DNA of 34,266 nucleotides from positions 1-34,266 of the forward strand of contig JANQGV010000053.1 in assembly GCA_028282925.1 (NCBI GenBank), given 5' to 3'. This stretch comes from Thermodesulfobacteriota bacterium. GTDB lineage: Bacteria; Desulfobacterota; WTBG01; CAIYCZ01; CAIRTM01. The notes under the pieces were generated by a model. It was not told the origin of the DNA. It did not search any database and worked only from the letters and a program-made list of their open reading frames with translations. Both the position numbers and the translations under genes were made by a program. Shown here in pieces: positions 1 through 34,266 of the stretch (the first letter of the stretch is position 1; the number at the start of each line of letters is the position of its first letter).

Positions 1-99
1 CATCGTAAAGCACTAAAAACGATTCCGCATCACTCACAGGGAGCTTTGGATGAACTGCCTTTTGTTACTATAGGCCACCTCAAACTTAAAATGCTCTAG
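1..99 (+). CDS. Possible 3' end of an unidentified gene
   Basis: One plus-strand frame stays open from the first base to a TAG at 97-99, giving 32 residues that end in GHLKLKML. The other two plus frames stop within the first 20 bases. The stop overlaps the TAG of leuA on the opposite strand through a shared CTAG, a tail-to-tail layout often seen for two real convergent genes. The fragment is too short for me to recognise a family, so it could also be a chance open frame. Confidence 0.3.
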   Translation, partial: HRKALKTIPHHSQGALDELPFVTIGHLKLKML

Positions 100-1649
100 T
101 GATAAATCCCCTTCACCGACTTTTTCTTGGCATGCTCAAGCCGGTTCAGCGCATTCACATAGGCCAGTACGCTTGCCATAATAATATCCATGTGAGCGCC
201 CTGCCCCACTACAACCATTCCGTCCTCTTCAAGCCGCACCGTCACTTCACCCTGGGCATCGGTACCGCCGGTAATTGAGTTGACAATATACTTGAGCAGC
301 TTGCTTTTGGTGCCGGTCAGCTTGGTAATGGCTTTGAAGGCCGCGTCAACCGGGCCGTCTCCGGTACACACATCTTTGGTCACTTCACCGTTCACTTCCA
401 TTTCCACGGTTGCAGCGGGAATAGCAACCGACCCGCTCATAACGCTCATGTTCAGGAATTTATAGACATCCGGAGCACGGAGCACTTCCTCGGCGATGAG
501 CGCCTCAATGTCCTCGTCAAAAACCTCTTTCTTTTTATCGGCAAGATCCTTGAAGCTTTTAAAGGTCTTCTGCAGTTCCTCATCGGAGAGCGAAAAACCG
601 AGCTCTTCAACCCGTTTGCGGAACGCGTGGCTGCCGGAGTGCTTGCCCAGCACCAGGCTGCTCTTGTTCATGCCGACCGATTCGGGCGTCATGATTTCAT
701 AGGTAATTTTCTCCTTCAGCAGACCGTCCTGATGGATGCCCGATTCATGCGCGAAGGCATTGGCACCAACAACAGCTTTGTTGGGCTGCACGGCTACACC
801 GGTAATGGAGGTAATCAGCCTGCTCGAAGGATAAATTTTTTCCGTATTGATCCGCGTGTCGGTATTCATTAAATCCTTACGGGTTCGCAGCGTCATGACA
901 ATCTCTTCCAGGGACGCATTCCCGGCCCGCTCGCCGATACCGTTCAGGGTACATTCTACCTGGCGCACGCCGTTTTCAATTGCCGCCAGGGAGTTGGCCA
1001 CGGCCAGACCAAGGTCGTTGTGACAATGCACGCTGATAATCGCCTTGTCGATATTGGGCACATTCTCAACGACATATCTGATCAAATCCCCGAATTCCTT
1101 TGGCACGGTATATCCCACCGTATCCGGCACGTTAATGGTTGTGGCGCCCGCATCGATTGCCGCCGCAAGAACCTTGCAAAGATAGTCACGGTTACTGCGG
1201 GTGGCGTCCATTGCTGAAAACTCAACATTGGCTGTATACTTCTTGGCACGCTTTACGGCATCGATTGCCAGTTGCAGCACTTCATCTTCGCTTTTACGAA
1301 GCTGGTGTTTAAGATGTATTTCCGACGTGGAAATAAAGGTATGGATGCGGGGGGCGGCGGCATTCTGTATGGCCTCCCAGGCCCGGTCTATATCCTTGTC
1401 GTTTGCCCGGGCAAGCCCTGCAATCTCACAGTCCTTAACGGTTTCTGCAATCTTTTTCACCGCATCAAAGTCCCCTTGTGATGCAATGGGAAAACCGGCC
1501 TCGATAATGTCAACGCCCAGTATTTCAAGCTGCCGGGCAACGCGCAGTTTTTCCTGTATATTCATGGTGTTTCCGGGCGACTGTTCGCCGTCCCGGAGTG
1601 TTGTATCAAAAATTCTTACGAAATCATCTTTTTTATTAATGTCTTTCAT
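96..1649 (-). CDS. leuA: 2-isopropylmalate synthase
   Basis: It condenses acetyl-CoA with 2-oxoisovalerate, the first committed step of leucine synthesis, in the cytosol. The protein of 517 residues begins with the catalytic-domain motif TLRDGEQSPG and has the metal-binding HCHNDLGLAVANS and the GIGERAGNASLEE segment of the HMGL-like TIM barrel. A C-terminal half (from about residue 385) fits the LeuA dimer domain that normally binds leucine for feedback inhibition. I chose the ATG at 1649 because GAGGAG lies 5 bases before it. An upstream ATG at 1664 would put that ribosome binding site inside the gene. The start overlaps the end of pssA by 14 bases, so translation is probably coupled. Homocitrate or citramalate synthase are the alternatives, but length and motifs favour LeuA. 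Confidence 0.95.
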   Translation of the reverse strand: MKDINKKDDFVRIFDTTLRDGEQSPGNTMNIQEKLRVARQLEILGVDIIEAGFPIASQGDFDAVKKIAETVKDCEIAGLARANDKDIDRAWEAIQNAAAPRIHTFISTSEIHLKHQLRKSEDEVLQLAIDAVKRAKKYTANVEFSAMDATRSNRDYLCKVLAAAIDAGATTINVPDTVGYTVPKEFGDLIRYVVENVPNIDKAIISVHCHNDLGLAVANSLAAIENGVRQVECTLNGIGERAGNASLEEIVMTLRTRKDLMNTDTRINTEKIYPSSRLITSITGVAVQPNKAVVGANAFAHESGIHQDGLLKEKITYEIMTPESVGMNKSSLVLGKHSGSHAFRKRVEELGFSLSDEELQKTFKSFKDLADKKKEVFDEDIEALIAEEVLRAPDVYKFLNMSVMSGSVAIPAATVEMEVNGEVTKDVCTGDGPVDAAFKAITKLTGTKSKLLKYIVNSITGGTDAQGEVTVRLEEDGMVVVGQGAHMDIIMASVLAYVNALNRLEHAKKKSVKGIYH

Positions 1650-2451
1650 TGCTCTCCTCAACATTCATCACTTTATTAACCTGCATATTCTTGCGTTTGC
1701 TTAAGTACAGAAGATATCCCACCGGACCTGAAAAAACATAGAGCGCAGCTATGGCAAACAGCATAATCTGGGGCTCGGATGCAACCACGCAGATCAGCAA
1801 AATGGCGACAAAGACCGCGCTGAAGGGCTTGCGGCTGGCGAAATCGATATCTTTAAAACTTTTAAACCTGATTGTACTGACCATAAGAAACGCCATGAGA
1901 TAAATCGTTAACAAGAGAAACACGCTCAATAGTTGTTTGTCCTGAAAGTGAAAATGCATACAAAAAATAATCGTCGAAGCCACCATCCCGGCCGCAGCCG
2001 GGATGGGTAGTCCCAGGAAAAACTTGTTCTTCGCCGTATTGACCTGCACGTTAAACCGGGCCAGGCGCATTGCACCGCATGCTACGTATAGAAAAGCGGC
2101 CAGCCAGCCCCACCTGCCGTATTGATTCAGCACCCAGCCATAGGCCAGCACACCCGGGGCAACACCGAATGCAACCAGGTCGGAAAGGGAGTCGTATTCA
2201 ACGCCGAACTTGGATGTCGTGTTGGTCATCCGTGCGATTCTTCCGTCGAGGCCGTCGAAAACCGCGGCCAGGATGATCGCCCAGGCGGCCATCACCACAT
2301 TGCCCTGCATTGTTTGAACAACCGAGTAAAACCCGCATAGGAGGCACAGCGACGTCAGGAAGTTCGGCAGGATGTACACACCTTTTTTCAGGGTATTGAT
2401 CCGGTCGCCTCTTCTGCGGTAATAATACTTTTTTTGCGGTTGTTTTTTCAT
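1636..2451 (-). CDS. pssA: CDP-diacylglycerol--serine O-phosphatidyltransferase
   Basis: This membrane enzyme makes phosphatidylserine from CDP-diacylglycerol and serine, the precursor of phosphatidylethanolamine. The CDP-alcohol phosphotransferase signature DGx2ARx8Gx3Dx3D is complete: DGRIAR, then G and the two Asp residues in GVEYDSLSD. Several hydrophobic segments follow, with a Lys/Arg-rich cytosolic N-terminus (KKQPQKKYYYRRR). The ATG at 2451 has AAGGTG 8 bases upstream. It lies 23 bases after ilvN and overlaps leuA. A pssA gene between ilvN and leuA is known from several bacterial phyla, usually with ilvC and psd in between; both are absent here. At 271 residues it matches the subclass II (Bacillus-like) integral membrane type rather than the E. 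coli type. Confidence 0.92.
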   Translation of the reverse strand: MKKQPQKKYYYRRRGDRINTLKKGVYILPNFLTSLCLLCGFYSVVQTMQGNVVMAAWAIILAAVFDGLDGRIARMTNTTSKFGVEYDSLSDLVAFGVAPGVLAYGWVLNQYGRWGWLAAFLYVACGAMRLARFNVQVNTAKNKFFLGLPIPAAAGMVASTIIFCMHFHFQDKQLLSVFLLLTIYLMAFLMVSTIRFKSFKDIDFASRKPFSAVFVAILLICVVASEPQIMLFAIAALYVFSGPVGYLLYLSKRKNMQVNKVMNVEESNERH

Positions 2452-2474
2452 GACTGTTACACCTTGTTTGGGTT

Positions 2475-2966
2475 TTACCTGGGTTTCTTCTCCCGGGGCA
2501 GCGTGGCCTTGCCGGACCGGACAATTTCCTTAATGCCCAGCGGCCTGAACAGATCGATAATGGCGTTTATTTTGTCTTCGTCCCCGGTAATTTCAACCGT
2601 GTAATGGGTGCGGCTGACATCAACAACCTTGGCGCGGAAAATATCGATAATGCTCAAAATTTCAGAGCGCCGGTGTTCATCGACATTGACCTTCACAAGA
2701 GCCAGTTCCCGGTCGATATAGTCGACATGCTTGCTCTGGAAGTCGGTCACCTTTATGATATCAACAAGCTTGTTGAGTTGCTTGTTTATCTGCTCCAGTA
2801 TTTTTTCATCCCCCCGGGTGACGATGGTCATCTGGGACATGGTCGGGTCCAGGGTCTCGTTGACTGAAAGCGATTCGATGTTGAACCCACGCCCGCTGAA
2901 CAGCCCGGCAACGCGTGCAAGAACCCCGGGCTTATTGTCGACCAGCACTGAAATAGTATGTCGCAT
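2475..2966 (-). CDS. ilvN: Acetolactate synthase small (regulatory) subunit
   Basis: It is the regulatory subunit of acetohydroxyacid synthase, which gives valine feedback control and full activity to IlvB. The 163-residue protein opens with an ACT domain (ISVLVDNKPGVLARVAGLF, then GRGFNIESLSV) and has the C-terminal ALS_ss domain. The frame is open further upstream, but the ATG at 2966 (MRHTISVL) matches the family start and has GAGAGGA about 8 bases upstream. It follows ilvB by about 95 bases, and pssA comes next. Length is typical (160-170 residues). The symbol ilvH would be equally valid. Confidence 0.94.
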   Translation of the reverse strand: MRHTISVLVDNKPGVLARVAGLFSGRGFNIESLSVNETLDPTMSQMTIVTRGDEKILEQINKQLNKLVDIIKVTDFQSKHVDYIDRELALVKVNVDEHRRSEILSIIDIFRAKVVDVSRTHYTVEITGDEDKINAIIDLFRPLGIKEIVRSGKATLPREKKPR

Positions 2967-3060
2967 TCGTGCTATCCTCTCAATAACTATCAATGTATTC
3001 CGGAAAAGACCGTCCGAACGTTCCGGCGGCGGCAAAATGACCGCATCCCACTAAAAAAAC

Positions 3061-4752
3061 TTACAGCAGCATCATATTGCTGATCGGGGCACCTGCCGGA
3101 ACCATGGGATAGACGCACTCTTCCTTTTCCACGATAAACTCCATAATAACCGGTTTTTTGGTTCCCAGCGCTTTTTTAACAACCCCTTCAACCTCTTTGG
3201 GATGCGTGGCGCGCAGGCCCACAGCCCCATATGCTTCAGCCAGCTTGACGAAATCGGGATGCGCCTGGAACGTTGAATGTGAATACCGTTTATCATAAAA
3301 AAGCTGTTGCCACTGGCGCACCATGCCCAATGAATGGTTGTTGAGAATGGCTATTTTTACCGGCAGATTATATTGTACCGCCGTTGCCAGCTCCTGGATA
3401 TTCATCTGGATGCTGCCGTCACCGGCGATATCCACAACCGTTGCACGGGGATTGCCGACCTGTGCACCGATGGCGGCCGGAAACCCGTAGCCCATTGTGC
3501 CGAGACCTCCGGAGGTCAACAATGTGCGGGGCTTATCAAATGTAAAGTACTGGGCGGCCCACATCTGGTTCTGTCCCACTTCGGTGGTAACAATACAATC
3601 GCCCTTGGTCAGTTTGTATATTGTTTCCACGACATACTGGGGCTTGATGATGTCGTCCATCTCATAGGCCAGGGTATGTTTGGCCTTCCAGTGCTCGATT
3701 TCCGCAAACCAGTCCTTGCGGGCGGCTTTCGTGATTTTTTTATTTTTGGTTCCATCGAGGAGATCCTTGAGGGTCTCCTTCACATCACCCACAATAGGCG
3801 TATCCACCTCAATGTTTTTACTGATAGAGGTCGGATCGATATCTATATGCATAATGGTGGCCGACGCGGCAAACGTATTCAAATCGCCGGTCACACGGTC
3901 GTCGAACCGCGCCCCGACGGCTATCAACAGGTCGCAATGCGTAACCGCCATGTTTGCGCGGTATGTGCCGTGCATCCCCAGCATGCCCAGCGACAGGGGG
4001 TCCGAACCCGGGAAACCGCCCATACCCATCAGGGTTGTGGTTACCGGAATCTGCATACGCCGGGCAAAGGTCCTCAGCTCACGGGCGGCATCGGAAAGAA
4101 TAACGCCGCCACCGGCATAGATAACCGGTTTTTCGGCCTTCATGATATCTGCAATCGCCCGGGTTATCTGACGCTTGTTTCCTTTAACCGTGGGCTTATA
4201 TCCCCGGATATCGATACTGTCAGGATAGGAGAATTCCATGGTCTGGTTCAGCACATTTTTCGGCAGATCAACCAGCACAGGCCCGGGCCGGCCGGTGCGG
4301 GCGATATAAAACGCCTCCTTAACCACCCGGGGCAACTCCTGCAGGTCCTTCACCAGGTAATTATGTTTTGTGCAGGGCCTGGTAATCCCCACGATATCGG
4401 CCTCCTGAAAAGCATCGTTGCCGATAAGCCCGGTGGGAACCTGGCCGGTAAACACGACAATGGGGATCGAGTCCATATAGGCGGTGGCAAGGCCGGTGAC
4501 GGTATTGGTGGCACCCGGTCCCGAGGTCACCAGGCACACGCCCACTTCGCCTGTCGCCCGCGCGTAGCCGTCCGCGGCATGCACGGCACCCTGCTCATGG
4601 CGTACCAGTATATGGTTTATTTTCGAATCATACAGTGCCTCATATATATCCAGCACCGATCCCCCCGGATATCCGAAAATGGTCTTTACCTTTTCTTTGT
4701 GCAGACATTCTAAAAGAACCTGTGCGCCTTTTATTTTCACCGGTCTCTCCAT
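3061..4752 (-). CDS. ilvB: Acetolactate synthase large (catalytic) subunit
   Basis: It is the thiamine-diphosphate enzyme that joins two pyruvates to acetolactate (valine, leucine) or pyruvate and 2-oxobutyrate (isoleucine). The 563 residues show the N-terminal [14 protein letters not shown] with the catalytic Glu, the central FAD/structural domain, and the ThDP motif starting [16 protein letters not shown] and ending in ILNN. The family-typical ...[14 protein letters not shown] tail is intact. The start is uncertain. The ATG at 4752 has no clear ribosome binding site, while a GTG at 4740 (VKIKGAQ) has GGAGAG 4 bases upstream and would shorten the protein by 4 residues. It is first of the ilvB-ilvN-pssA-leuA group and follows the YdcH-like gene by 24 bases. 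No leader peptide or T-box fits in that short gap. Confidence 0.96.
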
Positions 4753-4776
4753 CTATGTCTTTTTAAAAACACCGTG

Positions 4777-5010
4777 TTAGTTCGCTTCTTTGCGGCGATA
4801 TTTTGCCAGAATTCTCTCGATTCTGTCCCGCCCCTGGAGTTTCAATTTCTTCAACTGCTTCTCTTCCGCCTCTTCTTCCGGGGTCAGATAGGCCCTGTCG
4901 GTATAATTTTCAAGCAGTTCTTCAAAATGCCGATGTTCCTCGACAAAAGCCCGCAGTTCGTCATCGACGGATATATACTTATTGATCAGGTCAAGGTCTC
5001 TTTTTTCCAT
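4777..5010 (-). CDS. Small YdcH/DUF465-family coiled-coil protein
   Basis: This is a 77-residue highly charged protein. The segment HRHFEELLENYTDRAYLTPE, followed by EEAEEKQLKKLKLQGRDRI, is the helical hairpin of the DUF465 (YdcH-like) family, with its typical LTPEEE turn and KLKKxKLxxKDRI helix. The molecular role of the family is not established. The frame is open upstream to about 5085, but the start at 5010 (MEKRDLDLI) fits the family better; the ribosome binding site there is only a weak GGA. It lies between tsaB (115 bases away) and ilvB (24 bases away) and is probably co-transcribed with both. Confidence 0.8.
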   Translation of the reverse strand: MEKRDLDLINKYISVDDELRAFVEEHRHFEELLENYTDRAYLTPEEEAEEKQLKKLKLQGRDRIERILAKYRRKEAN

Positions 5011-5124
5011 AAGAATCCAGTGAGCACCGGCTCCCCGGGGACCAAGCCCCCGGAAAACGTTATGTATATTATAACCCACGTTCAACGAAAATGTTATATA
5101 AAAACTTTCATCCTCCGCCGATTC

Positions 5125-5820
5125 TCACATGCCTTTCCGGCCCTTGCCCACCTTGGCGTCGGGTGGACGAATATAGGCAGGCTGAACCTGAAACGTACCA
5201 GGAGGTGTACCACCGGAATAACTCCGGTCGGCAATGCACCCCACGGTGGAGGCCCGGGGCAAGCTCAAAACATCCGGCATCACCCTGGCGGAGTCACCCA
5301 GCACATCCTCAATCAGACCGCGATAGCACAGGGCACCGTTCCCGATAAACACGGCCGGTTCCTGAATTTCGGCCAGATACTGCTCCGGCGCAACGGCACG
5401 CTCATCTGAGCACTTTTCGGGGATGCCGTTGCTCCCCATGCGGTATCGGCAGGTATACACCTGCTGTTTCCTGGCATCAATCATGGGACAAATCAGCCCC
5501 GGAAACGGGCCCGCCTGAAAAGCCAGAATCTCCAGGCTGGACACCCCCGCCAGGGGTTTCTCCCAGGCAAACGCCAGGCCCTGGGCCGTGCTGATACCCG
5601 AGCGCAGGCCGGTAAAGGTTCCCGGCCCGACTGAAACCGCCACCAGGTCGATATCCTCCCCGGCAGCATCAGCCTGGCTCAGGGCCGCATCGACAAGTTT
5701 CAGCAGTTTTTCCGTGTGATTCTTTTGCCCGGCCGAAAAGCATTCTGCCAGCACGTTGCCGCCGGAAAGAACGGCAACGCTGCAAGCCGGGGTCGCCGAA
5801 TCAAGAGCCAGAATATTCAT
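5125..5820 (-). CDS. tsaB: tRNA threonylcarbamoyladenosine synthesis protein TsaB
   Basis: It is the non-catalytic ASKHA-fold partner of TsaD that, with TsaE and TsaC, makes t6A37 in ANN-decoding tRNAs. The 231-residue protein begins MNILALDSATPACSVAVL and has SVGPGTFTGLRSGISTAQGL, both diagnostic of the YeaZ/TsaB family. I chose 5820 because MNILALD aligns with the family start. An ATG 15 bases upstream, only 2 bases after the rseP stop, would add MAATD. Neither has a strong ribosome binding site, so coupling to rseP is likely. tsaD and tsaE are not in this window. Confidence 0.93.
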   Translation of the reverse strand: MNILALDSATPACSVAVLSGGNVLAECFSAGQKNHTEKLLKLVDAALSQADAAGEDIDLVAVSVGPGTFTGLRSGISTAQGLAFAWEKPLAGVSSLEILAFQAGPFPGLICPMIDARKQQVYTCRYRMGSNGIPEKCSDERAVAPEQYLAEIQEPAVFIGNGALCYRGLIEDVLGDSARVMPDVLSLPRASTVGCIADRSYSGGTPPGTFQVQPAYIRPPDAKVGKGRKGM

Positions 5821-5837
5821 ATCCGTTGCCGCCATAT

Positions 5838-6935
5838 TTATTGAGGTATAAATCTTGTTATGTCGTTATAAAATACCAGGACCATCAACGTCAAAAGCAG
5901 TGCCAGACCGATTTGCTGGGCAATCTCCATTTTTCGCATACTGAGCGGGCTGCCCTTCACCGCCTCGATGAGGAGAAAAAAAATGTGCCCACCGTCCAGT
6001 ATGGGTACCGGCAGCAGGTTGAGCACCCCGAGGTTGACGCTGATCATGGCCATAAGCATGATAAAACTCATGAAGCTTACCTGGGCGAAATCGCCGGCAA
6101 GCTTTCCGATAAGAATGGGTCCCCCGATATCCTTGCGCCGCTCAACCGGGCTTTTGGCCAGAACACCCAGACCGACAAGCGTCAGTTTGGACCACTTCCA
6201 GGTCTCCTGCGCACCCTTCCAGACGGCCATGACCGGTGAATAGCGCTTCATTATGACGGCATCTTCCGATGTAGCACTGGTTATACCTATTTTGTAGGAC
6301 TGTACCGGCTCACCGAAAATATTTTCATCCTCAAGAAGCTGTGGTGTGAGCGTTACAACCAGCAGTTCGGCGTTGCGCCGTACCTGCAACAGCAGCTCCC
6401 GCCCCTCGCAGTTTCCGACGATTTCGGACAGGTCTTCCCAAAGCTCGATCGGCGTGCCGTTGATCGACTCGACAACATCTCCGGGTTGTATTCCGGCTGC
6501 CGCTGCGGGCGAGTCCTCCACAACCTGTCCTACCGTGGCGGTCAACTTCGGCACACCGTTCATGAAAACACATGCAAAAATAAGCCCGGCAAACAGAATA
6601 TTAAAAAGAGAGCCCGCCACCAGCACCGCAAAACGCTTGGGAATACTCTGGTGGGTCAGGGAAAAAGGTTTGTCTTCTTCCGGCACCGGTTCATCAGGGG
6701 CCTCTCCCAGGGGCTTCACATAGCCCCCCAGGGGCAACAGGGAAAGCAGGTATTCCGTCTCCCCGATTTTTTTTCCGAAGATTTTGGGTCCGAACCCAAG
6801 GGAAAACTTCAGAACCCTGATGCCGCACATTTTGGCGACAATGCAATGCCCCAGTTCATGGACAAAAATCAGCACACCCAGCAGTATCGTTGCCGGTATA
6901 ACATAGTTTGTAAAAATTGTAATCACCTGGTCCAA
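5838..6935 (-). CDS. rseP: Site-2 intramembrane zinc metalloprotease
   Basis: It cuts anti-sigma factors and signal-peptide remnants within the inner membrane. The 365 residues carry the zinc motif HELGH at 26-30 in the first membrane helix, one PDZ domain (about 120-190, GIQPGDVVESINGTP), and the second active-site motif LPVPILDGGH at 308-317. A single PDZ with 365 residues is the shorter RseP type; E. coli RseP has two PDZ domains and about 450 residues. It sits between dxr and tsaB as in many bacteria. No sigma-E or anti-sigma gene is visible nearby, so its substrate cannot be inferred. Confidence 0.95.
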   Translation of the reverse strand: MDQVITIFTNYVIPATILLGVLIFVHELGHCIVAKMCGIRVLKFSLGFGPKIFGKKIGETEYLLSLLPLGGYVKPLGEAPDEPVPEEDKPFSLTHQSIPKRFAVLVAGSLFNILFAGLIFACVFMNGVPKLTATVGQVVEDSPAAAAGIQPGDVVESINGTPIELWEDLSEIVGNCEGRELLLQVRRNAELLVVTLTPQLLEDENIFGEPVQSYKIGITSATSEDAVIMKRYSPVMAVWKGAQETWKWSKLTLVGLGVLAKSPVERRKDIGGPILIGKLAGDFAQVSFMSFIMLMAMISVNLGVLNLLPVPILDGGHIFFLLIEAVKGSPLSMRKMEIAQQIGLALLLTLMVLVFYNDITRFIPQ

Positions 6936-7007
6936 AGCGTAACCTCACCTACTGTAAAGAATGATTGATATCGACGGGTAATTGCCCTCTAGATAGAGTA
7001 TAAACAG

Positions 7008-8171
7008 TCATCTGTTGTTTTTCAATTCCTCAATGACCGCTGCGGCTTCCCGGCGCGCCCACAGGTCTGCTGCCATCACACTTTCCAGATCCGTATCACC
7101 GGCATTCCGAAAGCGTGACATGACGGTCTCAATCAGCCGTGACATTGCGGTAAAGCCGATTTTCAACTCATGAAACTGTTCCACAGCCACTTCGTTGGCG
7201 GCGTTCATAACCGCCGGCATCAGACCGCCCGCCCGCATGGCCTCGTATGCCAGTCGCAGTGCCGGAAACCGCTCCAGGTCCGGTGCAAGGAACGTCAGTT
7301 CAGCGAGCCGGGCGAAATCAAGGGGAGTGGTAATATCGGCCAGCCTCTCCGGACACGAGAGCGCATAGGCGATGGGCCCTTTCATATCCGGTTCCGACAT
7401 CTGTGCAAACACCGTTCCGTCCACAAACTCCACCATCGAATGTATAATACTCTGGGGATGCACCACAACTTCTATCCGCTCGGCAGGCAGCCCGAACAGC
7501 CAGTGTGCTTCCAGGATCTCCAGCCCCTTGTTCATCAGTGAGGCCGAATCGGTCGTCACCTTTTTACCCATTTTCCAGCGCGGATGATTCAAAGCCTCCT
7601 CAGGCGTCACATGATCCAGTTGCTCGGCGGTGTGGTGCAAAAACGGCCCGCCGGATGCGGTCAGGATAATCTTCCTGATTTCGCGCGGCTCATGACCGCG
7701 CAAAAGCTGAAATATGGCGCTGTGCTCACTGTCGACCGGAACGATACTGCCTCCATTGCGCTCGGCCTCGCGGGTCATAAGAGCCCCTGCCATAACCATG
7801 GACTCCTTGTTTGCCAGCGCGACGTCTTTTCCCGCCTGCACCGCAGCCAGGGTCGGGGCAAGACCGGCCGAACCGGCAATTGCCGCAACCACCATATCCG
7901 CTTCAGGCAGGATTGCGGCCTCAACCGCCCCCTCTTCACCGTTTCCTATCTCAACATCGGCTCCGTCAAGCCTCTGCCGCAGTTCAGCGGCGCCGTCATG
8001 ATCCGCCATACTGACATAGCGTGGAGAAAACTCGGCCACCTGGTCGGCCAGCAAACCGGTATTTGTACCCGCCGACAGACCGACTACCTGGTACAGGTCC
8101 GGATACTTCCTGACGACATCCAGAGTGCTCGTTCCGATTGACCCGGTAGATCCAAGAACAGCTATTTTCAT
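7008..8171 (-). CDS. dxr: 1-deoxy-D-xylulose 5-phosphate reductoisomerase
   Basis: This is the NADPH-dependent second step of the MEP isoprenoid pathway, converting DXP to MEP; fosmidomycin is its known inhibitor. The 387-residue protein has the NADP loop GSTGSIGTSTLDVV at the start, the metal/substrate segment VPVDSEHSAIFQ and the C-terminal helical domain with MNAANEVAVEQF. I placed the start at the ATG at 8171, which overlaps the cdsA stop as ATGA (4-base overlap). An upstream start at 8189 would put it deeper inside cdsA. It supplies isoprenoid units for the adjacent uppS product. Confidence 0.96.
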   Translation of the reverse strand: MKIAVLGSTGSIGTSTLDVVRKYPDLYQVVGLSAGTNTGLLADQVAEFSPRYVSMADHDGAAELRQRLDGADVEIGNGEEGAVEAAILPEADMVVAAIAGSAGLAPTLAAVQAGKDVALANKESMVMAGALMTREAERNGGSIVPVDSEHSAIFQLLRGHEPREIRKIILTASGGPFLHHTAEQLDHVTPEEALNHPRWKMGKKVTTDSASLMNKGLEILEAHWLFGLPAERIEVVVHPQSIIHSMVEFVDGTVFAQMSEPDMKGPIAYALSCPERLADITTPLDFARLAELTFLAPDLERFPALRLAYEAMRAGGLMPAVMNAANEVAVEQFHELKIGFTAMSRLIETVMSRFRNAGDTDLESVMAADLWARREAAAVIEELKNNR

Positions 8172-8992
8172 AATACAGGATTCACCCATGAAATATAATA
8201 AAATAAAAACGGCGCTGCGAACAGCACACTGTCGATCCTGTCAAGCACACCGCCATGTCCGGGCAGCAGCGAACCGGAGTCTTTAACCCCTGAAGAACGC
8301 TTGAGCATGGACTCGAACAAATCACCCACCTGGTTCAACACATTGACACCGACACCGATGACGATACACTGTCCGATACTCATCGATTCAATAAACAGAG
8401 CCCTGAACGCAACGGCAATCAGTACCGAAGCCGCCAGTCCGCCTGCAGCCCCTTCCACCGTTTTTTTGGGACTTATGGCTTCACACAGCCGGTGCTTACC
8501 CAGCCAGGTCCCGATGAAATAGGCCCCCGAATCACCGGCCCAGGTGACGGCAAGCAAAAGGAACACCAGTAGGGTTCCGTCCGGCCTGGCCCGCACCCCC
8601 AGGCAATACGAGAGCAACAGCGCAATGTAGCACAGGCCGAACACCTTAACGGCTATGCGGGTGCACTGTTGCTCCACCACATATCCGCTGAACATGCCGT
8701 GACAAAACAGCAGAAAAACACTTGTGGTCAGCACTGCCGCGGTAACGGCAAACGTGCAGGTCCCGGCCCCGGTACGCATATCATAATAGGCTGCACAGAA
8801 CACCAGGCAGCCCAGGAGCACTCCCAGCAACCTCCCGGTCCGGTTTTCATCGGCGATCATCATCGTGAACAATTCGTGCAAAGCCCCGGCAACAACAACC
8901 AGCAGGAGCAGGAAAAAGCTGATTTCACTGAAAGAGATTAACCAGAGAACAACCGGAATACCGACTGCGGCAGTTGCCAAGCGCTTGAACAT
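8168..8992 (-). CDS. cdsA: Phosphatidate cytidylyltransferase
   Basis: It makes CDP-diacylglycerol from phosphatidate and CTP, the common precursor for phospholipids including the PssA product. The 274 residues contain many membrane helices and the CdsA signature near the C-terminus: SMLKRSSGVKDSGSL followed by LPGHGGVLDRID. The earlier GDSGAYFIGTWLGKH and SPKKTVEG motifs are also typical. It lies 72 bases after uppS and overlaps dxr by 4 bases, so the uppS-cdsA-dxr-rseP order is the common bacterial one. Confidence 0.95.
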   Translation of the reverse strand: MFKRLATAAVGIPVVLWLISFSEISFFLLLLVVVAGALHELFTMMIADENRTGRLLGVLLGCLVFCAAYYDMRTGAGTCTFAVTAAVLTTSVFLLFCHGMFSGYVVEQQCTRIAVKVFGLCYIALLLSYCLGVRARPDGTLLVFLLLAVTWAGDSGAYFIGTWLGKHRLCEAISPKKTVEGAAGGLAASVLIAVAFRALFIESMSIGQCIVIGVGVNVLNQVGDLFESMLKRSSGVKDSGSLLPGHGGVLDRIDSVLFAAPFLFYYISWVNPVL

Positions 8993-9045
8993 CTATACGT
9001 CACCTTTCACAATGCGATCCGGCCGTCTTATGCAAAATTCAGATT

Positions 9046-9063
9046 ACCGGCTGTTATGCCGGT
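9046..9063 (-). other. Small hairpin just downstream of uppS
   Basis: ACCGGC at 9046-9051 and GCCGGT at 9058-9063 form a 6-base-pair stem with a 6-base loop that begins 1 base after the uppS stop codon. There is no U-tract, so it is more likely an RNA-processing or stability element than a terminator. Confidence 0.35.
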
Positions 9064-9064
9064 C

Positions 9065-9805
9065 CTACGGAGCAATCTGTTCATCGGTTTTACCGAATCG
9101 ACGCCGGCGTGTTTGGTAATCCACAAGAGCCTGATACAGGTGATCCCTGGAAAAATCAGGCCACAGAACATCGGTTACATATATTTCCGTATACGCTATC
9201 TGCCACAAAAGGAAATTGCTCACACGCATTTCACCACTGGTCCGGATCAACAGGTCCGGATCAGGAAGATCGGCGGTATCGAGAAACCCGGAAAAGGTCT
9301 GCTCGTCTATATCGGCCGTGGCAAGTGCACCCTGCCGGACCTTGTCCGCAATGTCGGCCACAGCCCGCAGGATTTCATCCCGGCCGCTGTAGCTCAGGGC
9401 AACATTCAGCACCATTCCGCTGTTGTTTTTTGTTTTTTCCACACCTTCCTGCAATACCTTTAATACGTCTTCAGGGAGGTTTTCCAGCGCACCGATTGCC
9501 TGAACCCGTATATTTTTTTCGTGCAGCTCATTTATTTCAGCCCGGATGTAGCGTTTCAGCAACGCCATTAATGCTTTCACCTCCGCCCTGGGTCTGTTCC
9601 AGTTTTCGGTTGAGAAGGCATACAGGGTAAGAGCCTCGACCCCAAGGTCGTTACACTCCCTGACAACGGTACGCACCGATTCCATACCGCGACGGTGGCC
9701 CATAATCCTCTCCAGGGAGCGTTTTTTAGCCCACCTACCGTTACCGTCCATGATAATTGCTATATGCCGGGGAAGTTTTTCCTTTATCAGCTTTGTGGAA
9801 TCCAT
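9065..9805 (-). CDS. uppS: Undecaprenyl diphosphate synthase
   Basis: This cis-prenyltransferase builds the C55 lipid carrier for peptidoglycan and other envelope polymers. The 246-residue protein has the substrate motif IAIIMDGNGRWAKKR near residue 20 with the catalytic Asp, GHRRGMESVR, the LTLYAFSTENW segment and the C-terminal DLLIRTSGEMRVSNFLLWQ. Length is normal (about 250). A 215-base gap separates it from the ferredoxin gene upstream, so it may have its own promoter. Confidence 0.96.
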   Translation of the reverse strand: MDSTKLIKEKLPRHIAIIMDGNGRWAKKRSLERIMGHRRGMESVRTVVRECNDLGVEALTLYAFSTENWNRPRAEVKALMALLKRYIRAEINELHEKNIRVQAIGALENLPEDVLKVLQEGVEKTKNNSGMVLNVALSYSGRDEILRAVADIADKVRQGALATADIDEQTFSGFLDTADLPDPDLLIRTSGEMRVSNFLLWQIAYTEIYVTDVLWPDFSRDHLYQALVDYQTRRRRFGKTDEQIAP

Positions 9806-9981
9806 TTACTCATCCAGACGACAGAATTGTTAGTAAGTGATGAAAATATCATAAAAAAAATGTGAACACAAGTCCAATCTGAGAATGCGAAACCCGGGTA
9901 AGAGGGGTCTATATAAGGGGGATGATTACCGTTACAGCCTGGCCTGTACGGATATACATTCATATACGAGGGAAGGTTGGT

Positions 9982-10007
9982 CTGTGCCGGACATACATCC
10001 GGCACAG
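9982..10007 (-). terminator. Hairpin after the ferredoxin gene
   Basis: CTGTGCCGGA at 9982-9991 and TCCGGCACAG at 9998-10007 form a perfect 10-base-pair stem with loop CATACA. It starts 13 bases after the ferredoxin stop. On the minus strand it is followed by ACCAACC rather than a U-run, so it is either a weak terminator or an mRNA 3'-end stabiliser that separates the ferredoxin transcript from uppS. The rest of 9806-10020 shows nothing I can assign. Confidence 0.45.
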
Positions 10008-10020
10008 TTTCTGCGCTTGT

Positions 10021-10191
10021 TTATTCTTCTACAATCGCTTCGGTCGGGCACACATCGGTACACGTGCCGCATTCGGTACATTTATCCTTGTCGATCCGGT
10101 ACGTATTGTCACCTTCCTGAATTGCATCGGCAGGGCACTCTTCTGCACAGGTTCCACATGACACACACTCGTCGTTAATTGTATAGGCCAT
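10021..10191 (-). CDS. 2[4Fe-4S] ferredoxin
   Basis: This is a 56-residue electron carrier, too short for many gene callers. It has two complete cluster motifs: CVSCGTCAEECP near residues 9-20 and CTECGTCTDVCP near 38-49, each CxxCxxCxxxCP, as in clostridial-type bacterial ferredoxins. The start at 10191 (MAYTINDEC) has an excellent AAAGGAGGTGA ribosome binding site. It lies inside the rpsB-frr-uppS cluster, 34 bases after frr, which is not a usual place for it. A strong site and a following hairpin suggest high expression. It is a candidate electron donor for reductases elsewhere, but the sequence names no partner. Confidence 0.92.
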   Translation of the reverse strand: MAYTINDECVSCGTCAEECPADAIQEGDNTYRIDKDKCTECGTCTDVCPTEAIVEE

Positions 10192-10225
10192 AGTAGTCAC
10201 CTCCTTTAATAAAAGAAACCTTTCG

Positions 10226-10789
10226 TTAAAACTCTAGGATTTCCTCTTCTTTACTCGACGTCAATTCATCGCACTTTTTGATATACTCGTCCGTAACCTT
10301 CTGGACTTCCTCCTGGGCTTTGAAGAGATCATCCTCTGAAAACTCATTACTTTTGTCGTTTTTCATGTTTTTCAGGTCTTCGTTTGTTTTCCTCCGGTGA
10401 TTCCGGATTGACACGCGGCAGGTTTCGGCCATTTTTTTAACCAGTTTAACCAGTTCTTTCCTGCGCTCCTCGGTCAAAGGGGGAATAGAAACCCTGATGA
10501 TCTTACCGTCATTATTGGGAGTGAGCCCCAGATCGGCCCTCAAAATGGCTTTTTCAATTTCTTTTAAAATCTGGGCATCCCAGGGCTGGATGGTAATCAG
10601 GCGCGCATCGGGCACCGCCAGCGTTGCAAGCTGGTTCAGCGGAGTAGGAGTTCCGTAATAGTCTACCCGAATGCCGTCAAGCAAAGAGGAAGAAGCCCGC
10701 CCTGTTCGGACCTTGCTGAATTCTTTTTCAAGGGATTCAATACTTTTATCCATCTCTTGTTTCAGTGAACTCACATATTCCTTTTCCAT
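10226..10789 (-). CDS. frr: Ribosome recycling factor
   Basis: With EF-G it splits post-termination ribosomes. The 187 residues match the standard RRF length, with [20 protein letters not shown] early and the conserved [17 protein letters not shown] and [12 protein letters not shown] helices later. The start has GAGGG 6 bases upstream, and only 3 bases separate it from the pyrH stop, so the pair is surely co-transcribed. Confidence 0.97.
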
Positions 10790-10792
10790 AGC

Positions 10793-11542
<750 letters not shown>

Positions 11543-11561
11543 TTATGCGTTTACGTATGTT

Positions 11562-12158
11562 TTAGGATTCACCCAGTTTGAAACGGGCAAAACGTCCGAT
11601 GCTGATATTTTCGCCGAACTTTGCGATGCCGCTTTTAACAAAATCCTTGATTTTTACTTTGTCGTCTTTCACATAGGCCTGTTCCAGCAGACATGCTTCC
11701 TGGTAGAACTTGTTGATCCTCCCCTCAACGATCTTTTCGATCACCTTTTCGGGCTTGTTTTCGTTCTGGGCCTGGGTTGCCAGAATTTTGCGCTCTTCTT
11801 CGAGCACCTCTTCAGGCACATCTTCTTTTGCCAGGTAACGCGGGCTGGCCGCGGCAATATGCATTGCTATGTCTTTTGCAAATTCGCCGAACTCAGGTCC
11901 CTTGGCCACAAAGTCGGTTTCACAGTTTACTTCCACGATAACGCCCAGCTTGTCACCCGGGTGAATATAGGAAACAACTTTACCGTCTTTGGTGTCTCGT
12001 CCTGATTTTTTACTTGCAGAAGCAATTCCCTTCTCACGAAGATAGGTTACCGCCTTGTCGAGATCACAATCACACTTTTCCAGCGCCTCTTTACAGTCCA
12101 TCATACCGGCACCGGTTTTATCACGTAATTCTTTAACTGTTTTTGCATCAACTGCCAT
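11562..12158 (-). CDS. tsf: Elongation factor Ts
   Basis: It is the nucleotide exchange factor for EF-Tu. The 198-residue protein opens with VKELRDKTGAGMMDCKEAL and has the VNCETDFVA contact region. It is a short EF-Ts, as in many non-proteobacterial phyla; E. coli EF-Ts has 283 residues. The start at 12158 (MAVDAKTV) has GGAGG about 12 bases upstream. A TTG at 12170 would lie directly against that site and is less likely. It is 30 bases after rpsB. Confidence 0.96.
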   Translation of the reverse strand: MAVDAKTVKELRDKTGAGMMDCKEALEKCDCDLDKAVTYLREKGIASASKKSGRDTKDGKVVSYIHPGDKLGVIVEVNCETDFVAKGPEFGEFAKDIAMHIAAASPRYLAKEDVPEEVLEEERKILATQAQNENKPEKVIEKIVEGRINKFYQEACLLEQAYVKDDKVKIKDFVKSGIAKFGENISIGRFARFKLGES

Positions 12159-12188
12159 GATATTATTCAACCTCCTATTTCGCTTGTA

Positions 12189-12950
12189 TTACTCAGAAGC
12201 CTCTTCAACAACTTCTTTGGCTTCCTGAGCTGCTTTTACAGCTTCCTGTTCAATACGCTCCTGACGTTTACGATCGCCTTCGGCACAGGCGTCGGCAATG
12301 CGCGAACTGAATAACCTGATGGCCCGGATGGCATCATCATTTGCAGGAATAACATAATCAATATTGTCCGGGTCTGAATTGGTATCAACAAGAGCGATCA
12401 CCGGGATACCCAGCTTGTTGGCCTCTGCCAGGGCAATTTTTTCCTTTTTGGGATCGACAATAAATATGGCATCGGGGATGTCACGCAAATCCCGAATACC
12501 GTTAAAAACAAAATTCAGTTTGGTGATTTCACGCTCGAAGCCGAGGGCCTCTTTTTTCTTGAAGTTCTCAAAGCTTCCGTCATCGCGCATTTGTTCGAGA
12601 TCCTTCATCCGGTCGATACTCTTTTTGATGGTCTGAAAGTTGGTCATAAAACCACCCAGCCACCGGTTTGTCACATAGTACATACCGGCACGTTCGGCCT
12701 CTTCCTGGATGGCATCCTGGGCCTGACGTTTTGTTCCCACGAACAGCACTTTGCCGCCGTCGGCAACGGTGTCGGTAATAAATTCGTAGGCCTCTTTAAA
12801 AAGCACCACGGTTTTCTGCAGGTCGATAATATGAATACCGTTGCGGGCACCGAAAATATACTGTTTCATTTTCGGATTCCATTTACTGGTTTGATGACCG
12901 AAGTGAACGCCTGCCTCGAGAAGTTGTTTCATGTTGATAATTGAAGCCAC
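12189..12950 (-). CDS. rpsB: 30S ribosomal protein S2
   Basis: This primary structural protein of the small subunit has 253 residues with [19 protein letters not shown], the [15 protein letters not shown] segment and [14 protein letters not shown]. The start is a GTG at 12950 with a near-perfect AAAGGAGGTAGA site upstream. The next ATG is 7 codons inside, at MKQLLEAG. It is the first gene of the rpsB-tsf-pyrH-frr transcript. The long upstream region probably contains its promoter and an autoregulatory leader. Confidence 0.97.
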
Positions 12951-13434
12951 AATCTACCTCCTTTACGTTGCAGCATGCCCGGTTTATCACGTTCAGATAA
13001 CTGCGCGACAGGACTTCGCTTTGCGTAAGCCTTTCCCGCAGCATGCCGTTTTAAGGGTTTAACAATTAAAATAAATTTGTTTTCCGCTCCGTTTGCGGAC
13101 TTTGCACACCTTCATCTTTTTATATAAAAGTAAAAGGTATACAAATTAAATTACTTTTTTTATCATATTACGTTGCAACCTGCAAGATAAATCAGCGGAA
13201 CAATTAAAAATTACATGCATTTTTCGAAAACCGGTGCTGTGCATTCTTTTGCACACATACATATACTCGACATGATGGACGAAAAGACTGCGGACCAGGC
13301 AGTGTTCATCATGTTTAAATGATTAAAATTAAATAATATTTAAATAATTACGCTTAAAAAAAGAGCATATTTTACATCATAACAGGAGGCATGTCCCACA
13401 GAAAAAGTGGGGATGCAGTCCGGCAACTTCCCGA
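12951..13434 (-). other. rpsB upstream/leader region
   Basis: About 480 bases without a convincing gene lie upstream of rpsB. The 10-base sequence GCAGCATGCC occurs twice, at 12970-12979 and 13038-13047, 68 bases apart. On the minus (RNA) strand this reads GGCATGCTGC in both places, as could be expected for an S2 leader element. A small stem TCCGC/GCGGA lies near 13085-13101. The stretch 13105-13380 is AT-rich and is the likely promoter area, but I could not pick one -35/-10 pair with confidence. CCCAC/GTGGG at 13395-13411 forms a further hairpin. Confidence 0.35.
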
Positions 13435-13459
13435 GCCCGAATCAAGCGAGGATTCGGGC
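13435..13459 (-). terminator. Hairpin abutting a stop codon
   Basis: GCCCGAATC at 13435-13443 and GATTCGGGC at 13451-13459 form a perfect 9-base-pair stem with a 7-base loop, starting on the base after the TAG of the gene ending at 13460. No U-tract follows on the minus strand, so it may act as an mRNA 3' end or with the second hairpin at 13395-13411. Confidence 0.45.
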
Positions 13460-13876
13460 CTAGGGTTCCTGTGTCAGCCAGGCAAGGGCTTCGTCTGGAG
13501 AGTAAAAGACATTGGATGAACTGTGGACGGCATCGGCATCGAGCATGCTGTACATCCGTGCCAGTGCAAAAGCGAGTGCGTCGGACACCACAAAAGCACA
13601 GCGGCCGTTGCCGAGCTTTTTGCCGTGTTTTTTTGAATTGAGCACTATGAATTCAATATCTTTGCGGTTTAACGACATGCCGTCCAGCCCTCTGTGATCC
13701 ACAAGCTGTTTGGTCCCCGGTATCCATTCCGGTGATTCCACCAGGGCAGACATGAGCTTGTCGAATCCGCGCACCGTGGCCGTACCAAAAGTCCTGATCG
13801 AGACATACCAGGGCATATGGTCAAAATCAATCTCATAGGTCATTACTGCACCCATTGGGCTGCTCTGTCCTTCCAT
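13460..13876 (-). CDS. STAS/SEC14-like (SpoIIAA-like) domain protein
   Basis: This 138-residue soluble protein has no signal peptide. Its pattern resembles the short SpoIIAA-like/SEC14-type domains found in many environmental bacteria: an initial strand with HMPWYVSIRTFGT, a central QLVDHRGLDGM strand-loop, FVVSDALAFALARMYSML and a final FYSPDEALAWL helix. I see this as fold-level likeness, not proof. It may be a small sensory or scaffold domain. The start at 13876 has AGGTGG 8 bases upstream. GTG codons slightly upstream or the ATG at 13843 (MTYEIDFD) are alternatives. It stands alone, divergent from the lipoprotein gene and convergent with nothing. Confidence 0.6.
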   Translation of the reverse strand: MEGQSSPMGAVMTYEIDFDHMPWYVSIRTFGTATVRGFDKLMSALVESPEWIPGTKQLVDHRGLDGMSLNRKDIEFIVLNSKKHGKKLGNGRCAFVVSDALAFALARMYSMLDADAVHSSSNVFYSPDEALAWLTQEP

Positions 13877-14353
13877 TGAACACACCACCTCACTTCATGT
13901 AACACGTTATACAAAACCGCCGGGCACAATAGTGCTGTATACATATCAAACGGAACATACACCAAAGGAACCAATGCAAGCGGCGGTACAACTATACATA
14001 TGGTAATTGCTTTTTAGTAGTATCGGAAGCACCTAAAGAAACATAACCACCGATGAGTATTTTTATCCATAAGGCTCCCATTTTAAATTCTTTAAATTCT
14101 TTAAATTTTATTGCATTTTTTTGCATAGTATTACAAAAAAATGTCATACACAGGCTGCACGTTTCATCGCGCCCGTTGAAACGGACTAAAAAAAACCATA
14201 GGTCGATCCACTGCGTCATGCTATAAGCATCAAAAGGCATGCACCATTTTCAGCATACAACGGGCCCGGGGGCGTAAACAAAACACCCGTATTTAAAAGA
14301 AACTGCCGCACATCAAAGCAATACATACAATACTTCAAAAGGGGGTACCACTC
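13877..14353. other. Divergent intergenic region with tandem TTTAAATTC
   Basis: This region lies between two divergent genes and should hold both promoters. At about 14083-14109 the 9-mer TTTAAATTC is repeated nearly three times in tandem. A minus-strand open frame at 13992-14240 covers this but has poor composition and no ribosome binding site, and I reject it. The lipoprotein gene at the right end has AAGGGGG 8 bases before its ATG. Confidence 0.3.
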
Positions 14354-15700
14354 ATGCAGACAAAAACCGCTACACTTTTACGCACAAACATCAGCCGGTT
14401 CTTTATCAGCCTTTTTTGTTTTCTTATACTGACAATCACGGCTTGCGACGACCTGGACTCACCGGACAACGGCACCGATAACGGCACCACCAACTGGCCC
14501 GAAGAAGCCCAGACCTATGATGTTACCGTAAAGGATGATGTTGTCTCAATTGAAGAGGATCTGCTGGAAACATACCTTGTGCAGGATGGCTCTTCAGGCG
14601 ATAACGGCACCTACCGCTTCGCAAACCCTCCGGCGGAACTTGCAGCTCTTACCGCCGGACAAAAGACCATCCTCGCCGGACTCGATATTGTAACAATCGA
14701 CAGTGTTTCCTGGGACGGAGACGACCTGGTTCTCGAAACCTCACCGGCAGAACTGACCGATGTGATCAAAGATGGTGAAATCTACTGGAGTCGGGCGGTT
14801 GAGATGGTGGAGTCGGAAGAGGCCGGCCTGCAAAGTGGTCCACTCTATGCCCGCATCATCAAACCCCAGACAACGGTAAAGTTCAACGGCGTTATCGGAC
14901 AGTTCGAAGTACAATATTCCCTGCTTGCCAAAAACAACGCAACCGACATAGAGATGGTCGCCAAAATCATAGCGGCCCCCGGCGCCAAGTTTACCGTTGC
15001 CTCCAAGGGAACCGTGGGTCAGTTCCACTCCGAAGGAACCATAACCATTGAAGAAGGCAAAATCACCTACCTGGAATACATCGTCCGGGACCTGGACCTG
15101 AAAATGGACATCCAATTCGGCGGCGTTGAAACCGGCAAAGATGAAGACATGTTCAAACTGCCCCTGACCCTGCGCATCCCGACCCCCATCGGTCCGCTGC
15201 CTACCTGGATCGGCATTGGAGGCACGGTTGAATTCAAGTCGACCCTGGTAGACAACACCTCAACCACCGGCACGGCCAGGGTTGAGGCCCATGGAACATT
15301 CGGCATTCGCAGTGTAAACGGAGACATAACCCTGCTGACCGGATCGAATAACCGGGCCGATGTCTCATTCGGCGGTGAAACCAAAGCGGTTTCCACCATC
15401 ACTTCGGGGCTGGGCATTGTGCTTGAGTTTCCAAAAATCTCCTTCGGTGTCGGTCTGTCATCGCTTTCCGGTGCAGTATACACCTCCATGAAAAATGAGG
15501 TACTCACGAATTTCGAAGCCGAATACAGTGTGGCCGGTCCGGTTCCGGTTCTCACCGGCAGTTGCTATACCGGCAACATCAATACCGGGTTCTATGTGGG
15601 CGCTGAAACGCTCTTTTTCGGTCTCGGGGCCTTAAAACATGAAGGTGCGGTGTGGGTACAGGTCAAGGAACTGTTTAAAGAAGGGGATGCCTGCAAATAA
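14354..15700 (+). CDS. Large lipoprotein of unknown function
   Basis: The 448-residue protein has an Arg-containing n-region, a hydrophobic stretch FFISLFCFLILTITA and Cys31 (lipobox ITAC), so it should be lipidated and attached to the inner or outer membrane. After a short Asp/Asn/Gly-rich linker (DNGTDNGTTN) the rest is rich in Gly, Thr, Val and alternating hydrophobic residues, which suggests an extended beta-sheet protein or beta-helix. It has only two other cysteines, near the C-terminus (SCYTG and DACK). I recognise no family. The start is supported by an AAGGGGG site. A strong terminator lies downstream at 15865-15888, so it is probably monocistronic. Confidence 0.8.
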   Translation: MQTKTATLLRTNISRFFISLFCFLILTITACDDLDSPDNGTDNGTTNWPEEAQTYDVTVKDDVVSIEEDLLETYLVQDGSSGDNGTYRFANPPAELAALTAGQKTILAGLDIVTIDSVSWDGDDLVLETSPAELTDVIKDGEIYWSRAVEMVESEEAGLQSGPLYARIIKPQTTVKFNGVIGQFEVQYSLLAKNNATDIEMVAKIIAAPGAKFTVASKGTVGQFHSEGTITIEEGKITYLEYIVRDLDLKMDIQFGGVETGKDEDMFKLPLTLRIPTPIGPLPTWIGIGGTVEFKSTLVDNTSTTGTARVEAHGTFGIRSVNGDITLLTGSNNRADVSFGGETKAVSTITSGLGIVLEFPKISFGVGLSSLSGAVYTSMKNEVLTNFEAEYSVAGPVPVLTGSCYTGNINTGFYVGAETLFFGLGALKHEGAVWVQVKELFKEGDACK

Positions 15701-15755
15701 ATTTCGGGCGACAGTAAAGTAACTATCCTCACCCATAGGGCGGGACAAGTTGCAG

Positions 15756-15812
15756 GCGCCCTTTCTTTCCCCCCTTTCTTTGGGGCGAACAAAGAAAGGG
15801 GGTAGAAGGCGC
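15756..15812. repeat. Long C/T-A/G inverted repeat downstream of the lipoprotein gene
   Basis: CCCCCTTTCTTTG at 15770-15782 and CAAAGAAAGGGGG at 15790-15802 form a perfect 13-base-pair stem with loop GGGCGAA. The pairing continues imperfectly outwards through GCGCC...TTCT and AGAAGGCGC. The polypurine/polypyrimidine arms look like a dispersed genomic hairpin repeat rather than a terminator, because no T-run follows. Confidence 0.5.
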
Positions 15813-15832
15813 GTAGCGTCTTATAAACATAT

Positions 15833-15888
15833 GCACCCCGAATCGCTAAAAGCTATTCGGGGTGCACGGCTCAAAGCCGTGGTTTTTT
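15833..15888 (+). terminator. Double-hairpin rho-independent terminator
   Basis: Two hairpins lie in tandem. The first is GCACCCCGAAT at 15833-15843 with ATTCGGGGTGC at 15855-15865. The second is CACGGC at 15865-15870 with GCCGTG at 15876-15881, followed at once by GTTTTTT at 15882-15888. The second has the classic stem plus T-run on the plus strand, so it ends the lipoprotein transcript about 165 bases after its stop codon. Confidence 0.85.
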
Positions 15889-15934
15889 AAATACAATACA
15901 TATCGCACAAAACGGGGATTATCCCAATCCCATC

Positions 15935-16492
15935 TTACACGCTGCTTCGCGGCAACTCCTGAACCAGCTTGTCATCCTTCCACAGGCCGTGCTGCACCGT
16001 ACCGTCGGGCAGGGTAAACGTGCCGTGTCCGTGACGTTTACCCTCCTTGAATTCGCCCATGTACTGCGATCCGTCTGCAAAAAAGGCGATACCGTTGCCG
16101 GAGCGATGATTATCCCTGAAATCGCCTTCGTATTTTCTGCCGTCGTCAAAGGTGAGGGTCCCATGGCCGTGCCGCTTGCCGGACTTGAACTCACCGGCAT
16201 AGGTTGCATCGTCGATCCTGAAAGTTCCAAACCCTTCCAGGAGGTCGTCGCGCCATTCACCCTCACACCTGCCGTTTTCAAAGGTGAGCACACCACGCCC
16301 GTTGCGTTTATCATCTCGAAACTCTCCGGTGTGGGTGGTGCCGTCGGCAAACGTGAGAGTCCCCTGTCCGTGCTTTTTGCCGTTCCTGAATTCACCGGTA
16401 TACTGCACGTCACCATAATCGAGGGTTCCCCTCCCGTGGGGTTTCCCGTTTTGCAAATCACCGGTATAGTTTTTTTCACTTTTGGAAGTCAT
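15935..16492 (-). CDS. MORN-repeat protein
   Basis: The 185-residue protein is almost wholly made of MORN repeats of about 23 residues: seven full units of the form YxGEFxxGKxHGxGTLTFxDG and a partial eighth. No signal peptide or other domain is present. In other proteins MORN repeats bind phospholipids or act as rigid scaffolds; the role of stand-alone bacterial ones is mostly unknown. The start at 16492 (MTSKSEKNY) has AGGGGGT about 9 bases upstream. The frame is open further upstream, but that part would be translated hairpin sequence. It is divergent from the PilZ gene. Confidence 0.85.
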   Translation of the reverse strand: MTSKSEKNYTGDLQNGKPHGRGTLDYGDVQYTGEFRNGKKHGQGTLTFADGTTHTGEFRDDKRNGRGVLTFENGRCEGEWRDDLLEGFGTFRIDDATYAGEFKSGKRHGHGTLTFDDGRKYEGDFRDNHRSGNGIAFFADGSQYMGEFKEGKRHGHGTFTLPDGTVQHGLWKDDKLVQELPRSSV

Positions 16493-16510
16493 AGCCCAAC
16501 ACCCCCTATT

Positions 16511-16541
16511 TTGCCGCCTTGCGCTTTTCGCAAGGCGGCAA
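16511..16541. other. Perfect 13-bp hairpin between divergent genes
   Basis: TTGCCGCCTTGCG at 16511-16523 and CGCAAGGCGGCAA at 16529-16541 pair perfectly around the loop CTTTT. On the minus strand it lies just before the ribosome binding site of the MORN gene, so it would be in that gene's 5' leader. On the plus strand a T7 run begins 6 bases after it. It could be a leader structure, an insulating terminator or a protein-binding palindrome. Confidence 0.5.
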
Positions 16542-16627
16542 ACACTGTTTTTTTCAGCCTGCACTTGAGATCAAAGGCATAACATGGTACATTTTTAATC
16601 AAATACAACAACAGCATGTGAGGCCGT

Positions 16628-17026
16628 ATGGAAGAGCGCAGAAAAAGCCAGCGGTTTCCGATTGCCCTGATCGGCAGATATTCCTGCGCCGGCGACTCCG
16701 AGGGCGAATGTGCGTTGATTGATATCAGCACCGAAGGAACCCGGATCAAATACCATGCCGACAGCACCTGGAATATCGGTGCGGTTGTTACCATGGCGAT
16801 AAAATTCCCCCCTCGCAATGAGTTGATTCAGGCTGCCTTTTCCGTAAAATGGAATGAAGAACTTGATGGAGAATCCACCTTTAACTATTCCGCCGGCGGA
16901 GCCCTGCAAATATCAAAACGGGCCGACAAAAAGCTGTTTCAGGAATACGTATCAAACATCTACAGCGTATACTCCCAGGACGATCAACCCACTTCCCTGG
17001 AAGATCTGATCAAAAGCCTGGAATGA
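16628..17026 (+). CDS. PilZ-domain protein (cyclic-di-GMP binding)
   Basis: The 132-residue single-domain protein has both PilZ ligand motifs: RxxxR near the start (RKSQR, residues 5-9) and DxSxxG (DISTEG) about 25 residues later, followed by the beta-barrel with TMAIKFPP and AAFSVKWNEE. It should bind c-di-GMP in the cytosol and pass the signal to a partner. GAGG lies 4 bases before the ATG. It stands alone on the plus strand. Together with the riboswitch at 31048-31138 it shows that this organism uses c-di-GMP. Confidence 0.88.
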   Translation: MEERRKSQRFPIALIGRYSCAGDSEGECALIDISTEGTRIKYHADSTWNIGAVVTMAIKFPPRNELIQAAFSVKWNEELDGESTFNYSAGGALQISKRADKKLFQEYVSNIYSVYSQDDQPTSLEDLIKSLE

Positions 17027-17052
17027 CAGGCCGGACACATCCCGGACCGGCA

Positions 17053-17403
17053 CTATTCATACTCTTTAGGCACCGCGCAGATCATTATCATGGACTCTGT
17101 AGCCGAGGTGTTGCGGTACCGGTGCTTTTCATCGGGCAGCACCAGGGCAAAATCACCTTTTTTCAACTCACGTTCTTCACCGTTTTCCTTAACAAGGGCA
17201 CCCCGCCCTTCAATGACATAGTTTAAATGCTCAAAGGGGTGGGTATGATACGGCGTATGTCCATCGGGGTCGATGGTAAACACCCGAAAACAGAATACCG
17301 GCGAACCATCCGTTCCGGAAATGGGCACCTGTTTGAAACAGTTTTTGGCGCCCTCAAGATCAACGGGCATTTTCTCAATTTCATCAAGTCCTGTTATTTT
17401 CAT
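17053..17403 (-). CDS. Single-domain cupin protein
   Basis: The 116-residue protein has a cupin motif 1 of the form GHTPYHTHPFEHLNYVIEGR (His-x-His, Glu) and motif 2 GDFALVLPDEKHRYRN with the third His. It is a likely small metal-binding beta-barrel. Stand-alone cupins of this type often sense or process small molecules, and the substrate cannot be told. The start at 17403 (MKITGLDEI) has AGGAGAG about 6 bases upstream. It is convergent with the PilZ gene, with 26 bases between the stops. Confidence 0.85.
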   Translation of the reverse strand: MKITGLDEIEKMPVDLEGAKNCFKQVPISGTDGSPVFCFRVFTIDPDGHTPYHTHPFEHLNYVIEGRGALVKENGEERELKKGDFALVLPDEKHRYRNTSATESMIMICAVPKEYE

Positions 17404-17475
17404 AAACGCTCTCCTGTCGTACAGGTCCGGTCCGACACAACAACTCATTTGAGGGGCATTACGAAGCCTGCATGT

Positions 17476-18060
17476 CTATTGTCGCAGCTTACGGGCCGCC
17501 TTGGGCACAAACCCGGCTCCGGACGGTTTTTTTTGTGCACCACCGGTACTACTTCCCGCCGTGCCGGACTGTCCGGAACGAATTTTCATGCCGCCATGGG
17601 TTTTGCGGTACTCTGCCGGGGACTCGGGGTTTTCCTGCACCCACAGGCCAAGCTTCTTTTCCCGGGCACTTTTCTCAAGATGTTTGTATTTCCTTTTCGA
17701 GCTCCAGGCATACCCCTCTTTTACCATCTCCCGGTTCACGGAACGCAGATACCCGTCCGTTAAGAAAACTTCTCCGCAGGTATTCTCACACTTTTCCAGC
17801 TTCAGAAGCTGCACCTTTACTTTTTTGTCGAACACCAGTTTACCCAGAAACAGTTTGGACTCCGATCCATAGGGCTGCTGCAATTCGGGAGCATCGGAGC
17901 CGACAAGATCGACCGTAACTTTTTTTGTTGTAGTCTCGACAACCACGGTATCACCATCCTGCACCTCGATAACGGTACCCTTAATCGAAACACCATACGC
18001 AAAGGAACCGGTGACGAAAAGAACGAACATAACTCCCGATAAAATACGCATACACTTCAT
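17476..18060 (-). CDS. Secreted SNase-fold protein lacking both catalytic arginines
   Basis: The 194-residue protein has a signal peptide (MRILSGVMFVLFVTGSFA) and then a staphylococcal-nuclease OB-fold domain at about 24-140: the metal motif DGDT (35-38), SDAPE (55-59), REMVKEGYAW and REKKLGLW. In active SNases the segment before DxPE reads RLxxxD, and the loop before xxYVxxDG carries a second Arg. Here Asp51 and Glu97 stand at those places (VDLVGSDAPE; CGEVFL). The usual Arg35/Arg87 pair is therefore absent by my alignment, and the protein may bind rather than cut nucleic acid. Three Cys residues sit around 91-95 and in the signal region. A basic, Ser/Gly-rich tail follows. The start has GGAGG 9 bases upstream. 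Confidence 0.82.
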   Translation of the reverse strand: MKCMRILSGVMFVLFVTGSFAYGVSIKGTVIEVQDGDTVVVETTTKKVTVDLVGSDAPELQQPYGSESKLFLGKLVFDKKVKVQLLKLEKCENTCGEVFLTDGYLRSVNREMVKEGYAWSSKRKYKHLEKSAREKKLGLWVQENPESPAEYRKTHGGMKIRSGQSGTAGSSTGGAQKKPSGAGFVPKAARKLRQ

Positions 18061-18154
18061 TACCTGCCACCTCCTGTCTAAAAGGTATGTGTCTGGGACT
18101 GATATCCCCACTAACAGGGTTAGAGCACCTTTCAGGACCCTGCCCGAAAACCAC

Positions 18155-18616
18155 TTACTCCACCGGTAGTTCGGTGACGTTCTGAAAACTGTTGACGACG
18201 ATATACTTCTGAACTGCAACCTGGAAAAAAGCACACTCCGGTTCCAGCACAAATGTTTCCAGGGGCGGATGCCGTTTAACGTGGATCAGCCGTACCTGTT
18301 CCGCATCGTGTGCGTCTATTTCTGCGGCCTGCCCTACGGCGGTTGCAACCACCGCCTGCTTAAAGTCCTCGGTGGTATTGGTGCGGCTGTCCAACAGCAG
18401 TGAAACATTCGGGTTCTGTTTTAAGTTTCGGTATTTGTGCGTCTTGCGGGACGTTGCAAAATAGAACAGTTTGAGATCTTCGGACATGCTTACCGCCACC
18501 AGATTCGCATACGGGTGCTTTGCATCGTCGGTTGCCGGAACCGCCGGAGGCTGGCTGAACAAGCAAACCACGCAACTGCCGTGCCTGCTCATTATCATGC
18601 ATGATTTTCCCCTCAT
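18155..18616 (-). CDS. PNPOx-like FMN-binding protein
   Basis: The 153-residue protein has the split-barrel pattern of the pyridoxamine 5'-phosphate oxidase-related family: HPYANLVAVS, then LKLFYFATSRKTHKYRNLK, NPNVSLLLDSRTN, AVVATAVGQA and the final C-terminal strand. Related proteins bind FMN, F420 or haem and reduce varied substrates; the substrate is unknown here. The start is unclear. AGGAGG lies 14 bases before the ATG at 18616, and GAGGGG lies about 10 bases before a second ATG at 18598. It is 94 bases upstream of the SNase-like gene, so they may share a transcript. Confidence 0.82.
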   Translation of the reverse strand: MRGKSCMIMSRHGSCVVCLFSQPPAVPATDDAKHPYANLVAVSMSEDLKLFYFATSRKTHKYRNLKQNPNVSLLLDSRTNTTEDFKQAVVATAVGQAAEIDAHDAEQVRLIHVKRHPPLETFVLEPECAFFQVAVQKYIVVNSFQNVTELPVE

Positions 18617-18853
18617 GCTGTTTGTTATACCTCCTGGGACCCGGCCACAACACTTCTTTACCGGGCGGCTGCCGGAAACAAAAAAATTACAAGCTAATAT
18701 ATATATTTATATAGCCTCGGGCCGGGGACAGTCAAGTACAAAAAACCCGAAACGAGCACCGTTTTTGCCGTATTGATTTTTATGTAAAAATCACTACATA
18801 CAGTAACAAAGAGGTTTTTATCGTCAAAAAAGGGGAGCAATGGGGGTATAAAA
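18617..18853. other. Divergent intergenic region
   Basis: This AT-rich stretch (18693-18714 is nearly pure A/T) lies between the flavoprotein gene on the minus strand and the small Arg-rich gene on the plus strand. It should hold both promoters, but I see no clear -35/-10 pair and no other structure. Confidence 0.25.
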
Positions 18854-19033
18854 ATGGATTTTTACATTGATCGCACCAATGAGAACCAAAGGAATAAAGA
18901 TTTTTATGTGCGCGCAAAACATGACCGGCGCTCAGGAATGGAACGCCGCGAATACACCGACCAGGACCGTATCGGCCTTGACCGGCGCGCAAACATCATC
19001 GACCGGCGCTCGGGAATCGACCGGCGTGAATAG
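18854..19033 (+). CDS. 59-residue Arg/Asp-rich protein with DRRSG repeats
   Basis: This short gene begins ATG at 18854 with GGGGG 7 bases upstream and ends at a TAG at 19031. The protein contains a repeated motif: HDRRSGMERRE, GLDRRANIIDRRSG and GIDRRE, about 20% Arg overall, without hydrophobic segments. Similar RRSGxDRR stretches occur as low-complexity tails of bacterial signalling proteins, but I know no function. The motif periodicity and the absence of stops argue for a real gene. A hairpin follows the stop. Confidence 0.6.
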   Translation: MDFYIDRTNENQRNKDFYVRAKHDRRSGMERREYTDQDRIGLDRRANIIDRRSGIDRRE

Positions 19034-19058
19034 CCGCGGCAAGCGCCGCCTGCATGCA

Positions 19059-19085
19059 CGAATCAGGCACCATGAGCCTGATTCG
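19059..19085. terminator. Hairpin between convergent genes
   Basis: CGAATCAGGC at 19059-19068 and GCCTGATTCG at 19076-19085 form a perfect 10-base-pair stem with a 7-base loop. It lies 25 bases after the stop of the Arg-rich gene on the plus strand and 24 bases after the stop of the gene ending at 19110 on the minus strand, so it could serve both. There is no T-run on either side. Confidence 0.5.
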
Positions 19086-19109
19086 GACCACCTGCCGCAA
19101 CCATGAGAG

Positions 19110-19793
19110 TTATCGTATAACTTCACGGAATATCCGATCAGCCCGGTCCTTACCGATAAACCGTCCCAGTTTGTTTCTCGAACCGTCTTTCTCACTTAAA
19201 TCATCGCAATAAACCGTGCCGGCATGTTCCACACGGGCGCGATAGTCCGGGTCGGTAATAGGCTCGGCAGCGTCAAGCATATCAAGATAACAGGAGAGGT
19301 AATCGGCGGCACACTGACGCGCTCCGTCAAGCAGGGCATTATCGGCCATGGCATAGACCGTATAATCGTTAATGTAGGGGTTCATCCACTCTTTTGGTTT
19401 CTTTGGGGGCTCAATAGTATATTGCTCACGGATAGGCTGCAGACGGGCGATATATTTTTCGTGGTAGTCGCTGTCGGCAAAAAGGGGAATGAAGTTCATA
19501 TAAATAAACGTTTTCTTCTTCATCCACGAGAAATCGATGGCCAGCAACGGTATATCGAAATCGGCCTCGGGGTATATTTCAATGGCAAATATCTCCAGTT
19601 TGGGTATTTTAATCGAGGTACGCATTACCGATATTTTACGAACCCTGTCCATGCGCCAGTTGTACATATTTAAAACCAGGGCTCCAAGGGGCAGCCGAAT
19701 TTCCCTGAGGTCGTCCGGTACGGGGGTTGAGGTGAGTGCATAGCGGTCTTTCAGGATAGAAAGCATTTCGCTCTTCAATTGTTCCATAGACAT
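19110..19793 (-). CDS. Ferredoxin-dependent bilin reductase-like protein
   Basis: The 227-residue protein matches the HY2/PcyA (FDBR) family in order and spacing as I remember PcyA. RxRKI leads into KLEIFAIEIYP at 65-75, IPLLAID at 81-87 aligns with the PcyA segment that carries the catalytic Asp105, and the C-terminal VYCDD, then KDGSRNKLGRFIGKDRADRI, aligns with the YC..NDKTRR..FG..WAERY region. FDBRs reduce biliverdin to phycobilins using ferredoxin. Asp87 fits Asp105, but Ala70 falls where PcyA has His88. No haem oxygenase or phytochrome gene is in the window. The start at 19793 has AAAGGAG 5 bases upstream, so expression looks good. A family without bilin chemistry remains possible. Confidence 0.68.
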   Translation of the reverse strand: MSMEQLKSEMLSILKDRYALTSTPVPDDLREIRLPLGALVLNMYNWRMDRVRKISVMRTSIKIPKLEIFAIEIYPEADFDIPLLAIDFSWMKKKTFIYMNFIPLFADSDYHEKYIARLQPIREQYTIEPPKKPKEWMNPYINDYTVYAMADNALLDGARQCAADYLSCYLDMLDAAEPITDPDYRARVEHAGTVYCDDLSEKDGSRNKLGRFIGKDRADRIFREVIR

Positions 19794-19852
19794 GCAGACT
19801 CCTTTGTCTTTACAATCATTAAAAATGGCTGTCACTCATGCTGCCAGCGCAA

Positions 19853-19973
19853 GACGTGTGGAAAATATTCAGATACAAGGCGCGCGGGCATGAGGAACGA
19901 AGTGCGCTTGATTGTACGCCGCAGTGACGAAGCGCTATCGCAACGCAGGCGATGGGGACGTTTTACGCACGTC
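19853..19973 (-). repeat. Palindromic repeat, copy A (degenerate)
   Basis: This ~121 bp copy has terminal inverted repeats GACGTGTGGAAAAT (left) and ACGTTTTACGCACGTC (right). It shares the core TTCAGATACAAGGCGCGCG and GTACGCCGCAGTGACGAAG with the copies at 25341, 29712 and 30836. Its right end is 6 bases downstream of the stop codon at 19980 of the minus-strand gene. It has diverged more than the other copies. Confidence 0.8.
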
Positions 19974-19979
19974 CCGGGG

Positions 19980-20222
19980 TTACTGCCAATTCACTCTACC
20001 AAGCCCCTGTTTTCCCAGCAGCGATTCCAGTATTTGAAGACACCGCGCTTCACGCTCTTCGCATTCTCCCACTGAAGCAACCAGGTCATTCACAAACCGG
20101 ACAACCGCCTTGGACAAATCAGGCTCGTTATAAAAATCAGGGAGATTTTTCAGGGCATAATAAACCCGCTTGTCCATATCGCTGCTCATGTCAAACTGTA
20201 GCTCAATTTTTTTATTCGCCAT
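19980..20222 (-). CDS. Small hypothetical helical protein
   Basis: This is an 80-residue protein beginning MANKKIELQFDMSSDMDKR and rich in Asp/Glu/Leu/Val, with helices predicted by eye over residues 15-35 and 40-70. I do not recognise a family; the overall look recalls small DNA-binding or regulatory proteins but carries no clear motif. The start at 20222 has AAGGAG 8 bases upstream. An open extension to 20411 exists but lacks such a site and reads as non-coding sequence. The stop lies 6 bases from repeat copy A. Confidence 0.6.
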   Translation of the reverse strand: MANKKIELQFDMSSDMDKRVYYALKNLPDFYNEPDLSKAVVRFVNDLVASVGECEEREARCLQILESLLGKQGLGRVNWQ

Positions 20223-20407
20223 AAAGCCGACTCCTTCCTCAAGGCCCCGCCTTGTTTTAACCACATGCTTATGCCGAACATAATGCAGTTTTTCGAGACG
20301 GTGAGTTTGGAAACACCCTGACAGCAATGCACAAGAAAAACATACCATGCTCATACGGAAAGTCAACCGCAGCCCATTACTGATCAGGCGGCACCGGCTG
20401 GATATAC

Positions 20408-20521
20408 TCAATCAGTACAGCGATACTCCGCAGGCCGGTGTTTCCGCCAGTACGCGTACTCAAACGGCCAGTTTTCTTTCGCCTGCTCTACCAGCCAGCG
20501 CATGGTCTCAAACGTCATCAT
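20408..20521 (-). CDS. 37-residue small protein
   Basis: This very short gene starts at an ATG at 20521 with AGGAGG 5 bases upstream, an excellent ribosome binding site, and ends TGA at 20408. The peptide starts MMTFETMRWLVEQAKENW and is rich in aromatic and charged residues. There is no known family. The strong site and tight packing with the 40-residue gene upstream support translation, but the length leaves it uncertain. Confidence 0.45.
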   Translation of the reverse strand: MMTFETMRWLVEQAKENWPFEYAYWRKHRPAEYRCTD

Positions 20522-20548
20522 GCGCTCCTCCTGCTGATCAGGAAAGTG

Positions 20549-20671
20549 CTATTTTCCCCGGATGGCCTCCGCCAGTCTCCTCCCGAGATCCCGGGCTTCA
20601 GCCAGAGCCTTGGGACCTTCATCAGGGTCGTCAAGCCGGCCGCCACTGCCGTTTATGAGTACCACTCGCAT
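20549..20671 (-). CDS. 40-residue small protein
   Basis: The ATG at 20671 has AAAGGGG 6 bases upstream and the gene ends TAG at 20549. The peptide starts MRVVLINGSGGRLDDPDEG and has an amphipathic C-terminal helix (ALAEARDLGRRLAEAIRGK). The N-terminal pattern looks like a nucleotide-fold beginning cut short, so it may be a remnant or a true microprotein. It lies 27 bases before the 37-residue gene and 53 bases after the sulfatase-like gene, in the same direction. Confidence 0.45.
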   Translation of the reverse strand: MRVVLINGSGGRLDDPDEGPKALAEARDLGRRLAEAIRGK

Positions 20672-20724
20672 AGAAAACCCCTTTCAAGCTGATCGGTTAT
20701 ATGAGTAATAGGGCTATAAGCCAT

Positions 20725-22152
20725 TCACTCTGCCGTATCAAAGTGACATACCCCGGTCGAACAGGAACGCGGCCGATCCTCGGACACATCGGTAATATAC
20801 CCCAGAGCCCGTAGTTTTTCCAGGTCGGCCTGTGACGCTGCCGCCTTCTTTTCCACTTTTTGCGCCTTGGGAACAGAATGCACCCACTCACCCAGGAGTT
20901 GTTGTAATTGCCCGGCCAGTTCCGGACGGTAAGGCACGAGATTTATCTTTTCATACGGGTCTTTTTCAAGGTCATACAGTTCCTCCTGCTTGCGACAGTA
21001 ATTATATATATATTTGAAACCGTCATGAAGCACCGCCTTGATGACATACCATTTACTGACATCCGAATACACAGCAGACTCTCTCGCTTGTGCAAGGCCC
21101 CCGTTGCCGAACAGATCGCTCCCGGCGATACCGGACGGATTTTCTATTCCGAGCACACCCAAGACCGTCGGCATGATATCCAGCGTACTGACAAAACGCT
21201 CAACAACCTTTCCCCGGTGTCCGGCACCCGGCATCCTGACGATAAGCGGCACATGCACAAGTTCCTGCTTGACCGACTGACCATGCCCCAGGTATCCCCT
21301 CTCGAGAAACTCCTCACCATGATCTGAAGTAACGATAAGCAGGCATGGATCGTCCAGCTCAAGCCCATGGATCAGTTTCTGAATATGAGCATCAACGTAG
21401 TTTATTTCGCTGTCGTACCCGTCAATCAGGCACTGTAACGCAGCGGTGTTCTTTTTAAACACGTCGACATTCTGCTGAAGGGGCAGCATCCATTCGGTGT
21501 ACGGCCCTTCGGCGGGCCTGCACCTGCCGGAAGCATATTCATCGAACCAGGGGTCACGTTGAAAATAGGGGTCGTGGGGATCAAAATAATGCACCCAGAG
21601 AAAAAAAGGATCGGACTCTTTCAGGACATTTTTCCAGGAAAGCACCCGCTCATTGAGGGTTGCAGCATCGTCCAGCAGGCGGCAGTAATAGTAATCAAAC
21701 CCCTGGGAGAATCCAAGGTCCCCCTGCAAATGCACATTCGACACTGCACCGAATGTTGTGTATCCTTCCTGCCTGAGGGATTCCGCCAGGGTCGAAAAAC
21801 CATCATCCAGAACCTCCTGTTCAAATGCCTCCCCGTCGGCAATAATACCGCTGGTTACCCCGTGGCTCATGGGATACAGTGACGTCATCATGGAGGCCAT
21901 AGCAGGAGGTGTCCACGATGAAGGGGAGATTGCATTTTTAAAGAGCACCCCGTCCCGTGCCAGCGAATCGATATACGGTGTGGTGGTTCTGTGATACCCG
22001 TAGCATGATACATGATCGGCCCTGAGGGTCTCAATGGTTATCAGGATGACATTACGCTTTTCGGGCGCGGCACATACCGCGATTATGGCCACCAGCCCGG
22101 CAAGACAGACAGCAGCAAAGCCCATCAGGAAAAACAGTCTTTTTTTAGGCAT
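20725..22152 (-). CDS. Sulfatase/alkaline phosphatase-superfamily enzyme, non-formylglycine type
   Basis: The 475-residue protein starts with an uncleaved or cleaved signal segment (LFFLMGFAAVCLAGLVAIIA) and is exported. Superfamily metal-ligand motifs are present: ITIETLRADHVSCYGY, TSDHGEEFLERGYLGHG and HVPLIVRMPG. The nucleophile region reads SSWTPPAMASMMTSLYP. The sulfatase formylglycine signature CxPxR is missing, and Thr81 stands where Cys/Ser is expected, as in phosphoglycerol or phosphoethanolamine transferases and related hydrolases. The protein is thus an exported phospho- or sulfo-ester enzyme of unknown substrate. Its start is divergent from uvrA. Confidence 0.82.
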   Translation of the reverse strand: MPKKRLFFLMGFAAVCLAGLVAIIAVCAAPEKRNVILITIETLRADHVSCYGYHRTTTPYIDSLARDGVLFKNAISPSSWTPPAMASMMTSLYPMSHGVTSGIIADGEAFEQEVLDDGFSTLAESLRQEGYTTFGAVSNVHLQGDLGFSQGFDYYYCRLLDDAATLNERVLSWKNVLKESDPFFLWVHYFDPHDPYFQRDPWFDEYASGRCRPAEGPYTEWMLPLQQNVDVFKKNTAALQCLIDGYDSEINYVDAHIQKLIHGLELDDPCLLIVTSDHGEEFLERGYLGHGQSVKQELVHVPLIVRMPGAGHRGKVVERFVSTLDIMPTVLGVLGIENPSGIAGSDLFGNGGLAQARESAVYSDVSKWYVIKAVLHDGFKYIYNYCRKQEELYDLEKDPYEKINLVPYRPELAGQLQQLLGEWVHSVPKAQKVEKKAAASQADLEKLRALGYITDVSEDRPRSCSTGVCHFDTAE

Positions 22153-22180
22153 AGATCTCCGGCATATTTAATATGCATAA

Positions 22181-22228
22181 GGTGCGCATGCATTTGGAGC
22201 ACCGACAGCGTAATTATTTTGGAGCACC
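22181..22228. promoter_or_regulatory. Direct repeat TTTGGAGCACC upstream of two divergent genes
   Basis: TTTGGAGCACC occurs at 22193-22203 and again at 22218-22228, a period of 25 bases. The first copy also closes a small stem with GGTGC at 22181-22185. It lies 40-75 bases upstream of the sulfatase-like gene and could be an operator for it, but no regulator is known to bind this sequence. Confidence 0.3.
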
Positions 22229-22301
22229 TGTACAATTTTAAAAGCATTATCAAATTGTTGCAAGCATATTCTGTTTTTTATCAGACACAGGACAAAGGCC
22301 G

Positions 22302-22330
22302 TTGACATGCCTGAACGCATAGGTTAATTT
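22302..22330 (+). promoter_or_regulatory. Candidate sigma-70 promoter of uvrA
   Basis: A perfect -35 box TTGACA at 22302-22307 is followed after exactly 17 bases by TAATTT at 22325-22330, a weak -10 match. The expected start point lies near 22337, about 85 bases before the uvrA ATG. I see no LexA-type box of E. coli or Bacillus form overlapping it. Confidence 0.45.
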
Positions 22331-22421
22331 ATTGGGCTGTAAAACAGCTCGGCGAAAGCCGTTCAGCGAACATTCACAAAGACGCTCTAAACATAAGCGT
22401 CTTCATTTTTTCGAGTACAAC

Positions 22422-25256
22422 ATGGCTGAAACAAAAAACATATCCATTACCGGCGCCAGGGTCCATAACCTGAAAAACATATCTGTTTCAATCCCGAAAA
22501 ACCGGATGGTGGTGATTACCGGCAAAAGCGGCTCCGGGAAATCCTCCCTTGCTTTCGACACTATCTACGCGGAAGGTCAGCGCCGTTATGTCGAATCTCT
22601 TTCCGCCTATGCCCGCCAGTTTCTGGAACAGATGCAAAAGCCGAATGTCGATGCCATCGAAGGGCTTTCCCCGGCGATTGCCATCGACCAGAAAACAGTC
22701 AGCAAGAATCCCCGATCCACCGTGGCAACCATAACAGAAATATATGATTACCTGCGGGTTCTGTTCGCCCAGGCCGGCACCCCTTTCTGTTTTAAGTGCG
22801 GCCGCGAAATAAGCAGCCAGACCATCCAGGAAATGGTGGACCAGGTTATGCAGCTGACGGACGGCGCTAAAATCATAATCCTTTCTCCCGTTGTTCGCGG
22901 CCGCAAAGGTGAATTCACCAGAGAGTTCCGCCAACTGCAAAAAGAAGGGTTTGTGCGCGCCCGCATAGACGGGACTATTGTCGATCTGGCGGATGACATT
23001 AAGCTCGACAAGAACAAAAAGCATGAAATCGAGGTGGTGGTTGACCGCCTGGTCATAAAGAGCGGCCTTGAAAAGCGCCTGGCCGACTCCCTGCAGACCG
23101 CCATGCAGTTCAGCAACGGCATTGTTAAAGTAGCACACCTTGACGGCGATGAGTTTTTCTTCAATGAGCATCTGGCCTGCACGAATTGCAATGTCAGCTA
23201 TCCTGAGATCAGCCCGCGGACATTTTCTTTCAACAGCCCGTACGGGGCCTGCCCGGCCTGTTCGGGCCTGGGCACCCAGGTCGAATTCGATCCGGCCCTG
23301 ATTATTCCCGACCAAAGCGCCACCCTTAACGACGGCGCCATTGCGGCCTGGGGCGACAGCACCTCGATCTACGTTAAGTATTTGCTGAAATCAGTTGCCG
23401 CCCACTATGGGTTTTCCCTTGATACCCCCTACAAAAAACTACCGGCTAAAATACGCAAGATCATCATGAACGGATCGGGCAAGGAGCAGATACAGCTTGT
23501 TTTTCAAAATAATGCCGGCACGAGCACCTACAAAGCCCTGAAGCCCTTTTCCGGCGTACTCAACTCGCTGCACCGCCGGTATCATGAAACCGACTCCGAA
23601 AAAGTACGGGACGACCTCTCACGGTTTATGAACAAACAGGACTGTCCCGATTGCCGCGGCACCCGCCTGCGGCCGGAAAGCCTGAATGTCAAAATCGACA
23701 AAAAATCGATTCATGACTGTGTATCAATGACCGTTGCCGAGGCCCGGGCTTTTTTCAATGAAATATCATTCAGCGGGAGCAAGGCCAAAATCGCCGGGCC
23801 CCTCATCAAAGAAATCGCAAATCGTCTGCACTATCTCAACTACCTCGGGCTGGGCTATCTTGCCCTGAACCGCACCGGGGGCACATTATCCGGCGGGGAG
23901 GCCCACCGAATCCGGCTGGCCACACAACTGGGAACCCGCTTGACGGGAGTGCTCTATGTACTTGACGAGCCCAGCGTAGGACTGCATGCCCGCGACACCG
24001 AAAGGCTGCTGAAAACACTGCAGGACCTGCGTGATATCGGCAATACCGTTATTGTGGTGGAACACGACGAAGAGACCATTTATGCTTCCGATTACTGCAT
24101 TGACCTGGGCCCCGATGCCGGCACGGCCGGTGGTCAGGTTGTTGCAACCGGCACCCCGAAACAGATTATAAAGAATGCAGCTTCCATCACCGGACAGTAT
24201 CTTTCCGGCAAAAGGGCCATTGCCGTGCCTCCCCGGCGCAGGACCGCCGGCCCGGGAAGCATCCACGTAAGCGGCGCCGCAGAAAACAATTTAAAAAATG
24301 TCGACGTGACGGTCCCCCTCGGTCGGTTTGTCTGCGTCAGCGGCGTATCGGGCTCCGGCAAAAGCACCCTGGTTCTCGACTCCCTGCATCCGGCCCTTTC
24401 AAACCGGCTCAACAGAACAGCCTACAGCCAGGGAAAGCTGGGCTCTCTCAAGGGACAGGAACATGTCGATAAGGTTATCAACGTCGACCAGTCACCTATC
24501 GGGCGCACTCCGCGCTCCAACCCGGCTACATTCACGGGCCTGTTCAGTCATTTGCGGGACATCTTTGCAAAACTCCCCGAGTCGAAATTGCGCGGGTACA
24601 AGCCGGGGAGATTCAGCTTTAACGTAAAGGGCGGCCGTTGTGAAGCCTGCCAGGGAGACGGACTCGTTAAGATAGAAATGCACTTTTTGCCCGACATTTA
24701 TGTCACCTGCGACGTATGCGGCGGTAAGCGCTACAACCGCGAAACCTTGGAAGTCCTGTACAAGGGTCGCAACATTGCCGATGTACTTGCCATGACCGTC
24801 AGCGAGGCCCTGCCTTTCTTTGAAAACATCCCGTCGGTGCGCAACAAGCTTCAGGTCTTGTATGATGTAGGTCTTGACTATATCACTCTTGGGCAGCAGG
24901 CCACCACTCTTTCCGGCGGCGAGGCCCAGCGTATTAAACTCGCCCGGGAGCTGAGCAAAAAAGACAAGGGACACACCCTGTACATCCTGGACGAGCCCAC
25001 AACCGGGCTCCATTTTGCCGATGTGGAAAAGCTGCTGGATGTACTGCACAGCCTTGTCGACCGCGGAAATACGGTGCTCGTCATCGAGCATAACATGGAG
25101 GTCATCAAATGCGCCGATTATCTCATCGACCTCGGCCCTGAAGGTGGCGATGAAGGTGGGCATGTGGTTGCCGAGGGCACGCCCGAGGAAGTCGCCAAAG
25201 TGAAAAAATCACACACCGGCCGCTACCTGCAAAAACATCTCTTTGCGCCTTCTTAG
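22422..25256 (+). CDS. uvrA: Excinuclease ABC subunit A
   Basis: It is the damage-recognition ATPase of nucleotide excision repair, acting with UvrB and UvrC. The 944 residues show two ABC modules: Walker [10 protein letters not shown] near the start and GVSGSGKST after residue 620; signatures [12 protein letters not shown] and [12 protein letters not shown]; Walker [11 protein letters not shown] and [10 protein letters not shown]; and zinc modules with CxxC pairs (CFKCG, CTNC, CPAC, CPDC, CEAC, CDVCG). The first signature has His where Gln is usual. The frame is open upstream, but [20 protein letters not shown] at 22422 matches the family start. The ribosome binding site is weak (GAG). No terminator is obvious after the stop. 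Confidence 0.97.
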
Positions 25257-25340
25257 AGAATTCTTCGCTTAAAAATCAGCAAACAGATTGACATGCTGCA
25301 ACAGTCTCACAACATTCTTATTTAAATACTCCGGAAAATG

Positions 25341-25642
25341 AGGCTGTCGGAAAATGTTCAGATACAAGGCGCACGAACGCCTGAGGAGTGAGGCGCCTTA
25401 GTCCCAAATAAGGCGAGGGTTCGTCGCGAGGGTGCCGAAATGCCTGGAGGTACTGGCTGCACGGACCGGAAGCCGAAGAATCGTACTAATGAGTACGTTG
25501 ATGAGGCTGGAGGGAGTACAGTCGGGAAATTCGGGCATTTCGGCAACCGTAGCAGAATGCTTCGCTTTGTTTGGGACTAACAAGTACGCCGCAGTGACGA
25601 AGGGGGAGTGCAACACCGTAGATGGGCGTTTTCCGGCAGCCT
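25341..25642 (-). repeat. Palindromic repeat, copy B, carrying a nested element
   Basis: Terminal inverted repeats AGGCTGTCGGAAAATG (25341) and CGTTTTCCGGCAGCCT (ending 25642) bound 302 bp. The outer parts match the 123 bp copy at 30836-30958 nearly base for base. The middle (25398-25580) is a second inverted-repeat element found also at 29530-29711. The right end lies 3 bases from the stop codon of the PBP gene. No protein is encoded. Confidence 0.88.
25398..25580. mobile_element. Nested inverted-repeat element (MITE-like), copy 1
   Basis: The element begins TTAGTCCCAAATAA and ends TTGTTTGGGACTAA, which are inverted repeats with one mismatch, and is 183 bp long. An inner inverted pair TGCCGAAATGCC (25433) / GGCATTTCGGCA (ending 25548) gives further fold-back. 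It interrupts repeat copy B between GAGGCG and GTACGCCGC, where the short copy has only nine bases (TACTCAGTT). It has no transposase, so movement would need one supplied from elsewhere. Confidence 0.72.
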
Positions 25643-25645
25643 CCT

Positions 25646-27490
25646 CTATTCCGCAATATATTGTGTAACCACTACCGGCGTCGTCACCCCTCCACTTGAC
25701 TCACCGGCTTGCTTCATAAAATCGAGCCAGATAGGAAGCGCAGTTCGAGCACCGGTCTCGTTTTTACCGATTTGCTGCTGATCGTCACGCCCCACCCAGA
25801 CCCCGGTGATAAGATTCTCGTCAAACCCGATAAACCAGGCGTCGGCGCACTCGTTGCTGGTACCGGTTTTTCCGTATGCCCGCCGTTTCAGAGACCGAGC
25901 CTTTTTACCCGTACCCTGCAGCACAACCGACCTGAGCAAACTGCGCACATCCCTGACGACTTTTTTTGAGATAATGCGCTTTTTATGAATTCCCGGTTCC
26001 ACAAGCGTCATCTGCTGCCGGTCGATGATCCGATCCATCGGCACCGCTTCAACACGGTATCCATGACTCAACGTGGCATAGGCGCATACCATCTCCAACA
26101 GTGTCATTTCCGATGCCCCCAGGGCCGATGAATAATAGGGGTGGATGGTGCTTGCAATACCGAGTTTTTTTGCCGTTGCAATAATATGCTCGATGCCGAC
26201 CCGTTTGGCAAGGTTCACGGTTGCGGCATTCAGTGATTTACTGAATGCATGCCGCAGGGACACCTTGCCCATATAGACTCCGTTGTAATTTTGCGGCACC
26301 CAGATGCCTTCCTTCTGGATTTCGGCAACCCGCTTGTCGTCGATAAAATCATTGGGCTGATAGCCTTTTTGCAATGCCGCAAGGTAAACGATCGGTTTAA
26401 AGGCCGAGCCGGGCTGCCGCTTGGCCTGCACGGCCCTGTTGAATTGAGACTCATGGTAATCCACTCCTCCCACCATGGCCTTGACACGGCCGGTTTGCAA
26501 CTCCACGGCAACAAGAGCAATTTGTGCATCAAAAATCCCCCTCTTTACCAGTTTGTCGACACCGCGCTCAACGGCCTCTTCCGCCTTTCTCTGCAGGTCG
26601 TAGTCGAGGGTAGAGTAAATGGTAAGCCCGGACGTATACAGCCGGTCGCCGAAGCGGTTTTCAAGCTCTGTGCGCATGTAATCGACAAAAAACGGGGCCT
26701 TATAGGTCCGGCCGTATAACTTGTCGGGCACAACTTCTCGGGCTGACTGCTGAAACTGCTGCTCGTTGAGAAAACCTATAGTCAGCATTTTCGCCAACAC
26801 CCTGTTTCTACGCTTAACGGCTTTTTCCGGACTCTTGAACGGCGAATGCTTCGACGGCGCTTTAGGCAGGGTTGCAAGCAGCGCGGCCTCGGCAATGGTC
26901 AGCTCCCCGGTTGTTTTTCCGAAATAGGTCCGGGCGGCTGCTTCGATTCCGTAGGCCCGGGTTCCCAGGTAGGCATGATTGAGATAAAATTCCAGTATTT
27001 CATCCTTCTCGTACATCTGCTCTATTTGCAGGGCAAGGATGATTTCCTTAATCTTGCGCGTTATGGTCTTGTCCGGGGTCAGAAAAAGCATCTTTGCCAA
27101 TTGCTGGGTAATGGTGCTGGCCCCCTCTACAAAGGCAAGTGCCCCGATATTTTTCAGCAGGGCGGCCCCGATTCGTATGCCGTCGATCCCGCAATGCCGG
27201 TAAAACCGCTTATCTTCAACCGCAATAAACGCATTTTTAACATGCTCCGGAATATCTTCTCTGCCGATAAAATTACGGCGTTCAATATAGAATTCGGTCA
27301 GGAGATGATTGTCGTAGGAATACAGTCGTGATGCTTTAAAAGGAGCATAGTCTTCCAGGCTTGAAATATCGGGAAGGGTTACGGCGCACCAGAAAAGGTA
27401 GCCGACCAGCGAACCTGCGGCAAGGGTTAATATGCCGGGGATGCTGCGGATACAAACCCGCCGCGACCAGAGCAGGGCCACGGCAAGCAT
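25646..27490 (-). CDS. Class A penicillin-binding protein (PBP1A-like)
   Basis: This bifunctional peptidoglycan synthase polymerises glycan strands and cross-links peptides on the periplasmic face. The 614 residues include one N-terminal membrane helix (about 17-38) and a GT51 domain with catalytic Glu92 in VEDKRFYRH and GASTITQQLAKMLFL (123-137). The transpeptidase has SxxK (SAFK, 362-365), SxN (SLN, 419-421) and KTG (KTGT, 541-544). At 614 residues it is short for PBP1A (about 750-850), lacking large OB-type inserts and the C-terminal tail. Its start at 27490 overlaps the upstream receiver-domain gene by 64 bases. That gene and the actin-like gene appear to share its operon, which points to coupling with cell growth. 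Confidence 0.92.
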   Translation of the reverse strand: MLAVALLWSRRVCIRSIPGILTLAAGSLVGYLFWCAVTLPDISSLEDYAPFKASRLYSYDNHLLTEFYIERRNFIGREDIPEHVKNAFIAVEDKRFYRHCGIDGIRIGAALLKNIGALAFVEGASTITQQLAKMLFLTPDKTITRKIKEIILALQIEQMYEKDEILEFYLNHAYLGTRAYGIEAAARTYFGKTTGELTIAEAALLATLPKAPSKHSPFKSPEKAVKRRNRVLAKMLTIGFLNEQQFQQSAREVVPDKLYGRTYKAPFFVDYMRTELENRFGDRLYTSGLTIYSTLDYDLQRKAEEAVERGVDKLVKRGIFDAQIALVAVELQTGRVKAMVGGVDYHESQFNRAVQAKRQPGSAFKPIVYLAALQKGYQPNDFIDDKRVAEIQKEGIWVPQNYNGVYMGKVSLRHAFSKSLNAATVNLAKRVGIEHIIATAKKLGIASTIHPYYSSALGASEMTLLEMVCAYATLSHGYRVEAVPMDRIIDRQQMTLVEPGIHKKRIISKKVVRDVRSLLRSVVLQGTGKKARSLKRRAYGKTGTSNECADAWFIGFDENLITGVWVGRDDQQQIGKNETGARTALPIWLDFMKQAGESSGGVTTPVVVTQYIAE

Positions 27491-27888
27491 CGACAGGAAA
27501 CGGGCATACGAGTTTTTTTTTTAGCCCGTTCGATAAAAACAGACTGGACCAGCTCAAGAATATATTCGGGATCAAGGGGCTCTGTGGCCGTCAGGTCCCT
27601 TTTCAGGCAGGCCGATTGCAGGTATGTCCCGTTTTGATGGTCGGAAAGGACGATCTTCAGCGCATCAGGCATATAATACGAGATTTCTTTCAAAGCGGCA
27701 TATGCATGGCGCACATCTTTTTTGGCGTCGAACACAATCACCGCTTCGCCGGAATCACGTCCCACCAGCTTTTGGATTTCCACTCTCGATCGGCATACCG
27801 CAACCCTGAGCCCCCCAAGGCGCATAATCTTTTGCAGAATTGCGCTGCGGGTGCTGTCTGTTGAGTAGATAATAACAGTGGGTTCCAT
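27427..27888 (-). CDS. Degenerate receiver-domain protein
   Basis: The 153-residue protein reads as a response-regulator receiver fold over residues 1-118: VIIYSTDS, IVFDAKKDV with Asp54 at the phosphorylation site, and IVLSDHQ. The acidic pair after the first strand is reduced and the conserved Lys near strand 5 is replaced (TATEPLDPE), so it is probably a pseudo-receiver that binds partners without normal phosphotransfer. No DNA-binding output follows. The last 30 residues (TRMPVSCRCLPWPC...) lie in the overlap with the PBP gene and look like translated overlap. A 10-A tract at 27523-27532 precedes them. The ATG has only a weak AGG site. Confidence 0.7.
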   Translation of the reverse strand: MEPTVIIYSTDSTRSAILQKIMRLGGLRVAVCRSRVEIQKLVGRDSGEAVIVFDAKKDVRHAYAALKEISYYMPDALKIVLSDHQNGTYLQSACLKRDLTATEPLDPEYILELVQSVFIERAKKKTRMPVSCRCLPWPCSGRGGFVSAASPAY

Positions 27889-27893
27889 AGTGC

Positions 27894-29120
27894 CTATTCC
27901 GCCTCTTCCTCCATCGCCATTTTGAGCAATCCTTTGGCGGTTGCAAAAAGGGGTTTTTCGGCAATGCGTATTTCAGAAACCGGTATCGGCAGGGGATTCT
28001 CTGCGCAGGCCTTTTCGAAGAGCTCGCGGCACCCTTCAGCCGCAACAGACCCGCCGCTCAGCACCAGGGGGATGCCTTTCGACATACGAGGCACCTTGTC
28101 CGATGAACCGACCACCTGCTGCAGGCCTTTCAGCAACGACGTGAAAAGATCCGTGTAGTATATGTGCAGCCCGGTCTCAATGGTATTGCGCGGTTCCACT
28201 GAAAGGTCCAGCTCAGTCTCTTTGTACTCACGCACTTTTGCCAAAGGCTCTCCCACGGCCTGGGAAACCATGCAATCGATATAGTCGCCACCCTTTTGAA
28301 TACTGAAGGAAAGAACGGGCACGGCCAAATATGAAAGGCAGACATTGCACATGCCGCCGCCGATACTGATGCCGATTCCGGTATAGTTATTGTCCGCCAG
28401 CTCGGAAAACACGACCGACAGGCCTTCATGAATCGACAGGGGGGTATAGCCCTTGCTGCGCAGATGCATCTTGATGACCGACTCGTGAAAAACGGTGGAA
28501 ACCGAGCCGTCGACGGGATCGGCCGGTACGCTGAAGCAGATTTTCTCACCCTGTTGCTCTGCAGGGCGTACGACATTATCGAGAATTGCCTTGATCACAT
28601 CAACGGCATCCTCTTCCTGGGGGTTGATTAAACCGCTCTCAACCGGCCGGCGTATTGATGCACCGTGCATGGTGGCGAACTCTTCAGCCGGAGATCCGAG
28701 AATATACAGCTTTTTGTTTTTATCAAAAAAATCGATGCTGTTCTTTTTAAGGGTCTTTTTGACCATTTTTGAAACCGGCATGGCAAAAAAAGCGTTCATC
28801 TGTCGCACGGTCCGCACGCTTTTGCAGTTGTTCTGCGCCACCACCACACTTGTCGTGCCGATATCGATCCCGACAGGACCCTTGACCAGGCCCGCCTGCT
28901 GTCCCGTATGTGCAGGGGCCGTATCCGGAGCCGGCTCCTGTACAATCGGTGGTTTTAACCCAAGGCTCTCAATGGTTTCATCGCTGATATGCGGAGATTT
29001 GTTCTTGATGTCCCTGCCGGTCTCAAGACTTATTGCATCGATATCACGGGTTGTACCGCTGTCGAGACGAACACGCCGCCGTCCCCCCTTGGTTAATTGC
29101 TCTGCCGTATTGCCGTTCAT
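27894..29120 (-). CDS. Actin-like (MreB/Hsp70-superfamily) ATPase with N-terminal extension
   Basis: The 408 residues start with about 80 polar residues (GRRRVRL, PAPDTAPAHTG) that look disordered. An actin-fold ATPase core follows: phosphate-1 motif GPVGIDIGTTSVVVAQ (81-96), phosphate-2 motif GIGISIGGGMCNV (248-260) and adenosine motif PLVLSGGSVAAEG (351-363). Catalytic details differ from MreB and DnaK, so I give no symbol. It probably polymerises or acts as a regulatory ATPase. It precedes a pseudo-receiver and a class A PBP with 5-base and overlapping junctions, so a role in wall growth or cell shape is a fair inference. AAAAGGA lies 7 bases before the ATG. Confidence 0.82.
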   Translation of the reverse strand: MNGNTAEQLTKGGRRRVRLDSGTTRDIDAISLETGRDIKNKSPHISDETIESLGLKPPIVQEPAPDTAPAHTGQQAGLVKGPVGIDIGTTSVVVAQNNCKSVRTVRQMNAFFAMPVSKMVKKTLKKNSIDFFDKNKKLYILGSPAEEFATMHGASIRRPVESGLINPQEEDAVDVIKAILDNVVRPAEQQGEKICFSVPADPVDGSVSTVFHESVIKMHLRSKGYTPLSIHEGLSVVFSELADNNYTGIGISIGGGMCNVCLSYLAVPVLSFSIQKGGDYIDCMVSQAVGEPLAKVREYKETELDLSVEPRNTIETGLHIYYTDLFTSLLKGLQQVVGSSDKVPRMSKGIPLVLSGGSVAAEGCRELFEKACAENPLPIPVSEIRIAEKPLFATAKGLLKMAMEEEAE

Positions 29121-29529
29121 GACGGTATCCTTTTTAATTGACTGTACTCTTCTTTATCACGTGAGGTAATACACGTACCCCGCCCTTTCTATTACATACT
29201 TCCCCTTCTTTGCAGGTAATGTGCCATGTCTAAAAAACAATTCCCCCTCTTTCAAACGCCGTCATCAAGCAAAAACAGTCGAATTAAACAAAACAAATTC
29301 AGATACTTACAAATCACCGGCGTACTACACCCAAAAATCCCCTTTTTGACTCAGGCAAACTCCACCCGGCAGCACCCGGAGCCTGCTTCCCGGCACCGGG
29401 AAAAATCTTCCCTGTCTGGAACAGACAGAGAGACCAGCAAGACGATTACTTTATTGAAAAAGCTTTGATCAGTTCAAGGTTTGAAGTTGAAGCCCGTTGC
29501 TGCCGACTATATATGCCATTAAAAAAGCC
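29121..29529. other. Intergenic region upstream of the actin-like gene
   Basis: It should hold the minus-strand promoter of the actin-like operon, but I found no clear hexamers. A plus-strand open frame of 80 codons at 29226-29468 has no ribosome binding site and a biased Ser/Lys/Thr composition, so I leave it out. The right end borders the nested repeat at 29530. Confidence 0.3.
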
Positions 29530-29711
29530 CTAATCCCAAATCAAGTGAATATTCGTCGCGAGGGTGTTGGAATGCCCGGAGATAACGGCTACACGGACTG
29601 GAAGCCGAAGAAGCGTACTTGTTGTACGTTGATGAGGCTGGAGGGAGTACAGCCGGTAGATTCGGACATTGCGGCAGCCGCAGCAGAATGTTTCGCTTGT
29701 TTTGGGATTAG
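29530..29711. mobile_element. Inverted-repeat element (MITE-like), copy 2
   Basis: It is 182 bp bounded by CTAATCCCAAATCAAG and CTTGTTTTGGGATTAG, with one mismatch between the arms, and is about 75% identical by eye to 25398-25580. The shared interior includes AAGCCGAAGAA and GTACGTTGATGAGGCTGGAG. It is followed directly by a right half of the outer repeat family, but no matching left half is present. Confidence 0.72.
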
Positions 29712-29751
29712 CAGTAGCGCAACGCAAAAGATGAGCGTTTTCCGACAGCCT
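29712..29751 (-). repeat. Palindromic repeat, copy D (right half only)
   Basis: CAGTAGCGCAACGCAAAAG followed by ATGAGCGTTTTCCGACAGCCT is the right end of the outer repeat. It stops 1 base before the stop codon (29753) of the TPR gene. The left arm seems to have been lost next to the inserted element. Confidence 0.7.
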
Positions 29752-29752
29752 C

Positions 29753-30238
29753 TTACCTCCACCCAAAGCGTGTCAGGATCAGTCCCGCATAATGATTGGC
29801 AAAGTGACTGCGTTTCAGGAAAGGGAAAACCAGGGGCTTGCGGATGCCCATATCAACCAGTTGCCGGTGTATCCTCTCGTTATCAAGGTCTACTGCCAGT
29901 CCGCGTTTGAAGGCTATGAAGGCTTCCTTTTTTCTGCCGAACTGCAGATAGACCCGGCCCAGGTTACAAAACAGGTCCGGGTCGTAATACACTTCCCGGG
30001 CCGCCTCTTCGCACAGAATAATCGCCTCATCGGCCTTTTTATCGACAAGCGCAATGGACAGTCCCAGGTATGAGAGATAGCGCGGTTCGAGCGGTTTGAT
30101 TTTCAGGGCCTTCCTGAAAGCCCTGCCCGCCATGCGGGATTCGCCCTTCTCCATCAGATGACAGCCCATGGTAAAAAGCATTTCAGCCTGTTCGGGCCGC
30201 GACTGCTCCGCATGTGCGTTTTCTGTGTGCTGTATCAC
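29753..30238 (-). CDS. TPR-repeat protein
   Basis: The 161-residue cytosolic protein contains about three tetratricopeptide units (AEMLFTMGCHLMEKGESRMA, then AFRKALKIKP; YLSYLGLSIALVDKKADEAI; LFCNLGRVYLQFGRKKEAF). It probably serves as a protein-protein adaptor. I chose a GTG at 30238 because GGAG lies 7 bases upstream. The frame is open to a GTG at 30295, which lies directly next to the preceding gene. It lies 57 bases downstream of the c-di-GMP riboswitch-controlled gene and could share its transcript and thus its control. Confidence 0.75.
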   Translation of the reverse strand: MIQHTENAHAEQSRPEQAEMLFTMGCHLMEKGESRMAGRAFRKALKIKPLEPRYLSYLGLSIALVDKKADEAIILCEEAAREVYYDPDLFCNLGRVYLQFGRKKEAFIAFKRGLAVDLDNERIHRQLVDMGIRKPLVFPFLKRSHFANHYAGLILTRFGWR

Positions 30239-30295
30239 GATACATCTCCAAAAACGTCTTTCCTGCTGTAGTTCCTGCAAGCGCAGAACCTGCAC

Positions 30296-30985
30296 TCATT
30301 TTCCGACAACCGACACCACAAAAAACCGAATTTTGGGGTTCATCGGCTGAAACGTTCCTTCAAAAGAAAACAGGGGGATAACCGGTTTGCCGCCGGATGC
30401 GGTGCTGCTGTCGATTGCCTGCAGGATTTCCATGCCGTTTATATAGGCATTGAAGCGATTGTTTTCATACACCGGCAAAGAACGCCCTTCTATAAGGGTC
30501 AGGCAGTTTTTCAATGGATTGGTGCCTAAGAGGTTGCCGCTTATCTGGAGCGCGCCCAGCAGGGAAGCATTGATGAATGTATTCTCAAGATCAATCCTGT
30601 TGCGCAGCCAGCCGGTCGTGTTGAATCCTGTTGCCGTCCATTCGGACAGAATGCGCATGGGGCTGCCGGATACCTGACGCAATGCACTCACGGGCAGGGC
30701 ATGTACATTGGAGCGCTGATCGACAGGGTCGGTCTGATGCGCTTGCGCAGGATAAGCGAACAGCGAACAAACAACCAATATCGATATAAGAACACGAACA
30801 AGGCCGGGAACATATCGGAAAAATCTTGTCTCATGAGACTGTTGGAAAATGTTCAGATACAAGGCGCGCGAACGCTTGAGGAATGAGGCGTACTCAGTTG
30901 TACGCCGCAGTGACGAAGGGGGAGTGCAACACAGTAGATGGGCGTTTTCCGGCAGTCTAATACACGAAACATCTTTTCTCAACAT
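30296..30985 (-). CDS. Riboswitch-controlled secreted protein with an in-frame repeat insertion
   Basis: The 229-residue protein starts at an ATG at 30985 with GAGGTGC 8 bases upstream. Residues 1-9 (MLRKDVSCI) are followed by 41 residues encoded exactly by repeat copy C (residues 10-50). Then come FFRYVPGLV and a Sec signal-like core VLISILVVCSLFAYPAQA and a mature domain of about 150 residues with unknown fold. Without the repeat, the signal peptide would begin directly after MLRKDVSCI. With it, the hydrophobic core sits about 60 residues from the start, which may impair export. No good start codon lies between the repeat and the core. I know no family for the mature part. A c-di-GMP-I riboswitch lies upstream. 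Confidence 0.72.
   Translation of the reverse strand: MLRKDVSCIRLPENAHLLCCTPPSSLRRTTEYASFLKRSRALYLNIFQQSHETRFFRYVPGLVRVLISILVVCSLFAYPAQAHQTDPVDQRSNVHALPVSALRQVSGSPMRILSEWTATGFNTTGWLRNRIDLENTFINASLLGALQISGNLLGTNPLKNCLTLIEGRSLPVYENNRFNAYINGMEILQAIDSSTASGGKPVIPLFSFEGTFQPMNPKIRFFVVSVVGK
30836..30958 (-). repeat. Palindromic repeat, copy C (inside a gene)
   Basis: This is a 123 bp short form with terminal inverted repeats AGACTGTTGGAAAATG (left) and CGTTTTCCGGCAGTCT (right). The interior includes TTCAGATACAAGGCGCGCG, a small GTACTCAGTTGTAC palindrome and GCCGCAGTGACGAAG. It lies within the coding region of the secreted-protein gene, is 41 codons long and has no stop in that frame. Confidence 0.88.
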
Positions 30986-30990
30986 ACTCA

Positions 30991-31041
30991 GCACCTCATT
31001 TCATCCGGTTCCGTGCAGATCACGGCCCTTGTGTGAGGTGC
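30991..31041 (-). promoter_or_regulatory. Shine-Dalgarno sequestering pairing of the riboswitch
   Basis: In the RNA the sequence GCACCTCA (plus-strand 31034-31041) is perfectly complementary to TGAGGTGC (30991-30998), which contains the ribosome binding site of the gene starting at 30985. A small CCGTG/CACGG hairpin at 31011-31025 lies between them and brings the two arms together. This is a translational expression platform. Which ligand state frees the site is not decided by the sequence. Confidence 0.7.
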
Positions 31042-31047
31042 CGAATC

Positions 31048-31138
31048 CGCCCGGTAGCTCTGCCACCATATCTCAGGTTGAGACGTAGGCCGAAAGCTTT
31101 GCGTCCCACATTTTCATGTGGTTTGCCTTTTTCAGGCG
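31048..31138 (-). ncRNA. Cyclic-di-GMP-I (GEMM-I) riboswitch aptamer
   Basis: Read on the minus strand, the RNA has the GEMM-I consensus elements in order. They are P1 CGCCTG; GGCAAACC; a stem CCACAT with GAAA tetraloop and ATGTGG; GGGACGCAAAGC; GGCCTACG; a second stem-loop; and GCAGAGCTACC, closing with CGGGCG that pairs with P1 base by base. This aptamer binds c-di-GMP, or cGAMP in GEMM-Ib variants. The downstream gene on the same strand begins at 30985. Confidence 0.92.
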
Positions 31139-31201
31139 TTATAAAAAAAAGTGCAAGAAAGAGATTGTTTACCCGTCTATAAAATGGTCTGTACAGGTAT
31201 A

Positions 31202-31230
31202 AGTATAGAACCCGGCCTGAGAAGTGCCAG
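31202..31230 (-). promoter_or_regulatory. Candidate promoter of the riboswitch transcript
   Basis: On the minus strand CTGGCA (31225-31230) and TATACT (31202-31207) are separated by 17 bases, matching the -35 box in 4 of 6 and the -10 box in 5 of 6 positions. Transcription would start near 31195, about 55 bases before the aptamer. It stands in the correct direction, but there is no further proof. Confidence 0.35.
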
Positions 31231-31358
31231 TAAAGTATTAACCGGTCTTTTGTGAAATATTTACCCAGTCGCAACAGGCTGTTTTTACTTCAATAAAACC
31301 CTCAAACCAGCCCCCCTCCCCTCGGTAAAAAAGCCCCTGAGCCTCCATAACGACCGTA

Positions 31359-31387
31359 TTGACAGAGATGCAGTTTACTGCTAAGGT
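31359..31387 (+). promoter_or_regulatory. Candidate promoter of the CRP/FNR-like gene
   Basis: A perfect TTGACA at 31359-31364 is followed after 17 bases by TAAGGT at 31382-31387, a weak -10 box. It lies about 65 bases before the ATG of the regulator gene. A similar layout (perfect -35, weak -10) is found before uvrA. Confidence 0.45.
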
Positions 31388-31454
31388 AAAAAACAATGCC
31401 CGAGGCATTCGACAGGAAAAAAACACCTACATTTTAAGGAATTGAATAGATATC

Positions 31455-32096
31455 ATGCTTGAAAAAATTCCCCTCTTCTCAGGTCTGACTGAGGAACAAA
31501 TCCGGGATTTGGAAAAAGTAGCTTCCAAGAAAAAATACCCTAAAAATACCATCATATTCAGTGAAGGCGACAAAACCGATTCATTGTATGTTATCACCGA
31601 CGGCAAAATCAAGGTGACCATCAATGACGAGGACGGCAAGGAAATCATTTTGTCGATCCTGGGAAGCGGCGAGTACTTCGGTGAAATGGCCCTGCTTGAT
31701 AATCAGCCCCGTTCGGCCTGCGCCATGACAAAAGAGCCGACCGAGCTTTTGCAGTTTGCCAAGGACGATTTCATGCAGATCTTTTCGTCCAACCCCATTG
31801 CTTTTAACCTGCTGCGCGGTCTGATTCAAAGACTTCGTGAAGCCAACAAAAAGATTGAAAGCCTGGCTTTGCTGGATGTGTACGGCCGGGTGGCGCGTCT
31901 GCTGACCCATATGGGCAAACAGGTGGATGACAAACTGGTGCTTGAGGACAAGCTTACACATCAGGAAATAGCCAACATGGTGGGATCGTCACGCGAAATG
32001 GTCAGCATTATCCTGAAAGAACTTACAAACGGTGGATACATCAGCATCGAAAACAAGATGATCACCATCAACCGCAAACTTCCCTATTCCTGGTAG
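31455..32096 (+). CDS. CRP/FNR-family transcriptional regulator
   Basis: The 213-residue protein has an N-terminal cyclic-nucleotide-binding beta-roll (residues 4-115, GEYFGEMALLDNQPRSA in the phosphate-binding cassette position), a dimerisation helix and a C-terminal winged helix-turn-helix (LTHQEIANMVGSSREMVSII). It retains Arg and Ser in the NQPRSA loop, which is compatible with cAMP or cGMP binding. It lacks the N-terminal Cys cluster of FNR. The ligand and targets are unknown. It stands alone, with a poor ribosome binding site (AAGGA far upstream). Confidence 0.9.
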   Translation: MLEKIPLFSGLTEEQIRDLEKVASKKKYPKNTIIFSEGDKTDSLYVITDGKIKVTINDEDGKEIILSILGSGEYFGEMALLDNQPRSACAMTKEPTELLQFAKDDFMQIFSSNPIAFNLLRGLIQRLREANKKIESLALLDVYGRVARLLTHMGKQVDDKLVLEDKLTHQEIANMVGSSREMVSIILKELTNGGYISIENKMITINRKLPYSW

Positions 32097-32209
32097 CCCA
32101 CCTTTACCGAAAGCAAGGCAAGATTACTTCGCACAGACGGTCTCGGCACCTGCTCAAAAAGCACTGCAGAATCGGACCATCCGACATAAAAAACCGGCAA
32201 GGATATTTC

Positions 32210-33076
32210 TCAGTTCTTCCTGGCGACAACGACCCGATCCAGACGTGCATAATCCTGCACAACACGAATATCGCGATACACCCCGGTCTCTTCAAACAAT
32301 TTCGCAACGGCCCGGGCCTGGTCTGAACCGATCTCCAGCATCACCCATCCGTCCGGCGCTAAATAATCCGGAAAGTGTTGTATCCAGCTCGTATAAAAGT
32401 CCAGTCCTTCGCTCCCTCCGCACAGCGCTGCCCGGGGTTCATACTGCCGGACTTCCGGCTGAAGATGCTGCATATCAGCCTCCGGTATATAGGGAGGATT
32501 CGACACGATCATATCGAAAATCCCCTTGTCTCTGAACGGGCCGGCACCATCGCCGCAGACGAGCCCGACGCTGCCCTGCAATCCATTGCGCATCGCGTTT
32601 TCTCCGGCAACCGTGAGGGCCGCGGAAGAGATATCCACGCCGACGACGGAAACGGAAGGCACCTCTTTTGCGAGGGCAACGGCAATGGCTCCGCTGCCGG
32701 TTCCGATATCAAGAACACGCTGGGACGATTGCCGCTGTTGTAATACCCCGAGCGCCTCTTCAACAAGCACTTCGGTTTCGGGCCGCGGGATAAGCACGTC
32801 GGGTGTTACTTTCAAATCGATCGACCAGAATTCCTTATTCCCCAGGATGTAGGCAACGGGTTCGCGGGCGGCCCTGCGCTTGACAAGCTCTCGAAAACGC
32901 CTTAGCTCATCATCGTCAACCGGACACTCGAAATCCGTATACAAATGCACCCGGTCCTTTTGCAGGCAGTGAGAAAGCAGCAATTCCGCATCCAGCCGGG
33001 CGGAGGCAATACCTTTTTTCACAAAATACGCCTCGGTTTCACGAAGAAGGGAGAGAATGGTCCAGGTTTGTGACAT
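32210..33076 (-). CDS. prmC: Peptide chain release factor N5-glutamine methyltransferase
   Basis: It methylates the Gln of the GGQ motif in RF1/RF2 using S-adenosylmethionine. The 288 residues show the N-terminal helical substrate domain, PVAYILGNKEFWSIDLKV with RPETEVLVE, the AdoMet loop VLDIGTGSGAIAVALA and the catalytic SNPPYIPEAD. It lies 131 bases after prfA, its substrate gene, in the usual order. No clear ribosome binding site precedes the ATG at 33076. Confidence 0.95.
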   Translation of the reverse strand: MSQTWTILSLLRETEAYFVKKGIASARLDAELLLSHCLQKDRVHLYTDFECPVDDDELRRFRELVKRRAAREPVAYILGNKEFWSIDLKVTPDVLIPRPETEVLVEEALGVLQQRQSSQRVLDIGTGSGAIAVALAKEVPSVSVVGVDISSAALTVAGENAMRNGLQGSVGLVCGDGAGPFRDKGIFDMIVSNPPYIPEADMQHLQPEVRQYEPRAALCGGSEGLDFYTSWIQHFPDYLAPDGWVMLEIGSDQARAVAKLFEETGVYRDIRVVQDYARLDRVVVARKN

Positions 33077-33207
33077 AGCGCTGCGGGTCCGTGCTTCTGC
33101 GATTGCGGTTAATCGGTAGACGCAAACGGTATTCCGTCTGCAGTTATTTCAGTGTTTTTTGGATACCGGGTACGGTATGGATGGTATAACATTGACCGGC
33201 CCTGCAA

Positions 33208-34266
33208 TTATTCACTGCCGGTTGCTTTTAACGCCTCTGCCTGATAATGGGTGACCAGGCTGTCTATAATCTCCTGCAGATCCCCCAGCATGATATTTTC
33301 AAGCTTATACAGGGTCAGGTTGATTCGGTGGTCGGAGACTCTTCCCTGGGGGAAATTATAGGTCCGGATACGTTCGCTCCGGTCGCCGCTCCCCACCATT
33401 GATTTTCTCTCGCGGGAAATATCGTCCTGCTGTTTCTGGATTTCCATATCAAGCAGCCTGGATTTTAAAATCTTCAAAGCCTTGGCTTTGTTCTTATGCT
33501 GCGATTTTTCGTCCTGGTTGCTGACGACCAGCCCGGTCGGAACATGGGTGATTCTCACGGCCGAGTCGGTGGTGTTGACACTTTGCCCGCCGGGACCCGA
33601 CGACCGGTACACATCAATTTTCAGGTCGGCCGGGTTGATATCTATATCAACATCATCGGCCTCAGGCAGCACCGCAACGGTTACTGCGGAGGTATGGATA
33701 CGGCCCTGGGTTTCCGTTTCCGGAACCCGCTGCACCCGGTGCACCCCGCTCTCATATCTCATCTGGCTGTAGGCACCGCGCCCCGCTATGAGCGCAATAA
33801 CTTCCTTAAGCCCCTTCAATCCGGTGGAGTTCTGGCTGAGAATTTCCACCTTCCAGCCCTGGGTTTCGGCATACTTGGAATACATGCGGAAAAGGTCGTA
33901 GGCAAACAGCGCGGCCTCTTCGCCACCCGTACCGGCGCGAATCTCGAGAATAACGTTTTTCTCGTCACGCGGGTCTTTCGGCAGCATCATTACCTGCAGT
34001 TCCTCTTCAAGGCGCTCCTGCTCTTCCCCGAGAGATACAATCTCCTCGCGCGCCAGTTCCCGCATCTCTTCATCATCTTCATCGGCAAGCAGAGACTTGT
34101 TGTCGTTGAGTTGCTGAAGAACTTTTTTATACTGCTGAAACGTCTCGACCACTTCGGCGATTTTCGACCGTTCACTGGTCAGGTTCTGGTATTTCTGCCT
34201 GTCGTTATAGACAGCGGGATCGCTTAACTCTTTATCCAGCTCCTGGTAACGCTGCTCTACTTCCTG
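33208..34266 (-). CDS. prfA: Peptide chain release factor 1 (5' end beyond the window)
   Basis: It reads UAA and UAG stop codons and triggers peptide release. The frame is open to the right edge, giving 352 residues of about 357. An internal GTG at 34152 is not the start. The GGQ motif ([16 protein letters not shown]), the RF1-type PxT anticodon-like tripeptide (VPETETQGR) and GIHTSAV-like region are present. The first few residues, ribosome binding site and start codon lie outside the window. Confidence 0.95.

Follow-up and report, generated by a model that had tools for sequence, protein, structure and literature searches.

The closest described systems to the gene considered here are the bilin reductases PebA, PebB, and HY2 (structures 2X9O, 6QX6, and 6KME) and PcyA (2D1E and 2G18), together with RCCR (3AGA). 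Rockwell, Martin, and Lagarias stated in 2023 that all known enzymes of the FDBR fold ultimately depend on oxygen, and they inferred that FDBRs originated after the onset of oxygenic photosynthesis (PMC10151467). FDBRs of heterotrophs, the pre-PcyAs, have already been published (PMC10151467): pre-2 and pre-3 keep the Asp corresponding to PcyA Asp105 and have Asn and Thr, respectively, at the position of PcyA His88, pre-1 lacks the Asp and the catalytic residues, and the gene clusters combine haem oxygenase, an Fe-S protein, a V4R pair, and a BBAG globin, or a B12-binding protein and a globin. Anaerobic reduction of linear tetrapyrroles exists in other systems, as in ChuY/HmuF (PMC10404700), whose activity is the one that we propose below; the flavodoxin fold of HmuF is unrelated to that of FDBRs, and flavodoxins accompany some of the FDBR paralogs described here.

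The window, a stretch of 34,266 nucleotides from an uncultured deltaproteobacterial class, carries an FDBR-family gene with the following features.

19110..19793, minus strand: FDBR-family gene (subfamily A), 227 aa, identified by PF05996, AlphaFold, Foldseek, and ortholog starts
19533..19535, minus strand: codon of Asp87, the predicted catalytic central Asp (PebA Asp84, GtPEBB Asp99, PcyA Asp105), by alignment and PMC6755814
19185..19187, minus strand: codon of Asp203, the predicted second FDBR Asp (PebA Asp205, GtPEBB Asp219), by alignment and PMC6755814
19584..19586, minus strand: codon of Ala70, at the PcyA His88 position in a gap-free alignment with PcyA
19197..19199, minus strand: codon of Leu199, at the GtPEBB Arg215 position, by alignment and PMC6755814
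18155..18616, minus strand: split-barrel PNPOx-family flavin/F420-type protein (PF01243, E value 6.7e-8), same strand as the FDBR gene and about 490 bp downstream of it

A first-pass annotation had assigned this gene to the PcyA/HY2 family on the motifs IEIYP...IPLLAID and YC...KDGSRNKLGRFIGKDRADR, both of which are present in the protein, and the profile and structure searches that it proposed bear the assignment out. PF05996 is the sole Pfam family matched (97.5 bits, E value 1.2e-27, cut-off 31). The AlphaFold model, built from 11 homologs (pLDDT 94.8, pTM 0.91), matched in a Foldseek search of the PDB, in this order, GtPEBB (TM 0.87-0.89), PebA (0.88), HY2 (0.91), PcyA (about 0.80-0.81), and RCCR (0.83), with E values reaching 7e-15 and a far weaker match to CPOX. 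From the PDB, a profile of subfamily A retrieved nothing but FDBRs (GtPEBB, 2.8e-21; PebA, 1.9e-13; PcyA, 1.7e-11; HY2, 1.2e-10). Judged by profile, modeled fold, and predicted catalytic pair, the window protein belongs among the FDBRs. Its 227-aa frame opens with the ATG at 19793 on the minus strand; a second ATG at 19787, giving 225 aa, is probably the true start, since orthologs align better to it. These orthologs, at 60-62% identity, occur in three other genomes, so the frame is neither a chance nor a spurious one; contamination is an unlikely origin for the contig, as its relatives carry such orthologs and the window has ordinary housekeeping genes.

The active site sets the protein apart from the described enzymes. 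The roles of the two Asp residues are taken from PMC6755814; Asp87 is invariant in A1, Asp203 is invariant in A1 and A2, and all 12 members of subfamily A keep the pair. As the first-pass annotation had read it, the catalytic Asp105 of PcyA is conserved (here as Asp87) and His88 is replaced by Ala; in the same gap-free alignment Arg58 replaces Glu76, and the PcyA catalytic set is therefore missing although the fold is shared. With PebA, PebB, and HY2 the window protein has in common the fold, PF05996, size, the C-terminal Asp, and the central Asp (Asn in tomato HY2), but identity is about 20%, and the best NCBIfam model, PebA (PRK13247), gives 83.4 bits against a cut-off of 263; none of the equivalog cut-offs of PebA, PebB, and PcyA is reached. 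Where PebA and PebB have Asn at the His88 position, the window protein has Ala, and where A-ring reducers (PebB/HY2) have Arg at the GtPEBB Arg215 position, PebA Ser, and PebS Met (PMC6755814), it has Leu199. Its host, unlike theirs, is apparently anaerobic, has no detected haem oxygenase, and holds about 17 paralogs. RCCR, despite the common fold, lies across a well-defined branch of the tree (97/96), and its family, PF06405, does not match the window protein.

The pre-PcyAs resemble the window protein in being FDBR-family members of a nonphotosynthetic bacterium and, in pre-2 and pre-3, in keeping Asp105. The first-pass annotation had suggested a relative of the kind described from heterotrophs as possibly ancestral to bilin synthesis; membership in the FDBR family holds by Pfam and fold, but assignment to the published type is not supported, as Ala combined with the Asp differs from the Asn or Thr of pre-2 and pre-3 and from the Asp-less pre-1. 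No V4R/BBAG cluster was recognized among the window genes inspected and the four neighbors scanned, and the absence of detected haem oxygenase and the large paralog expansion are further differences. This separation follows the published description of the pre-PcyAs, our tree having held no pre-PcyA sequences. By the sequence features tested, the protein is placed outside PcyA, PebA, PebB/HY2, RCCR, and the described pre-PcyA groups.

The gene belongs to an expanded family. PF05996 has 16 matches in the window's own genome, 14 of them above the cut-off, and an iterated profile adds two (one, L028:6349-7107, weak), giving about 17 FDBR paralogs with the window gene among them. FDBR-like genes occur in 13 of the 17 class genomes examined, its own included, with 6 to 14 in each of the 12 relatives; they are absent from class family f3 and from G004, which is of the window's own family, whereas the other class members have 6 or more. 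Among about 180 other members of the phylum they are absent, save one subthreshold match. A contig search with the single window protein found no relative, and an alignment-based search found five named metagenome-assembled genomes (MAGs), all within our set of relatives. MAGs with subfamily A orthologs are filed under Deltaproteobacteria or Thermodesulfobacteriota, one just as Proteobacteria; record names suggest that some were sampled in lakes, from a water cast and from sediment, and in a reservoir. The marginal RCCR (PF06405) matches, just two of them above the cut-off, proved to be divergent FDBR paralogs that cross-match the profile.

In trees of 104 and 75 sequences, at least twelve subfamilies can be told apart, and each occurs in several genomes; subfamily A comprises 12 proteins from nine genomes. 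The residue at the central Asp position is characteristic in most subfamilies (D, E, N, F/Y, or A/T), and the subfamilies are ancient lineages that differ from one another in their predicted active-site residues. The branch supported at 97/96 has RCCR and subfamilies E, F, and G on one side and the known FDBRs (PebA, PebS, PebB, HY2, and PcyA) and subfamilies A to D on the other; this rooting is tentative because the RCCR sequence is long and partial and pre-PcyA sequences were not included. AU tests did not reject a clade of the known enzymes alone (p 0.365), of these with A (0.355), or of these with A and B (0.593). The tests are thus compatible with more than one branching order among the known FDBRs and subfamilies A to D: the known FDBRs may or may not nest inside the anaerobe family, and the window protein may or may not be of a type ancestral to them.

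Small electron carriers are fused to, or encoded beside, sister paralogs. In subfamily E, two perfect CX2CX2CX3C motifs precede an FDBR domain that retains both Asp residues (six proteins in five genomes).

L023:2694-3674, minus strand: 2[4Fe-4S] ferredoxin::FDBR fusion in the window's own genome; others at L061, L085, L086, L094, and L099

The own-genome fusion exceeds the cut-offs of both PF05996 and PF06405; the model for subfamily E, of moderate confidence (pLDDT 72.5), matches HY2, PcyA, and RCCR and, in its N-terminal part, ferredoxin-like proteins. In G010 (L110) the same FDBR is unfused, and a gene for a 79-aa 2[4Fe-4S] ferredoxin lies immediately upstream. Such a ferredoxin is fused to or at most two genes away from 18 of 106 FDBR-like genes; among background genes this holds for 5 of 142 (odds ratio 5.6, p 6e-4; the genomes are related and thus not independent). 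In a conserved operon of four genomes (G003, G005, G009, and G013; L064, L072, L082, and L107), two paralogs flank one to three ferredoxins and a 135-aa protein, with a P-type ATPase in three of the four loci. Proteins of about 135 aa from a family without a Pfam match stand beside FDBR genes in five genomes (e.g., L030:5654-6061 and L064:4486-4896). Of 47 Flavodoxin_5 cases, 9 are no more than 1 kb from an FDBR, where 0.47 would be expected; the genomes are again not independent, and most of the cases show one conserved arrangement of a flavodoxin followed by a membrane-anchored FDBR (subfamily C). Six loci (L051, L052, L053, L055, L021, and L022) show, with parts varying by locus, a geranylgeranyl-reductase-like flavoprotein, Flavodoxin_5, and a membrane-anchored FDBR; at several of them, MMPL/RND and YCF48 genes adjoin.

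The window copy has no ferredoxin or flavodoxin neighbor. Within subfamily A, an FMN_red flavodoxin-like gene lies about 50 bp upstream of its orthologs in G006 and G008, and the second own-genome copy (L020) is one of a series of genes that includes FMN_red-like and geranylgeranyl-reductase-like flavoproteins. The PNPOx-family protein downstream is a possible partner of the window FDBR; its TIGR03618 match falls below the cut-off, and a different PNPOx-family gene adjoins the window-gene ortholog in L033. This neighbor was also considered as a HugZ-type haem oxygenase; it has no PDB relative at an E value of 0.1, and that reading therefore stays a lead.

The genomes give no known source for a bilin. 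Haem oxygenase of the PF01126 fold, other haem oxygenase folds being possible, is absent from the window's genome and 16 class relatives, in a search that detected controls such as Synechococcus; the PHY (phytochrome) domain is likewise absent from the window's genome. No HutW/ChuW was found there above its cut-off; among the HutW/ChuW-like matches obtained, L116 is HemW (above cut-off) and L117 is a coproporphyrinogen-III-oxidase-family protein (PRK08629). With PF01126 absent and the HutW-like matches being HemW or other HemN-family proteins, no known linear-tetrapyrrole source was found. COX1 is absent from every FDBR-bearing class genome and present in one FDBR-free member of f3, which suggests little oxygen use by the former; the FDBR-bearing lineage apparently lives anaerobically, and the COX1 result, bd-type oxidases aside, is consistent with this.

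Our results point to the window protein as probably an active low-potential reductase, FDBR-like in its action. We put the chances of a linear tetrapyrrole as its substrate at about even; this substrate is favored for subfamily A because the subfamily groups with bilin reductases. The leading reading, held with the same balanced confidence, is of an FDBR-type reductase, driven by ferredoxin or flavodoxin, that acts on an anaerobic linear tetrapyrrole. With no haem oxygenase, the tetrapyrrole would have to be scavenged or come from some undescribed way of opening the ring without oxygen. The conjugated substrate would bind in the alpha/beta/alpha pocket, a small low-potential carrier, presumably ferredoxin or flavodoxin, would supply electrons, and one double bond would be reduced in two single-electron, proton-coupled steps, with Asp87 protonating the substrate and Asp203 serving as the second proton-relay residue. 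With Leu199 rather than Arg, PebA-like reduction of C15=C16 would be the foremost candidate activity. The ferredoxin fusions and flavodoxin linkage of the paralogs lend indirect support to ferredoxin-dependent bilin reduction.

The location of paralogs beside hydrocarbon-type transporters makes a non-tetrapyrrole substrate a serious rival, one that we regard as possible but doubtful: the family, window copy included, would retain FDBR chemistry as low-potential ene- or arene-type reductases of hydrophobic cyclic compounds (terpenoid, steroid-like, or aromatic). Several paralogs adjoin MMPL/RND, YCF48/BNR, DUF1329, and DUF1302 genes, resembling the AmeABCD cassette (MMPL, YCF48, DUF1329, and DUF1302 type) that transports apolar monoterpenes in Castellaniella (PMC6394551) and a similar "Nanopod" cluster in a benzene degrader (PMC13101534). 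Other paralogs adjoin OYE, SDR, AFOR, and GlcD/HdrD-like genes; the absence of haem oxygenase and the differences in active-site residues among subfamilies would also fit. However, such neighbors belong mostly to other subfamilies and not to subfamily A, which groups with the known bilin reductases. YCF48 genes occur also in class members without FDBRs; the cassette is therefore not FDBR specific and is weakened as an indicator of substrate. In addition, a B12 radical SAM gene lies near paired paralogs in three of the four genomes with the paralog-ferredoxin operon (best NCBIfam model BchE, well under its cut-off), which hints at tetrapyrroles.

An FDBR fold without catalysis, acting as a binding or carrier protein (a tetrapyrrole or flavin sink or a regulatory subunit), appears improbable. 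In 18 cases two FDBR paralogs lie close together on the same strand, recalling the PebA-PebB pair, and several paralogs lack the central Asp (with N, F, Y, A, or R instead) and are often paired, as an inactive partner might be; the window copy, however, has both catalytic Asp residues, invariant in its subfamily, and sister paralogs are fused to ferredoxins. Least likely is an ordinary pre-PcyA-like biliverdin reductase of a heterotroph with a divergent haem oxygenase invisible to the Pfam model: pre-PcyAs are active FDBRs in heterotrophs, haem oxygenases may escape sequence detection (PMC10151467), and a PNPOx-family gene lies 490 bp downstream, but that neighbor lacks a PDB relative, the His88 position holds Ala rather than Asn or Thr, no V4R or globin gene was recognized beside the window FDBR, and FDBR-bearing genomes lack COX1.

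The presence of many FDBR genes in apparent anaerobes with no detected haem oxygenase either contradicts the generalization that the fold depends on oxygen or indicates that the fold performs other chemistry. In anaerobes, FDBRs seem to lead a second existence that has so far gone unexplored. Tentatively, FDBRs may extend beyond oxygen-dependent haem breakdown as an old radiation of an anaerobic class, self-sufficient fusions included, that would act without haem oxygenase on anaerobic tetrapyrroles or other conjugated compounds, with PebA, PebB, HY2, and PcyA as one branch within it. The ferredoxin::FDBR fusions may serve as self-sufficient bilin or ene reductases; our literature search found no published fusion of this kind, which does not prove absence, and no earlier report of apparent anaerobes that combine many FDBR copies with a lack of haem oxygenase. 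Two uncharacterized FDBR-related metagenomic clades are mentioned in a 2026 paper (PMC13193486), and part of the family may thus already appear in trees.

Elsewhere in the window, no photosynthesis-like gene was recognized among the gene calls, in keeping with the first-pass annotation. The ferredoxin that it noted some 9 kb away, without a link to the FDBR gene, is a 56-aa protein encoded at 10021-10191 on the minus strand between frr-like and uppS-like genes, and no link is evident. Near the FDBR gene, at 15935-16564 on the minus strand, lies a gene for a MORN-like repeat protein (GxGxLTFxDG).
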